Shown here: one piece after another, positions 1 through 56,723 of the stretch
How the letters are laid out: each line of letters begins with the position of its first letter
Numbering within the stretch: the stretch's first letter is position 1
From: an uncultured Pelagibacteraceae bacterium
GTDB lineage: Bacteria > Pseudomonadota > Alphaproteobacteria > Pelagibacterales > Pelagibacteraceae
Assembly (NCBI GenBank): GCA_902596325.1
Contig: CACJTN010000006.1
Coordinates: forward strand, 1-56,723
Length of the DNA stretch: 56,723 nt
Direction of reading: 5' to 3'
Notes under the pieces: generated by a model
Seen by the model: only the letters and a program-made list of their open reading frames with translations
What the model was told of the DNA's origin: nothing
The model's database searches: none
Translations under genes and position numbers: made by a program

Positions 1-263
1 TAACGAAAATTCTTTTATCAGTAATAAAAAAGAAAAATAAACTTGGAAAAAATGTAAAAGTAAAATTTGTAAAAGATAGACCTGGGCACGATATTAGATA
101 CGCAATTAATAGCTCAAAAATTAAAAAAGAGTTAGGATGGAAGCCAAAAATGAGTTTTACAAAAGGAATTGAGAATACGTTTGATTGGTATTCTAAAAAT
201 AAAACCTATTATTCATTATTAAAAAAAAAAGATATAATCAAAAGAGTTGGTTTAAAAAAATGA
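1..263 (+). CDS. rfbB: dTDP-glucose 4,6-dehydratase, C-terminal end (5' cut by window)
   Basis: Only the last ~86 codons are present, read from base 3 to a TGA at 261-263. The segment RPGHDIRYAI, followed by a Lys/Glu-Leu-Gly-Trp-x-Pro motif and an ENTFDWY tail, is the typical end of extended SDR nucleotide-sugar dehydratases. The RPGHDxRYAI form with rfbA and rfbC next to it points to RfbB/RmlB. That enzyme makes dTDP-4-keto-6-deoxyglucose for surface polysaccharide. Its stop overlaps the rfbA start (ATGA), so the two are probably translationally coupled. The catalytic Tyr-Lys and the Rossmann fold lie outside the window. Confidence 0.85.
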   Translation, partial: TKILLSVIKKKNKLGKNVKVKFVKDRPGHDIRYAINSSKIKKELGWKPKMSFTKGIENTFDWYSKNKTYYSLLKKKDIIKRVGLKK

Positions 264-1126
264 TAAAAAAAGGAATAATACTTTCTGGAGGTAAAGGTAC
301 TAGAATGAGCCCTTTAACTAAGGCAGTAAATAAACAACTTTTACCAATATATGATAAACCATTAATTTATTATCCGTTATCTATATTAATGTTAGCTAAA
401 ATTAGGGATATTCTTATTGTGGTAAATAAAGGTCAATTAGAACAATATAAAAAATTATTACCTAATGGAAAACATCTTGGTATCAAAATCTCCTATGTAG
501 AACAAGACAAGCCAAGAGGCTTGCCAGATGCATTCATATTAGGAGAAAAATTTATCGGAAAAAGTGGTGTGTCTTTAATACTTGGGGATAATTTTTTTTA
601 TGGGCAGTATTTGTCTGAAAAACTTAAGCAATCTATTAAAGTTAAAAATGGTGCAAGAGTATTTTTACATAAGGTGAAGAGTCCAGAAAAGTATGGTGTT
701 GCAAAAATAAAAAAAAATAAAATAATGTTAATTAAAGAAAAGCCAAAAAAATATTTTTCAGATTTTGCTATAACTGGACTTTATTTTTTTGATAAAAATG
801 TAGTTCGTTATTCTAAAGAACTAAAGCCTTCAAAAAGAGGAGAACTAGAAATAACTGATCTTTTAAATAAATATAAGAAAAAAAACAAATTGTCTGCGGA
901 CTTTATTGGAAGAGGTGGAGCATGGCTAGATACTGGTTCAATAAGCGATTATTACAAAACTAGTAATTTTGTGTCAGCTATTGAAAATAGACAAGGATTT
1001 AAAATTGCTTGTATAGAGGAAATTGCATTTTTAAATAAATGGATAACTAAAAAACATGTCAAAAATTCAATTAAGTTTTATGGTAATTGCGAATATTCAA
1101 CATATTTAAAAAAATTAATCCAATAA
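260..1126 (+). CDS. rfbA: Glucose-1-phosphate thymidylyltransferase
   Basis: Forms dTDP-glucose from dTTP and glucose-1-phosphate, the first step of the dTDP-deoxysugar route. The N-terminal nucleotidyltransferase signature GGKGTRMSPLT is at residues 10-20, followed by NKQLLP. LGDNFFYG (metal/nucleotide binding) and AITGLYFFD come later, and the GGAWLDTGS motif is near residue 215. The 288-residue length matches the family. The ATG overlaps the upstream stop by 4 bases, and its own stop overlaps the rfbC start. The position in an rfbB-rfbA-rfbC string supports the call; no rfbD is seen downstream. Confidence 0.95.
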   Translation: MIKKGIILSGGKGTRMSPLTKAVNKQLLPIYDKPLIYYPLSILMLAKIRDILIVVNKGQLEQYKKLLPNGKHLGIKISYVEQDKPRGLPDAFILGEKFIGKSGVSLILGDNFFYGQYLSEKLKQSIKVKNGARVFLHKVKSPEKYGVAKIKKNKIMLIKEKPKKYFSDFAITGLYFFDKNVVRYSKELKPSKRGELEITDLLNKYKKKNKLSADFIGRGGAWLDTGSISDYYKTSNFVSAIENRQGFKIACIEEIAFLNKWITKKHVKNSIKFYGNCEYSTYLKKLIQ

Positions 1127-1653
1127 TGATATCTAATACAAAATTTAAAGGTCTAATCATTATAAAAAACAAACCTTTTAAAGATAAAAGAGGTTATTTT
1201 AAAGAACTGTTCAGAGAGAAAGAAATTAATAAAAAATTTCCTTTTATTGTTATGTCTCTTTCAAAAAAAAATGTGATAAGAGGATTGCATCTACAAAAAA
1301 AATCTACACAAGGGAAATATATTTCGGTAATAAAAGGTAAAATCTTTGATGTTGCTTTAGATTTAAGAAAAGGTTCAAAAACTTTTGGTAAATATTTTTC
1401 AATTTTTCTTAGTGAAAAAAATTCAATCTCAGTTTACATACCACCGGGGTTTGCTCATGGATTCTGTGGGTTACAAAAAGAAAACTATATGATTTATAGT
1501 TGTACAAATTATAGGCATCAAAAATCAGAGATTGGCATAAAATTTAACGATAAAGATTTAAATATAAAGTGGCCAATTAAAAATCCAATATTATCAAAAA
1601 AAGATAGAAATAATTTAAGTTTTCAAGATTTCAAAAAAAAGTTTAAATTATAG
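1126..1653 (+). CDS. rfbC: dTDP-4-dehydrorhamnose 3,5-epimerase
   Basis: Epimerises dTDP-4-keto-6-deoxyglucose at C3 and C5. This is a cupin-fold protein of 175 residues, close to the usual ~180. The RGLHLQ motif has the catalytic-type His at about residue 55. KGKIFDVALDLRKGS and PPGFAHGF are the other family hallmarks. The frame is open further upstream inside rfbA, but the ATG that overlaps the rfbA stop (TAATG) aligns best with family N termini, so I chose it. It is the last gene of the visible operon and converges on a tRNA gene. Confidence 0.92.
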   Translation: MISNTKFKGLIIIKNKPFKDKRGYFKELFREKEINKKFPFIVMSLSKKNVIRGLHLQKKSTQGKYISVIKGKIFDVALDLRKGSKTFGKYFSIFLSEKNSISVYIPPGFAHGFCGLQKENYMIYSCTNYRHQKSEIGIKFNDKDLNIKWPIKNPILSKKDRNNLSFQDFKKKFKL

Positions 1654-1657
1654 TTTG

Positions 1658-1734
1658 TGGTAGCGGGAAGTGGGATCGAACCACTGACCTCGGGCTTATG
1701 AGTCCCGCGCTCTAACCAACTGAGCTACCCCGCC
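1658..1734 (-). tRNA. tRNA-Met (anticodon CAT), elongator-like
   Basis: A 77-base cloverleaf on the minus strand with an encoded CCA end. The acceptor starts GGCGGGG, and the D arm is GCTC...GAGC. The anticodon loop is CTCATAA, and the T arm has TTCGATC between AGTGG and CCACT. G1 pairs by wobble with T72, so the C1xA72 mismatch of initiator tRNA is absent; this favours elongator Met. The anticodon stem closes with an A31/G39 mismatch. A tRNA-Ile(CAT) with lysidine modification cannot be excluded by sequence alone. Confidence 0.88.
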
Positions 1735-1768
1735 ATTAAATTGAATTCGATATATACTACTTAGATCT

Positions 1769-1951
1769 TTATGAAGCAATATGCTTTATAAGGTAGTATA
1801 ATATACCAGTAATAATTGTTGCGATTATAAAGCCTTCTGCAAATAAAGATAAAATTTTTTTCTTATCATTATAATTTGTTCTTAAATAAACATGCACTAA
1901 CGTGTAAATGCCTACAATTGCAATACTTAATAAAATATCAGTTGCTAACAT
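1769..1951 (-). CDS. Small membrane protein of 60 residues downstream of tldE
   Basis: No family recognised. Two hydrophobic stretches (about residues 3-22 and 38-57) flank a short charged loop containing NDKKK, so it is probably a two-helix inner-membrane protein. It starts 4 bases after the stop of the pmbA/tldE gene on the same strand. It is therefore probably the third gene of the tldD-tldE unit. The length and transmembrane pattern make chance coding less likely. There is no evidence for a role in the TldD/TldE protease. Confidence 0.6.
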   Translation of the reverse strand: MLATDILLSIAIVGIYTLVHVYLRTNYNDKKKILSLFAEGFIIATIITGILYYLIKHIAS

Positions 1952-1955
1952 AATT

Positions 1956-3275
1956 TTATTTACCGCCTACAGTAATACCATTAACTAACATTGTGGGCGA
2001 ATTTGTAGAATATTTAAACTCCAAATCATCTGCTAAAATAATGTTTTTAAACATTTCATTAAAGTTGCCTGCTATAGTTATCTCACTAACTGGGAATGTA
2101 AATTTTCCATTTTCAATCATTATTCCTGAAGCCCCGACAGAATAATCTCCTGTAATAATGTTTGCACCTCTTCCAATTGTTTCCTTTATAAAAAGTAATT
2201 TTTTTTCTGAATTTATTAATTGGTCAAATGATTGATCTCCATTTTCGAAGTATAAATTTGTTGTGCCGCTAGAACGGCCATTAGATTTTCTGTTGATTTT
2301 TTTTCCGCTGTATGTCTCAACAAGATAATCTTTTAAAATTCCATTTTTAACAAGTTTTAAGTCTTCGATTCTAACTCCTTCACTGTCAAAGTATCTTGAT
2401 CCATTCGCTTTTTTAATATTAGCTTTATCAATTATATTAATTTGATCATTAAAGATTTTTTTATTTAAAGAATCCTTCAAAAAAGTTGTTCCTTTAGAAA
2501 TCGTGTTAGATGATATTGCGCTTGCAAATGTTGATAGTAAATTTTGCGCTATTCTTTTATCAAATACAATTCCCATTTTATTACTTTCAATTTTTTTTGG
2601 ATTCAATTTGCTTATTGCCATTTTTGCAGCGCTTTCCCCTATTTGTTTAGGAGTAAGAAGATCTTTAAAATGCCTTTTGCTACTGTATTCATAGTCCCTT
2701 TCCATGCTGCCATTGCTTTTAGATACGACTTCACAATAGGCAGTAAATTGAGATGTTTTATAGCCATCTGAAAAACCATTAGAGTTTGCAAGTATAAAGT
2801 TGGATTTAGTTTCACTGAAGCCCGATCCATTTGTATTAACTATTTTATCATGGGAAAATGCAACTTCTTCTGCTTCTTTTATAAAATTTATTTTTTCGTC
2901 ATTACTTAAGTGCGTAATGTCATATAAGTCTAAATTTTTTTCACCTTTAAAATGTAATTCTTGATCTGGTAAAGAATTATATTCATCTTCTGGAGTGACT
3001 TTTGTGGAGTCTATACATCTTGTTACAAGTTCAATTAGATTATTTTCGGAAAAATTAGTCGAAGATATTGATGCTTTTTTTTTACCAATGTAGGTCGTCA
3101 AAGTAACACCAAGATTTTCTGATCTCTCTGAGCCGTCTAATTTTTTATTCCGAATATTCACATTTTCGGAAATTGTATTCATCACCAAAACGTTTGAACT
3201 TGTTGATCCAAGATCTTTTGATTTGGAAATACAAAAATCTGCGATTTTTTCTAAAAATCTATCTTCTTTAATCAT
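1956..3275 (-). CDS. pmbA: Metalloprotease-like subunit TldE/PmbA
   Basis: Partner of TldD in a cytosolic heterodimeric peptidase, known from E. coli for microcin B17 maturation and CcdA antitoxin turnover. The 439-residue length fits. Family features seen are the glycine-rich C-terminal half (GRSSGTTNLYFENGD, GRGANIITGDYSVGASG) and the final SPTMLVNGITVGG. It has no HExxxH zinc motif, as expected for the non-catalytic subunit. It lies 5 bases downstream of tldD, so the two are co-transcribed. The terminal VGG resembles the TldD end, consistent with their common ancestry. Confidence 0.9.
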   Translation of the reverse strand: MIKEDRFLEKIADFCISKSKDLGSTSSNVLVMNTISENVNIRNKKLDGSERSENLGVTLTTYIGKKKASISSTNFSENNLIELVTRCIDSTKVTPEDEYNSLPDQELHFKGEKNLDLYDITHLSNDEKINFIKEAEEVAFSHDKIVNTNGSGFSETKSNFILANSNGFSDGYKTSQFTAYCEVVSKSNGSMERDYEYSSKRHFKDLLTPKQIGESAAKMAISKLNPKKIESNKMGIVFDKRIAQNLLSTFASAISSNTISKGTTFLKDSLNKKIFNDQINIIDKANIKKANGSRYFDSEGVRIEDLKLVKNGILKDYLVETYSGKKINRKSNGRSSGTTNLYFENGDQSFDQLINSEKKLLFIKETIGRGANIITGDYSVGASGIMIENGKFTFPVSEITIAGNFNEMFKNIILADDLEFKYSTNSPTMLVNGITVGGK

Positions 3276-3280
3276 TTAAA

Positions 3281-4693
3281 TTATATTTGAGTGCCACCAA
3301 CTGTCATTTTGTCAATTAGTAGTGATGGTTGACCAACACCAACTGGCACACCTTGACCAGCTTTACCACAGGTTCCGATTCCTGGATCTAACATCATATC
3401 GTTACCTACCATAAGAACTTCTTTAAGAGATGAGGGACCGTCACCAATTAATGTTGCACCTTTGATAGGTGATCCAATTTTTCCGTTTATAATCTCGTAG
3501 GCCTCTGTGCAACTGAACACAAATTTTCCTGAAGTTATATCTACCTGCCCACCTCCGAAACTTACAGCAAAAATACCTTTGTCTACAGATTTTATCATTT
3601 CATCTTGTGTGTTTTTACCGTTTAACATTATAGTATTTCTCATTCTTGGCATTACTATATGTTTATAGCTTTCTCTTCTTCCATTTCCTGTGGATTTAGT
3701 ATTCATTAATCTTGCATTTAACCTATCCTGCATGAAATTTTTTAAAATGCCATTTTCTATCAAAACTGTTTTTTCTGTTGGTGTTCCTTCGTCATCAATG
3801 TTTAAACTTCCTCTTCTTTTATCAATTGTTCCGTCATCAATAATTGTAACGCCATCGCTTGCAACTTTCTTTCCTACCAAATCATGAAATACCGAAGTTT
3901 TTTTTCTATTAAAATCACCTTCTAGTCCATGTCCAACAGCTTCATGAATTAAAATTGCAGGCCAGCCAGGTCCTAAAACTACCTTCATTTCACCTGCTGG
4001 TGAGGCCTTACTTTCTAAATTTGTTGTTGCAATTCTATAGGCTTCGTCGCAAATTTTTTTCCAGTCATCATTTTTTAGAAACTCGTCATAAGATTGTCTA
4101 CCTCCTACACCGTAAACACCAGTTTCTTTTCTTCCATTCTTCTCCACCATCACTGAAACATTAATCCTCACTAAAGGCCTCGAGTCTTTAAGTAATTCCC
4201 CACCACACCTTAAAATTTCTATATTTTTTCTCTCTCCTAAAAAATTAGCAGTTACTTGTTTTACAGATCCGCTTATTGATCTAGAATATTCGTTAATTTC
4301 ATTCAAAATTTTGATCTTGTCAGCTAAATTCTTTTCATCCACAGGGTCTAAATCATTATAAAATTTTTGATTTGTTTTTTTAATTTCTGAATTATATATG
4401 CCTTCACTATTTTTTAGAGTCGATTTAAGGTTTTTGCCCGAATTTCTTAAAGATTTTTCAGAAATTTCGTTAGAATGAGAATAAGCAACTACGTCACCAT
4501 TGATTGCTCTAAATCCATAGCCAGAATCCTTGGTATAGTTTGAACTTTTAATTTTATTATCATCCAATACAATTGACTCTGACTTAGTATCTTCTAAATA
4601 TAATTCTCCATCATCACACTTATTCAGTGTCTCAGAAACGATTTTTTCTGCTTTATTTATATCTAAGTCAGTGTTTTTAAAGAATGAAGACAT
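3281..4693 (-). CDS. tldD: Zinc metalloprotease TldD
   Basis: Catalytic half of the TldD/TldE peptidase. The zinc motif HEAVGHGLEGD (HExxxH) is near residue 250. The C-terminal segments GGGQVDITSGKFVFSCTEAY and GTCGKAGQGVPVG contain the conserved Cys and Gly residues that complete the metal site in the family. The 470-residue length is close to the usual 480. It is the first gene of the minus-strand unit and diverges from the TPR gene. The 127-base spacer between them should hold both promoters, though I see no clear operator there. Confidence 0.95.
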   Translation of the reverse strand: MSSFFKNTDLDINKAEKIVSETLNKCDDGELYLEDTKSESIVLDDNKIKSSNYTKDSGYGFRAINGDVVAYSHSNEISEKSLRNSGKNLKSTLKNSEGIYNSEIKKTNQKFYNDLDPVDEKNLADKIKILNEINEYSRSISGSVKQVTANFLGERKNIEILRCGGELLKDSRPLVRINVSVMVEKNGRKETGVYGVGGRQSYDEFLKNDDWKKICDEAYRIATTNLESKASPAGEMKVVLGPGWPAILIHEAVGHGLEGDFNRKKTSVFHDLVGKKVASDGVTIIDDGTIDKRRGSLNIDDEGTPTEKTVLIENGILKNFMQDRLNARLMNTKSTGNGRRESYKHIVMPRMRNTIMLNGKNTQDEMIKSVDKGIFAVSFGGGQVDITSGKFVFSCTEAYEIINGKIGSPIKGATLIGDGPSSLKEVLMVGNDMMLDPGIGTCGKAGQGVPVGVGQPSLLIDKMTVGGTQI

Positions 4694-4820
4694 AGAAATA
4701 ATTTAATTAAGATTTGCAATATATCAACTGCAAAGTTAACACATCTAAGAAGGCACGTATTATTAATCATGTATATAAATGGTTGAAATAAATAACTAAA
4801 AACTTATAAAATTAGCTCTA

Positions 4821-6146
4821 ATGGACAAACTTACTATTAAAGAGAAAATTGGTGAGGCTGTTAAACTTATAAATAACAGGTCTTATAAAGAAGCTTTAGA
4901 GTGTTTAAAAGATATTGTAAGCGAAAATAAAAATGATCCAAAGATATTGAATTTGTACGGAATAGTACAATTACAACTAAATAAAATTAATGAAGCTATT
5001 AATTCTTTTGAAAGAACTATCCTATTAGATAAAAAATTTATTCAAGGATATAACAATTTAGGTAATGTTTATGTAAAATCAGGAAAGCTTCGAAAAGCTG
5101 TTGAGATGTATAACAAAGTCTTGTCTTTAAAACCTGATTATCCCGCTGGATTTAATAATCTAGCAAGCGCTCAAAGTGATTTGGGAGAACTTGAAGATTC
5201 GATTAAAAATTATGAAAACGCACTTAAACATGATCCAAATCATGTTTCTGCAAAAAATAACATTATTCAAGTACTAACTTTTTACAGCCCAAAAAATACA
5301 AGTGAAAATGTTTTTACAAAATCAAATTCCGAACTTCAGCAAATTGAAATTCCTTATAAAGAAAGTAGTGAAATATCAGATGAAGACGTAATACTTTTTT
5401 ATAAAAAATGTAAGGAAATAGTTGATAGAAATTTTAAAGATTTTGATTTTCACTTATCTCAGATATGGAGAAGTAATACAATTAATTTGGGATGTAATAG
5501 ACATTTTGAAATATTTAACAAGTTTAAAGTCATTCCTGAGTATTGTTTTGGATGCTTTAAAGTTCAAATAGAGCTTAAATCTATAATAGACCTGATTAAA
5601 CTTTATTTTATTTTTGATAAATTAAATTTAAGCAAGAATAATTCAAGAAAATGTATGATTGAGCTTAGAGAAAATGCAACTGGAACTTATAAAGGGCTAA
5701 TATATTGTTCCGGCATTGATGAAGCAAATCTAATTTGTGAACAGTTATCAAGAATAATTGATGAAAAAATTAAAAGAGAAATTAAAGTTGGTGTTAAAAG
5801 AGGATGTACAGAATTCGGAATTGAACATCCCGAGTATAAAATAATTGATAAAGATTCAAAAGATTTTATGATTTATAAGAATGAATGGAAAGAAAAAGAA
5901 AATATTATTGATAGCAATACTTTAAAATATGCAAGAGAAAACAGCGTAAATAGAAAACCTACCATCAGTGGTGTCACATTAAATGATATTTTAATTATGA
6001 AAAATTGGATTTATTACGCTAAAAAAATTGGTGATGGAGATTATAAAAAATTGGATGAAAATATTTTTGCTTCAAGTCATATAGAAAATCAAACATCTAA
6101 AAAATTGAAATATGTTAAAAAAGGAACCTCTTATAATTTATCTTAA
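4821..6146 (+). CDS. TPR protein with an unrecognised Cys-containing C-terminal half
   Basis: Residues ~1-150 hold four tetratricopeptide-like repeats (for example NLGNVYVKSGKLRKAVEMY and NLASAQSDLGELEDSIKNY), a protein-protein interaction module. The remaining ~290 residues match no family I recognise. They include CNRHFEIFNKF and PEYCFGCFK with a CxxC pair, then RENATGTYKGLIYCSG and GVKRGCTEFGIEHPEY, so it could bind metal or be an enzyme acting on a bound partner. There is no signal peptide, so it is likely cytosolic. It is a single gene that converges directly on the next minus-strand gene. Confidence 0.8.
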   Translation: MDKLTIKEKIGEAVKLINNRSYKEALECLKDIVSENKNDPKILNLYGIVQLQLNKINEAINSFERTILLDKKFIQGYNNLGNVYVKSGKLRKAVEMYNKVLSLKPDYPAGFNNLASAQSDLGELEDSIKNYENALKHDPNHVSAKNNIIQVLTFYSPKNTSENVFTKSNSELQQIEIPYKESSEISDEDVILFYKKCKEIVDRNFKDFDFHLSQIWRSNTINLGCNRHFEIFNKFKVIPEYCFGCFKVQIELKSIIDLIKLYFIFDKLNLSKNNSRKCMIELRENATGTYKGLIYCSGIDEANLICEQLSRIIDEKIKREIKVGVKRGCTEFGIEHPEYKIIDKDSKDFMIYKNEWKEKENIIDSNTLKYARENSVNRKPTISGVTLNDILIMKNWIYYAKKIGDGDYKKLDENIFASSHIENQTSKKLKYVKKGTSYNLS

Positions 6147-6350
6147 TTAAAGGGATACTATTAGACCTGTTGCTAATACGCTAAGAGAAACTAAAGATAT
6201 TACTAAGAAAGTTTCCAGTTTTTCTTTTTTTTTATCTGCACGAACTCTATTAAGCAAAATATTAATATCAACTCTATTTTTTTTATTTAACTTTTTGTCT
6301 TGAGAAGTACTCAGTTCTGAATTTTGAATTACTTGGTTTCTGTTTAGCAT
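6147..6350 (-). CDS. Tail-anchored mini-protein (67 residues), paralogue of the gene at 19181-19375
   Basis: A charged, Lys-rich N-terminal half is followed by one C-terminal hydrophobic helix (about residues 46-66). This suggests a tail-anchored inner-membrane protein with a cytosolic head. The block NRVDINILLNRV, then KKEKLE, aligns with KKVNIDVLKRKI and KKEKMV in the protein at 19181-19375, and the transmembrane helix is also C-terminal there. The two are therefore likely members of one small family. The gene stands alone between convergent and same-strand genes with 90 bases upstream. Function unknown. Confidence 0.7.
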   Translation of the reverse strand: MLNRNQVIQNSELSTSQDKKLNKKNRVDINILLNRVRADKKKEKLETFLVISLVSLSVLATGLIVSL

Positions 6351-6440
6351 TTTGTATATCTATAATTTAACTATAGATTTAGAATATTTACAAACATTAT
6401 CGGGTTCAATTTAGAATGAATATAAACTATATAATTCCAC

Positions 6441-8882
6441 TTAAACTTTTTTATAATTGTTGTTGTTTAAAGGACTATCTAACAATTCAGCCACATATTT
6501 AGACTTTTCTACTTCAATATAAATATTTTTACCTTTTAAACTATCTTTGGTATTACCAGAATTTACGTAACCAAATGTTAAGTTTGTATTATAATTAAAC
6601 GAATAATTGCCCGATGTTGTTCTTCCAATTATTTTTTTATCTAAATAGATAGGTTCGTCATGTAACAGAAGTGGCTCGCCTGGCTTTGTATCTTTTAAAC
6701 TAAACATCATTAATCTTTTATTAATTTTGCTGTCCTTTATTTTCAGCAAAGAGTCTTTTCCAATGAAATTTATGTTTTTTTTAAAACTAATAGCAAATTC
6801 TAAACCTGCCTGATATTGATTTTCCTCTGGTGAAATATCATGCCCCCAATGTAAAAAACCATTTTCCATTCTCATAATATCAAGAGAATGCATCCCACAA
6901 TTACTAATATTATATTTTTTTCCTTCATTAATAAGTAAGCTATATATTTCTACTGCATTATCAAATTCTACATAAATCTCATAACCAAGTTCTCCTACGT
7001 ATGATAATCTTTGCACCCATGTATCTACATTATTGATTTTGATTTTTTTTCCAGTTGCGAATTTAAAATTTTTATTTGAAAAATCCTCTTTACTTATGCT
7101 GGTAATTAATTCTCTACTTTTAGGCCCAAAAAGACCAAATACACAATATTTATCTGTTACATCTGTTAGTTCTATGTTTGTTGTTAAATTTTTATTTATA
7201 TGAAATTTATCTCTCTCTCTTGTTGCCGCAGAACTAATTATTCTAAAATAATTTCTTTCTAGGCAAACTACAGTCACATCACCTTCTATACCACCATCAT
7301 TGTTAAGCATTTGTGTATATACACATTTTCCAGGTTCATTTTTTATATTAGCCGTACAAATTCTTTGCAATTCCTCAAAAGCTTTATCTCCTTTTAGCTC
7401 GAATTTTGAAAAAGGCGTAAGATCGAATAATCCAACGTTTTTTCTACAATTTTTTGTTTCAAATTCTACCGATGGATACCAATTTTGATATCTGTAACTG
7501 TAATTATATTTTGGCTCTTGATTATCCATCGAAAACCACATTGGTCTCTCATATCCACCTGATACACCAAAACATGCACCATTTTTTTTTAATATTTCGT
7601 GGTGAGGGAATATTTTTATATTTCTTGCGGTCTGATGTTGTTTAAATGGCCAATGCATTCCATATAAATCACCAAGAGTTTCTGTAACTCTTTCTTTAAT
7701 AAATTTTATTTCTGAATGAAATTTTTGAAATCTTTTAATATCATAACTAAAAATATCTTCATTAATATGTCCATTCATCATCCACTCAGCGGTAACTTTT
7801 CCAACACCACCAGCACTGGCTATTCCAATACTATTTAAACCACAACAAACAAAAAAATTTTTAACTTCTGGGACTTCGCCTAATAAAGTATTTGTATCTG
7901 GTGTAAAAGATTCAGGACCTGCAAAAAATTTTCTAATCCCTGTTTGCTCTAATATAGGAAACCTTTTCATACATGCATTTAAATATGGTTCAAAATGCTC
8001 AAGATTTTCTGGAAATTCACCAAATGAAAAATCTTCTGGAACTTCATTAGTTTTGTCAAATGCAGGAATAGATTTTCCCTCAAATATACCAAGTAACAAT
8101 TTTCCGGCGTCTTCTTTAAAATAAGTTCTACTATCAAAATCTCTAACAACAGGTAAATCTTTTGGTAAATTATTAATTGGTTCCGTTATTACATAAAAAT
8201 GCTCAGCAGGATATAATGGTATACTTACATTTAATTTTTCACCAATTTGTCTTGACCACATACCTGTCGCCAAAACTATGTATTCACATTCAATTTTTTG
8301 GCCGTTAACAATAACACCTTCAATTTTGTTATTTTTAATTAAAATTTTTTCTACAGGTAAGTCTTCAAAGATTTTTGCACCTTCGGCTCTAGCAGCTTTT
8401 GCAAGAAGTTGTGTAATTCCAGAGGGATCTCCTGATCCATCACCGGGCATTAGAATACCACCAAGTAAATCTTCATTTTTAATAAGTGGAATTTTTTCTT
8501 TAATATCTTCTTTATTTAAGATTTGGACATCAAAATTGTAAAGTTGTGCTGTAGTTGCTTGTCTTTTTAATTCCTGCCATCTACCTTCCTCTTGTGCGAT
8601 AGATAATGCTCCATTTAATCTCAACCCAGCTGAATGATCAACTTTTTTTTCAAGTTCTTTATATAAATCTAAAGAATATTTCCTTATTTTAGTTATAGTT
8701 GCAGATGGACCAATTTGACTTACTAAACCTGCGGCGTGCCAAGTTGTACCTGAGGTTAGTTTATCTCTCTCTAAAAGAATAACATCTTTCCATCCAAATT
8801 TCGCTAAATGATATGCACAAGAACATCCTACAACACCTCCACCAATAACGATTGCTTTTGCTGAACTTGGTATCTTTTTCAT
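6441..8882 (-). CDS. FAD/folate demethylating dehydrogenase (dimethylglycine/sarcosine dehydrogenase family)
   Basis: An 813-residue two-part enzyme. The N-terminal FAD domain (about 8-370) begins with the dinucleotide motif VIGGGVVGCSCA. It also has TWHAAGL, whose His49 matches the residue that carries covalent FAD in the family. The C-terminal half (about 430-800) is the GcvT aminomethyl-transferase fold that passes the removed methyl to tetrahydrofolate. Family members demethylate N-methylated glycines. The substrate here is open: the gene sits 3 bases after alanine dehydrogenase and an omega-aminotransferase, opposite tauABC. An N-methyl taurine or another methylated amine is plausible. 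Confidence 0.88.
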   Translation of the reverse strand: MKKIPSSAKAIVIGGGVVGCSCAYHLAKFGWKDVILLERDKLTSGTTWHAAGLVSQIGPSATITKIRKYSLDLYKELEKKVDHSAGLRLNGALSIAQEEGRWQELKRQATTAQLYNFDVQILNKEDIKEKIPLIKNEDLLGGILMPGDGSGDPSGITQLLAKAARAEGAKIFEDLPVEKILIKNNKIEGVIVNGQKIECEYIVLATGMWSRQIGEKLNVSIPLYPAEHFYVITEPINNLPKDLPVVRDFDSRTYFKEDAGKLLLGIFEGKSIPAFDKTNEVPEDFSFGEFPENLEHFEPYLNACMKRFPILEQTGIRKFFAGPESFTPDTNTLLGEVPEVKNFFVCCGLNSIGIASAGGVGKVTAEWMMNGHINEDIFSYDIKRFQKFHSEIKFIKERVTETLGDLYGMHWPFKQHQTARNIKIFPHHEILKKNGACFGVSGGYERPMWFSMDNQEPKYNYSYRYQNWYPSVEFETKNCRKNVGLFDLTPFSKFELKGDKAFEELQRICTANIKNEPGKCVYTQMLNNDGGIEGDVTVVCLERNYFRIISSAATRERDKFHINKNLTTNIELTDVTDKYCVFGLFGPKSRELITSISKEDFSNKNFKFATGKKIKINNVDTWVQRLSYVGELGYEIYVEFDNAVEIYSLLINEGKKYNISNCGMHSLDIMRMENGFLHWGHDISPEENQYQAGLEFAISFKKNINFIGKDSLLKIKDSKINKRLMMFSLKDTKPGEPLLLHDEPIYLDKKIIGRTTSGNYSFNYNTNLTFGYVNSGNTKDSLKGKNIYIEVEKSKYVAELLDSPLNNNNYKKV

Positions 8883-8885
8883 AAT

Positions 8886-10001
8886 TTAGATTAAAGCTTC
8901 TGCGGGAGACAAAAATTTATGTCCGAAAGTATCTGCAACAGCCTTGTATGTTACATTGCCTTTACAAATATTTAATCCAGCTAAAAAGTTAGGGTCATCT
9001 TTTAATGCTTTTTGATATCCATCTTTAGCTAATTTATTTAAAAATGGTAATGTTACTTTGTTTAAAGCTAAAGTTGATGTCCTAGGAACACCTCCAGGCA
9101 TATTAGCTACACAATAATGAACAATATCATCTACTATATAAGTTGGATTAGCATGAGTAGTTGGTTTACTAGTTTCCACACATCCACCTTGATCTATGGC
9201 AACATCAACTATAACCGATCCTCTTTTCATTAGTTTTAGCATATCTTTTGTGACCAACTTTGGTGCTTCAGCGCCAGGAATTAATACTCCACCAACCAAA
9301 AGATCCGCATCTGATATTAGTTTTTTTAAATCAATATTATCTGTTTGTTGAGGAATTATTTTATCTCCAAACTTTTTGGTTAGTTCTTTTAGTCTTTCTT
9401 CAGATTTATCAACAATATAAACTTTTGCTTGCATACCGGTTGCAATATCAGCCGCATTTTCTCCTACAACTCCTCCTCCTAAAATTACCACTGTGCCACC
9501 TTCTACACCTGGTGCTCCTCCAAGCAAAACACCTCTACCTTTTTGATTTTTTTCTAAACAATGAGCGCCTGCTTGTACCGACATTCTTCCGGCAACAGCA
9601 CTCATAGGAGCCAAAAGTGGCAATCTTCCATTTTGGTCTGTTACCGTTTCGTATGCTATGCAAACACCTTTAGAGTTAATTAATCCTTGTGTTAACTCTT
9701 TTGCAGCTGCCAAATGAAGATAGGTAAAAACAATTTGGTTTTCTCTAATCATTTGCACCTCATTTGAAAGAGGTTCTTTTACTTTAACAATAATTTCCGA
9801 GTCATTAAATATGTCTTCAGCTTTATCAATTATTCTTGCGCCTGCAGTAGTGTAATGTGAATTATCAAATCCGGCTTCTGATCCCCCATTATTTTCGATC
9901 AAAACCTGATGTCCATTAGATACTAAATCTTTAACACTATCAGGGGTTAATCCTATTCGAGTTTCTTGGGGCTTTATCTCTTTTGGAACACCAATTTTCA
10001 T
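8886..10001 (-). CDS. ald: Alanine dehydrogenase
   Basis: Converts L-alanine reversibly to pyruvate and ammonium with NAD. It is 371 residues, the normal length. Family residues visible are the KEPQETRIGLTP start, the substrate region KVKEPL with YLHLAAAKELT, and the NAD-binding stretch GGGVVGENAADIA. A later VDVAIDQGGC is also typical. It lies 9 bases after the aminotransferase. In this operon it most likely regenerates the pyruvate used as amino acceptor and releases the amino nitrogen as ammonium, a layout known from taurine catabolic clusters. Confidence 0.95.
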   Translation of the reverse strand: MKIGVPKEIKPQETRIGLTPDSVKDLVSNGHQVLIENNGGSEAGFDNSHYTTAGARIIDKAEDIFNDSEIIVKVKEPLSNEVQMIRENQIVFTYLHLAAAKELTQGLINSKGVCIAYETVTDQNGRLPLLAPMSAVAGRMSVQAGAHCLEKNQKGRGVLLGGAPGVEGGTVVILGGGVVGENAADIATGMQAKVYIVDKSEERLKELTKKFGDKIIPQQTDNIDLKKLISDADLLVGGVLIPGAEAPKLVTKDMLKLMKRGSVIVDVAIDQGGCVETSKPTTHANPTYIVDDIVHYCVANMPGGVPRTSTLALNKVTLPFLNKLAKDGYQKALKDDPNFLAGLNICKGNVTYKAVADTFGHKFLSPAEALI

Positions 10002-10010
10002 ATATGAAAA

Positions 10011-11354
10011 TTAATTTTTTTTACTTTTGCTATAATTAGTAATCCCTGTTCTTAACTTTTCAATAATTTCATCAATATGTTTTTTTTCACAAATAAACAT
10101 TGGAGCAATAATAAGTGCATCACCTGTTGCTTTAAAGTTAACACCAGCTTCGTAACAATGTTTAAAAGTTGCAAGTCCTGCTTTACCAGGTCTGCCATCC
10201 ATCTTAATATCAATTCCACCCATCATTCCATATCCTCTAATATTTTCTACTACATCAATATCTTTTAGTGAAAATAAACCTTCTTGAAAATATGGACTCA
10301 ATTCTTTAGCTCTATTAAATATATCTTCTTTTTCAAATATATCTTGTACTGCCAATGCTGCTGCAACGGAAATCGGAATTCCAGAATATGTATAGCCATG
10401 AAAAAGTTCTATTACTCCTTTAGGCGAGTTGTCCATTACTGCATCATAAATTTCTTCTTTACACGCAACAACACCAAAAGGAACGATCCCGTTCGTTGTG
10501 GCTTTTGCCATTGTCATTATATCAGGCGTAACTCCAAATTCCTGTGCACCAAATGCTGATCCTGTTCTACCCCATCCTGTTATTACTTCGTCAAAAATTA
10601 ATAAAATATTATGCTTATCACAAAGTTCTCTTAATCTTTGTAAATATCCAACGGGTGGTACTAGTGTTCCAGTTGATCCTGCGATTGGCTCAACAATGCA
10701 AGCTGCAATATTTTCAGCTCCAAAGTTTGTACAAATTCTCTCTAAATCATTTGCAATTTCTGCACCAGTTTCGGGTTGACCAGAAACAAATTTATGTTCA
10801 TCTAAATGAGTATGTCTCATGTGGACTACACCTGGCATTAAAACACTTGCGTAAGCTTTTACATTATTTATCATTCCACCAACAGAAGTAGCACCAATAT
10901 TCATTCCATGGTAAGCTCTTTCACGACCTACAAACCTAAATCTTTGACCTTCTCCTCTAGCTTTATGATATGCAACACTGATTTTAATTGCTGTCTCTAC
11001 TGCTGTGGATCCACAAATTGTGTAAAAGATTCTGTTTAAATTTCCTGGCGTGTGTTTTGCTATTTTTGTTGCTAATTCAAATGAACCCCCAAAACCTTGT
11101 TGAAATGGTTGGGCGTAATCTAAAGTTTTTAATTGATTTGTGATCGCATCTATAATTTCGGTTCTACCATGTCCTAAAGGGTTACAAAATAATCCTGAAC
11201 TTGCATCAATTTGAGTTTGTCCCTCATGGTTTTTTAAGTAAACGCCTTTTGCACTTGTTATAAGTCTTGGTCTTTCTTTAAAATCTTTATTGGATGTAAA
11301 TGGCATCCAGTGTTCATTTAATGAATTTGGTATTGGGTTTTTTTCTGAACTCAT
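10011..11354 (-). CDS. Omega-amino acid:pyruvate aminotransferase (taurine/hypotaurine/beta-alanine type)
   Basis: A class III PLP aminotransferase of 447 residues. The start NEHWMPFTSNKDF, ARGEGQRFRFVGRERAYHG, VEPIAGSTGTLVPPVGYL, DEVITGWGRTG and FHGYTYSG are typical of beta-alanine:pyruvate (omega-APT) enzymes. The PLP lysine is in TMAKATTNG. Omega-APT relatives also accept taurine or hypotaurine, and the gene is divergent from tauABC with alanine dehydrogenase behind it. Taurine or a relative is therefore the favoured substrate, giving sulfoacetaldehyde and alanine. Beta-alanine or GABA remain possible. Confidence 0.85.
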   Translation of the reverse strand: MSSEKNPIPNSLNEHWMPFTSNKDFKERPRLITSAKGVYLKNHEGQTQIDASSGLFCNPLGHGRTEIIDAITNQLKTLDYAQPFQQGFGGSFELATKIAKHTPGNLNRIFYTICGSTAVETAIKISVAYHKARGEGQRFRFVGRERAYHGMNIGATSVGGMINNVKAYASVLMPGVVHMRHTHLDEHKFVSGQPETGAEIANDLERICTNFGAENIAACIVEPIAGSTGTLVPPVGYLQRLRELCDKHNILLIFDEVITGWGRTGSAFGAQEFGVTPDIMTMAKATTNGIVPFGVVACKEEIYDAVMDNSPKGVIELFHGYTYSGIPISVAAALAVQDIFEKEDIFNRAKELSPYFQEGLFSLKDIDVVENIRGYGMMGGIDIKMDGRPGKAGLATFKHCYEAGVNFKATGDALIIAPMFICEKKHIDEIIEKLRTGITNYSKSKKN

Positions 11355-11427
11355 ATTTTTATTTTAAGTATAATTAAACTCTTAGACTAAAATTTTTGTT
11401 AAGACTACACAATTTTAATTTATAAAG

Positions 11428-11444
11428 TGTGTAATAGTAACACA
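11428..11444. promoter_or_regulatory. Imperfect TGTGT/ACACA palindrome in the aminotransferase-tauA divergent spacer
   Basis: A 17-base inverted repeat of TGTGT and ACACA arms around a 7-base centre lies roughly in the middle of the 200-base spacer between the divergent aminotransferase and tauA genes. It could be an operator shared by both units. No regulator gene sits next to it, so the binding protein is unknown. The rest of the spacer shows no gene; a 14-codon frame at 11500-11544 just before tauA has no supporting feature. Confidence 0.3.
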
Positions 11445-11554
11445 ACTTAGACGTGTAATCTTTAATAGGCATATCTGGTCTTACTAATTCATCATTTACA
11501 TGGATCGATTTATGAATTTAAATGATGCTATTAAATTTAATTAATGGAGACAAA

Positions 11555-12496
11555 ATGAAAAAAATAATAAGTTTCATTTTAGGAAGTTTAGTTGCTCTAA
11601 CTATGTCTATAACAGTTGCAAATGCAGCTGCTAAAGAGGTAAGAGTTGCTTACTTTTTAGAATGGCCAAGTCCAAATTTGGAAGACATGCAAAAAAAAGC
11701 GTTTGCTAAAGCTCTTGGAGTACCTGTCAAATGGACTAACTTCACAAATGGTGGAGCAATGACAGATGCAATGTTAGCAGGAGATATTGATATTTCTTAT
11801 TCTCAAGGATTAGTACCTTTTATTAATGCTGTTAAATCAAAAGCGCCAATTAAGTTGGTTGATATTGCTATGGAATACGGAATGGGAGGAACAACATGTG
11901 TTACTTCTAATGCTTCAGGAATAACAAAAGCAAATGCAACTGAATTAGAAGGTAAAAAAGTTGCTGTACCATTAGGAACAATGGCTGAGTATGTTTTTGA
12001 TGAAAGTATGAAAGTTGTAGGCGCAGATAGAGGTAAAATGGATATTATTCAAATGGACCCTGAAGAAGGAGCCGCTGCGTTAGTTAGTGGTGATGTTGTA
12101 ATGGCATGTTTATTTGGTGGTAATTCAATTAAAGCTGCAACAGCTGTTGGAACTAGATTGTTAACAGTTGATGAAGCGAGAGCAGCTGGAATACTTGGTA
12201 TAGATATTACTTCAGTAACTGACAAATTTATGAAGGAAAATCCAGGTATGCTTAGAACTTTTATTGAAGTAACTCACGAAGCAAATGATAGATACAGAGC
12301 TGGTAAAAGCGATATGAATTCAATGTCAAAAGCTTCTGAAATGAAAGTGGCTGATATGAAAGAAACGCTAAGTGGCTTCAAGTTTCTAACGCCTGAAGAG
12401 ACAAAAAAATCCATGGAGAGTGGAAACTTAGATGCGTTCCTAAAAGGAATGGGAACACCATCTGGTAATGTAGATACAAGTTTCTTACCTTTGTAA
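11555..12496 (+). CDS. tauA: Taurine-type ABC transporter substrate-binding protein
   Basis: Periplasmic ligand-binding protein of the nitrate/sulfonate/taurine (NMT1-like) family, 313 residues. It has a clear signal peptide with probable cleavage after VANA near residue 23. The mature start VRVAYFLEWPSPN, followed by DAMLAGDIDISYSQGLVPF and GTMAEYVFD, fits TauA-like proteins. A longer frame starts at 11522, but the ATG at 11555 has GGAGA a few bases upstream and begins the signal peptide, so it is chosen. It is followed by a strong terminator hairpin before tauB. Confidence 0.88.
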   Translation: MKKIISFILGSLVALTMSITVANAAAKEVRVAYFLEWPSPNLEDMQKKAFAKALGVPVKWTNFTNGGAMTDAMLAGDIDISYSQGLVPFINAVKSKAPIKLVDIAMEYGMGGTTCVTSNASGITKANATELEGKKVAVPLGTMAEYVFDESMKVVGADRGKMDIIQMDPEEGAAALVSGDVVMACLFGGNSIKAATAVGTRLLTVDEARAAGILGIDITSVTDKFMKENPGMLRTFIEVTHEANDRYRAGKSDMNSMSKASEMKVADMKETLSGFKFLTPEETKKSMESGNLDAFLKGMGTPSGNVDTSFLPL

Positions 12497-12509
12497 AAGA
12501 AAAAATAGA

Positions 12510-12547
12510 TAGGCGCCAATTACAATTTAATTGGTGCCTATTTTTTT
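12510..12547 (+). terminator. Hairpin terminator/attenuator between tauA and tauB
   Basis: A 13-base stem (one G-T wobble) from 12510-12522 to 12528-12540 closes a 5-base loop and is followed by seven T residues. It is a good intrinsic terminator. Because tauB follows on the same strand only 79 bases after tauA, it probably works as a partial terminator. That would leave the binding-protein message in excess, a common arrangement in ABC operons. Confidence 0.85.
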
Positions 12548-12575
12548 ATAAAAATTTCTAATATAGTAAAGTTAT

Positions 12576-13373
12576 ATGAGTGATTTAGTTTCTCAAAATC
12601 TTAATATGATTTTTAAATCTCCGAAGGGAGAAACAGTCCACGCTTTAAAAGACTTAAACTTTACAATAAAGAAGGGTGAACTTTTAACTGTTTTAGGACC
12701 ATCAGGTTGTGGAAAAACAACCTTACTGAATATTGCTGCAGGGTTTATAAGGCCCACTTCAGGAACAATAACTTTGGGCAATAATGAAATAAATGGTCCT
12801 GGAGTTGACCGTGGAATGGTATTTCAGCAGGGTGCATTATTTGAATGGTTGACTGTTGCTGAAAATGTAAATTTTGGATTAAGGATGAAAAAACAAGACC
12901 CAATGTCCACACAAGAAAGAGTAGATGAATGGTTGGATATTGTTGGTCTAAAAGGCTTTGGTAATACTCCAACTTATCAATTGTCAGGTGGTATGCAGCA
13001 AAGAGTTGCCCTTGCTAGATGTTTAATAAACAACCCTGATTTAATTCTTATGGATGAGCCTTTAGGTGCTTTAGATGCATTAACAAGAGAAAAAATGCAG
13101 TCTTTAGTATTAAAGATTTGGAAAGAGACCGGTAAAACAATTATTTTAATTACTCACTCTGTTGAGGAGGCATTATTATTAGGTGAAAGATTATACGTAA
13201 TGGCTCCAAGGCCAGGAAGAATACACAAAGAGTATAATCTTCCCTTTGCTGAAATGGGATTAAAAGAAGATTTAAGGGAAATTAAAAAAAATAAAGAATT
13301 TTCTTCAAAGAGAGAAGAAATTCTTTCTATGATTTGGAATATGGAAGAGGAAATCATGGGGAAGGACAATTAG
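12576..13373 (+). CDS. tauB: Taurine-type ABC transporter ATP-binding protein
   Basis: Cytoplasmic ATPase of the importer, 265 residues. Walker A GPSGCGKTT is near residue 42, the signature LSGGMQQRVALAR near 131, and Walker B LILMDEP with the switch His in THSVEEA follow. GRGMVF-type Q-loop spacing and a TauB/SsuB-like tail (APRPGRIHKEY) place it in the nitrate/taurine subfamily. Its stop directly abuts the permease start, so expression is coupled. The only upstream transcription barrier is the tauA terminator. Confidence 0.92.
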   Translation: MSDLVSQNLNMIFKSPKGETVHALKDLNFTIKKGELLTVLGPSGCGKTTLLNIAAGFIRPTSGTITLGNNEINGPGVDRGMVFQQGALFEWLTVAENVNFGLRMKKQDPMSTQERVDEWLDIVGLKGFGNTPTYQLSGGMQQRVALARCLINNPDLILMDEPLGALDALTREKMQSLVLKIWKETGKTIILITHSVEEALLLGERLYVMAPRPGRIHKEYNLPFAEMGLKEDLREIKKNKEFSSKREEILSMIWNMEEEIMGKDN

Positions 13374-15299
13374 ATGTTTACGCAGATCATTACAATTCTA
13401 ATTCTTGTATCCATTGTGGGATGTATTCTTTATGGCAGAAAACTTATAAAAACTGAAAAAGTTGATGCTGTTTTTGGAAATCCTGAAAGAGCTAAAGGAG
13501 GTACTCATTGGATAATTGTGGGTAGTAGTGCAATTTTATTAATTTGGTTATATTATTCTTGGGATATTGCCAAAGGGTTTTATCCAAAATCTGCGAATGA
13601 ATTATGTCAAGTAGCCAAAATAAACGAGTCATTATTAGGATTAAAATATCAATTTCCTATAGAAGAAAGAGAATTCAAAAGCACATCTATTATAAAGATT
13701 GAAAATGAAAATCTAAAAAAAATTAATCTTGAAATAACTAATTCACAAGATATTAGCGATCAACAAAAAATAGTACTTTCTAGTTTTATAAAAAAAACAT
13801 CTCAGCTTATTCCTTTGCTTACAAATGATGAATTAATGGAGATGGAAACAAAAATACAGATAAAAGAAATGACTGAGGATTTAAAATTACTGAGTTCAAA
13901 TTTTCAGAAACAAGATTATCCATTTGAAACTGAGTCAGAACGAAATGAACGTCAAAAAGCCATTTTAAAAGAAGGTGGATGGGGAATCACAACTGTGCAA
14001 TCAGGAACAGGTTCTATCGAAAATACTTTAGAAGTTCCGTTAATACCCGCAACAAATAGAGGTTTAAAGTTTCATGCAGCTGCTCAAGAACTAAAAATTA
14101 TTGATGATAAATTTTTTAAATTAAAAAATCACAACCCACAATTTAAGAATTCGATTAAAAATTTAAAAGATGAAATAAAAACCTACAGAAAAAATTTAGA
14201 TGATAATGAGGAGATAGCTTCCACTTATGCAAAAAATATTGTTAAAATTGCTAGAAGAATTGAATTTGCAAGTATTTACCCCCCAGGTGCTCTAAATGAA
14301 ATGCAAAATGCGATTGTAGAATTTGATAACTTACAAAAAAAGGAGCAAGGTGGATTAAGATTAATAGATATACTTCTATTCCCCGCTGGAACAATTGTTG
14401 CAAGTGGTCCTAGTTGTTCCGAGCAAGGATCAGGTAGATGGCTACCTAAACCATCTGATACCTTTAATAAATTTATTTTAATGTCTAAGCCAAGTGTTGG
14501 TTATAAAAATATACCACTTCTTTGGATTGATATGATGGATGTAAGTAAAATAATTGGATTTATCCTTCCAGACTGGATTGCAGATATATTGCCTGGAGAT
14601 TATCCTGTTCATAATAAAAACGGTATAGTTGAACAAAATTTTAAAGGTCAAGTATTAAAAATTGTAACTGGCGACTTTAAATTGTTTAGAATTCCTGTTC
14701 CATACGGGCATATTTGGGATTCGTTCATGAGAGTATTTTTAGGTTTAATATTTGGAATATTAATTGGTGTTCCCTTAGGACTATTTATGGGTCTTAATAG
14801 ATTTGCAAAAGGTTTTTTTGATCCCTTGATTGAACTTTATAGACCTGTGCCTCCTTTAGCCTGGGCACCACTTATAATTTCTGTACTAGGAATTGATAAT
14901 ACAGGTAAAGTATTTTTACTTTTTATGGTCTCTTTATCAATAATGATTATTTCTGCACGAGCTGGGGCTTCAGGAACACAACTTTCAAAAATTCATGCTG
15001 CTCATTCACTAGGCGCATCAAAAAAACAAATATTAAGATATGTTATTTTTCCAAATTCACTTCCTGAAATACTAACAGGTATTAGGGTTGCTGTAGGAAT
15101 GTGTTGGGGTACTTTGGTTGCTGCTGAATTTTTAGCTGGTACAACTGGCATAGGATTTGTTGAGAACGTTGCAAAAAAATATTTCCAATACGAGGTTATT
15201 TGGATCACAATTTTTATAATGGGTATGCTCGGATTATTATTTGATGTTACGTTAAGAAAGATCATTGATAAAACAATACCTTGGAGAGGTAAAGGATAG
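13374..15299 (+). CDS. tauC: Taurine-type ABC transporter permease with long N-terminal extension
   Basis: The last ~200 residues (about 435-641) are an ordinary BPD-type permease: FMRVFLGLIFGILIGVPLG, YRPVPPLAWAPL, and the EAA loop around AAHSLGASKKQILRYVIFP. TauC is usually ~270 residues, and this protein is 641. The extra ~430 residues hold two hydrophobic helices (about 3-20 and 44-62), then a Lys/Glu-rich, partly coiled-coil region likely in the periplasm. A segment near 350-420 resembles loop material rather than a known domain. A frame fusion is unlikely because no internal stop or slippery site was needed. Function of the extension unknown. Confidence 0.88.
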   Translation: MFTQIITILILVSIVGCILYGRKLIKTEKVDAVFGNPERAKGGTHWIIVGSSAILLIWLYYSWDIAKGFYPKSANELCQVAKINESLLGLKYQFPIEEREFKSTSIIKIENENLKKINLEITNSQDISDQQKIVLSSFIKKTSQLIPLLTNDELMEMETKIQIKEMTEDLKLLSSNFQKQDYPFETESERNERQKAILKEGGWGITTVQSGTGSIENTLEVPLIPATNRGLKFHAAAQELKIIDDKFFKLKNHNPQFKNSIKNLKDEIKTYRKNLDDNEEIASTYAKNIVKIARRIEFASIYPPGALNEMQNAIVEFDNLQKKEQGGLRLIDILLFPAGTIVASGPSCSEQGSGRWLPKPSDTFNKFILMSKPSVGYKNIPLLWIDMMDVSKIIGFILPDWIADILPGDYPVHNKNGIVEQNFKGQVLKIVTGDFKLFRIPVPYGHIWDSFMRVFLGLIFGILIGVPLGLFMGLNRFAKGFFDPLIELYRPVPPLAWAPLIISVLGIDNTGKVFLLFMVSLSIMIISARAGASGTQLSKIHAAHSLGASKKQILRYVIFPNSLPEILTGIRVAVGMCWGTLVAAEFLAGTTGIGFVENVAKKYFQYEVIWITIFIMGMLGLLFDVTLRKIIDKTIPWRGKG

Positions 15300-15317
15300 T
15301 TAAATTTTTGATATCTA

Positions 15318-16259
15318 ATGATTAATTGGGGTATTTTAGGATATGGTAGAATGGGTTTATCCTTTTCTAAAGTGATTAAAGAAACTTCGAATTCAAAGCT
15401 AATTTATATAGGAAGTAAAACTGCGAACAATAAATCAGAAAATATATTGAAAGGTTACGATGATGTGATAAAGGATAAAAATATTGATGCAATATACATA
15501 GCAACTTTAAATAACACCCACAAAGATTTAATATTACAAATTTTAAAATCTGACAAACATATTTTATGCGAAAAGCCGTTTGTAATTGATTTAGAGCAAG
15601 CATTAAAAATAAATCAAAATGTTATTTCATCTAGTAAAAAATTCTTTGAAGCAATTGCATATTATTCTCATCCTCAAACTTTAAAATTACTAGAAATTAT
15701 TAATAACAACGAAATAGGAGATATTATAGAAATCGATAGCAGTTTTGGATATAAATCAAAAGAAAATATTAAAAAAAGAATTTACAACAAAGAATTTGGA
15801 GGAGGAGCAATATTAGATTTAGCTTGTTATCCTATTAGTTTTGCAATGTTGTTTTGTAAAGAATTTAATAATTATAAGTTTTTATCAAAAAAAATTGAAA
15901 TGGCAAAGACAGGTGTCGACAAACATGCTGAGGCTAAAATTTTATATGACAATAAAATTCAATTAAATATATCTGTAAGTATTAGTTCTCACTTAGATAA
16001 CAAATGCATTGTTTACGGTACAAAAGGTAAAATCACAATTTTGAATCCTTGGATGCCAAGTAATAAGTCTGCTTTAGAGATTGAAAATGAAAAAAGGTAT
16101 TATAAAAAATTTATTGAATCCCCAATGTCAACTTATGCAAATCAAATACAAAACGTTTCAGATTATTTTTTAGGTAAAACAAAAAATGATTTCAATTTAT
16201 TTGATATTAATAAATCTGTAATGTGTATGAAAATAATTGATAAATGGATAGAAAAATAA
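15318..16259 (+). CDS. Gfo/Idh/MocA-family oxidoreductase
   Basis: A 313-residue NAD(P)-dependent oxidoreductase. The N-terminal Rossmann motif WGILGYGRMGLSF, YIATLNNTHKDL and the EKPFVID motif (catalytic-type Lys) are clear, as is a C-terminal half with GGGAILDLACYP. Substrates in this family are mostly sugars, inositols or aldose derivatives; none can be assigned here. The gene starts 18 bases after tauC and is followed after 1 base by a sulfotransferase. It therefore probably belongs to the same transcription unit. Confidence 0.85.
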   Translation: MINWGILGYGRMGLSFSKVIKETSNSKLIYIGSKTANNKSENILKGYDDVIKDKNIDAIYIATLNNTHKDLILQILKSDKHILCEKPFVIDLEQALKINQNVISSSKKFFEAIAYYSHPQTLKLLEIINNNEIGDIIEIDSSFGYKSKENIKKRIYNKEFGGGAILDLACYPISFAMLFCKEFNNYKFLSKKIEMAKTGVDKHAEAKILYDNKIQLNISVSISSHLDNKCIVYGTKGKITILNPWMPSNKSALEIENEKRYYKKFIESPMSTYANQIQNVSDYFLGKTKNDFNLFDINKSVMCMKIIDKWIEK

Positions 16260-16260
16260 A

Positions 16261-17103
16261 ATGATTATATGGTTAGCGTCTTATCCAAAGAGCGGGAACA
16301 CATGGGTAAGATCATTCATTTCAACTTTAATGGAAACAGAAGATGGAAATTCTGATTTAAGGAATTTAAAATCAATTCCGCAATACCCTACAAGATCTTT
16401 TTTTAGTGGAATTTTAAAAAACTATGAAGATATGCATGAAATTAAGAAAAAATGGATACTGTCGCAAGATATTATAAATTTAGATAATAAAGTAAAATTT
16501 TTTAAAACCCATCACCTAAATTGTAAAGTCGATGAGTATGAATTTACAAATTTACAAAATACGCAAGGCGTTATCCACATCGTAAGAGATCCAAGAAATG
16601 TTATTACATCAATTAAAAATCACTATCACATTAATGATTTTGATGATGCGTTGAAATTTATACTTAATGAAAAAAATTGTATAGGTTTTGCAAAAAATAA
16701 CAAAATAACGGAAAATGTTTTCCCAACAATAATTAGCTCTTGGAAAAGTCATTATAATTCTTGGAAGAAAGTTAACAAGAATTATCTATTAATCAAATAT
16801 GAAAATTTGTTAAACAATCCTGAGACTGAATTTAAAAAAATATCAAGTTATGTATCGAAATTTTTAGATTTAAGTTTTGATGAAAATAAAATTTTAAACA
16901 GCATAAAAACTAATTCCTTTGAAAATTTAAAAATACAGGAAGAAGAAGGTAAATTTAATGAGAAAGTTGCAGATGACACGTCAAAAAAGGATTTTTTTTA
17001 TTTAGGTAAAAGGAATAATTGGAGAGAGTTATTAAATAAAAACTATATTGATGAAATAAATAGCGAATTTAATACTGAAATGAAGGAACTTGGTTATATT
17101 TAA
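16261..17103 (+). CDS. Sulfotransferase-domain protein
   Basis: A 280-residue sulfotransferase fold. The 5'-phosphosulfate loop PKSGNTW is at residues 9-15, and the 3'-phosphate motif is RDPRNVITSIKNHY with the conserved Ser a little later. The family moves a sulfuryl group from PAPS to alcohols or amines. Its acceptor is unknown. Placement inside a taurine-type transport unit, 1 base after the oxidoreductase and 7 bases before an LDH2 dehydrogenase, is unusual. It has no signal peptide or transmembrane helix and is likely cytosolic. Confidence 0.85.
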   Translation: MIIWLASYPKSGNTWVRSFISTLMETEDGNSDLRNLKSIPQYPTRSFFSGILKNYEDMHEIKKKWILSQDIINLDNKVKFFKTHHLNCKVDEYEFTNLQNTQGVIHIVRDPRNVITSIKNHYHINDFDDALKFILNEKNCIGFAKNNKITENVFPTIISSWKSHYNSWKKVNKNYLLIKYENLLNNPETEFKKISSYVSKFLDLSFDENKILNSIKTNSFENLKIQEEEGKFNEKVADDTSKKDFFYLGKRNNWRELLNKNYIDEINSEFNTEMKELGYI

Positions 17104-17110
17104 ATTTTTG

Positions 17111-18118
17111 ATGAAAAAAAACGAACTAAAAAAAATAATATTTAAAATTTTAAAAAAACATAAATTGGTTCACAAACATTCAAATATATGTGCTGATGCA
17201 ATAATTAACGCAGAAATAGTCGGTGCACATTCTCATGGATTATCAAGATTAAAAATGTACTGTGATAGAATTAAAAAAAATTTAATCAATCCTAAACCTA
17301 AATTTAAAATAAAAAAATATTCTAATTCAATTTTGCATTTAGATGCTAATGACTCTATAGGTTTTGTGGCTGCTGACTTTGCCATAAAACAAGCAATTAA
17401 ACTTGCAAAAAGGACCGGCATAGGAATTGTTGGAGTTAAAAATAGCGGACACTACGGGCTTTCTGGATATTATATAGAGCAAGCTGTTAAGAAAAACCTT
17501 TTAGCCTTGTGTTTTACAAATGCTCCTCCAGCTATAGCGCCTTATGGAGCAAAAAAAAGTTTATTTGGAACAAATCCAATTTCTTTTGGAACCCCATCTG
17601 GATCCACAGCTCCATTTATATTTGACTCCTCAATGTCTAAAATCAATAGGGGTAAAATAAGAGTTGCAGCAAAAATGAATAAAAAAATTCCTTTTGATGT
17701 AGCATTAGATAAAAATGGAAATATTACAAGTGATCCAAAAAAAGCTTTGGAGGGTGTGCAATTACCTATTGCCGATTTTAGAGGTTCGGGTTTAGCCTGG
17801 ATGGTAGATATTTTAAGTGGAGTGTTGACAGGATCTGCCCACTCAGGAAAAGTAAAAGATCCTTTTGACGATTTTACTGGTCCTCAAAACGTTGGTCATT
17901 TTTTTTTGGTTTTAAAACATAATATATTTATAAATAACTACTTAAATAGAATTAAGGAAAATATTAAAAATGTTAAAAAACTCCCTAAAATAAAAGGTGT
18001 TCAAGAGATTTTTTATCCAGGACAAAGAAAATTTAAAAAATATAAAATAAATTTAAATAAAGATATACTAATTTCTAATAAGATTAAAAATGAATTATTT
18101 GAACTATTAAATGATTAA
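17111..18118 (+). CDS. LDH2-family malate/lactate/sulfolactate-type dehydrogenase
   Basis: A 335-residue NAD(P)-dependent 2-hydroxyacid dehydrogenase of the non-Rossmann LDH2 (MDH type 2) family. Motifs seen: GAHSHGLSRL with the active-site-type His, VKNSGHYGLSGYY, FGTNPISFG and SGLAWMVDILSGVL. The upstream TTG frame would overlap the sulfotransferase, so the ATG at 17111 is preferred. Family members reduce pyruvate-type acids or oxidise malate, lactate, sulfolactate (ComC/SlcC) or ureidoglycolate. A sulfolactate role is tempting given the sulfonate context but is inference only. Confidence 0.85.
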   Translation: MKKNELKKIIFKILKKHKLVHKHSNICADAIINAEIVGAHSHGLSRLKMYCDRIKKNLINPKPKFKIKKYSNSILHLDANDSIGFVAADFAIKQAIKLAKRTGIGIVGVKNSGHYGLSGYYIEQAVKKNLLALCFTNAPPAIAPYGAKKSLFGTNPISFGTPSGSTAPFIFDSSMSKINRGKIRVAAKMNKKIPFDVALDKNGNITSDPKKALEGVQLPIADFRGSGLAWMVDILSGVLTGSAHSGKVKDPFDDFTGPQNVGHFFLVLKHNIFINNYLNRIKENIKNVKKLPKIKGVQEIFYPGQRKFKKYKINLNKDILISNKIKNELFELLND

Positions 18119-19184
18119 ATTTCTGTTTTTTTTATTTAACTTTTTTATTTTAACAAATTATTCAACCGCTTATGAATTTTCTTTAAAAAAAATAGCAGAT
18201 TTCAACGCTCCATGGGGTTCAGCTTTTATAAACAAAGATGAATTGATTTTAACTGAAAAAAAAGGTGAAATAAAAGTTATAAATTTAATTTCTAAGAAAA
18301 TAACTAAAATAAAACATAATCTTGATATTTTGGTTTATGGACAAGGTGGTTTATTAGATATCATTTACAATGACAATCATGTTTGGGTTTCCTATAGTGA
18401 AAACAGAGGAAACTGGGAAACAAGTACATCAATAGCAAAAGGTAAATTTGATAAAAAACAAATTAATTTTGAAAATATTTTTCAAGCAGAGCCCCCTATA
18501 GACTCAGGCTACCATTTTGGATCAAGATTAGTAATAAAAAACGATCATTTATATGCATCTGTTGGAGAAAGGGGAATGGGGATGATTGCCCAGGATCCAA
18601 GTAAACACCCTGGAAGCATTATTAGAATAAATCTTGATGGTACAGTACCAAAAGACAATCCACATTTTGAAGATCAAAAAGATTGGTTGCCTGAAATTTA
18701 TCAAATTGGAATTAGAAATCCGCAAGGTATGGCGCTTTCAGATTTTGATAACAAAGTTTATATGAGTAACCATGGAGCAAAAGGTGGCGACTGGTTTGGG
18801 GAAGTTAAAAAATCTGAAAATTATGGATGGAAAATTTTAGGTTGGGGCGGGACAAATTATAGTGGCTCTGAGATTGGACCTAAATGGAAACCAGGATACA
18901 CAAAAGCAATTAAATATTGGGTACCATCTATAGCTACAAGCGCAATCGCTATTTATAATGGAGAGGAATTCTCTGCCTGGAATGGACATGCATTGATCAC
19001 ATCATTAAAAGATATGTCATTAAGAAAACTAGATTTTAAAGATAAAAAAGAAGACAAAGTTTTAGAAGAAATCATATTCCAAAATGAAATCGGGAGGATT
19101 AGAGATATTCAAATCCAACCTATAACAGGTAAAATATTTATTTTAACAACTAAAGCTCTTTGGAAAATGGAAAGAAGTTATTAA
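18111..19184 (+). CDS. Secreted glucose/sorbosone dehydrogenase-like beta-propeller protein
   Basis: A 357-residue protein with an N-terminal signal peptide (hydrophobic residues 2-17, cleavage near STA). Its body is of the PQQ-dependent sugar dehydrogenase (GSDH) family. PWGSAFINKDELILTEK, GQGGLLDI, LYASVGERG, GIRNPQGMA and NYGWKILGWGG are typical blade motifs. It is probably periplasmic and oxidises a sugar or aldose if it binds PQQ. The ATG overlaps the preceding stop by 8 bases, so it is the last gene of the tauA-led run. No pqq genes are in the window. Confidence 0.85.
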   Translation: MIKFLFFLFNFFILTNYSTAYEFSLKKIADFNAPWGSAFINKDELILTEKKGEIKVINLISKKITKIKHNLDILVYGQGGLLDIIYNDNHVWVSYSENRGNWETSTSIAKGKFDKKQINFENIFQAEPPIDSGYHFGSRLVIKNDHLYASVGERGMGMIAQDPSKHPGSIIRINLDGTVPKDNPHFEDQKDWLPEIYQIGIRNPQGMALSDFDNKVYMSNHGAKGGDWFGEVKKSENYGWKILGWGGTNYSGSEIGPKWKPGYTKAIKYWVPSIATSAIAIYNGEEFSAWNGHALITSLKDMSLRKLDFKDKKEDKVLEEIIFQNEIGRIRDIQIQPITGKIFILTTKALWKMERSY

Positions 19185-19375
19185 GCTGAAATTATAAAAC
19201 CTATAACGCAAATAAAACTAAAAAAAGTAAATATAGCTATTCTTCCAACCATCTTCTCTTTCTTTTGTTGCTCATAAATTTTACGTTTAAGAACATCTAT
19301 ATTTACCTTTTTTGGGGTCTTCTTTGATATATAGTTTTCAGCTATAGATGTTTTATTAAGGTTTTCTGTGCTCAT
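19181..19375 (-). CDS. Tail-anchored mini-protein (64 residues), paralogue of the gene at 6147-6350
   Basis: A charged Lys-rich N-terminal part carries KKVNIDVLKRKI and QQKKEKMV, then one C-terminal hydrophobic helix (about residues 43-63). The order and spacing match the protein at 6147-6350. It is probably a membrane-anchored small protein with its head in the cytosol. It is divergent from the winged-helix pair and overlaps the end of the convergent sugar-dehydrogenase-like gene by 4 bases. The 96-base region before it holds the direct repeats, so it might share regulation with the regulators. Confidence 0.7.
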   Translation of the reverse strand: MSTENLNKTSIAENYISKKTPKKVNIDVLKRKIYEQQKKEKMVGRIAIFTFFSFICVIGFIISA

Positions 19376-19417
19376 ACTTAATTAAATCACACTCAAATTT
19401 TTTAACCATGAGACAAA

Positions 19418-19465
19418 TGTTCAAATTGGGTTGATTTTATTTTGAATTGTGTTCAATTTGGGTTT
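19418..19465. repeat. Pair of near-identical 15-base direct repeats upstream of the winged-helix genes
   Basis: TGTTCAAATTGGGTT at 19418-19432 and TGTTCAATTTGGGTT at 19450-19464 differ at one base and start 32 bases apart, about three helical turns. They lie just before the first winged-helix start (19472) and between it and the divergent mini-protein. Same-face spacing is what a regulator operator would show, and autoregulation is a reasonable guess. This is inference from position only. Confidence 0.5.
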
Positions 19466-19471
19466 TATATA

Positions 19472-19951
19472 ATGGAAAAAATACCAAGTATAAGTTCTGA
19501 AATTAACAAATTAGAGGTAAACAAATTTATTTTTAATAATTTCAATTCAATAAGCCCATATTTTTACAAATTAATTTCAGAGTGGATGTCTGATGCGTAT
19601 AAAATTTTTAAAGATTTAGACAAATTTTTAATATTAATTTATTTAATAAATACTGACTTCGAGTTTTTTAGAAGAAATAATTTAAATATAACTTACGAAA
19701 GTTTTTATAAAGATAAAACATTAGAAATTAATAAAATTAATCTTGTACAAATTTCAAAAGATTTAAATATACCTAAAGAAAGCGTTAGAAGAAAAATTTC
19801 TGAACTTGAAAAAAAGGGTGTTATTAAAAAAAAAGGAAAAAAAATTTTTTTAGATAGATCAGCTTATGAGTCTCAAGAGCCTATTAATACTTTAAAAAAT
19901 GTATCTGTATTACTAAGTAAATTTTCAGAAATATCAAAAAAAAAAATTTAA
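19472..19951 (+). CDS. Winged helix-turn-helix regulator (first of a tandem pair)
   Basis: 159 residues. The C-terminal half has a clear winged helix: VQISKDLNIPKESVRRKISELEKKG, then VIKKKGKKIFLD as the wing. The N-terminal half, around SEWMSDAYKIFKDLDKFLILIYL, is hydrophobic and could be a ligand or dimer domain. I chose the ATG at 19472 over a frame opening at 19442 because the longer N terminus has no clear support. A second protein of the same layout follows after 11 bases. Target genes are unknown. Confidence 0.75.
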   Translation: MEKIPSISSEINKLEVNKFIFNNFNSISPYFYKLISEWMSDAYKIFKDLDKFLILIYLINTDFEFFRRNNLNITYESFYKDKTLEINKINLVQISKDLNIPKESVRRKISELEKKGVIKKKGKKIFLDRSAYESQEPINTLKNVSVLLSKFSEISKKKI

Positions 19952-19962
19952 CAATAAAATCA

Positions 19963-20433
19963 TTGGATAGAACTGAAGTATCGAAATTAATCAAAAACAA
20001 TTTTTCTTTTTGTTGGTATCAATTTTTTAAATTTATATTTTCATATTGTTACAGATGGCGAAAATACTTTGGAGATTTAGAAATTATGTTGATAGGTATC
20101 ACTATAGCCTTCAACTCAGTTACTACAGCATCTATAAAACTTAAGGGTATAGAATCTTATATTGACAAATGGAGGGAAGAAATTCTTCAAAATAACATTC
20201 GTGGTATCAATGCAATGTCTATATCTGAAATTACAGGGATACCACGACCAACAGTTATAAGAAAGATTAACTATTTAATTAAATTAAACATGGTTGAAAT
20301 GGACAAAAATAAACTTCTTAATATTAAGTTTAATAACAAATCTTATAAAGAGACTTCAGAATTACAAAATGAAACTATTAATGATTTGGGTATCTTCATT
20401 ACTAGAACTTTCAATCAGATCAATATTAATTAG
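19963..20433 (+). CDS. Winged helix-turn-helix regulator (second of a tandem pair)
   Basis: 156 residues with a TTG start; no in-frame ATG lies near. The layout matches its neighbour: a hydrophobic N-terminal helix region (KFIFSYCYRWRKYFGDLEIM), then MSISEITGIPRPTVIRKINYLIKLN. The latter is a wHTH recognition segment, followed by NMVEMDKNKLL. The pair looks like an old tandem duplication that has diverged and may act as a heterodimer. It converges with the BASS transporter and overlaps its end by 8 bases. Confidence 0.7.
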   Translation: MDRTEVSKLIKNNFSFCWYQFFKFIFSYCYRWRKYFGDLEIMLIGITIAFNSVTTASIKLKGIESYIDKWREEILQNNIRGINAMSISEITGIPRPTVIRKINYLIKLNMVEMDKNKLLNIKFNNKSYKETSELQNETINDLGIFITRTFNQININ

Positions 20434-21274
20434 AATTTCTTAACAAGTACATAAATATAAATGCAGTTATATACATTATTAATGCATATGCTGCAGTGGG
20501 TATTACATAAATAATGTCATTAAAAATTTGTGTTGCAACAAAAACTGCCAATGTACCATTTTGTAAACCACATTCAATTGCTATACATCTTCTTTGTTCT
20601 ATATTGGATGAAAAAACCTTAGCCAAATAATATGCAAATATCATCATGACTATATTAAGAGTTAATACAATAACGCCTGCTTGAGATAAATAAGACAAAA
20701 TATTATTTCTCTCCTCTATCCAAATAGCTGCAAATACAATTAAAAATAAAAATCCTGTCGTTCTTTCTATAAATTTTATATTGTTCGAAATAAAATTTTC
20801 ATTAAATTTTCTAATTATCATTCCAATAAATACCGGTAAAGTAACTACACCTGCCATTTTTAAAGCTATTCCAGTCATAGTGATTTCTTCAGATATATTT
20901 GAAACTCCAATAAGTTTTGCAGATGAAAAAACAATTAATGGAACAGATATTATGCTAATTAAACTACAAACAGCGGTTAATGAAATAGATAATGCTACAT
21001 CTCCTCTAGCAAATTTTGTCATTACATTTGAGGTTACTCCCCCGGGTGCTGCAGCAATAATCATTACTCCTAATGCTATAGCTGTTGGTACTTTAATTAC
21101 TAAAAGTAAAATATAAGCAATAATTGGTAAAAGAACTATTTGGGAAAAAATTCCTACAAAAAAAATTTTTGGGTTTTGTAAAACTCTTTTGAAATCGTTT
21201 ACGGTAAGACCTAAACCTAAGCCAAGCATTATTAATGCAAGTGCTAAAGGAGCTATTTTAGTAACTATGTCCAT
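20426..21274 (-). CDS. Bile acid:sodium symporter (BASS) family transporter
   Basis: A 282-residue integral membrane protein with about nine to ten hydrophobic helices. The motif AAAPGGVTSNVMTKFARGDVALS is the signature of BASS/SBF proteins, which move organic acids with sodium. The family covers bile acids, pyruvate, 2-keto acids and others, so no substrate is claimed. It is a single minus-strand gene beginning 50 bases from the Cys-rich mini-protein. Its start region therefore lies just downstream of that gene's end. Confidence 0.9.
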   Translation of the reverse strand: MDIVTKIAPLALALIMLGLGLGLTVNDFKRVLQNPKIFFVGIFSQIVLLPIIAYILLLVIKVPTAIALGVMIIAAAPGGVTSNVMTKFARGDVALSISLTAVCSLISIISVPLIVFSSAKLIGVSNISEEITMTGIALKMAGVVTLPVFIGMIIRKFNENFISNNIKFIERTTGFLFLIVFAAIWIEERNNILSYLSQAGVIVLTLNIVMMIFAYYLAKVFSSNIEQRRCIAIECGLQNGTLAVFVATQIFNDIIYVIPTAAYALIMYITAFIFMYLLRNSN

Positions 21275-21324
21275 ATAATACCTTAAAGGTCTAAGATATT
21301 TTAGGCAAGTTTACTGGGGGTAAA

Positions 21325-21507
21325 CTATTTGTGAGACGACGCGCAAATATCTTTAATAACTGGTGTATTAGCACAATCTCCACATTTCGTTACTTGAACT
21401 ATACAGCCATCATCTAGTTTTTTTACATCCACAACTCTATGACATTTTGAACAAGTCGACGAAATTGTTAATCCACATTTTCTGCAATTATAAGTTTCGA
21501 GTTCCAT
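21325..21507 (-). CDS. Cys-rich (zinc-ribbon-like) mini-protein of 60 residues
   Basis: Eight Cys in 60 residues: C8xxC11, C19xxC22, C35, C42xxC45 and C55. Pairs of CxxC suggest a zinc ribbon or a small metal/iron-sulfur protein. There is no signal peptide, so it is likely cytosolic. The region upstream of its start (21508-21647) holds two Fur-box-like palindromes, one only 47 bases from the ATG. Iron or another divalent metal may therefore regulate it. I know no named family for it. Confidence 0.75.
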   Translation of the reverse strand: MELETYNCRKCGLTISSTCSKCHRVVDVKKLDDGCIVQVTKCGDCANTPVIKDICASSHK

Positions 21508-21553
21508 ATTAAAATATTTAATCTGAAAAAATTTTATTTCAATTACTTTTGTT

Positions 21554-21572
21554 AAAAATGATAATCATTATC
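21554..21572. promoter_or_regulatory. Fur-box-like sequence (17/19 match to the classical 19-mer)
   Basis: Bases 21554-21572 match the E. coli Fur consensus GATAATGATAATCATTATC at 17 of 19 positions, including an almost perfect TGATAATCATTATCA palindrome. It lies 47 bases upstream of the Cys-rich protein's ATG on the minus strand, a normal operator position. SAR11-type genomes can use Fur, Irr or Mur relatives, so the exact regulator is not known. Confidence 0.75.
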
Positions 21573-21614
21573 AAAAAAAATTAAGTAAAAAAAAAATTAT
21601 TTTTTAATTTTTTT

Positions 21615-21633
21615 GAGAATGATTTTCATTACT
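21615..21633. promoter_or_regulatory. Second, weaker Fur-box-like sequence
   Basis: Bases 21615-21633 match the same 19-mer at 14 positions (core GAATGATTTTCATT). It lies 61 bases from the stronger box, with an A/T-rich inverted repeat (21573-21584 with 21604-21614) between the two. Two boxes in one 140-base spacer support real metal-dependent control of the gene on the minus strand. The site also sits 15 bases from the end of the PsiE-like gene. Confidence 0.55.
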
Positions 21634-21647
21634 ACGGATGAATAAAT

Positions 21648-22025
21648 TTATTTTTTTCTTTTTGATATTCCAAGTTTTTCGCTATGTCTTAGTCTTAAAA
21701 CAACTATTGCAGCAGCAATTAACAATATAGCACCTGCTTCATATAGTAATGCCGATGGATCCATTGATTTACCTTGAAGTATAATAAATCGACTGAGTGC
21801 AGTAATTGCAATTAATAAAGGCAACGAAATAGATATAGATTGTTGTTCCCAAAATACCCGGACCATAGCCATCACCTCTAAATACAGAAACATTAAGAGT
21901 AGATCTGCTAATGTAACACTTTGGTTCAAAAACATAGTTCTTATTTCGATACCAACAGCAATTACTGTGCTGACAAGAATTACTCCTAGTAGAATTAATT
22001 GCAAAGTTTTAGTAATGTTATCCAT
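21648..22025 (-). CDS. PsiE-like membrane protein
   Basis: 125 residues with four hydrophobic helices. The segments VIAVGIEIRTMF, LADLLLMFLYLEVMAMVRVFW and ITALSRFIILQGK are characteristic of the phosphate-starvation-inducible PsiE family. PsiE has no established biochemical role. It is minus-strand, next to phosphatase and DUF4149 genes. The 41-base spacer upstream holds no obvious Pho box. Confidence in the family is good and in function low. Confidence 0.82.
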   Translation of the reverse strand: MDNITKTLQLILLGVILVSTVIAVGIEIRTMFLNQSVTLADLLLMFLYLEVMAMVRVFWEQQSISISLPLLIAITALSRFIILQGKSMDPSALLYEAGAILLIAAAIVVLRLRHSEKLGISKRKK

Positions 22026-22066
22026 ATAAAGTTAGAGTTATCATTTTTAAATTATAATTCAATTTA

Positions 22067-22609
22067 TTAATTTATTTCTAAATTACCTAATATAGTAAGT
22101 TTTTTGTCGGTTAAAATCATCTCTCCTGAAGAAGTTCCCTTATTAAGTAATTCAGAAATTACTACAAAATGCGTAACAATTATTAAATTAGAATCACCTT
22201 CCCAATTATTAAGAAAATTTTTTAATTCCTTAATCTGCTTTGACTTATTTTTAGCAAACCTTGCTTCGTAAAAAGAATTTAATGCACTAAATGTTTGAAA
22301 ATTTCCAAATGCTATATTAGCTGTATCTTTGCATCTACACCATTCGCTTGATAAAACTTTATCAATTTTAATATTTTTATTTTTAAAAAAAATTCCAATT
22401 CTTTTAGATTGCGATCTACCCTCTTCATTTAAATTTCTTTGTGTTGAGCAATCATTAATATTAAAATTCTTTGGGTCGGCAGTTCCTGGTGCAAGAGCAT
22501 GTCTCATAAAAATAATTTTTTTTCCTTCTTTTAAATAATTGACAAATTTTTCATTTGAAAATGAAGTATTTGGAATAAGAATTATAAATAATATTAATAA
22601 TTTTCTCAT
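22067..22609 (-). CDS. Secreted histidine-phosphatase (SixA/phosphoglycerate-mutase-like) protein
   Basis: 180 residues with an N-terminal signal peptide (about 1-18, ending NTSFS). The phosphatase core starts IIFMRHALAPG, in which the RH pair is the catalytic Arg-His. A second conserved His is in VTHFVVIS, and LNEEGRSQSKRIG and SSEWCRCKDTA are family motifs. It is probably periplasmic. Substrate unknown. Its ATG overlaps the stop of the DUF4149 gene by 1 base, so the two are coupled. Confidence 0.85.
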   Translation of the reverse strand: MRKLLILFIILIPNTSFSNEKFVNYLKEGKKIIFMRHALAPGTADPKNFNINDCSTQRNLNEEGRSQSKRIGIFFKNKNIKIDKVLSSEWCRCKDTANIAFGNFQTFSALNSFYEARFAKNKSKQIKELKNFLNNWEGDSNLIIVTHFVVISELLNKGTSSGEMILTDKKLTILGNLEIN

Positions 22610-22995
22610 TAAATTAAGAGATATATTAATCCTATCATTTGAATGAAATTAATTAAGACTGATGTTCCGTGCGCATATTTAAATTTTTTTTCTTCATTGT
22701 TGTCTTTAAATTTATTTATTATTGGCATTAATATAAATTGCGCAAAAACAAAAGATATAGCCAAAGATAAAGTTATATAAAAACTTAATCCTAATGAAGA
22801 AATAATTATGAATAAAATAACTGCAATAGATAAAAAAATTAGATTTACAAAATAATAATATGGAAAAATTTTTCTGACAAATTTTCCGGCATTTTCAGCA
22901 TCTAGTATTTTAAATATCATCGGTGCTAACACAAATGAAAAAAAAATCATCATTCCTAAACTTATTGCTAAAATAATTTGAATTAAATTTTCCAT
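22609..22995 (-). CDS. DUF4149/TMEM205-like membrane protein
   Basis: 128 residues and four hydrophobic helices. The N terminus is the segment LGMMIFFSFVLAPMIFKIL. Later come AGKFVRKIFPYYY and QFILMPIINKFKD. This layout is typical of the DUF4149 family found beside diverse genes in alphaproteobacteria. The biochemical role is unknown. It is coupled to the downstream phosphatase by an overlapping start and begins 2 bases after the DUF4396 gene, so three to four genes form one unit. Confidence 0.75.
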   Translation of the reverse strand: MENLIQIILAISLGMMIFFSFVLAPMIFKILDAENAGKFVRKIFPYYYFVNLIFLSIAVILFIIISSLGLSFYITLSLAISFVFAQFILMPIINKFKDNNEEKKFKYAHGTSVLINFIQMIGLIYLLI

Positions 22996-22997
22996 TT

Positions 22998-23441
22998 CTA
23001 GTGGCAGCTAATATTATATTTCTTTAGTTTATAATAGTTGTATGGCAATGGTGTAATAAAACCAACTAAAAGCATAATTGGTATAACATGCCAATTTAAA
23101 ACTGCTCCGCCTGTGATCAAATAATCTGTTAAGTTCATTGCTACTTCCATACTAATCATAGATATAAAGCTCATCCCGAATGCTGTCTTAATTGCATTTT
23201 TAAAACTGAAGTTCTGTTTAATTAATATTATAGTCTCCAGAGCAATACTTGTTATTAATCCATTAATAATGGCTAGTATCATTATACCCAATACTGGAAA
23301 GGGAATTTCAGATAATTGAAAAAACAAAATTGTTCCAAAATCTCCAATAGAACAACCTAACAAACACCAAGCAGTATTTTTAGAACTTTTTCTCCATGTG
23401 TGTCTACAATTCCAATTTATTTTAATTGTTTCTGAACTCAT
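22998..23441 (-). CDS. DUF4396-like membrane protein
   Basis: 147 residues. A soluble start containing HTWRKSSKNTAWCLLGCSIGD leads into four hydrophobic helices with GFITPLPYNYYKLKKY at the end. NTAxCLxGCSIGDFGT is the feature that recalls DUF4396 proteins, in which His and Cys residues might bind metal. Function unknown. It is the first gene of the minus-strand unit, divergent from phosphate acetyltransferase across a 108-base spacer. Confidence 0.75.
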   Translation of the reverse strand: MSSETIKINWNCRHTWRKSSKNTAWCLLGCSIGDFGTILFFQLSEIPFPVLGIMILAIINGLITSIALETIILIKQNFSFKNAIKTAFGMSFISMISMEVAMNLTDYLITGGAVLNWHVIPIMLLVGFITPLPYNYYKLKKYNISCH

Positions 23442-23549
23442 ATTTTCTATCTAAATAATTATTTTTATGTTCCAATGCATCAAAGTGACCAATTTTAACT
23501 GTTATTTCTATTTTATGCCATATTAACTTAATATATAAAGACCAATTAA

Positions 23550-24461
23550 ATGCTATCAGATAAAGAAATTGTATGTCCAAATAATCTTTTGGATGTTGCT
23601 CATCAAAAAAAAGGAATCTCGGCTGGTATTGTTAATGCTGGTAAATCTATAACTATGATGTCTGTTATGGATGCGGTAAATGAAAATTTAATCACTCCAA
23701 CATTTATTGGAAATAAAGAAGAAATTGAAAAATGTGCTTTGGAGTTAAATTTTGACATATCTGAATTTGAAATCTTAGATGAAAAAAATGAAAATAAGAC
23801 AGCAGTAATAGCAGCAGAATTGGCTTCTAAAGAAAAAATTAAAATCATTGTAAAAGGCCATATTCATACTGATGTATTAATGAAAGAAGTAATCAAAAAA
23901 AAATATAATTTAATTGGTAAAACAAGATTAAGTCATATTTGGCATATGACTCTAGATAAGGAAGATAAACCTCTGATAATTACAGATGGAGCATTAAATG
24001 TAAGCCCAAATGTAAAAACAAAAATGCATATCCTAAAAAATGTAATTAATTTTTGTAATAGAATTGGAAATGAAAGACCTAAAGTATCGATTTTATCTGC
24101 CACAGAGGAAGTTCTTGATAGTGTTCAAAGTTCATTGGATGCAAAAGAGATCACTGAACTTGCGAAAAAAGAAAATTTAAAAGCCGATGTTTTTGGACCT
24201 TTGGCATTTGACAACAGTATTTCAAAAAAATCTGCAGAAATTAAAGGTATAAAAAATGTTGTTGCAGGAGATGCGGATGTTTTACTAGTGCCGAATGTAG
24301 AGGCAGGTAATGCATTAGTAAAAATTATGGTCTATTTTATGGGCGCATGTGCAGCTGGTGTGGTTGTTGGTGGTAAAGTTCCTATAGTTATTACATCAAG
24401 ATCAGATGTAGCAACTGCAAGATTAGCATCCATTGCAGCAGCTGTTGTTGCTTTAGATTAA
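23550..24461 (+). CDS. pta: Phosphate acetyl/butyryltransferase
   Basis: 303 residues, a short single-domain phosphotransacetylase. The end of the protein, VPNVEAGN-LVKIMVYFMGACAAGVVVGG followed by VPIVITSRSD, is diagnostic. The enzyme interconverts acetyl-CoA and acetyl phosphate. No acetate kinase or xsc lies next to it; instead an HpsN-like dehydrogenase follows after 20 bases. Acetyl phosphate from sulfoacetaldehyde acetyltransferase is one possible substrate source. The short length is like the Pta enzymes of sulfonate or branched-chain clusters rather than long E. coli Pta. Confidence 0.88.
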   Translation: MLSDKEIVCPNNLLDVAHQKKGISAGIVNAGKSITMMSVMDAVNENLITPTFIGNKEEIEKCALELNFDISEFEILDEKNENKTAVIAAELASKEKIKIIVKGHIHTDVLMKEVIKKKYNLIGKTRLSHIWHMTLDKEDKPLIITDGALNVSPNVKTKMHILKNVINFCNRIGNERPKVSILSATEEVLDSVQSSLDAKEITELAKKENLKADVFGPLAFDNSISKKSAEIKGIKNVVAGDADVLLVPNVEAGNALVKIMVYFMGACAAGVVVGGKVPIVITSRSDVATARLASIAAAVVALD

Positions 24462-24481
24462 TTAATGAAATAGAATTTTGT

Positions 24482-25768
24482 ATGGGAATAAAGTATTTAA
24501 AAAAATCACCGAAACAACCCTCTACTGACGATGTAAAGACAAGAGAAATAGTTCAAAAGCTTCTAAGTGAACTTGAAAAATCAAGAGAAGAAGGGTGCAA
24601 GGAGTTAACAAAAAAATTTGATAAATACGATGGAGATATAATAGTTTCAAAAGAAAAAATTAATGAAATAAGCAATACTTTAGATCAAAAAACAAAAGAT
24701 GATATAAAATTTTCTTATGACAGAGTTAAAAAATTTGCTGAAGCACAACTTAAAAACTACGGTCAAGATTTTGAAGTTGAACTTTCAAAAGGTTTATATG
24801 CTGGTCAAAAATTAATTCCTGTAAATACTGCTGGATGCTATATACCTGGAGGTAGATACGCGCATATAGCCTCAGCTGTAATGAGTGTTACAACCGCAAA
24901 AGTTGCAGGTGTTAAAAATATTATTGCATGTAGCCCACCAAAAGATGGGGTCGGTGCGAATCCTTCTGTTATTTATACTGCTAATCTATGTGGAGCGGAT
25001 AAAATATTAAATCTAGGTGGTGTGCCAGCAATTGCTGCAATGACATATGGTATGTTTGGAAATGAACCGGCAGATATGTTGGTTGGTCCTGGAAATCAGT
25101 TTGTAGCAGAAGCAAAAAGAATTTTATTTGGAAAAGTAGGTATAGATTTATTTGCCGGACCTACTGAAATTGCAGTAATAGCGGATGAAACAGCAGATCC
25201 AGAAATTGTTGCTGTTGATTTAGTTGGACAAGCTGAACATGGATATAATTCTCCAGCTTGGCTTTATACCACAAGTAAAAAACTTGCAGATGATGTAATG
25301 AAAAGAGTTCCAGAATTAATATCAGAATTACCTGAGCTACCAAGAACTAGTGCTGAAGCTGCATGGAGAGATTACGGAGAAGTAATACTATGTGAAAACG
25401 ATGAGGATATGGCCAAGATAAGTGATGAATACGCTCCAGAACATTTAGAAGTACAAACTAAAAATGACAAATGGTTTCACGAAAGATTAAAAAATTATGG
25501 ATCATTATTTATTGGAGAAGAAACCACTGTAGCTTATGGTGATAAATGCTCAGGAACAAATCATATTTTGCCAACCAAAGGTGCTGGAAAATATACTGGT
25601 GGTTTATTCGTTGGAAAATTTATTAAAACCTTGAGTTTCCAAAGGATGACTAAAGAATCTACTAAAGAGGTTGGTTCTGCTGCCGCAAGAATTTCAAGAT
25701 ATGAAGGTATGGAAGCCCATGCCCGAACAGGTGATGTAAGGTTAAGAAAATACGGTTTTTCAAATTAA
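24482..25768 (+). CDS. Histidinol dehydrogenase homologue, HpsN (sulfopropanediol 3-dehydrogenase)-like
   Basis: 428 residues, a zinc/NAD histidinol-dehydrogenase fold. Metal-site residues are visible as GQAEHG, YGDKCSGTNHILP and EGMEAHARTGD. Several segments (YLKKSPKQP start, GGRYAHIASAVMSVTTAK, HGYNSPAWLYTT, ETTVAYGDK) resemble HpsN-type enzymes. HpsN oxidises 2,3-dihydroxypropane-1-sulfonate. True HisD usually sits in a his operon and has different sequence around these sites. It follows pta closely. HisD function cannot be fully excluded without finding another hisD in the genome. Confidence 0.82.
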   Translation: MGIKYLKKSPKQPSTDDVKTREIVQKLLSELEKSREEGCKELTKKFDKYDGDIIVSKEKINEISNTLDQKTKDDIKFSYDRVKKFAEAQLKNYGQDFEVELSKGLYAGQKLIPVNTAGCYIPGGRYAHIASAVMSVTTAKVAGVKNIIACSPPKDGVGANPSVIYTANLCGADKILNLGGVPAIAAMTYGMFGNEPADMLVGPGNQFVAEAKRILFGKVGIDLFAGPTEIAVIADETADPEIVAVDLVGQAEHGYNSPAWLYTTSKKLADDVMKRVPELISELPELPRTSAEAAWRDYGEVILCENDEDMAKISDEYAPEHLEVQTKNDKWFHERLKNYGSLFIGEETTVAYGDKCSGTNHILPTKGAGKYTGGLFVGKFIKTLSFQRMTKESTKEVGSAAARISRYEGMEAHARTGDVRLRKYGFSN

Positions 25769-26374
25769 ATCTATTATATCCATAAACACATAACTAGACA
25801 AAACTGTCATAAATATAATAATAAAAAAATTTATTGTTTTCCATGTATTTGAATTAATTAAGTTGCTAGAAAAATATTTTGCAAGATATCCCAACGTAAA
25901 AAAAAATAAAAAAGATGCAATAGAAGCACCAAAACCAAATAGATATTTATTGGCAATTAAAAAATTTTTTGAAAAATTTCCTAAAAAAAAAACTGTATCG
26001 GAATAAACATGAGGATTTAAATAGGTAAATCCAAGAGTTTTGATTACTATTGATTTAAAATTTAAATTTCTATCCTCAAAGTTAATATTATTTTTTTTAT
26101 ACAAAGAAATTACTTTGTTATAAATAAAGTAAATCAAAAAAATGAATAATAAAATATTAAAAGTAAGCTCTACATTTTTCGTAAAATATATTTTTAAATA
26201 TTCAAATAAAAAAATACCTAAAAAAATTAAAATAAAATCTGATAAAGAGCAAATTAAACAAACAATAAATACATATTTTTTTTTAAGTCCCTGCTCTATT
26301 ACAAATATATTTTGTGCTCCAATGGCTAAAATTAAACTTATACCAGTAAAAAATCCAAGTAATAAAAAACTCAT
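25760..26374 (-). CDS. LysE/ArgO-family amino acid exporter
   Basis: 204 residues and six hydrophobic helices; the start GFFTGISLILAIGAQNIFVIEQGL is the family hallmark. The family exports basic amino acids or related metabolites. A longer frame extends upstream, but the ATG at 26374 overlaps the preceding MFS stop (ATGA) and gives the usual length, so it is chosen. It converges on the HpsN-like gene with a 9-base overlap. Substrate not assigned. Confidence 0.87.
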   Translation of the reverse strand: MSFLLLGFFTGISLILAIGAQNIFVIEQGLKKKYVFIVCLICSLSDFILIFLGIFLFEYLKIYFTKNVELTFNILLFIFLIYFIYNKVISLYKKNNINFEDRNLNFKSIVIKTLGFTYLNPHVYSDTVFFLGNFSKNFLIANKYLFGFGASIASFLFFFTLGYLAKYFSSNLINSNTWKTINFFIIIFMTVLSSYVFMDIIDLI

Positions 26375-27534
26375 TTTTTGCTTAAAAGATCTGCTCTTAA
26401 TGTGATTAATATAATTACAATAATTAAAGGTATACAAATTAAATTCATTATTTTCCAATTTGTTAAAACTATTAAAACACCTGCAGATAAACTTCCTAAT
26501 GCATGAACAGAATAGACTACAAAATCATTAAAGCCTTGAGCTCTATATTTTTCTTCCTCATTGTATGTTAAAACTAATAAACTTGTTCCAGATATAAACA
26601 AAAAATTCCACCCAAAACCTAGAAAGATAAGCGCAATCATATAATTTAAAAATGACTGATCAAATAGACTTATTATTACTGTTATGCAGTATAGACCTAC
26701 CCCAACATACATCATCTTTGAATGACCAATTTTTTTAACTAAATTACCAGCAATTAATGAAGGTAAAAACATACAGGCAACATGAATTTGTATAACTATA
26801 CTTGTCTTGTTTAAGCTAATCCCCTCCATTACATGCATACTTAACGGGGTTCCTGTCATCAAAAAAGTCATAATAGCGTAACCAAACGCTGAAGATATAA
26901 CAGCTTGCAAAAACCTTGGTTGAGAAACAAGTTCTAAATAACTTCTACCAGAATATTTAATTGATATTTCTATTTTTGAAGTATTTTTATAAAAGAGAAA
27001 GAAAATTGTTGGCAAGAAAGTTAATGCAGCTAGAGATAAATAAGATCCTACATACATATGATTGCTAAACATATCTTTAGAAAAATTTGCAATACTTGGA
27101 CCTATAAAGGCTGAAACAATTCCTCCGAGTAAAATTATTGAAATAGCACGAGGTACTTTATCTTTGTTAACACTTTCAGCAGCCGCGAAACGATATTGAT
27201 GTGTAAAAGCCATGCCCATACCCAAAAAAAAATTAACGAAACAATAAAGAGAAAAGCTTTGAATAAAGATTGAGTAAGCAGCTAAAATAGATACTGATGT
27301 ATTTCCAACTGAAGCAACTATGAAACCAACTTTTCTACCTGTTATGCTCATCAATTTAGATGCAATGACTGCTCCAATTGCAATTCCAACGACAGAAATA
27401 GACATTGGCAGAGTTGATAAAGATTTTAATGGACTAATCTGTGACCCAATTATCCCACTTAGAAAAACAGTAACGGGTGCAGCAGTAAAACTGAAAATTT
27501 GGCTTAAAGTTAATACGACTAAATTACTATTCAT
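26371..27534 (-). CDS. Major facilitator superfamily transporter
   Basis: 387 residues and about twelve hydrophobic helices. GFIVASVGNTSVSILAAY and GRKVG after helix 2 fit the conserved MFS loop; LGMGMAFTHQYRFAAAESV is another typical region. No substrate can be inferred. It is coupled to the downstream exporter by a 4-base overlap, so the two exporters form one unit. The 84-base spacer upstream separates it from a divergent racemase gene. Confidence 0.87.
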   Translation of the reverse strand: MNSNLVVLTLSQIFSFTAAPVTVFLSGIIGSQISPLKSLSTLPMSISVVGIAIGAVIASKLMSITGRKVGFIVASVGNTSVSILAAYSIFIQSFSLYCFVNFFLGMGMAFTHQYRFAAAESVNKDKVPRAISIILLGGIVSAFIGPSIANFSKDMFSNHMYVGSYLSLAALTFLPTIFFLFYKNTSKIEISIKYSGRSYLELVSQPRFLQAVISSAFGYAIMTFLMTGTPLSMHVMEGISLNKTSIVIQIHVACMFLPSLIAGNLVKKIGHSKMMYVGVGLYCITVIISLFDQSFLNYMIALIFLGFGWNFLFISGTSLLVLTYNEEEKYRAQGFNDFVVYSVHALGSLSAGVLIVLTNWKIMNLICIPLIIVIILITLRADLLSKK

Positions 27535-27618
27535 AAATTACATTAATACTTTTGGTGGATATAATCATTGATTTTCTTATCAATTAATTAGATAACAATA
27601 ACAAATACACTTGGGAAA

Positions 27619-28311
27619 ATGATTGGAATTTTAGGAGGAATGGGAACTAGAGCAGGATTAGACTTCTGCAATAAATTAGCGAAATTAAACGTAGGTAAGA
27701 CAGATCAGAAATATCCCCTCTTTCTATTATACAACAAATCAAATATTCCAAAAAGGCCTGAAAATTTAAATAGATATAATTACGTTTTAAAAAGCCTTAT
27801 TAAAGGATGTAACTTATTAAAAAAAAATAAATGTAAATTTATTGTAATGCCCTGCAATACAGCACATCACTGGCATGAAGATTTACAAAAAAAAATTAAA
27901 ATTCCAATTATAAGCATGCCAAAAGAAGTGTATTTACACACAAAAAAAACGTGTAAAAAAAATTCAAAAATCGGGATTCTTTGTACAGAAGCAACCTTAA
28001 AAACTAAAGTTTATAGTAAATATTTTAATAAACATTTTAATTTAGTCAGTCCAAGCAAGTCCCTACAAATTAGTTCGGTAAATAAAGCTATTAGACTTGT
28101 AAAAACAGGTAAAGTAAAAGAAGCTGAAAAAGCGATTAAACCAGCAATAAATCATTTGATAAAAATTAATTGTAAAAAAATAATTTTAGGTTGTACTGAA
28201 CTTCCAATTGCAATATTTGCTTACAAATCGTTTAAAAAAATTAAAAAATCTAAAACTTTTATTGATCCTAATTTATTATTAGCAAGTGTTTCAATGAAAA
28301 AATATAAATAA
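27619..28311 (+). CDS. Aspartate/glutamate racemase family protein
   Basis: 230 residues. The start IGILGGMGTRAG and the two Cys-containing active-site motifs PCNTAHHW and LGCTELP match the Asp/Glu/hydantoin racemase family, which uses two Cys as acid-base pair. It probably makes D-aspartate or D-glutamate. It lies alone between a divergent MFS gene and a convergent methyltransferase. The length is normal and no frame defects were seen. Confidence 0.9.
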   Translation: MIGILGGMGTRAGLDFCNKLAKLNVGKTDQKYPLFLLYNKSNIPKRPENLNRYNYVLKSLIKGCNLLKKNKCKFIVMPCNTAHHWHEDLQKKIKIPIISMPKEVYLHTKKTCKKNSKIGILCTEATLKTKVYSKYFNKHFNLVSPSKSLQISSVNKAIRLVKTGKVKEAEKAIKPAINHLIKINCKKIILGCTELPIAIFAYKSFKKIKKSKTFIDPNLLLASVSMKKYK

Positions 28312-28316
28312 ACTAA

Positions 28317-28901
28317 TTAAATTTTTTTGTTTACTACAAAATAGAGTTTTCTTGGAAATGTCCCCTCTTCAAAACTTTCAATTTTTAAATTTTTAAAGCC
28401 ATCAGTTAATTGATTTATTTTTATTTTGTTAAAAAAGTGTACTATAAATCCATCATTTTCGTACATGTCCTCCCCTCTATGAATTCCATTTTTATAATCA
28501 CCATCATGTTCATTTCTTACAGTATAAATATTTAAACCATCAGGTTTTAATATTCTGCAGATTTCTCTATTAAGGTTGAATAAATTTTGATTACTTAATG
28601 CCATACAATATAGCATGTGTGAGAAACACCCATCAATTGAGTTGTCCTCAAATGGCAGTTTTTGTCTAACATCAAATACTTTAGTTTTAATATTTTTGAG
28701 TTTATCTTTATTAATTTTTTTATTAATTATATTTATGCCTGACTGGCTATAATCTAATGAAGTAACAGAAAGATTATTTATAGAGAAATAAATACTATCT
28801 CTTCCTAGTCCGGCTCCTAGTTCAACCACGGTATTAATGTTATTCTCTTGAAAAATTTTTAAAGATTTTTTTGCCGGTTCGCTTGCGTCTAAACCGAACA
28901 T
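28317..28901 (-). CDS. Class I SAM-dependent methyltransferase
   Basis: 194 residues from ATG. SAM motif I VVELGAGLGRDSIYF is near residue 28, followed by VTSLDYSQSGINI (motif II) and the DNSIDGCFSHMLYC region (motif IV-like). The frame continues upstream of the ATG with residues DQQSQHWEKNFSNKPE, a plausible extra N terminus, but no ATG/GTG/TTG start is there. It sits 67 bases downstream of the peroxiredoxin gene. Substrate unknown. The start is uncertain. Confidence 0.8.
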   Translation of the reverse strand: MFGLDASEPAKKSLKIFQENNINTVVELGAGLGRDSIYFSINNLSVTSLDYSQSGINIINKKINKDKLKNIKTKVFDVRQKLPFEDNSIDGCFSHMLYCMALSNQNLFNLNREICRILKPDGLNIYTVRNEHDGDYKNGIHRGEDMYENDGFIVHFFNKIKINQLTDGFKNLKIESFEEGTFPRKLYFVVNKKI

Positions 28902-28968
28902 CTCAGGCTTATTTGAGAAGTTTTTTTCCCAATGCTGAGATTGTTGGTCTAATAATTTAGTATCTAAC

Positions 28969-29631
28969 TTACTTTTGTGGGTCAGGTACTTTTCTTAAAT
29001 ACGGCTTAATTGTTTCCCAGCCATTAGGATATATTTTTTTAGCTTCCTCATTTGTTACTTTAGGAACAATTATTACGTCTTCGCCTGGTTTCCAATCTGC
29101 AGGAGTTGCTATTTTGTGTTTAGCTGTTCTTTGCATAGAGTCTATAGCTCTTAAAATTTCACCAAAATTTCTTCCAGTTGTCATTGGATAAGTTAGAAAT
29201 AGACCGATTCTTTTGTCAGGTCTTACAATATATACTGTTCTCACAGTTTCGTTATCAACAGCTGTTCTTCCCATTGAAGAAGTTCCAGCATCGCCTTCCA
29301 ACATATTGTATAATTTAGCTACTTCTAATTTTTCATCTGCAACAATTGGGTAGTCTGGCTTCATACCACACACATCTGTTATGTCTTCTAACCATTTTTC
29401 ATGATCAGACACGGGGTCAACTGATAAACCCATAACTTTTACATTTCTTGCATCAAAATCTGGTTTCATTCTTGCTAAAGCTCCTAATTCTGTTGTGCAA
29501 ACGGGTGTAAAATCTTTTGGGTGTGAAAATAAGACTCCCCAACTGTCTCCCAACCATTCATGGAACTTTATCTCTCCCATTTGGGTTTGTGCTGTAAAAT
29601 CTGGCGCAACACTATTAATTTTTAATGTCAT
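28969..29631 (-). CDS. 1-Cys peroxiredoxin (Prx6/AhpC-TSA family)
   Basis: 220 residues. The peroxidatic Cys is in the FSHPKDFTPVCTTELG motif (Cys near residue 45), and the Prx6-type C-terminal domain follows (IRAIDSMQRTAKHKIATPADWKPGED). It reduces hydroperoxides with a thiol partner. It is adjacent to a sulfur block (persulfide dioxygenase-like protein, Cys-rich peptide, cysE, cysK). This suggests shared thiol stress functions, although it is on the opposite strand. Confidence 0.93.
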   Translation of the reverse strand: MTLKINSVAPDFTAQTQMGEIKFHEWLGDSWGVLFSHPKDFTPVCTTELGALARMKPDFDARNVKVMGLSVDPVSDHEKWLEDITDVCGMKPDYPIVADEKLEVAKLYNMLEGDAGTSSMGRTAVDNETVRTVYIVRPDKRIGLFLTYPMTTGRNFGEILRAIDSMQRTAKHKIATPADWKPGEDVIIVPKVTNEEAKKIYPNGWETIKPYLRKVPDPQK

Positions 29632-29706
29632 TTATGTCTCCTTTTTTAAATTAAATTATATGCAAGATTGATTTGCTATGCAATTTTTTATAATGTTAAT
29701 AAATAT

Positions 29707-30399
29707 ATGATATTTAATCAATTATTTGATGAAAAATCTTCAACCTACACTTATATTATTTCTAGTGGAGAGGGTCGTGAAGCTTTAATTATAGACCCAG
29801 TTATTGAACACACTGAGGAGTATCTTAAAATTTTGGAAAATCTCAAACTAAAATTAGTGAAAGTTATTGATACACATATTCATGCTGACCATATAACGGC
29901 ACTAAATGAGTTAAATAAAAGGACAAGCTGTGCAAGAATTATGGGAGAGAACTCAAAATCAGAGGTAATAGATTTAAAAATAAAAGATAATGAAAAAATT
30001 AAAATAGAAAATATTGAACTTAAAGCAATGTATACCCCGGGTCATACTGATTGTTCTTATAGTTATCTGATGAATGATAGAGTTTTCACAGGAGATACAT
30101 TATTAATTAATGGTACAGGTAGAACAGATTTTCAAAATGGAAGCTCATATGATGCTTATGATTCACTTTTTAACAAACTATTAAAACTTCCTGAAAATAC
30201 TCTTGTATACCCAGCGCACGATTATAATGGGAAAAAATTCTCAACAATTGAAAATGAAAAAAATAATAATCCTAGATTACAAGTAAAATCTAAAGAAGAA
30301 TATGCAGAAATAATGCAAAATCTTAATTTAGCTAATCCAAAAATGATGGATATTGCTGTACCTGCTAATGTTAAGGGACTTACTTTAGACCAAATCTAG
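29707..30399 (+). CDS. ETHE1-like persulfide dioxygenase/MBL-fold hydrolase
   Basis: 230 residues, metallo-beta-lactamase fold. Metal motif THIHADHIT, GHTDCSYSY, FTGDTLLINGTGRTDFQNGS and a final PAHDYNG are the ETHE1/blh type. ETHE1 oxidises glutathione persulfide to sulfite. The ATG at 29707 is chosen over the upstream frame because it starts the conserved IFNQLFDEKSSTYTYII. It is divergent from the peroxiredoxin and immediately upstream of a Cys-rich peptide and cysE. A glyoxalase II role is less likely. Confidence 0.87.
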   Translation: MIFNQLFDEKSSTYTYIISSGEGREALIIDPVIEHTEEYLKILENLKLKLVKVIDTHIHADHITALNELNKRTSCARIMGENSKSEVIDLKIKDNEKIKIENIELKAMYTPGHTDCSYSYLMNDRVFTGDTLLINGTGRTDFQNGSSYDAYDSLFNKLLKLPENTLVYPAHDYNGKKFSTIENEKNNNPRLQVKSKEEYAEIMQNLNLANPKMMDIAVPANVKGLTLDQI

Positions 30400-30446
30400 T
30401 TAAAATTATAAGTTGTATTTAAAAATATTATAATTATATATTCCTC

Positions 30447-30566
30447 ATGGTTTGCAATAATCAAAAATGTAAATGTAAAAATTGCACTAATGATAAGTGT
30501 GCTTGTGAACATAACGATAATTGTGTTTGTAAATCAAAATCCGATTGTTGTTGTTGTAACGACTAA
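30447..30566 (+). CDS. Metallothionein-like 39-residue Cys-rich peptide
   Basis: A short frame ATG 30447 to TAA 30564-30566 encodes 39 residues with 12 Cys: C3, C8, C10, C13, C18, C20, C26, C28 and C34-C37. CxC pairs and a terminal CCCC run are typical of metallothioneins. The peptide is rich in Lys, Asn and Asp and has no aromatic residue. It sits in the 198-base spacer between the persulfide dioxygenase-like gene and cysE. No strong Shine-Dalgarno is visible, and there is no matching named family I can assign. Metal binding is inferred. Confidence 0.6.
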   Translation: MVCNNQKCKCKNCTNDKCACEHNDNCVCKSKSDCCCCND

Positions 30567-30597
30567 AATTAAATTTAATTAAATCTATTAAATAATT

Positions 30598-31182
30598 ATG
30601 AATGAATTTTTAGAATCTATAATAAAAAGAGATCCAGCTGCTAAGTCAAAACTATCTGTGATACTAACTTATCCAGGTGCAAAAGCAGTGTTCATGCATA
30701 AAATTGCAAATTTTTTTGCAGTTGCAAAGTTTGATTTGATAGCACGAATAGTATCTCAATTTTCAAGATTTATGACTGGAATTGAAATTCATCCAAAAGC
30801 TAAAATTGGAAAAAATTTATTTATTGATCATGGTATGGGGGTTGTAATTGGAGAAACATCAGATATTGGGGATAATGTAACAATTTATCATAACGTAACT
30901 CTTGGAGGAATTTCACCTAGTATAAATTCTGAAAATCAAAGGGAAACTAAAAGACACCCTACTCTTCATGATTATGTTGTTGTTGGTTCTGGAGCTCAAG
31001 TACTTGGACCTATTGTAGTTGGGAAGAATGCTAAAATTGGAGCAAATGCTGTAGTGACTAAGAATGTTCCAGAAAATGGAGTTATGGTCGGAATCCCAGC
31101 AAGAAATGTTGGAACAGCCACTGAAGAATTTAAACCTTATGGTATAAGTGACGAGGAAAAAAATGAAGAATTTTCAGAATAA
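30598..31182 (+). CDS. cysE: Serine acetyltransferase
   Basis: Makes O-acetylserine for cysteine synthesis. 194 residues, left-handed hexapeptide-repeat acyltransferase. [41 protein letters not shown] and KRHPTLHD are diagnostic CysE motifs, and the end holds [22 protein letters not shown]. It is short compared with ~270-residue enteric CysE and lacks the long N-terminal helical part. It overlaps the start of cysK by 20 bases, so the pair is coupled and likely forms the cysteine synthase complex. Confidence 0.93.
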
Positions 31183-32164
31183 TTTTGTTTCAGGAATTGG
31201 AAATACACCTTTAATTAAATTAAGGGCTGCATCTGAAGTAACGGGATGTAATATTTATGGTAAAGCTGAATATCTTAATCCAGGGGGATCAGTAAAAGAT
31301 AGGGCAGCGTTAGCTTTGATAAAAGATGCCGAGGAGAAAAAATTAATTTCTAAGGGTGGTACTATTGTTGAGGGCACAGCTGGCAATACTGGAATTGGAC
31401 TTTGTCTTATTGGAAATTCAGTAGGTTATAAAACAGTAATTGTTATGAATGATAATCAAACACAAGAAAAAAAGGATATGCTAAAAAACATGGGCGCTGA
31501 GTTAAAATTAGTTCCTCCTAAACCATACAAAGATGATGGTAATTATGTAAAGGTTGCAGGTAGACTTGCTGATGAACTTAAATCATCAAACAATCATGGA
31601 GTAGTTTGGGCTAATCAATTTGATAATACTGCTAATCTAAAAGGACACTATGAAAGTACAGGTCCTGAAATCTGGGACCAAACAGACGGAAAAGTTGATG
31701 GGTTTGTTTGTGCATCTGGAACTGGTGGAACAATAGCTGGAGTGAGCTCATATTTAAAAGAAAAAAATAAAGATGTTAAAATTTATTTATCTGATCCAAC
31801 AGGTTCTTCTCTCTATAACTATATAGAAAATGGCGAACTTAAAAGCGAGGGAGGATCAATAACAGAGGGGATTGGATCAAGTAGAGTTACAGCAAATTTT
31901 GCGGAAGCTAAAATCGACGGTGCTTTTTCCATAAGCGATAATGAGTCTTTGCCTGTTTTATTTGATTTAATTGAAAATGAAGGTTTAAGTCTTGGAACAA
32001 GTTGTGGAGTAAATATTGCTGGTGCAATTAGATTAGGTAAAATATTAGGACCAGGTAAAACAATTGTAACAATCCTTTGCGATAAATCAGACAAATACAA
32101 CTCTAAGATGTTTAATAAGAAATTTTTATTGGAAAAAGGGCTTCCCGTACCTAGTTGGATATAA
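31163..32164 (+). CDS. cysK: Cysteine synthase A (O-acetylserine sulfhydrylase)
   Basis: PLP enzyme combining O-acetylserine with sulfide to give cysteine. 333 residues. GNTPLIKL start, PLP-Lys motif [23 protein letters not shown] and [14 protein letters not shown] are all family hallmarks. The GTG frame at 31148 is less likely than the ATG at 31163. It is coupled to cysE by overlap. In a SAR11-like cell that relies on reduced sulfur this pair would capture sulfide; the persulfide dioxygenase next door could compete for it. Confidence 0.94.
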
Positions 32165-32181
32165 AAAACCACATACCAGCA

Positions 32182-32210
32182 TTGTCATAAAACGTTTACA
32201 TTTCTAAGAT
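32182..32210 (+). promoter_or_regulatory. Candidate sigma-70-type promoter of the small-protein run
   Basis: TTGTCA at 32182-32187, a 17-base spacer and TAAGAT at 32205-32210 lie 35 bases before the first small gene, which has an AAAGGA ribosome site. The -35 is near consensus and the -10 matches 4 of 6. This fits the first gene of a strongly translated unit, but AT-rich sequence makes chance hits common. It has no experimental support. Confidence 0.4.
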
Positions 32211-32244
32211 ATATTTAAATAAATTTAATTTAGAAAGGATTATT

Positions 32245-32529
32245 ATGAAAGATTATTTAGCAACTCACGTTTTTAAATCTGAGGAAATGAAAAAAAAATT
32301 TTACGAAGTTGTAGGTTCAACATCTCCAGAAGATCTTAAAAAAGGCGTAAATGGGGAAAAAGCGGTATGTCACATGACAATGATGTGTGCAGGTGACTCT
32401 ATGAATATGTATTGTAAGTGGCAAGCAGAAAGCCCGCAAGCTATTATAGATCAGTTGGGAGACATGAATAACTTTTTTGACACTACTTCAGAGGAGTGTT
32501 CTCAGGTCATGGATTTTTCAAAAATGTAA
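32245..32529 (+). CDS. Small conserved-looking protein of 94 residues (first of the small-gene run)
   Basis: No named family recognised. It is soluble, with no signal peptide. An N-terminal strand YLATHVF is followed by a helix SEEMKKKFYEVV, then strand CHMTMMC and CKWQAE. This is a pattern like ferredoxin-fold alpha/beta-barrel (DUF4242-like) proteins that dimerise. Cys residues are at C42, C48, C57 and C84. An AAAGGA site precedes the ATG. It is the first of thirteen same-strand small genes, so co-transcription is likely. Confidence 0.7.
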   Translation: MKDYLATHVFKSEEMKKKFYEVVGSTSPEDLKKGVNGEKAVCHMTMMCAGDSMNMYCKWQAESPQAIIDQLGDMNNFFDTTSEECSQVMDFSKM

Positions 32530-32553
32530 ATTAATATTGTAAGGAGAATAAAT

Positions 32554-32934
32554 ATGGAAGCAAAAGATATTGTAAAAAAAGGTTACGAATGTTTCGGAAA
32601 AGGTGACATGGAAGGTTTAATGTCTCTTATTCATGATGACATTGAATGGACTTTTCCTGGAAAGGAGGGTGTTCACCCACTATCAGGTATACATAAAGGT
32701 AAAGAAAATTATGTAAAAGCATTGTCAAAAATTCCAGGGATATGGTCTAACTTTCATGTTAAACCTGATTGGATGATTAGCGAAGGTAATAAAGTTTTTG
32801 TAAAAGTCGATGCATCAGCGGATGGAATGGAAAATACAATCTTTGGTCATTATCATGAGGTTCAAGATGGAAAGTTAATTAAATTTATTACATTTGACGA
32901 TACTTTAAGTATGGCAAATGCAATGAAAAAATAA
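32554..32934 (+). CDS. SnoaL-like small protein A
   Basis: 126 residues, SnoaL/NTF2-like cone fold. The block FGKGDMEGLMSLIHDDIEWTFPGKEGVHPLSG followed by HKGKENYVKALSKIPGIW is typical. No catalytic set can be assigned. The next protein repeats almost the same layout, so these are tandem duplicates. A strong AAGGAG site precedes the ATG. SnoaL/NTF2 folds bind small hydrophobic ligands or act as isomerases/epimerases; function here is unknown. Confidence 0.85.
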   Translation: MEAKDIVKKGYECFGKGDMEGLMSLIHDDIEWTFPGKEGVHPLSGIHKGKENYVKALSKIPGIWSNFHVKPDWMISEGNKVFVKVDASADGMENTIFGHYHEVQDGKLIKFITFDDTLSMANAMKK

Positions 32935-32944
32935 GGAGTTAAAA

Positions 32945-33328
32945 ATGGATGTTAAAGAACAAACAAGAAAAGCATATGAGCTTTTTACTAAAGGTGATAT
33001 GGAAACTTTTTTCAATGAAATGATTGATGATAATATTGTATGGACATTTCCAGGCAAAGAAGGTGTTCATCCATTATCAGGGGTGCACAAAGGTAAACAA
33101 GCTATGATGGCTGCGATGTCAAAAATTCCAGCAATCTGGCCAAATTTTCATTTAAAAATTTTAGACATGATCAGTGAGGGTAACAAAGTATTTGTTAGAG
33201 TTCACGCAACCGCTGATAATATGGATACTATATTTGGTCATTATTTTGAATCAAGTGATGAGGGAAAAACTAAAGTCATGATGACTTTTGATGACACTCT
33301 AAGCATGTTTAATGCGATGAAAAAATAA
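32945..33328 (+). CDS. SnoaL-like small protein B
   Basis: 127 residues. WTFPGKEGVHPLSGVHKGK and MISEGNKVFVRV are identical or nearly so to protein A, as is the end FDDTLSMFNAMKK. The two proteins share about half their residues by eye. The gene starts 11 bases after the first, with AAGGAG before its ATG. A third NTF2-like member lies at 35085 with a weaker match. Duplication followed by divergence is the simplest explanation; ligand unknown. Confidence 0.87.
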   Translation: MDVKEQTRKAYELFTKGDMETFFNEMIDDNIVWTFPGKEGVHPLSGVHKGKQAMMAAMSKIPAIWPNFHLKILDMISEGNKVFVRVHATADNMDTIFGHYFESSDEGKTKVMMTFDDTLSMFNAMKK

Positions 33329-33352
33329 ATAATTTTTTATAAGGAGAAAAGA

Positions 33353-33643
33353 ATGGAAAAAGAAATGTTAGCTTTAGTTAATCTTAAAGACGGTAAGCTA
33401 GAAACTTTTATGGGTTGGATGCAGTCTGACGAAGGTATGGAGGTAAGAAAAAGTCTTGCTTATCCTGAAAAAACCATTGGAGGAATGAAACCAGATAAAA
33501 GTGGTATTTTATTTAAAGTTTCAGTTCATAATGAAGCAGGAATGAAAGAATTTGTAGCTGGAAAAAATCCCAAAGCTAAAGCAATTTATGCGGAATGTGT
33601 AGATAATGTACAACTTTGGGAATTATCAAAAGTGGATTTTTAA
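33353..33643 (+). CDS. Small alpha/beta protein of 96 residues
   Basis: No named family recognised. A strand MLALVNLKDGKLETFMGWM is followed by EGMEVRKSLAYPEKTIGGM and strand ILFKVSVHNEAGMKEF. This suggests a dimeric alpha/beta-barrel (ABM-like) fold. Soluble, no signal peptide. A strong AAGGAG precedes it. It lies between the SnoaL pair and the secreted Cys pair. It may be a co-expressed partner of the proteins around it. Confidence 0.65.
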   Translation: MEKEMLALVNLKDGKLETFMGWMQSDEGMEVRKSLAYPEKTIGGMKPDKSGILFKVSVHNEAGMKEFVAGKNPKAKAIYAECVDNVQLWELSKVDF

Positions 33644-33645
33644 TT

Positions 33646-34023
33646 ATGAGAAAATTTTTTTTTATTTTATTTAGTTTGGTATTTATAAATAACGCAAATG
33701 CAGGAGACTTAAGTAAAGAGAAAACTGAAAAGGCATGGGATTGTGTTGGTATATATATGGCTAATTACTTTTTACCATCTGGAGAAACTTTTGAATATAG
33801 TATGAAGGAAAAATCTATGGCTTCTGTTAAAGTGTGGAAAACTTATGCTTTAGAGATTGGTATTAAAGAAAAAGATTGGGACGAAGGAACTAATAAAGCA
33901 GTTGATAAACATTATGGCTCTAAATACAATAAAGAATTAACTGATAATTGTCATACTTTTTTAGAAGAAACTATTCCAAATGGTAAAGACCGTGTCGAAA
34001 AAGTTGTTCAGACCTTATATTAA
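33646..34023 (+). CDS. Secreted Cys-pair protein A (tandem paralogue)
   Basis: 125 residues with a signal peptide: hydrophobic residues 4-15, cleavage near NANAG. The mature part has two conserved Cys, one in WDCVGIYMANYFLP and one in DNCHTFLEET, which may form a disulfide. It ends IPNGKDRVEKVVQTLY. I chose the ATG at 33646 because a longer frame starts inside the previous gene without a signal peptide. The neighbouring protein 3 bases downstream has the same layout. No named family recognised. Confidence 0.7.
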   Translation: MRKFFFILFSLVFINNANAGDLSKEKTEKAWDCVGIYMANYFLPSGETFEYSMKEKSMASVKVWKTYALEIGIKEKDWDEGTNKAVDKHYGSKYNKELTDNCHTFLEETIPNGKDRVEKVVQTLY

Positions 34024-34025
34024 AA

Positions 34026-34403
34026 GTGAAGAAGATATTTTTAAGTTTGATAATCGTTTTTTACACTACTATTTCTTTTGCAGGAGGTCATATAACTAAA
34101 AAGGACAAGGAAAAAGCTATAAAATGCTTGGGTCATTATACTTCAATATCATTTATACCTGCTAATGAAATTGAGGCCATCAGACTTGAATACGCTTTAG
34201 CCTCTTATAAAATTGTAAGAGAATATCTACTGAATGAAAAAGTTAAAGGTGAAGAAATTAATAAAGGGACTAATGAAGAATTGGACAAATTAATTGGTAA
34301 ACCATTTAACGAAGAAAGGAATGATAAATGTAATTCATTTATTTATGATTTGATACCAGGTTCTAAAGATCAAATCGAAAAACTAAGAGGAACATTAGAA
34401 TAA
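34026..34403 (+). CDS. Secreted Cys-pair protein B (tandem paralogue)
   Basis: 125 residues, GTG start 2 bases after its paralogue's stop. Signal peptide, then two Cys at the matching places (IKCLGHYTSISFIP and DKCNSFIYDLIPG), then KDQIEKLRGTLE. The pair has equal length. The similarity is low but the order of motifs is the same, so they are tandem duplicates. Probably periplasmic; role unknown. Confidence 0.7.
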   Translation: MKKIFLSLIIVFYTTISFAGGHITKKDKEKAIKCLGHYTSISFIPANEIEAIRLEYALASYKIVREYLLNEKVKGEEINKGTNEELDKLIGKPFNEERNDKCNSFIYDLIPGSKDQIEKLRGTLE

Positions 34404-34414
34404 TAGGAGAATAT

Positions 34415-34738
34415 ATGGCAAAATTTTATTTAATAGGTAAAATAAGTGGAGAATTAATGAAGAGAATGCAGAATGAACCAACAGCAGACAGATTTGCCTC
34501 TACAAAAAAGGCGACAGAAGCAGCTGGTTTAAAGCTTGTTTCTTACGAGTGGGTAAGAGGCAGATTTGATGTAATTTCTTGCGTTGAAGGAGAATACGAG
34601 CAAGCTGTTGCATTGAAAATAGCCTTTAAAAATTCAGGCCTTATGGATGATTTAATGGTTCATGAGGTAATTGATTATAATAAAGCTTTTAGCAACGCAG
34701 CAAATGCAGCTAACAGTGTGATTAAACCAGGAAAATAA
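34415..34738 (+). CDS. GYD-domain small protein
   Basis: 107 residues. The start FYLIGKISGELMKRM, then a GLKLVSYEWVRGRFDVISCVEG block, fits the GYD (dimeric alpha/beta-barrel) family in which GYD is part of the strand-turn GRFDV. It is soluble. AGGAG precedes the ATG. The function of GYD proteins is not established. It stands beside a DUF1330 protein of a related fold. Confidence 0.75.
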   Translation: MAKFYLIGKISGELMKRMQNEPTADRFASTKKATEAAGLKLVSYEWVRGRFDVISCVEGEYEQAVALKIAFKNSGLMDDLMVHEVIDYNKAFSNAANAANSVIKPGK

Positions 34739-34756
34739 TATTGAAAGGAGATTAAG

Positions 34757-35065
34757 ATGGGAAAAGCATATGTTATAGCTCATCCAAAGGTAATAAATAT
34801 GGATAAGTTCAAAACCGATTATGCATCAAAAGTTGATGCAACAATTGCTGCATTTGGAGGAAAGTTCTTAGTTAGAACACCAGATAAACTAGCAACTGAA
34901 GGTGAGCAAGGAACTCTTACAGTAGTTATCGAATTTGAGAGTAAAGAAAAAGCAATGGGATGGTACAATTCAGATGCTCATCAACAAATAGTTGGACACA
35001 GAAGGTCAAATACAGATGAAAAGAGTACTTTTGTAATAGCTGAAGAGTCTAGTACAATGAAATAA
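34757..35065 (+). CDS. DUF1330 small protein
   Basis: 102 residues, DUF1330 (dimeric alpha/beta-barrel). KAYVIAHPKV, FGGKFLVRT, LTVVIEFESKEKAMGWYNSDAHQQI are all standard DUF1330 blocks. Function not established. A GAAAGGAG site lies 8 bases before the ATG. The repeated combination of this fold, NTF2-like proteins and GYD in one run suggests that these small ligand-binding folds act on one class of molecule. Confidence 0.85.
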   Translation: MGKAYVIAHPKVINMDKFKTDYASKVDATIAAFGGKFLVRTPDKLATEGEQGTLTVVIEFESKEKAMGWYNSDAHQQIVGHRRSNTDEKSTFVIAEESSTMK

Positions 35066-35084
35066 AACAATAGGAGAATAAATA

Positions 35085-35405
35085 ATGTCAATAATAGAAA
35101 AATATAGTGGTGCGATTAAAAATAAAGATGAGTCAACTATGAATGATCTTTTGCACGATGATTTTAAATTTACAATGCATAAATCGGGTAATACTTTAGG
35201 AAAAAGTGACATAATTAAATGGGCTATGAGTGGTGACATAAAACAAGATAAATCAAGAGTGGTTTATGAAAATGATGAAGTCGGTGTTCACCATGCATTT
35301 GTAACTTTTGATGACGGTAATGTTGAAGCAGTGATGGCAGTTTATAGATATAAAGATGGAAAGATTATAAGTCTTGAGACTGGTGCCACTCCTATGCCAA
35401 AATAA
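35085..35405 (+). CDS. NTF2/SnoaL-like small protein C
   Basis: 106 residues. IEKYSGAIKNKDESTMNDLLHDDFKFTMHKSGNTLG is the usual N-terminal helix-turn-strand of NTF2-like proteins. The end YRYKDGKIISLETGATP recalls the C-terminal strand. It is the most diverged of three such proteins in the run. Strong AGGAG before ATG. The stop abuts the GTG of the TPR gene. Ligand and function unknown. Confidence 0.75.
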   Translation: MSIIEKYSGAIKNKDESTMNDLLHDDFKFTMHKSGNTLGKSDIIKWAMSGDIKQDKSRVVYENDEVGVHHAFVTFDDGNVEAVMAVYRYKDGKIISLETGATPMPK

Positions 35406-35957
35406 GTGAAAAAAATATTACTAACTATTACGTTCTTTTCTTTATCGTTTTTTTCGTATGCAAATGATCAATACGATGCACAATTAAATAATTTATTTAA
35501 TCAATTAAAGAGCACGGGCAGCTCAATTGCTGCAAAGGAAATAGAAACTAAAATTTGGAAAATGTGGACCACGCATCCCTCTGAAGAAAGTCTTACAAAC
35601 TTATTAGCTAAAGGTTCATACTATATGTCTCAAAACCAATTGACCTCAGCACATAATGTGTTTTCAAAAGCTATAGAATTAGATCCTAAATGGGCAGAGG
35701 CTTGGAATAAAAGAGCGACAGTACTTTATTTGATGGGTAATTATGAGCTTTCTCAAAATGATATAGATGAAGTTTTAAAATTAGAGAAAAGACACTTTGG
35801 TGCTTTATCTGGACAAGGAATGGTTCAAACAGCTCTAAAGAATTATCAAAAAGCAATAGACAGTTATGTTGAAGCTCATAAAGTTTATCCTGCTATGAAA
35901 ACACCTTTAATCATGATAGAGAAATTGCAAGTTTTAATACAACAAGAAAGTATATGA
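35406..35957 (+). CDS. Secreted TPR protein
   Basis: 183 residues, GTG start directly after the previous stop (TAAGTG). The signal peptide ends near SYAND. Three TPR-like repeats follow: SYYMSQNQLTSAHNVFSKA, RATVLYLMGNYELSQ and GQGMVQTALKNYQKAIDSY. It is probably periplasmic and may hold partners together. It lies between the soluble and membrane parts of the small-gene run, so it could link the two; that is inference only. Confidence 0.8.
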   Translation: MKKILLTITFFSLSFFSYANDQYDAQLNNLFNQLKSTGSSIAAKEIETKIWKMWTTHPSEESLTNLLAKGSYYMSQNQLTSAHNVFSKAIELDPKWAEAWNKRATVLYLMGNYELSQNDIDEVLKLEKRHFGALSGQGMVQTALKNYQKAIDSYVEAHKVYPAMKTPLIMIEKLQVLIQQESI

Positions 35958-35963
35958 CATATA

Positions 35964-36179
35964 ATGAATCAATTACTTTTTTTTTGCATTATTTTAACTG
36001 CGTTTGATTTATTTCTAATTGTATACGCACTAACAATTCCTCTTTATCCACAAAAATGGAGAGACAAAGTCAACAAAAAATACCAAAATGAAACAGCAAC
36101 TGGTATAACAATAATATTTGTAACTTTAGCTACTTGTTTTTCATGGATAATTTATTTTTATTTTAAAATTTTTATTTAA
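35964..36179 (+). CDS. Small membrane protein of 71 residues
   Basis: Two hydrophobic helices (about 4-27 and 48-68) separated by a loop with PQKWRDKVNKKYQNETATG. No named family recognised. It begins 6 bases after the TPR gene, so it is part of the run. There is no catalytic signature. Translation is likely because the gene is well spaced and the membrane pattern is clear. Confidence 0.6.
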   Translation: MNQLLFFCIILTAFDLFLIVYALTIPLYPQKWRDKVNKKYQNETATGITIIFVTLATCFSWIIYFYFKIFI

Positions 36180-36181
36180 AG

Positions 36182-36443
36182 TTAAACTGATTTAATGATC
36201 CCTAAAAAATTTTCAAATCTCGTATTTACACTAATTATGGGTTTTGGAATGAGTCTGCTAATGACTTTAATTATTACATATATCAATACTGGAATGGATA
36301 GTGAATTTATTGATAGATTCTTAAAAGCCTGGTCAATAAGCTTTCCAATAGCAATAACGGCTATTTTAATTGTTGCTCCTGTTACAAGAAAATTTGTAGA
36401 TAAAATTACTAAATCATCTTAGAATGATTTTAAACTGATTTAA
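36182..36443 (+). repeat. Two copies of a 14-base sequence before small membrane genes
   Basis: TTAAACTGATTTAA occurs exactly at 36182-36195 and 36430-36443. In each case it lies directly before a small membrane protein gene (start 36195 and 36448). It is weakly palindromic (TTAAA...TTTAA). It could be an operator or an mRNA element shared by the two genes, or a remnant of duplication. The AT-rich background lowers its significance. Confidence 0.35.
36195..36422 (+). CDS. DUF2798-like small membrane protein
   Basis: 75 residues. Two hydrophobic helices surround FIDRFLKAWSISFPIAITAILIVAPVTRKFVDKI, the typical DUF2798 core with a Pro in the second helix. Function unknown. A 14-base sequence TTAAACTGATTTAA ends at its start codon (36182-36195) and recurs before the next gene (36430-36443). 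Confidence 0.78.
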   Translation: MIPKKFSNLVFTLIMGFGMSLLMTLIITYINTGMDSEFIDRFLKAWSISFPIAITAILIVAPVTRKFVDKITKSS

Positions 36444-36447
36444 AAAA

Positions 36448-36693
36448 ATGTTTAAAATAATAATATTATACGAAGTGGTCTTTATAATATTTTGGAATGT
36501 TCTTTATTTTGCTAATGGAGATTTCAATTCCTGGGTTGGCGATCAGTTTTTAGCAGCTTTATATACTTTCTTATCAACTATGGCTCTTGGACTTACAGTT
36601 GTCTATATAATTTATGTAACTGCAAAATTATCAGGCTTTTTAGATAAAATTAGAAGTACAAAAGACCCTAGAAGAGATATTGGTCACCAATAA
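36448..36693 (+). CDS. Small membrane protein of 81 residues (last of the run)
   Basis: Two hydrophobic helices (about 2-22 and 33-64) and a basic tail with IRSTKDPRRDIG. No named family recognised. The 14-mer repeat seen before the previous gene also precedes this one. It converges with the DUF952 gene, whose end it overlaps by 26 bases. It is likely the end of the small-gene unit; no hairpin terminator was seen. Confidence 0.55.
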   Translation: MFKIIILYEVVFIIFWNVLYFANGDFNSWVGDQFLAALYTFLSTMALGLTVVYIIYVTAKLSGFLDKIRSTKDPRRDIGHQ

Positions 36694-36991
36694 TTTCTTT
36701 GCTGTCTAGAACATTTTCTATTTGTAATTTTGAATATAAATGAGGAAACTTTTCATCGTTAGTTGATTTTTCCCAAATAAGATTATTTAAAGTATCCGTT
36801 TTTAAAATTAATAAAACTAAATCTTTTTGATTTGAAAAGTATTTTTTTAAAGTTTGATTTACTTGTTCTCTATCTGATAAATGAATAAAGCCATCCTCGA
36901 TATCTTTGTTTGATCCATGCCAAGTTTTTTTTTCTTTAAAAAAATTCCATTCTTTTTTCGTGCAAATCTTATAAACATAGTCAATTCTCAT
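36668..36991 (-). CDS. DUF952-family protein
   Basis: 107 residues. YVYKICTKKEWNFFKEKKTW, then DGFIHLSDREQVNQTLKKYF and DEKFPHLYSKL are the family markers (FIHxS and FPHLY). DUF952 proteins are small soluble proteins of unproven role that recall ADP-ribosyl-binding folds. The ATG overlaps the next gene's stop by 1 base, so it is downstream of the AhpD-like gene in one unit. Confidence 0.87.
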   Translation of the reverse strand: MRIDYVYKICTKKEWNFFKEKKTWHGSNKDIEDGFIHLSDREQVNQTLKKYFSNQKDLVLLILKTDTLNNLIWEKSTNDEKFPHLYSKLQIENVLDSKEIIGDQYLF

Positions 36992-37383
36992 TATTTAAAT
37001 TTATTGTCTAATTCTACCTGATATCCTTCCACCAATCTATTTGCTTCATTTGCCATTCCTGTTACTGCTATCATTTCACTTAACATTTCTTTAGTAGCTC
37101 CCTTTTTCATAGCCGCAGCACTGTGAGATCTTATGCAGTATTCACATCCATTAGTCACAGATACAGCAACATAAATTAACTCCTTAGTCATTTCATCTAA
37201 GGCACCTTTCTTCATCACTTGCTTCATGGAACTCCAAGTTCTTTCAAGGGTGTCTGGGTCATTGGCAATGTATTTCCAAAAGTTTGGAACATCCTCAATT
37301 TTCCTTGTAGTTTTAATGTCATCGAAAACTTCCTTTACTTTTCCCATTATTTCGTTTTCATTTATAGGTTTAAAGATTGTCAT
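36991..37383 (-). CDS. Carboxymuconolactone decarboxylase/AhpD-like protein
   Basis: 130 residues. The CxxC motif GCEYCIRSHSAA with a nearby His is the redox centre of AhpD-like proteins, which couple peroxiredoxins to electron donors. The rest of the length, with KELIYVAVSVTNG before the motif, is normal. Soluble. It lies 10 bases after the HisN-like gene on the same strand. A peroxidase-support role is family knowledge, not shown here. Confidence 0.87.
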   Translation of the reverse strand: MTIFKPINENEIMGKVKEVFDDIKTTRKIEDVPNFWKYIANDPDTLERTWSSMKQVMKKGALDEMTKELIYVAVSVTNGCEYCIRSHSAAAMKKGATKEMLSEMIAVTGMANEANRLVEGYQVELDNKFK

Positions 37384-37393
37384 ATTCCTCCTT

Positions 37394-38197
37394 TTAAGAC
37401 ACTGATTTAAGTAATTTAATCATTTGATTTTTATTTTTTTCGTTATTGGCAACAATAATTTTGCCACCATTTATTGGTTCATCACCTTTCCATGTTGAAA
37501 CTTTTCCACCAGCAGCTCTGATAATGGGAATTAATGGATGTATGTCCCAAATTTTATTACCACACTGAATAACTATATCTAACTTTCCCTCAGCCATATG
37601 TGAATAACTTAAAGCATCAAAGCATGGAAACTGTAATAATTTTAATACTTTTGGTATTTTCATTTGTTTTTTTAAAGACAATACTCCATGAAATGCACCG
37701 GCTATTCTCGCTTTTTTGAATATAACTTTGTTATTTACTTTTATTTTTTTTCTTTTTCCATTTTCAAATTTATAAGCAACTTTATGATTAAAATTTATGT
37801 AATATTTTTTTAATGATGGAAAATTTGCTAACCCAATAATTGGTATTCCTTTATAATTAAGTGATATTAGATTACTCCAAGATGGGTTTCCAATAACATA
37901 TGATCTAGTTCCATCAATTGGATCTATTACCCAAGAATATTCGCTTTTAGATATTTTTTTTCCAAATTCTTCTCCTATAATTTGATGTTCAGGAAATTTT
38001 TTTGTAATTTTTGACCTTATAAACCTTTCAAATGCCTTGTCTGATGATGTGACTGGATCGTAACCTCTGCCTTTAAGTTTGTTAGTAACTTGAAAAGACT
38101 TACTCAATTTTTTGTTGTAAAATTTAGTTAATTCTTTAGCTAAATTATTGAGAAACTTGAAATAAGTTTCATAATTGAATTTTTTTATCTGTGGCAT
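37394..38197 (-). CDS. Inositol-monophosphatase-family phosphatase (HisN-type)
   Basis: 267 residues. The metal-binding motifs are GEEFGK and DPIDGTRSYVIG, and the second half has WDIHPLIPIIRAAGGKVSTW. The family covers inositol-phosphatase, HisN and 3'-nucleotidases. Substitutions such as the GTRSYV after DPID suit histidinol-phosphatase-type enzymes. It is the first gene of a minus-strand unit (HisN, AhpD-like, DUF952). Function is only family-level. Confidence 0.82.
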   Translation of the reverse strand: MPQIKKFNYETYFKFLNNLAKELTKFYNKKLSKSFQVTNKLKGRGYDPVTSSDKAFERFIRSKITKKFPEHQIIGEEFGKKISKSEYSWVIDPIDGTRSYVIGNPSWSNLISLNYKGIPIIGLANFPSLKKYYINFNHKVAYKFENGKRKKIKVNNKVIFKKARIAGAFHGVLSLKKQMKIPKVLKLLQFPCFDALSYSHMAEGKLDIVIQCGNKIWDIHPLIPIIRAAGGKVSTWKGDEPINGGKIIVANNEKNKNQMIKLLKSVS

Positions 38198-38261
38198 GAT
38201 AATCTTTACTTACTATTTTATTTATCTTGATAAAAGTTAAATTTTAAATAATCCTATAATA

Positions 38262-39365
38262 ATGAAGATAGAATTAAGTGAAAATAGGGTCCTCTTTAAA
38301 AACGGATCTTCTTCTCAGGAGATACATCCATTCTGGTTACGGGAAAGAGTTACAAATGAGGAGTATTTCGATAACAATACACAACAAAGAAAATTTGATC
38401 CAACTTTTTTAAAAACAGATGTTGAAATAAAAAGTGCTAAAATAAATAGTGATTTTCTAGAAATAAATTTTAATGATGGAGTAAATTTTAAGTTAGAAAT
38501 TAATAAAATTATACAGGAATTTTCAAAAGATGATCTCTTAATTCAATCAATTAAAAAAGAAAAATGGGACTCAAATTTTAAAAATATAAAAAAGTACAAT
38601 TACTCTCAAAGCATGTTTGAAAGTAAAGAAATGTATGAACTTTTAATTAATTTCTATAAATATGGTTTTGTAATAATAAAGGATGTGCCGACAAATGATA
38701 ATTTTATTGTTAAATTCGCAAATTCTATTGGAAGTATAAGGAGAACAAACTTTGGAGAGTTTTTCAATGTAAAGTCGGTTCCAAATCCTAATGATCTTGC
38801 TTATACATCTTTGCCTTTAGCGCCTCATACTGATAATCCTTATAGAAATCCAGTTCCATGTATCCAGCTTTTACACTGTATAACAAATGAAGTGAGTGGT
38901 GGTTTTTCAACATTAGTGGATGGATATACTGTTACTGAAGATTTAAAAAAAGAATTTAAAGATTATTACGATATTTTAACTAAAGTTAAAGTTAAGTTTA
39001 AATTTATAGATAAAGATGTCGTATTAGAGGGGTGGTCTGAATTAATTAAATTAGACGAAAATAAAGAGTTTAAACAAGTTAAATTTAGTCCAAGATTAGA
39101 CTTTGTTCCAATATTAGAAAAGAGTGAGTTAGATTTATATTATAAAGCAAGAAATAAAATTTCCTCAATGTATAATTCTAATAAATATAGAATTGAATTT
39201 AAATTAATCCCTGGAGACATATTGATGATGGATAATTATAGACTATTACATGGTAGAACTGAATTCGATACAAATGAAGGAAGTAGGTTTCTTCAAGGTG
39301 CCTACATTGATTTTGACAGCACTGAGGGAAAATTAAGACATCTTAAGAGAAAATTTAATTTTTGA
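38262..39365 (+). CDS. Gamma-butyrobetaine-hydroxylase-like Fe(II)/2-oxoglutarate dioxygenase
   Basis: 367 residues. The N-terminal zinc-like/DUF971 portion begins IELSENRVLFKNGSSS with HPFWLRERV. The catalytic half has HTDNPYRNPVP (HxD) and the distal His in LLHGRTEF. It probably hydroxylates a betaine, trimethyllysine-like or related quaternary amine. It is followed by an EamA transporter whose TTG start overlaps its stop. Divergent from HisN-like gene. Substrate unknown. Confidence 0.88.
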   Translation: MKIELSENRVLFKNGSSSQEIHPFWLRERVTNEEYFDNNTQQRKFDPTFLKTDVEIKSAKINSDFLEINFNDGVNFKLEINKIIQEFSKDDLLIQSIKKEKWDSNFKNIKKYNYSQSMFESKEMYELLINFYKYGFVIIKDVPTNDNFIVKFANSIGSIRRTNFGEFFNVKSVPNPNDLAYTSLPLAPHTDNPYRNPVPCIQLLHCITNEVSGGFSTLVDGYTVTEDLKKEFKDYYDILTKVKVKFKFIDKDVVLEGWSELIKLDENKEFKQVKFSPRLDFVPILEKSELDLYYKARNKISSMYNSNKYRIEFKLIPGDILMMDNYRLLHGRTEFDTNEGSRFLQGAYIDFDSTEGKLRHLKRKFNF

Positions 39366-40228
39366 CAATTAAAGACTCACTTATTGCATCTTTAGTCCCA
39401 ATATTTTTAGGTTTTGGTTTCGTCATTGCAAAACCTGCTATGGATGACTTTCCTCCAATTCTTTTGATGGGATTAAGATTTACTTTTGCAGCATCAATTT
39501 TAATTTGGTGGTTTCCAATACCTAAAGGATATCTTTTAAAAATTTTTATAGCATCACTAGTAGCAAATACTATTCAGTACAGTGTCACTTATAGTGGATT
39601 AAATTTAATTGATGCGTCTGCTGCTGTTCTCTTGGTTCAAACAGAAGTTCCATTTGGAGTTTTATTTGCTTATTTCATGCTTAAAGAAAAACCAACTATT
39701 AGAAGTTTAATTGGAATATTTGTAGCTTTTATTGGAGTATATATTTTGACTGGCTCACCAAATTTGGATGGTAAATACTTAGGGATTTTTCTAACAATTT
39801 TAGGATCAGGTATATGGGCTTTTGGTCAAGTTTTAGTTAAACCACTTAGCAAAGAGTTAAATCCATTAACTTTGGTTGCTTGGTTAGCATTATTTTCTGG
39901 TCCAATTCTTATTTTATTATCTAATTTATTTGATGGGAATTCATTAAATTATATTAAATCTGCAAGCACAACTTCATGGATAATCGCAATTTATTTAGGT
40001 TTTTTTATGCAGCCAATTACATATGGATGTTTTTATTACGTTTTAAAAAATAATCCAATTTATAAAGTATTACCCATAGTTACTATGGGTATCCCATTAA
40101 CAGGTTTGTTAGCTGCAATTTTACTTCTTAAAGAAAATCCAACGACTGAGTTATACTTCGGAGGTTTAATAATTTTATTTGGTGTAATTTTAATTATTTA
40201 TACAAAAAAAGAAAAAAAAAATAATTAG
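39362..40228 (+). CDS. EamA/DMT-family transporter
   Basis: 288 residues and ten hydrophobic helices in two EamA repeats. The marks are GLRFTFAASILIWW and VLLVQTEVPFGVLFAYFMLKEK. It starts at a TTG that overlaps the previous stop (TTGA), so it is translated by coupling. Drug/metabolite transporters of this kind export many small molecules. It converges with the CcdA-like gene. Substrate not assigned. Confidence 0.87.
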   Translation: MTIKDSLIASLVPIFLGFGFVIAKPAMDDFPPILLMGLRFTFAASILIWWFPIPKGYLLKIFIASLVANTIQYSVTYSGLNLIDASAAVLLVQTEVPFGVLFAYFMLKEKPTIRSLIGIFVAFIGVYILTGSPNLDGKYLGIFLTILGSGIWAFGQVLVKPLSKELNPLTLVAWLALFSGPILILLSNLFDGNSLNYIKSASTTSWIIAIYLGFFMQPITYGCFYYVLKNNPIYKVLPIVTMGIPLTGLLAAILLLKENPTTELYFGGLIILFGVILIIYTKKEKKNN

Positions 40229-40932
40229 CCAAATTTTTGTAAAAATGGCAATATTTCTAAAAGGTAATAGCCTATAACTTGTAGTTGGTTTGTTATAATT
40301 AACAAACCTGTAATTAATAATAAACTTCCACCAACTCTATTTATTAAAACCATTTTTTGTTTTAAATTTTTTGAAACAAGCATAAATTTTTGAATTAAAT
40401 ATCCAGAGAATACAAATGGTAAAGCTAAGCCTATAGAATAAAAACTCAAAAGCATAACACCTTTTGGAAGGCTGTCTGTTGTAGATGCATATATCAAAAT
40501 CGAACCAAGAATAGGTCCTATACAAGGTGTCCATCCAAAAGCAAACGCCATACCAATTAGAATAGGAGCAAAAAAGCCCTTGTTACCTGTTGATTGAATT
40601 CTTTTTTCGTAATTTAAAAACTTAATATTAATAATTCCAATAATATGTAACGAAAAAATTATAATAATTATCCCAGCAAAAATTCTTAATTCGAAAGAAT
40701 TTTTTAGAAGTAATTGACCTATAAATGATGCAGCTGCTCCAAAAATTATAAATACTAATGAAAACCCTAAAGTGAATAATATAATAGGTAATAAGTTTAT
40801 ATTCTTTTTTTCAAGTATTTCATCCAAAGTACTACCTGATATATAGGCTATATAACCAGGAATAAGAGGTAAGACACATGGGGATAAAAAGCTAATTACA
40901 CCAGCGCCTAAAGCAAAGAAAATTTCAAACAT
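40225..40932 (-). CDS. ccdA: CcdA-like cytochrome c biogenesis/thiol transfer membrane protein
   Basis: 235 residues and six hydrophobic helices. The two catalytic Cys are in SFLSPCVLPLIPGY near the start and GWTPCIGPILG in helix 4, as in DsbD beta domains. It moves electrons through the membrane for cytochrome c maturation or disulfide reduction. A frame extends to 40971, but the ATG at 40932 directly after the ppc stop gives the normal length. The gene is 1 base downstream of ppc. Confidence 0.88.
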   Translation of the reverse strand: MFEIFFALGAGVISFLSPCVLPLIPGYIAYISGSTLDEILEKKNINLLPIILFTLGFSLVFIIFGAAASFIGQLLLKNSFELRIFAGIIIIIFSLHIIGIINIKFLNYEKRIQSTGNKGFFAPILIGMAFAFGWTPCIGPILGSILIYASTTDSLPKGVMLLSFYSIGLALPFVFSGYLIQKFMLVSKNLKQKMVLINRVGGSLLLITGLLIITNQLQVIGYYLLEILPFLQKFG

Positions 40933-40933
40933 A

Positions 40934-43621
40934 TTAACCAGTATTTTTAATAGCTGCAGAGATTCCGGCAATACTAGTCATTAACGCATCATTAAGTTCA
41001 TTTTTTGCGTGTTTTTTAAGTTTTTTTTTGGATAACTTATTCATTACAACAGCTTGTAGAACATTTAAAACTTCAGAGTAGACATTTCTTACAATCGCAG
41101 GTCCTCTAAAAATCTTTCTTTGTTTTAATATTTCAATTGGTGTTATATCGTGATTAAGTTTTTTAACTGCATCAAATTGAAATCTAAGTTTTTTTCCTAC
41201 ACGTTTCAAAGATGCATCAGCTAAATTATCCTCATAAACTTTTGATATTTCTGGATCAACTTTAGATAAAACCATATCTAATAAATCCATTGTTGAATTA
41301 AAGTAAGGCCAATTTTTTTCCATGTCTGTTAATGTTTTTTTGAAAGTTTTTATAGAAGAATATCTTAAAGCTTCTGCAGTACCCAGCCAAGCTGGTAGCA
41401 TTAATCTAATTTGTGTCCAAGCAAATACCCATGGAATTGCCCTTAGGCCTTTAATACTGTCAACATTTTTTCTTTTTGAAGGTCTTGATCCAATTGATAA
41501 TTTACCTAATGCCATGTGAGGTGTAACAGTTTTAAAATATCTTATAAATTCAGAATTTGGTGTAATATTTTTACGATAAGAACTGGTTGAAATTTCTGAC
41601 ATTTTTTGGATCAGATTTCTCCACTGATTTTTTGGCAATGGTGGTGGGTTTAATGTTGCTTCCATTACAGATCCTATATAGCTACACAAATTATATTTTG
41701 CTAACGGCTCATATCCATATTTTTGCTGAATTACTTCACCTTGATCTGTAATTCTAATCTTACCATTAACGGATCCTGGTGGTTGCGATCTTAGAGTTGC
41801 CTGAATTGGTCCTCCACCTCTTCCTGCTGACCCTCCTCTTCCATGAAAGAAAGTTACTTCAATTTTATATTTTTTAGATAACTTCAAGATTTCCTCTTGT
41901 AATTTATATTGATGCCAGCTGGCTGACAGTTTTCCAGCATCTTTACTAGAGTCTGAATAACCAATCATTATTTCCTGATTACTATTTACTAATTTTTTAT
42001 ACCAACCTAATTTGAATAAACTATTCATTATAGGTTTAGCATTTATTAAATCATCTAATGTTTCAAATAAAGGAACGACTCTTAATCTATCTTTTATGTT
42101 TGCTTCTTTTTGTAATAACATAACTGATAGTATATCTGATGCACTTGAAGTCATTGATATAACATAAGCACCTAAACATTCTTTAGGTTGACTTGAAAGA
42201 ACCTTAAAAGTAGACCAAACTTCCTTATTTTCTCTATTTTTAAATTTAAATTTGTTTATAAAATTTTTACCTTTCAATTTTTGTGAGAGAAATTTTATTT
42301 TTTTTTCTTCATTCCAAGAATTATAATCTTGGCCATATTTATTTTTTATTATTTCAGTTATTAGTTGAGAGTGTCTAGATGCTTCTTGCCTTATATCTAG
42401 TCTTGCCAAATTAATTCCAAAGCATTTTGCCCTTCTCATTAGATCTAAAAGTTCTCCACTAGCTATATTCTCACTTTGATTTTTTTCTAAAGATTCTCTA
42501 ACGTCTCTCAATGGTTTTAAAATTTCTTCTCTACTTGAAATTAGTATTTTTTCATTTAGCGGTGTATTATTAACCAAATGCTGTTCGATAGATCTATGCG
42601 TTTTTCTAATTTTATCTCTTAAAGGTCTCAAATAAACTCTATAAGGTTCGTAAGATTTACCTGCGAATTTACGAATTTTTTTAGAACATTTTTGCATAGA
42701 ATAAGATCGTATTAACTTAGTTAAAGACTTTTCATAAAGTTTTGCTGCCTCCCATCTTGACAAAAGAATAACATCTTTTGTAACATTTGAAGTAACAAAT
42801 GGATTTCCATCTCTGTCTCCACCCATCCAAGATCCAAATTCAATTGGATTGAAGTTTTTAGGCAATCCTCTCCCCATATTTTTAACAAAGATTTGATTTA
42901 ATCTTCTATAAACTTTAGGAATAGTCTCCCATAAACTATCTTCAATTATTGCTAGACCCCAACGAGCTTCTTCTGAAGGTGTTGGTTTAGACCTTTTTAA
43001 TTCATCTGTATTCCAGATAATAGTTATCTCATCAAACATTCTTTTGTCTAAAATTTTTATTTTAGATGGATAATTTTTTAACAAATTTCTTTGCTCCAAA
43101 ATTTCTGTCAAGGTATGATATTTTTGTATTAAAGTTCTTCTTTTTACTTCTGTAGGATGTGCCGTAAGTACAATACCGATATGTAATTGTTTTGCAACAT
43201 TATAAATTTTACTATTTGATATTTTTTTGTTTTTAAAAAAATTTTCAAATATCTCCTCAATAAATATATTTTTTAATTTTTTATCTTTCTTTGTATTTTC
43301 GTATATATCTAAAGTCCTTGAGGCATCTATCGATTCTGCTAAATTATATAAATTCATAAAATGGTTATATGCTCTAGTAAGTTTAAATAAATTTTTTGGA
43401 TTTACTTTTTTTATTTCTTTAGAGAGCTTATTAAAAGGATTTTTCTGCCTTCTATTTGCAATATTTGCTTTTGATAATAATCTTGTTTTTTCCACAAGAT
43501 CAAAAAATTTTTTTCCTTCTTGGTCCTTAATAACTTTTCCTAAAATGTTTCCTAGGTACCTAACATCATCCCTTAATGACTTTGTTGAAATACGTTCATA
43601 ATATAAATCTCTTTTGAGCAT
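40934..43621 (-). CDS. ppc: Phosphoenolpyruvate carboxylase
   Basis: Carboxylates PEP to oxaloacetate as an anaplerotic step. 895 residues. Active-site motifs: VLTAHPTEVKRRT (catalytic His), EFGSWMGGDRDGNPFV, and FHGRGGSAGRGGGP (catalytic Arg loop). The C-terminal end is KNTG, as usual. TTG at 43624 would also open the frame; the ATG at 43621 is chosen. It is the first gene of a two-gene unit with ccdA. No defects seen. Confidence 0.97.
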   Translation of the reverse strand: MLKRDLYYERISTKSLRDDVRYLGNILGKVIKDQEGKKFFDLVEKTRLLSKANIANRRQKNPFNKLSKEIKKVNPKNLFKLTRAYNHFMNLYNLAESIDASRTLDIYENTKKDKKLKNIFIEEIFENFFKNKKISNSKIYNVAKQLHIGIVLTAHPTEVKRRTLIQKYHTLTEILEQRNLLKNYPSKIKILDKRMFDEITIIWNTDELKRSKPTPSEEARWGLAIIEDSLWETIPKVYRRLNQIFVKNMGRGLPKNFNPIEFGSWMGGDRDGNPFVTSNVTKDVILLSRWEAAKLYEKSLTKLIRSYSMQKCSKKIRKFAGKSYEPYRVYLRPLRDKIRKTHRSIEQHLVNNTPLNEKILISSREEILKPLRDVRESLEKNQSENIASGELLDLMRRAKCFGINLARLDIRQEASRHSQLITEIIKNKYGQDYNSWNEEKKIKFLSQKLKGKNFINKFKFKNRENKEVWSTFKVLSSQPKECLGAYVISMTSSASDILSVMLLQKEANIKDRLRVVPLFETLDDLINAKPIMNSLFKLGWYKKLVNSNQEIMIGYSDSSKDAGKLSASWHQYKLQEEILKLSKKYKIEVTFFHGRGGSAGRGGGPIQATLRSQPPGSVNGKIRITDQGEVIQQKYGYEPLAKYNLCSYIGSVMEATLNPPPLPKNQWRNLIQKMSEISTSSYRKNITPNSEFIRYFKTVTPHMALGKLSIGSRPSKRKNVDSIKGLRAIPWVFAWTQIRLMLPAWLGTAEALRYSSIKTFKKTLTDMEKNWPYFNSTMDLLDMVLSKVDPEISKVYEDNLADASLKRVGKKLRFQFDAVKKLNHDITPIEILKQRKIFRGPAIVRNVYSEVLNVLQAVVMNKLSKKKLKKHAKNELNDALMTSIAGISAAIKNTG

Positions 43622-43671
43622 CAATATTATACATATTATCTTTTTGAAAAATCTTCTATAGGCGTTTTGTA

Positions 43672-44514
43672 TTAAATTTTTCTGACTTTATGAGTTTGTG
43701 TCCCTAATTTATCTATGCCTAATTCTATTGTTTCTCCACCTTTTAAAAATCGAGGTGGTTTCATATTTTCACCTACTCCGGGTGGTGTGCCTGTACAACA
43801 AATATCTCCAGGGTATAGGGTCATACAATGACTCATATATGATACTAGCTCCTCTATTTTAAAAATCATTTGATTAGTATTACCTTTTTGCATTCTTTCA
43901 TTATTTACATCTAAGTACATATTAAGATTTTGAAAATCACTTACTTCATCTTTGGTGAGTATATAAGGTCCAATTGGTCCAAAAGTATCAAATCCCTTTC
44001 CTTTATCCCAAGTGAGACCTCTTTTTTTTTGAAAATTTCTTTCACTTACATCATTTACCAAAAAAAATCCTAATACATATTTTAAAGCCTCATTTTCTGA
44101 AATGTATTTTGCTTTTTTACCAATAACGAATCCTAATTCTACCTCCCAATCAGTATGTTCTGATCCTTTGGGAATTTCGATATCGTCATTAGGACCACAG
44201 ACACAATTTGTAAATTTTGAAAAAATTATTGGTTCATCTGGAATTGGTAAATTTTGTTCTAATGCATGATCTTTAAAATTTAATCCTATACCTAAAAATT
44301 TTGAGGGATTTCCAACACATGGACCCATTCTTAAATCTGGATTTATTTCTGTTAAATCGTTTAAATTTATTGCATTAATTTTATCTATTGTCTCAAAATT
44401 TAATGTTTTTGGATTTAAATCAGATATTATTGTGGATAGATCTCTTATTGTATTATCTTTATCAATGATTGCGGGTTTTTCTAAACCAGGCTCTCCAACT
44501 CGGCATAATTTCAT
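43672..44514 (-). CDS. Fumarylacetoacetate-hydrolase-family protein
   Basis: 280 residues. The FAH core appears as FLGIGLNFKDHALE, PIIFSKFTNCVCGPNDDI, and EVELGFVIGKKAKY with metal-binding Glu residues. The CCTGTPPGVG motif closes it. The family hydrolyses diketoacids, and the 2,4-diketo-3-deoxy-sugar-acid branch fits best with the sugar-acid cluster around it. It is the last gene of a minus-strand run with a ROK kinase, an oxidoreductase and IolD. Confidence 0.88.
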   Translation of the reverse strand: MKLCRVGEPGLEKPAIIDKDNTIRDLSTIISDLNPKTLNFETIDKINAINLNDLTEINPDLRMGPCVGNPSKFLGIGLNFKDHALEQNLPIPDEPIIFSKFTNCVCGPNDDIEIPKGSEHTDWEVELGFVIGKKAKYISENEALKYVLGFFLVNDVSERNFQKKRGLTWDKGKGFDTFGPIGPYILTKDEVSDFQNLNMYLDVNNERMQKGNTNQMIFKIEELVSYMSHCMTLYPGDICCTGTPPGVGENMKPPRFLKGGETIELGIDKLGTQTHKVRKI

Positions 44515-44516
44515 AA

Positions 44517-45401
44517 TTAATAATACACTCTATCTGATAAATTTGCAGCCCCTCTGACACCGCTAGCATCTCCATATTTTGGTTTTAGAAATCTTGTATT
44601 TAACCTCTTTACTTTTAAAAATTTTATTAACAAATTCTTAATTTTGTTAAGAAATTTTATTTCATTAGATAATCCGCCACCAAAAACTATTGCGTCAGGA
44701 TCCAAAATATAAATTATATTAACTAAGGATCTAGCTAATCTTATTTGAAAATCGGAAATTAATTTTTTCAAATTTTTATTTTTTTTATTAAATATCTGTT
44801 TGGCTGTTAGTTTATTATTGATTAATTTTTCAATACCTTTCCCTGATATAAATTTTTCAATTTTCATATTTTTAATATTTTTTTTAACTAAATTTTTATC
44901 ATTTAGATTTCCAAATATAGGTAATGGCATATGCCCCCATTCGCCTGTTAAGTTATTTGATCCTTTTATAATTTTCTTATTAATTACTATTCCACCTCCA
45001 GTTCCTGAGCCAAGAATTATTCCAAAAACGATTTTAAAGTTTCTTGCAGATCCATTTATAGCTTCTGAATATGTAAAACAATTAGCATCGTTTTCGCAAG
45101 GCACCTTTCTTTTTAGGCTTTTTATTAAATCTTTATTTAATCTTTTATTGTTTAACCATGTTGCATTTGTAGAGTTTTTTAATAAACCTGTATTGGCATC
45201 TATAGAACCTGGATGGCAAACTCCAACTTTTAGTTTTTTTTTAAATTTTTTATCAAGACTGCGAATGTTTAGTTTTATGTCCGAGATAACTTTTTTATAA
45301 CTTTTGGGTGTTGATATTCTTTTTTTAAATATATCTTTATTTTTTTTATCAAGAACAACAAATTCAATTTTAGTAGCTCCTATATCAACTCCAACACGCA
45401 T
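44517..45401 (-). CDS. ROK-family sugar kinase, apparently without the zinc Cys motif
   Basis: 294 residues. The ATP motif is VGVDIGATKIEFVVLD, then CENDANCFTYSEA, GTGGGIVINKK and GEWGHMPLP as in fructokinase/Mak-type ROK enzymes. Most ROK kinases carry the CxCGxxGCxE zinc cluster a few residues after GEWGH; here the matching stretch (IFGNLNDKNLVKKNIKNM) has no Cys. The kinase may be structurally altered or specialised. It is 2 bases before the FAH gene and directly after the oxidoreductase. Confidence 0.88.
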   Translation of the reverse strand: MRVGVDIGATKIEFVVLDKKNKDIFKKRISTPKSYKKVISDIKLNIRSLDKKFKKKLKVGVCHPGSIDANTGLLKNSTNATWLNNKRLNKDLIKSLKRKVPCENDANCFTYSEAINGSARNFKIVFGIILGSGTGGGIVINKKIIKGSNNLTGEWGHMPLPIFGNLNDKNLVKKNIKNMKIEKFISGKGIEKLINNKLTAKQIFNKKNKNLKKLISDFQIRLARSLVNIIYILDPDAIVFGGGLSNEIKFLNKIKNLLIKFLKVKRLNTRFLKPKYGDASGVRGAANLSDRVYY

Positions 45402-46562
45402 TTATTTCAATATTTTTTTTATTTCTTTTAAAGAAAATAGTTTAGGTGATTTACAAGTTGTATTTATTTTTTTAGGTTTGTTTGTTCTAGCAGAATACAT
45501 TGTTGATTGAATAAGGTCTAAAACATGGACTGAAACTTCTCCATTACATCTGTGTCTTTTTTTATTTTCTATACAATATGCCATTTCAGCAAGTCCAACA
45601 CCTCTATAATTGGCATTTGTAGGCGACTCGTTTGCCCTTGAGCTTTGAGATCTTATGTTAATTTTTCCTAAAGGCATTTTGTGAGTTCTAAATTCTTGCC
45701 AGGGACTTCCAAGTTTTTTACAAACGTAAACTGAGCCACCAAACATATTTGGATCAGGTACAATCATTGATCCTTCAGTTCCGTACAATTCAATATGATT
45801 TCTTTGATGAGCGATTACATCAAATGATAATGTTAATCTAATTATACTGTTATTCTCAAAAACAATTGTCGAAAAATAGGTAGTTGGACTTTCAACCTTA
45901 ATTTTTTTTCCTTTTTTTGGTCCTATTCCAATAGTTCTAAATTTTGAACCTTTTATCAAACTTGCTGCTTTAACTTCCTTAGCTGGCCCAAGCAAGTTTA
46001 CTAATGCTGTCAAATAATACGGCCCCATATCTATTACTGGACCACCTTCCTTTTTAGCAAACCAAGGCTCAGGATTTGGATGATATGACTGAACACCAGG
46101 GAAGGCAAATATCGCATTACCTAAATTCACTTTTCCAATAATATTTTTTTCTATTAATTCTTTAGACTTTTGATTGCCTCCACCTAAAAAAGTATCTGGC
46201 GCATTACCAATATAAAGTCTTTTTCTATTAGCAATTTTGAGCAATTCTTTTCCATCTTTTAAATTTATTGCCATTGGTTTTTCTGAATAAACATGTTTTC
46301 CATGCAATAGTGATTTTTTTGAAATTATATAATGAGCTTTAGGTGGAGTTAGGTTTAAAATTATTTCTACCTCTTTATCTTTAAAAAGCTGATTAACTGT
46401 TTTAGACTCTATATTATATATTTTAGCACATTTTTTTGAAACTTCTTCTTTAATATCCGCACATTTTATAATTTTAAAATTATTAAAGTATTTATGTGCT
46501 CTAAAATAAGTCTCTGCTATGTGTCCACATCCAATTAAACCAACCTTGAAAACTTTCGACAT
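45402..46562 (-). CDS. Gfo/Idh/MocA-family oxidoreductase of the iolD cluster
   Basis: 386 residues. N-terminal Rossmann motif VGLIGCGHIAETYF, then YSEKPMAINL with the catalytic-type Lys and GGPVIDMGPYYLTALV later. The family oxidises inositols or sugars. The ATG overlaps the IolD stop (TAATG), so it is coupled. It could serve as a second inositol or scyllo-inositol dehydrogenase beside the IolG-like protein at 53101. Confidence 0.87.
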   Translation of the reverse strand: MSKVFKVGLIGCGHIAETYFRAHKYFNNFKIIKCADIKEEVSKKCAKIYNIESKTVNQLFKDKEVEIILNLTPPKAHYIISKKSLLHGKHVYSEKPMAINLKDGKELLKIANRKRLYIGNAPDTFLGGGNQKSKELIEKNIIGKVNLGNAIFAFPGVQSYHPNPEPWFAKKEGGPVIDMGPYYLTALVNLLGPAKEVKAASLIKGSKFRTIGIGPKKGKKIKVESPTTYFSTIVFENNSIIRLTLSFDVIAHQRNHIELYGTEGSMIVPDPNMFGGSVYVCKKLGSPWQEFRTHKMPLGKINIRSQSSRANESPTNANYRGVGLAEMAYCIENKKRHRCNGEVSVHVLDLIQSTMYSARTNKPKKINTTCKSPKLFSLKEIKKILK

Positions 46563-48406
46563 TAAACACCTTGTCTTTGTTTTGATTTACCCTCTTTATG
46601 AAGTTTTAGAGCTTCTTTATTTTCTTTAGTTTTTGGTAATTCTAAAGTAGGACTTTCCCAATATGCTGAACCCTCTAACCATTGATAGGAATGAGTTTTA
46701 ATTGAAATTAAGTATGTAACTTTAGATTTTTTTGCTCTTTTAAAAGCTTCCTCTAATTCTTCTATTGATGAAACTTCCTCAGACTTAGCCCCCATACTTT
46801 CTGCGTGTTTAGCAAAATTTACTCCAACTAATTTTTTGGTATTTGAGCTTTCAAATAAACAATTAAATTCTTTACCACCTTTGAATAATTGTAACCTATT
46901 TATTACCGCGTGACCCCCATTGTCACAAACTATAATTATAAGTTTATTGTCTGTAATAACCGAGGAGTATATGTCCGAGTTATAAAGTAAGTACGACCCA
47001 TCACCTATGAATGCAATAACCTCTTTATCTGGATTTGCCATTTTGATACCCAAAGCCCCTGAAATTTCATAACTCATGCAACTAAATCCCCACTCAGTTT
47101 CATGTGTGTTCAGTTCTCTAGGCCTCCATATTTGTACAACTTCTCCAACTAGACCTCCAGCTGCAGTTACAGCAATATCTGATGGATCGGAATTTCTATA
47201 AATTGCTCCTACAGCGTGAGCATAACTCGGTAATTTTTGATTGGTTGGTCCGCTTTCTTTATCTACGTATTCGTTCCATGACTTAAGTTCATTGACTGAT
47301 TTTTTATGCCATGCATCTGGTGCTTTCCAATTACCTAGTGCTTGGGATAACTCGTTTAATGAAACTTTAGCATCACCTATTATGGATGAAGCCATGTGTT
47401 TATTTGCATCAAATCTTGAAACATTTATTGAAATTAATTTGAATTCTGGATTCTCAAAATTAGCCCATGAACCAGTTGTAAAATCTGCAAGTTTAGTACC
47501 AATCGCTATTGCAAGATCAGTTTGTTTTGCAAGATTATTTGCTGCTTTACCACCCAGACCTCCAATTGGGCCAAGAAAATGAGAGTGGTCTCTTTTCATA
47601 GAAGAGTATCCCATTACAGTTTGAGTTACTGGTATATTATGTTTAATAGCGAAAGATGATAACTCTTCCATAGCATTAGAATAGAAAACGCCACCTCCAG
47701 AAATAATTATTGGATTTTTTGAATTTTTAATTTTTTCTACAGCTTGTTTTACTTGGAAATCATCTGGCTTTGGTCTTCTAATATTATGGACTCTTTCTAT
47801 GAAAAACTCTTCTGGGTATTCATAGGTTTCACCCTGTATATCTTGAGATAAAGATATACAAGCTGGTCCGCAATCAGCTGGGTCTAATAAAACTTGTATC
47901 GCTTGAGGTAAAGTTTGTAAAATTTGTTCTGGTCTAGTTATTCTATCAAAGTATCTTGTGACAGATTTAAAAGCATCATTTTGTGTTATCCCTGGATTGT
48001 TAAAATGTTCAACTTGTTGCAAAACTGGATCTGGCATTCTATTTGCATACGTATCTCCAGGTAAAAATAAAATTGGGAGTCTATTACTCATTGCAACAGC
48101 AGCTGCTGTTATCATATTTGTAGATCCCGGTCCAACTGAACTAGTGGCAACAAAAATTTGTTTTCTCCTTTTTGCTCTAGCGTAAGCTATTCCTGTTAAT
48201 GCCATATTTTGTTCGTGATGGCCACGCCAGGTTGGAAGTTTATCTTTATTTTCCTCTAACGCTTGGCCCAAGCAAGCTACATTTCCGTGTCCAAAGATTC
48301 CGAAGGCTCCAGCGAATAAAGGTTCTTTTTTACCATCAATAAGAATTTTTTGAGAAATTAAATGTTTAACTATTGCATGTGCACATGATAGCTTTATTTT
48401 TTTCAT
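46562..48406 (-). CDS. iolD: 3D-(3,5/4)-trihydroxycyclohexane-1,2-dione hydrolase
   Basis: 614 residues, a ThDP enzyme. The start AGAFGIFGHGNVACLGQAL, WRGHHEQNMALTGIAYARAKRR with the catalytic-type Glu-Gln, and GDGSYLLYNSDI (ThDP/Mg binding) are the IolD pattern. It opens the inositol ring to 5-deoxyglucuronate. It is first in a minus-strand run of four genes and divergent from ALDH. No iolB (isomerase) or iolC (kinase) is seen in the window. Confidence 0.93.
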   Translation of the reverse strand: MKKIKLSCAHAIVKHLISQKILIDGKKEPLFAGAFGIFGHGNVACLGQALEENKDKLPTWRGHHEQNMALTGIAYARAKRRKQIFVATSSVGPGSTNMITAAAVAMSNRLPILFLPGDTYANRMPDPVLQQVEHFNNPGITQNDAFKSVTRYFDRITRPEQILQTLPQAIQVLLDPADCGPACISLSQDIQGETYEYPEEFFIERVHNIRRPKPDDFQVKQAVEKIKNSKNPIIISGGGVFYSNAMEELSSFAIKHNIPVTQTVMGYSSMKRDHSHFLGPIGGLGGKAANNLAKQTDLAIAIGTKLADFTTGSWANFENPEFKLISINVSRFDANKHMASSIIGDAKVSLNELSQALGNWKAPDAWHKKSVNELKSWNEYVDKESGPTNQKLPSYAHAVGAIYRNSDPSDIAVTAAGGLVGEVVQIWRPRELNTHETEWGFSCMSYEISGALGIKMANPDKEVIAFIGDGSYLLYNSDIYSSVITDNKLIIIVCDNGGHAVINRLQLFKGGKEFNCLFESSNTKKLVGVNFAKHAESMGAKSEEVSSIEELEEAFKRAKKSKVTYLISIKTHSYQWLEGSAYWESPTLELPKTKENKEALKLHKEGKSKQRQGV

Positions 48407-48462
48407 AATTATCGCTATATTCTCTTTATTAAATTCACGTAATTAAGCATAAAATAAAAATT

Positions 48463-49905
48463 ATGTATAGCAAATTTGGTCAGTTCATAGATGGTAAATG
48501 GCAACAAGCAGAAAAGGGTGAAACTTATGAAGTTGTTAACCCTGCGACAGAGGAAATTATTGGCAAGGCATCAAAAGCCTCATCACTAGATGTGCAGAAA
48601 GCTCTAAAGTCAGCTGAAAAAGGTTTAGAGATTTGGAAAAATACAGCTCCGTGGCAAAGATCATACACAATTAGAAAAATTGCAGACTTACTTAGAGAAA
48701 AAAAGAAAGTGATGGCAAAATGGCTGACGTTAGAGGTTGGTAAACCATTGTTAGAGGGTGAGGGAGAAACAAATGGAGCTGCAGACATTTTTGAATGGAA
48801 TGCAGAAGAAACTAAAAGAATTTATGGTCAAACTGTAGAAAGTCGATCGCCAGACACAAGGGTTCACGTATATTATCAGCCAGTCGGGGTTGTTGCAGCG
48901 TTAGTTCCCTGGAACTTTCCCTTAATTTTAGCAGCAAGAAAAATTTCTACTGCTTTAGCTGCCGGTTGTTCAGTAATTTGTAAACCAGATGTGATTACAC
49001 CAGGAACAGTAATGGAGCTAGTGGATATTTGTAAAGAAGCTGGCGTTCCTCCTGGAGTAGTGAATCTTCTTTCAGGAGATCCTCCAAGTATATCTAATGA
49101 GTTACTCGAATCTGATATTATTAAGAAGGTTTCAATTACGGGCTCTACTAGAGTAGGTAAATTAATTTTAAAAAAAGCAGCTGATAAAGTTCAAAGAGTT
49201 ACTATGGAATTAAGTGGTCATTCACCTTTTATAGTTTTTGATGATGTTGACATAAATAAAGTTGCAGATATGGCTATTACAGCAAAATTTAGAAACAATG
49301 GACAAGTTTGTATTTCACCAAATAGATTTTATATTCAAGAAAAAAGGAAAGAAGAATTTATAAATGCATTCATAGAGAGAACAAAAAAATTAAAAATAGG
49401 CAATGGTATGGACGATGGAGTGCAATTAGGACCATTAGCAACAGCTAAAAGACTCTCAGAAGTAGAGGAATTAGTAGATATAACAAAAAAAGAAGGTGCG
49501 AAAGTTTTATTAGGTGGAAAAAGGCCATCAGGATTTAATAAAGGCTATTTTTATGAACCAACTGTATTCGATGAAGTTAAAGATAATTATACAATTATGA
49601 AACAAGAACCTTTTGGTCCATTAGTACCCATGTTGTCATTTAAAACTTTTGATGAGGTTATTGAAAGAGCGAATAATAATGATTTAGGTCTTTGTAGTTA
49701 TATTTACACAGATTCAATGAAGCAAGCTCATAAAGCATCTGAATTAATGGAAACAGGAACAGTTGCTGTTAACACGCCAGTAGTAGCTATTGCAGAAGCA
49801 CCTTTTGGTGGAATTAAACAAACCGGCTATGGTCGTGAGGGTGGATCAATGGCAATTAAGGACTACTTAAACATAAAATATACACACTTAGGACTCAAAA
49901 CTTGA
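48463..49905 (+). CDS. NAD(P)-dependent aldehyde dehydrogenase
   Basis: 480 residues. Motifs PWNFPLILAARKISTALAAG, ITGSTRVGK, MELSGHSPFIVF (catalytic-type Glu) and NNGQVCISPNRF (catalytic Cys) define the ALDH family. It most resembles succinate-semialdehyde-type enzymes; the CoA-acylating MmsA/IolA form is not evident. It begins the plus-strand run opposite iolD, with an aldolase and a 2-hydroxyacid dehydrogenase behind it. It could take the aldehyde product of the aldolase. Confidence 0.92.
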   Translation: MYSKFGQFIDGKWQQAEKGETYEVVNPATEEIIGKASKASSLDVQKALKSAEKGLEIWKNTAPWQRSYTIRKIADLLREKKKVMAKWLTLEVGKPLLEGEGETNGAADIFEWNAEETKRIYGQTVESRSPDTRVHVYYQPVGVVAALVPWNFPLILAARKISTALAAGCSVICKPDVITPGTVMELVDICKEAGVPPGVVNLLSGDPPSISNELLESDIIKKVSITGSTRVGKLILKKAADKVQRVTMELSGHSPFIVFDDVDINKVADMAITAKFRNNGQVCISPNRFYIQEKRKEEFINAFIERTKKLKIGNGMDDGVQLGPLATAKRLSEVEELVDITKKEGAKVLLGGKRPSGFNKGYFYEPTVFDEVKDNYTIMKQEPFGPLVPMLSFKTFDEVIERANNNDLGLCSYIYTDSMKQAHKASELMETGTVAVNTPVVAIAEAPFGGIKQTGYGREGGSMAIKDYLNIKYTHLGLKT

Positions 49906-50696
49906 TGAAAAAAAATAAAATAAAAAAAATGATGGCAGAGGGTAAACCAATCATTAATGGGTGGCTTCAAATACCTAGTTCATTCTCAGCAGAAGTAATG
50001 GCAAATCAAGGATGGGATTCTCTAACTATCGACATGCAACACGGTGTAATTGATTATCCTAATGCATTGCAGATGCTCCAATCAATTTCAACAACTGAAA
50101 CAACACCTTTAGCTAGAGTAAATTGGAATGAACCAGGTCAAATTATGAAAATTTTAGATGCAGGGTGTTATGGTGTAATCTGCCCTATGGTTAGTAATAG
50201 AAAAGAAGCAGAGAATTTTGTCCAAGCTTGTTTATATCCACCTGACGGTTATAGAAGCTATGGTCCAATTAGAGGGCTTATATATGGTGGCGGAGACTAC
50301 GGTGATCATGCAAATACTGAGATTTTAAAATTAGCAATGATAGAGACAAAAGAAGCTTTAGATAATTTAGATGAAATAATGAGTACTGATGGATTAGATG
50401 GAATTTACATTGGTCCTGCTGACTTAAGTTTGGCTATCGGCCAAAAACCAGCTTTTGATAATCCCGAGGGATCAGCAACTTATGAAAAAATAAAAACAAT
50501 TTTGGATCACGCAAAAAAAAATAATATTTTTGCAGGAATTCATAATGCAACACCCGAATACGCAAAAAAAATGATAGATCTTGGTTTTAATCTAGTCACT
50601 GTTGGATCAGATCAGAGATATATGAGTAGTGGTGCGAAAGAAGCTGTTTCGAAACTAAAACTAACAAAATCCTCTGAAGAGTCGAAGTCATATTAA
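49905..50696 (+). CDS. HpcH/HpaI-family aldolase
   Basis: 263 residues. INGWLQIPSSFSAEVMANQGWDSLTIDMQHG, then QIMKILDAGCYGVICPMVSN and IYIGPADLSLAIG, are class II pyruvate/oxaloacetate-type aldolase motifs. The Glu/Asp metal sites are in the MIETKEALD region. It cleaves 2-keto-3-deoxy sugar acids. The ATG overlaps the ALDH stop (TGATG), so it is coupled. It could replace IolJ-type chemistry, but its substrate is unproven. Confidence 0.9.
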   Translation: MKKNKIKKMMAEGKPIINGWLQIPSSFSAEVMANQGWDSLTIDMQHGVIDYPNALQMLQSISTTETTPLARVNWNEPGQIMKILDAGCYGVICPMVSNRKEAENFVQACLYPPDGYRSYGPIRGLIYGGGDYGDHANTEILKLAMIETKEALDNLDEIMSTDGLDGIYIGPADLSLAIGQKPAFDNPEGSATYEKIKTILDHAKKNNIFAGIHNATPEYAKKMIDLGFNLVTVGSDQRYMSSGAKEAVSKLKLTKSSEESKSY

Positions 50697-50701
50697 CTTA
50701 A

Positions 50702-51658
50702 GTGAAAAATATATTAATAATTCAACCAATAGATAAATCGGGAATTGAAATTTTAGAAAATCACTCAGATTATAATTTTGAAATAATCGACGGAACTGAT
50801 TTAGAAGAAATAAAAAAAAAGATTATTGAATGTGACGGTATATCAATAAGAACTGCCAAATTACCTGCCGAAGTAATTAGAGGAGCAAAAAATCTTAAGA
50901 TTATTTCAAGACATGGTGTTGGATATGACAATATAGATTTAGAGTCTGCAAAAGAAAAAAATATTACAATTTCTATAACTGCCACTGCTAATGCAGTTGC
51001 GGTTGCGGAACACGTAATGTTTATGCTTTTAAATATCTCAAAACGAAAAGATATGTATGACAAAACAGTCAAATCAGGAAGATTTAATGATAGAAATAAA
51101 CTTCCAAAAACAATAGAGCTTTGGAATAAAAATATTTTAATTATGGGTTTTGGGAGAATAGGTAAAAGCTTGATAAAACGATGTATTGGTTTTGAGATGA
51201 ATGTTTATGTTTATGACCCATTCGTTTCAAAAGAGGAAATTGAGAGTCTTGGTGGTAAAAAAATAGAAGATTTAAAAGAAGGAGTAAAAAAAATGGATGC
51301 CTTAACTCTACATATGCCTTTAAATGAAAAAACAAAAAATATAATTAACTACGACGTTTTAAAAAATATGAAAAAAAATTGTATAATTATTAATGCATCA
51401 AGAGGCGGAATAATAAATGAGAGTGATTTAAATAAATCATTAAATGAAAATAAAATATTTGGAGCTGGTCTTGATGTATTTGATACTGAGCCGCCTGATA
51501 ATGACAACCCTTTGCTAAAAAATGATAAAACTTTTTTAAGTCCACATACTGCAGCTTTTACTGAAGAATGTATGGTTAGAATGGGAAAAGAAACTATTCA
51601 AAATATAATTGATTTTTTTGATAAAAAATTGGAAAAATCAAAAATAGTGAAGCTTTGA
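50702..51658 (+). CDS. D-isomer-specific 2-hydroxyacid dehydrogenase (phosphoglycerate-dehydrogenase-like)
   Basis: 318 residues, GTG start 5 bases after the aldolase. NAD motif LIMGFGRIGKSLIKR, the Arg in INASRGGIINE, the Glu in FDTEPPDNDNPLL and the catalytic His in SPHTAAFTEE are visible. It may reduce a hydroxypyruvate or tartronate-type product of the aldolase. A SerA role is also possible. The stop overlaps the next start (TGATG). Confidence 0.92.
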   Translation: MKNILIIQPIDKSGIEILENHSDYNFEIIDGTDLEEIKKKIIECDGISIRTAKLPAEVIRGAKNLKIISRHGVGYDNIDLESAKEKNITISITATANAVAVAEHVMFMLLNISKRKDMYDKTVKSGRFNDRNKLPKTIELWNKNILIMGFGRIGKSLIKRCIGFEMNVYVYDPFVSKEEIESLGGKKIEDLKEGVKKMDALTLHMPLNEKTKNIINYDVLKNMKKNCIIINASRGGIINESDLNKSLNENKIFGAGLDVFDTEPPDNDNPLLKNDKTFLSPHTAAFTEECMVRMGKETIQNIIDFFDKKLEKSKIVKL

Positions 51659-52155
51659 TGAAAATAAATTTAAAAAATTTTGGTTTACTTGAGGTTATAG
51701 TAATAATGTCTCTGATTTATGTTGTGGGAATGCTAATTTGGACAGCAAGCACAAGACCTGCTGTTGAAGCAAAAGCCAACTTAGTTAAAGAAAATCATAA
51801 AAAAGTTGTTGATTTTATTAACGGAGAAATAAACAAATGTGACAACGACTCTGAGGGAGTTACTATTTGGGGAGACCAATGTAGCGATGAATGGATTGCA
51901 GACAAAGTTGTAAGTTATATAAATTTAAATTTAAATATTCAAAATCCATTTTCCGATGACGCTAAAGTAAAAACAGATCCTGACCCAAGAATTAAAGCTG
52001 AAGGTAAGGCAGGACAAGCTACAGAAATGGGAGTTATATTTTTAATGTCGTCTAATTTTCTTTCTGAACCTGGATCTGAGTGGGTTATAGGAACCTGTTT
52101 TAAATCGCCATGTGTTGCTGCTGGTAACAATGAATTGACTTCTATTTATAGATAA
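51658..52155 (+). CDS. Orphan type IV pilin-like/pseudopilin-like protein
   Basis: 165 residues. The N terminus has KNFGLLEVIVIMSLIYVVGML, a hydrophobic helix with Glu at position +5, as in type IV prepilins (FTLIEV). The residue before the Phe is Asn instead of the usual Gly. The remainder has Cys-containing segments (CDNDSEGVTIWGDQCSDEW, GTCFKSPC) that could form disulfides. No other pilin genes are near. The start overlaps the dehydrogenase stop, so it is co-transcribed with it. Function unknown. Confidence 0.6.
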   Translation: MKINLKNFGLLEVIVIMSLIYVVGMLIWTASTRPAVEAKANLVKENHKKVVDFINGEINKCDNDSEGVTIWGDQCSDEWIADKVVSYINLNLNIQNPFSDDAKVKTDPDPRIKAEGKAGQATEMGVIFLMSSNFLSEPGSEWVIGTCFKSPCVAAGNNELTSIYR

Positions 52156-53058
52156 TTATTTTTTAAATATTTCCAAATCTACAGAGTTTAAAGTTTTATG
52201 AAGGTATTTATATCCTTTAATAGCATACTCTAACGGATTAGCTTTTTTTGGATCCTGCTCAGCTTCAACAACTAACCATCCCGTGTAATTTTTTTCTTTG
52301 AGTGTTAGAAAAATTGGCCTGTAGTCTATGCAACCATCTCCTGGAACTGTAAACGCTCCCTCAAGAAATGCATCTCTAAAACTTAAATCGTTTTTTAATG
52401 ATTTTTCTAAAATATTTTTTCTGATGTCTTTACAATGAATATGGTGAATTCTTTCGTAATAACTCTCCAATATTTTTTGAGAATTGCCTTGGGCAAATAG
52501 CATATGTCCAGTATCTAAAGTAAGTTTAACACTGTCGTTAGTGTTATCTAATAACCTCATAGTATCGGCCTCAGTTTCTATTACTGTGCCCATATGATGG
52601 TGGTATGCTAAAGGCATTCCTTCATCTTCTAAATATTTACCTATTTCTGAGATTTTATAACTAAATGATTTCCATTCATCATTATCCATTTTAGGTCTTG
52701 TTGAAAGTTTTCTTTTCTGATCGCCTTGTATAGATCCTGATACTTCAGCAAAAACAATACAAGGCGAATTACAGTCTTTGAATAAGTTTAATTGAGATCT
52801 TAAATATTCCCTTTCTTCATTTACAGTATTTTTTCTGAGATTAGCTCCATACCAGCCGCCGCATAAATCTATTTTATATTTATCTAATTTAGGAATTAGT
52901 TCTTCAGAATTTTTTGGAAACTTACCACCAAATTCTACTCCAATGAAACCTGCCTGATTTGCCTCTGATAAACATTGATCTAAAGTAGTTTCACCACCTA
53001 GCTCCGGCATATCATCATTGCTCCATGCAATTGGTGCTACTCCTAATTTTACTGACAT
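52156..53058 (-). CDS. iolE: 2-keto-myo-inositol dehydratase
   Basis: 300 residues, TIM-barrel of the xylose-isomerase type. LGVAPIAWSNDDMPELGG and LCGGWYGANLR are the IolE start, while YHHHMGTVIETEADTMRLL and LTLDTGHMLFAQG hold metal-ligand His and Glu/Asp. It dehydrates 2-keto-myo-inositol to the dione that IolD hydrolyses. It converges with the pilin-like gene (stops adjacent) and is divergent from IolG. Confidence 0.93.
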   Translation of the reverse strand: MSVKLGVAPIAWSNDDMPELGGETTLDQCLSEANQAGFIGVEFGGKFPKNSEELIPKLDKYKIDLCGGWYGANLRKNTVNEEREYLRSQLNLFKDCNSPCIVFAEVSGSIQGDQKRKLSTRPKMDNDEWKSFSYKISEIGKYLEDEGMPLAYHHHMGTVIETEADTMRLLDNTNDSVKLTLDTGHMLFAQGNSQKILESYYERIHHIHCKDIRKNILEKSLKNDLSFRDAFLEGAFTVPGDGCIDYRPIFLTLKEKNYTGWLVVEAEQDPKKANPLEYAIKGYKYLHKTLNSVDLEIFKK

Positions 53059-53100
53059 AAGAATTTTTTTAGTTAAAGTGTCTTTTATTATAAAATTTTA

Positions 53101-54102
53101 ATGATTGATATAGCTTTATTTGGACTCGGTAGAATTGGTGTTATGCATGGTAAGAATTTGATGCGTAATAGGGAATTTAATCTTAAATACATATATGACA
53201 TTGATAAGAATTTGTCTAAGAAATATTCAAAAATACTCAAGTCAATTGCTGTAAATAGTCCTTCAGAGATTTTTAAAGATAAAGATATTAAAGCTATATT
53301 TATTGCATCAACAACGTCTACACATATCAAATTAATACTAGAGGGTGTAAAAAATAAAAAAAAAATTTTTTGTGAAAAACCCTTAGACCTGAGTATTAAA
53401 AAAATCAATGAATGCAAAAAGATTATTAAAAAGTTTAACCCTAAAATACAGCTAGGATTTAATAGAAGATATGATCCAGGTCATTTTAGACTTAAACAAG
53501 AGCTTACCAAGGGGAAAATTGGAAAATTAGAAAAAATTATAATTACAAGTCGAGACCCTGCCCCACCATCGATTAAGTATTTAAAAGAATCTGGAGGTAT
53601 TTTTAGAGATATGATGATACATGATTTTGATTTAGTTAGATTTTATCTTGAAAAAGATGAGCCTCTAAAATTAATTGCATCAGGAAGTAATATTTCAGAT
53701 AAAAGATTTATTAAAATTAAAGATTATGAATTGGCATCTTGTATAATTAATTCAAAAAGTGGTGTCCAAGTTATTATTACTAATTCAAGACATTGCAGTT
53801 TTGGATATGATCAACGAGTTGAGTTATTTGGGTCTAAAGGCATGATTATATCTGAAAATAAAAGAGAAAACGAAACATCCTTATATTCATCAAACTCTAC
53901 CTCTAGCAAATCTCCATTGCTAGATTTTTTTATCGAAAGATATAAAGATGCCTATAAAAACCAATTATATGATTTTTCAAAATTCATAAAAAAAAATATT
54001 CGACCACTCGCAGAATTTGAGGAAGGTAGGCGTGCTCTAATAATGGCAAACGCTGCAAAAAAATCTATTAGTTCAAAAAAGTTCGAAAAGCTTACTTTCT
54101 AA
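53101..54102 (+). CDS. iolG: Inositol 2-dehydrogenase-like (IolG) oxidoreductase
   Basis: 333 residues. Rossmann motif IALFGLGRIGVMHGKNL, catalytic-type Lys in CEKPLDLS, and the QLGFNRRYDPGHFRLK segment typical of IolG. GGIFRDMMIHDFDLVRF follows. It oxidises myo-inositol to 2-keto-myo-inositol. It is divergent from iolE across 42 bases. No further gene is between it and the ABC transporter, so inositol is the likely transport substrate. Confidence 0.88.
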   Translation: MIDIALFGLGRIGVMHGKNLMRNREFNLKYIYDIDKNLSKKYSKILKSIAVNSPSEIFKDKDIKAIFIASTTSTHIKLILEGVKNKKKIFCEKPLDLSIKKINECKKIIKKFNPKIQLGFNRRYDPGHFRLKQELTKGKIGKLEKIIITSRDPAPPSIKYLKESGGIFRDMMIHDFDLVRFYLEKDEPLKLIASGSNISDKRFIKIKDYELASCIINSKSGVQVIITNSRHCSFGYDQRVELFGSKGMIISENKRENETSLYSSNSTSSKSPLLDFFIERYKDAYKNQLYDFSKFIKKNIRPLAEFEEGRRALIMANAAKKSISSKKFEKLTF

Positions 54103-54203
54103 TTGAATCAACTGTTACTAGAACACAACCTATCATCTTTACAACTAAACTATATTTTGATTAGATTTTGATTTTAAAAGTTAACTTTAAAATGAGGAGA
54201 CTA

Positions 54204-55127
54204 ATGAAAACGTTAAAAAACTTTATATTAGCATTTGCAACATGGGCAATGATGTCGGTGTCTGCATTAGCTACAGATATTATTGTTGTTTCTCACGGAC
54301 AAGCAAATGATCCTTTCTGGTCAGTTGCAAAAAATGGTGTTGATGCAGCATGTAAAGACATGGGAGTATCATGTAAATACACTGCACCAGGAACATTTGA
54401 CATGGTGGAGATGGCAAAATTAATTGATAACGCTGTTTCACAAAAGCCAAAAGGTATTGTGATAACTTTACCAGATGCTGCTGCTTTAGGAAAATCAGTT
54501 AAAGCTGCAATAGCCGCAGGTATACCAGTTATTTCAATGAACTCTGGATCAGACGACTATGCTTCTTTAGGAATAAGTGCTCACGTTGGACAAACTGAGT
54601 TTGAAGCTGGAGTTGGTGGTGGACAAAAAATGAAAGCTGCCGGAGGAAAAAAAGCATTATGTGTTAACCATGAGGTAGGAAACGTTGCGCTCGACAGAAG
54701 ATGTGCAGGTTTCAAAAAAGGTTTTGGTGGAAGTGTTGATATTTTAGGTACTTCTAATGACCCAACTGAAATACAAAAAGCAGTTGCTGCTAAACTAGGT
54801 GGTGGATATGATACTATCCTTACTTTAGGAGCAGGTCTTTCTGGAGAAGCAGCTCTTAAAGCTTTAGAAGCTGCTGGAAAAGTTGGTGATGTAAGATTAG
54901 GAACATTTGACATGTCACCTAATATGTTAAAGGCTGCTGCTGCAGGAAAAGTAGAGTTTTTAATTGATCAACAACAATACCTACAAGGTTACTTACCAAT
55001 AGCAATTTTTGGTCAGTATATGAGATGGGGAACAATGCCAGCTGGTGTAGTAATGACTGGTCCTGGATTTGTAACTCCTGACAATGCTAGCAAAGTAATT
55101 AAGTGGGCAGCACAAGGTTACAGATAG
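54204..55127 (+). CDS. Inositol/sugar ABC transporter periplasmic binding protein
   Basis: 307 residues, Peripla_BP_4 family. Signal peptide ends near SALAT. Sugar-binding motifs are VSHGQANDPFWSVAKNG, the GIVITLPDAAALGKSV block, and DPTEIQKAVAAKLGGGYDTI. A longer frame opens at 54168, but the ATG at 54204 has GAGGAGA just before it and starts the signal peptide. Its place beside iolG, iolE and iolD points to inositol. A hairpin follows the gene. Confidence 0.9.
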   Translation: MKTLKNFILAFATWAMMSVSALATDIIVVSHGQANDPFWSVAKNGVDAACKDMGVSCKYTAPGTFDMVEMAKLIDNAVSQKPKGIVITLPDAAALGKSVKAAIAAGIPVISMNSGSDDYASLGISAHVGQTEFEAGVGGGQKMKAAGGKKALCVNHEVGNVALDRRCAGFKKGFGGSVDILGTSNDPTEIQKAVAAKLGGGYDTILTLGAGLSGEAALKALEAAGKVGDVRLGTFDMSPNMLKAAAAGKVEFLIDQQQYLQGYLPIAIFGQYMRWGTMPAGVVMTGPGFVTPDNASKVIKWAAQGYR

Positions 55128-55135
55128 AATAAATA

Positions 55136-55172
55136 AAAAGGCCTGGCTAAACTTAGCTGGGCCTTTTTTTTA
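55136..55172 (+). terminator. Hairpin terminator/attenuator after the binding-protein gene
   Basis: AAAGGCC...GGCTAA (55137-55150) pairs with TTAGCTGGGCCTTT (55153-55166) as a stem with a short loop and is followed by a run of T residues. The permease starts 11 bases later on the same strand. As in the tauA case, partial termination would raise the binding-protein level over the permease. Confidence 0.82.
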
Positions 55173-55182
55173 ATCAAAAATA

Positions 55183-56310
55183 ATGTCTGATAAATCTAAA
55201 AGTATAGCTAACAAAAATAATATTAATCAAGACGAAAGATTAAAAAAAGTTTCACCACTAAGAGTTTTATTAAATAGACCTGAGCTTGGAGCTTTAGGTG
55301 GTTCTATTTTAGTTTTCATATTTTTTGGAATAGTTGCTGGAGATACAGGAATGTTTAGTGCTTATGGCACACTAAATTTTTTAGATGTATCAGCAAACTT
55401 AGGTATTATAGCAATTGCTGCAGCAATGCTAATGATTGGGGGTGAGTTTGATCTTTCTATAGGATCAATGATTGGATTTGCAGGAATATGTATAGCTATT
55501 CCTGCTATTTATTGGGGTTGGCCTCTTTGGATGAGTATAATTTTTGCATTTAGTATGGCTGTGTTGGTAGGTTATTTTAATGGAATTTTAGTTGTTAGAA
55601 CTGGATTACCTTCGTTTATTGTTACTTTGGCAATGTTGTTTATACTTAGAGGTTTAACTTTAGCTATAACGAGATTAATAACAGGAAGAACACAGGTTCC
55701 AGGTTTGAGAGTTTTAATAGAAGATGATCCAATAGCTTGGATATTTGCAACAGATACTTTTAAAGGATTATTTAACTGGTTAGGTTCAATGAATTTAATT
55801 GCACTGAGAACTGATGGTACACCACTTGCGACTGGAATTCCACCTTCGGTATTGTGGTTTGTAGGACTTACAATACTTGCTACTTACATTTTAATGAAAA
55901 CAAGATATGGAAACTGGATTTTTGCAGCTGGCGGTGATAAAAATGGTGCAACGAATGTTGGAGTGCCAGTTGGAAGGGTTAAGATAAGTCTTTTTATTGG
56001 TACTGCTGTAGCATCTACAATATTTGCAACTATCCAAGTTTTAGACGCAGGATCAGCTGATACAATGAGAGGAACTTTAAAAGAACTAGAAGCAATAGCA
56101 GCAGCAGTTGTAGGAGGATGTTTATTAACTGGAGGATATGGTTCAGCAATAGGCGCTGCTTTTGGAGCACTGATATTTGGAACTGTATCAATGGGAATTT
56201 TTTATACTGATGTTGATACAGACTGGTTTAAAGTTTTTTTAGGAGCAATGATGTTAATAGCTGTAATATTTAACAATTATATAAGAAGAAAAGTTACAGA
56301 AAGTAAATAA
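55183..56310 (+). CDS. Inositol/sugar ABC transporter permease
   Basis: 375 residues and about ten hydrophobic helices, BPD_transp_2 (RbsC/XylH-like). [20 protein letters not shown] is the family hallmark near residue 85, and [23 protein letters not shown] is the conserved C-terminal loop. It forms the membrane channel of the importer. The stop overlaps the ATPase start (TAATG). Charged N-terminal 25 residues are longer than in RbsC. Substrate inferred from the inositol genes. Confidence 0.92.
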
Positions 56311-56723
56311 TGTCTGAATATTTAATTGAATTTAACAATATTAGTAAATTTTTTGGAAAAGTAATAGCTCTAAAAGATGTAACAATGAAGGTTAAAAAAG
56401 GTGAAATAATGTGCTTACTTGGAGATAATGGAGCAGGAAAATCAACTTTGATAAAAACACTTTCAGGAGTTCATAGGCCAGACGAAGGTGAGATAATAGT
56501 GGAAGGAAACAAAACTATATTCGACTCACCTAAAGATGCTTTAGACATGGGAATTGCAACTGTTTATCAAGATTTAGCATTAGTTCCTTTAATGAGTGTT
56601 ACTAGAAATTTTTTTATGGGTCGTGAACCACAAAAAGGGATACCTTTTTTAAAAACTTTTGATATTGAAAAAGCAAATAAAGTTGCTGCAGAAAGAATGG
56701 GTCAAATTGGTATAGATGTCAGA
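56310..56723 (+). CDS. Inositol/sugar ABC transporter ATP-binding protein (3' cut by window)
   Basis: The first 138 residues are present. Walker [17 protein letters not shown] is near residue 38, and the Q-loop [13 protein letters not shown] follows. This GDNGAGKST form and the following KTLSGV belong to sugar importers of the RbsA/XylG type. Such proteins normally have two ATPase domains or pair with a single one; the end is outside. It overlaps the permease stop by 1 base and completes the transporter. Confidence 0.9.

Follow-up and report, generated by a model that had tools for sequence, protein, structure and literature searches.

SAR11 bacteria rank with the most abundant groups of marine bacteria, and a very short, Cys-rich reading frame ahead of cysE in one of their genomes raises the question of whether it is a gene and, if so, what its product does. 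The frame lies in a window of 56,723 nucleotides (the whole stretch of DNA that was analysed) from an uncultured Pelagibacteraceae bacterium, the source genome of which is 828 kb long and 64.5% complete. Its 39 codons translate as MVCNNQKCKCKNCTNDKCACEHNDNCVCKSKSDCCCCND, followed by a stop codon; 12 of the residues are Cys, arranged in CKC, CAC and CVC pairs and a terminal CCCC. Among the 516 window ORFs of 20-80 aa, the runner-up is 60 aa long with 8 Cys. Sixty dinucleotide-shuffled versions of the window had a top Cys count per ORF of 4-8, never more. Translation and shuffles therefore bear out the first-pass annotation, which had described a 39-residue, 12-Cys ORF with CxC pairs and a terminal CCCC. 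A chance ORF is ruled out by the shuffled windows together with conservation across genomes.

Regarding this conservation, single-sequence searches covered 397 genomes of the same family and 61 near relatives, with the window's own genome counted in both sets, and yielded 35 usable loci with 31 distinct peptides once four weak false matches (L009, L010, L033 and L038) had been removed; these four were excluded before alignment A1 and the counts. The consensus of A1 is MACxNxKCKCTNCxNDxCxCDGxKxCxCKPExxxCCCNK. A1 matched 33 of the 397 family genomes at E ≤ 0.1, reduced to 32 by leaving out a partial match with an internal stop (G114, E 0.0475); these 32 matches are full-length, with best E-values from 3e-16 to 2.5e-8. 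Among family genomes at least 90% complete, 16 of 140 have an A1 match, and the carriers belong to four genera (g1, g6, g7 and g17). The order sample gave 35 matching genomes out of 297, of which 25 were already known and 10 were new, all within the same family. The class sample (385 genomes) gave, apart from the window's own genome, three weak partial matches (E 0.005-0.025), which were not counted, and the phylum sample (299 genomes, E ≤ 0.01) gave no match except the window's own genome. A scan of genome_contigs across 84,980 species, which was seeded by one conserved pattern and would therefore miss members lacking it, returned 125 stretches, 86 of which were confirmed; the best 80 of these 86 were kept, and all of them come from Pelagibacteraceae, Pelagibacterales or Pelagibacter. 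The peptides of L061 and L062 are identical to that of the window. A phage or mobile origin was rejected, as 227 pattern stretches in viral_contigs gave no confirmed member and the phage records gave no match.

The peptide belongs to a family of 36-43 aa with 11-12 Cys that has no match to known families. A Pfam scan of the window peptide and 31 members returned no family at E ≤ 10, and the NCBIfam scan gave two single-member matches, put down to chance; searches of PDB sequences gave weak Cys-rich matches to mucin and LDL-receptor-type repeats (best E 0.12). The PF02069 (Metallothio_Pro) profile gave nothing over its cut-off in 30 genomes and not even a weak match at the peptide gene, its three weak matches all lying elsewhere; in 14 control genomes four matched, one of them over the cut-off. 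As the bias filter of HMMER can hide Cys-rich matches, a distant tie to a known family may have escaped these searches.

Conservation of the frame and of the Cys spacing had been proposed as a check in the first-pass annotation. Both are kept in relatives, so the objection that the frame might not be conserved falls, and, judged by conservation, the peptide gene is genuine. The 115 pooled loci comprise 80 distinct ORF sequences, each of which contains 11 or 12 Cys. The 11 Cys columns shared by the 31 distinct 39-codon sequences are invariant, with 0 non-synonymous changes, and this holds alike for the six N-terminal and the five C-terminal Cys; TGT and TGC swap freely at these codons (2102 summed pairwise synonymous differences), and the non-Cys columns are loose (pN/pS 0.62). 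Overall pN/pS by length class, taken from pairs with pS of 0.05-0.6, was 0.14 for 36 aa, 0.16 for 38 aa, 0.33 for 37 aa and 0.39 for 39 aa. Selection, as read from these codons, acts on the Cys of the peptide. The 36-aa clade differs by a three-residue deletion between C20 and the Cys that follows it and by an extra Cys at position 15, giving a total of 12; in one 36-aa member (L039) the Cys at position 3 is replaced by Tyr. Over 64 distinct peptides, the Cys fraction is 0.305, aromatic residues are absent from 58 peptides (7 in 2422 residues), and His occurs 21 times, 18 of these in the 19 peptides of 36 aa. The family thus combines small size, about 30% Cys in CxC/CxxC/CC motifs and few aromatics, as metallothioneins do, and represents a class of genes that length-limited gene callers likely overlook.

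Features in and around the peptide gene, with positions in the window
Feature	Position	Strand	Evidence
MBL-fold protein, persulfide-dioxygenase-like (ETHE1/Blh type)	29707..30399	+	PF00753; phmmer to PDB chains
-35-like element TTGTAT, TTG at -34 from ATG	30413..30418	+	TTG position in relatives' upstreams
-10-like element TATATA (4/6 to TATAAT), ends 6 nt before ATG	30435..30440	+	TATAAT match in relatives' upstreams
Candidate metallothionein-like peptide, 39 aa, 12 Cys	30447..30566	+	ORF translation, conservation, shuffle test; probably leaderless mRNA
AT-rich spacer, 31 nt, peptide to cysE	30567..30597	+	No terminator call, SD or consensus RNA structure
cysE, serine O-acetyltransferase	30598..31182	+	NCBIfam TIGR01172 212.8 bits (cut-off 210.65); NF041874 223.1 (150)
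cysK, cysteine synthase A	31163..32164	+	NF007989 515.5 bits (cut-off 387); PF00291; overlaps cysE end

The placement of the peptide gene in a cysteine/sulfur block, as annotated earlier, is confirmed (see the table): an ETHE1-like gene lies upstream, and cysE, supported by NCBIfam, is followed by cysK. For the upstream gene, the label persulfide dioxygenase-like stands insofar as ETHE1 is among the closest solved relatives (phmmer against PDB recovered persulfide dioxygenase ETHE1, 4chl, and BpPRF, 5ve3-5ve5, with 4ysb as the best match), but the gene reaches no NCBIfam cut-off, the best being TIGR03413 with 114.1 bits of the 200.8 required. In the best 80 of the 86 confirmed loci, cysE is the next gene downstream in 78, a position expected of a leader peptide, and a persulfide-dioxygenase-like gene lies upstream in 77 of those 78. 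At most loci, cysE and cysK share the orientation of the peptide gene and follow it at a short distance. The complete order is found by ORF call in 75 of the 80 loci, and in two more (L072 and L074) the cysE ORF is uncalled and its start was found by pattern, giving 77. The pattern search located a cysE start in 77 of the 80 loci, 25-38 nt after the peptide stop, and missed L083, L112 and L129, the first of which has cysE by ORF call.

In L070, a divergent FAD-oxidoreductase-like gene is followed by the peptide, cysE and msrB, and in L112 and L129 msrB comes after the peptide and cysE is absent; the persulfide dioxygenase gene is no neighbour of the peptide at any of the three. The msrB genes of these loci carry PF01641 (SelR), and the L112 oxidoreductase carries PF01266 and PF01571. 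L112 and L129 lie in genomes G329 and G285, which together with G361 make three genomes in all; here (loci L030, L032 and L027) the peptide stop lies 3 nt before msrB and all Cys are kept. Whole-genome searches of 30 genomes missed cysE only in these three and in the peptide-free, 99%-complete G129, and found cysK in none of the three, although the cysK search had no positive control and the assemblies are 70-80% complete. Retention of the peptide before msrB in three genomes in which neither cysE nor cysK was detected suggests that it persists after losing its link to cysE. A peptide-cysE-msrB block in genus g7 seems to have undergone loss of cysE, so that the peptide now stands 3 nt ahead of msrB. 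Among peptide-free genomes, cysE was matched in 21 of the 22 searched; at seven of these loci cysE begins 14-37 nt after the upstream gene, at 13 the 1.5 kb before cysE do not contain that gene, and the remaining locus (L166) is truncated.

The first-pass annotation saw no clear ribosome site, and this observation extends to the relatives, as an SD-like tetramer at -18 to -4 occurs in none of the 74 distinct upstream sequences. SD-like sites are a minority in the window generally (13 of 58 ORFs of at least 100 aa). Examination of a non-redundant set of 24 of the 74 upstreams revealed a TTG at -34 in 19 and at -36 to -33 in 23, compared with 9 of 58 window ORFs for the latter range. The best column for TATAAT over the 24 upstreams is -12, where the mean match is 4.04 of 6, against a shuffle maximum of 3.38 and a mean of 2.19 for window ORFs. 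A TTG at -36 to -33 paired with a -10-like hexamer of at least 4/6 at -13 to -11 is present in 23 of 24 upstreams and in 5 of 58 window ORFs of at least 100 aa; with a hexamer of at least 5/6, the counts are 13 of 24 and 2 of 58. The window's own peptide promoter passes the 4-of-6 test and fails the 5-of-6 test, and the window has a perfect TATAAT at 30429-30434. Information content exceeds the threshold obtained by shuffling at columns -49 to -47, -45 to -43, -36, -34 to -32, -27, -17, -13 to -9 and -1. Against a promoter counts a generic sigma-70 scan (9 of 12), which placed no site at the peptide promoter, with 3.2 expected by chance. A promoter-like element about 6 nt from the ATG is conserved. 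With TTG and a TATAAT-like hexamer so near the ATG, the transcription start probably coincides with the AUG or lies no more than about 6 nt from it. A leaderless mRNA is thus probable and would explain the missing ribosome site.

Farther upstream, many relatives have a GCGACAA-like box at -49 to -43 (window 30398-30404), some 10 nt ahead of the -35 TTG. The box, which could serve some regulator as an operator, is kept where the upstream gene differs (L018, L025 and L032), but the window's own copy is degenerate. A search for a shared operator elsewhere in the window gave a next score of 14.4, against 19.1 for the peptide promoter, a sequence also represented among the training upstreams; some of these upstreams score poorly themselves (minimum -5.7). 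In six SAR11 loci without the peptide (L141-L144, L147 and L154), a TATATA is found near the ATG of cysE itself; SAR11 transcripts may therefore often have a short 5′ leader or none.

Considering these features together, we regard it as fairly probable that the peptide is metallothionein-like and metal-binding and that its gene is the first of a peptide-cysE-cysK transcript. This reading is founded on invariant, spaced Cys throughout the peptide, few aromatics, and retention in genomes without detected cysE or cysK. RNA polymerase would begin on the AUG or a few bases away from it, giving a message that is translated without a leader. The thiolates of the CxC/CxxC/CCC motifs would bind Cu(I) or Zn/Cd(II), the peptide folding around these ions and buffering them in the cytosol. 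With 11-12 Cys per peptide, the cysteine cost is high, and co-transcription with cysE-cysK would meet it by supplying the cysteine that a peptide of about 30% Cys consumes. Several points count against a metal-binding function: the neighbours are cysteine and sulfur genes instead of metal genes, there is no sequence tie to any known metallothionein, and a terminal CCC(C) beside cysE is equally expected of a leader peptide. The earlier term metallothionein-like holds as the preferred reading of a conserved Cys-rich peptide, but not as a match to the bacterial metallothionein family PF02069.

MymT, a copper metallothionein of Mycobacterium tuberculosis, is a short Cys-rich peptide. The SAR11 peptide resembles MymT in this respect, which need not reflect common ancestry. 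A role in copper detoxification is ascribed to MymT, and metal binding by Cys and His to the His-rich metallothioneins of Pseudomonas, in PMC7387436. With members of PF02069 (SmtA, BmtA/PmtA), the SAR11 peptide shares small size, abundant Cys, CxC pairs and few aromatics; it differs in its length of 36-43 aa, few His, 11-12 Cys and terminal CCC. The genomic setting was assessed in 50 SAR11 genomes, 25 with the peptide and 25 without it (for G022, G029 and G033 of the latter, absence was judged by single-sequence search alone), the window's own genome standing outside the set. Neither a P-type ATPase (PF00122) nor a CDF exporter (PF01545) was found at E ≤ 1e-5 in any of the 50, and all 14 control genomes were positive for each. 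The metallothionein-like reading gains plausibility from the lack of both exporters; as peptide-bearing and peptide-free genomes lack them equally, this describes a setting and not an association.

Mycobacterial polycysteine-encoding leaderless short ORFs reportedly act as cysteine-responsive attenuators (Canestrari et al. 2020). Such control is covered by a review (PMC9031893) and was proposed earlier (PMC4633059); in these two sources, the ORFs are leaderless, Cys-rich and ahead of sulfur or cysteine genes, with a C-terminal Cys cluster in one of them. The SAR11 gene has the same anatomy, being a short Cys-rich ORF, probably leaderless, with a Cys run at its end and its stop shortly before cysE, and could be a cysteine-responsive leader for cysE-cysK, the peptide itself being functionless. 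At low cysteine, the ribosome would slow on the Cys codons, chiefly those of the final CCC(C), thereby raising cysE-cysK expression through translation or transcription. Many clades have a weak AT dyad after the stop (38 distinct spacers, folded singly, gave a mean z of -0.6, with 39% below -1), but the spacers share no consensus structure: 0 pairs were found in alignment A2, which comprises 21 hand-picked loci, the L093 piece stopping before the cysE ATG and the L084 piece starting after the CCC run. No U-tract terminator was found, with 0.0 expected by chance; none of 77 loci has an SD at cysE to hide, and Rfam gave no match in 30300-30800. Structure-free coupling or Rho-dependent control between the peptide and cysE is possible. 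Invariance is as complete among the N-terminal Cys as in the terminal run, and the spacing is fixed save in the one clade with the three-residue deletion; unlike in the mycobacterial ORFs, the Cys of the SAR11 peptide are distributed over its full length at conserved intervals, and the peptide persists before msrB in the three incomplete genomes without detected cysteine genes, where cysteine control of msrB is conceivable. We consider a pure leader function, the most serious of the alternatives, somewhat unlikely; if true, a type of control known from mycobacteria would have an equivalent in a distant group. Both functions could also reside in one leaderless poly-Cys gene, with the product buffering metal and stalled translation metering cysE-cysK, so that stalling at low cysteine would make thiol supply track the demand of the metal buffer. 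This dual role appears unlikely; if true, it would constitute a self-metering metallothionein operon in place of metal efflux in streamlined ocean bacteria.

Two further alternatives were considered. A regulatory uORF of the CruR/CutF type would sense metal, the nascent peptide binding copper through CxC and controlling translation or Rho termination before cysE. CruR (DUF2946) provides a precedent, being described in PMC9426467 as a copper-responsive uORF with CXXC and a RAPP arrest motif that heads predicted copper-homeostasis operons, and the SAR11 gene is likewise a first-gene short ORF with Cys motifs. However, CruR as outlined there uses CXXC and a C-terminal RAPP, whereas the SAR11 peptide has 11-12 Cys, its alignment contains no RAPP, and the genes downstream serve cysteine and not copper; such sensing is highly improbable here. 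Alternatively, with the persulfide dioxygenase, cysE and, in g7, msrB as neighbours, the Cys could carry persulfides or hold thiols in reserve for redox reactions. The persulfide-dioxygenase-like gene upstream in 77 of 80 loci agrees with such a sulfane-sulfur or thiol buffer, as does msrB (SelR), adjacent or one gene off in L070, L112 and L129. Those same three loci lack the dioxygenase as a neighbour, and the fixed CxC/CxxC spacing would exceed the needs of a thiol store; a sulfur buffer is quite improbable.

A metal-binding peptide in some SAR11 lineages, if the metallothionein-like reading is true, would change how metal tolerance and ecotypes are read in this group. Searches of the literature for metallothionein with SAR11 or Pelagibacter, including the available text of PMC4161860, gave no described SAR11 metallothionein, and the word is absent from PMC4771312, which deals with trace-metal acquisition in SAR11 and Roseobacter. 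Few detoxification systems are attributed to Pelagibacter in PMC4161860, on the basis of Pfam-profile searches; the present peptide is matched by no Pfam profile.

Elsewhere in the window, two genes after cysK, two adjacent and similar SnoaL-like ORFs (PF12680) occupy 32554-33328 and are likely a tandem duplication.
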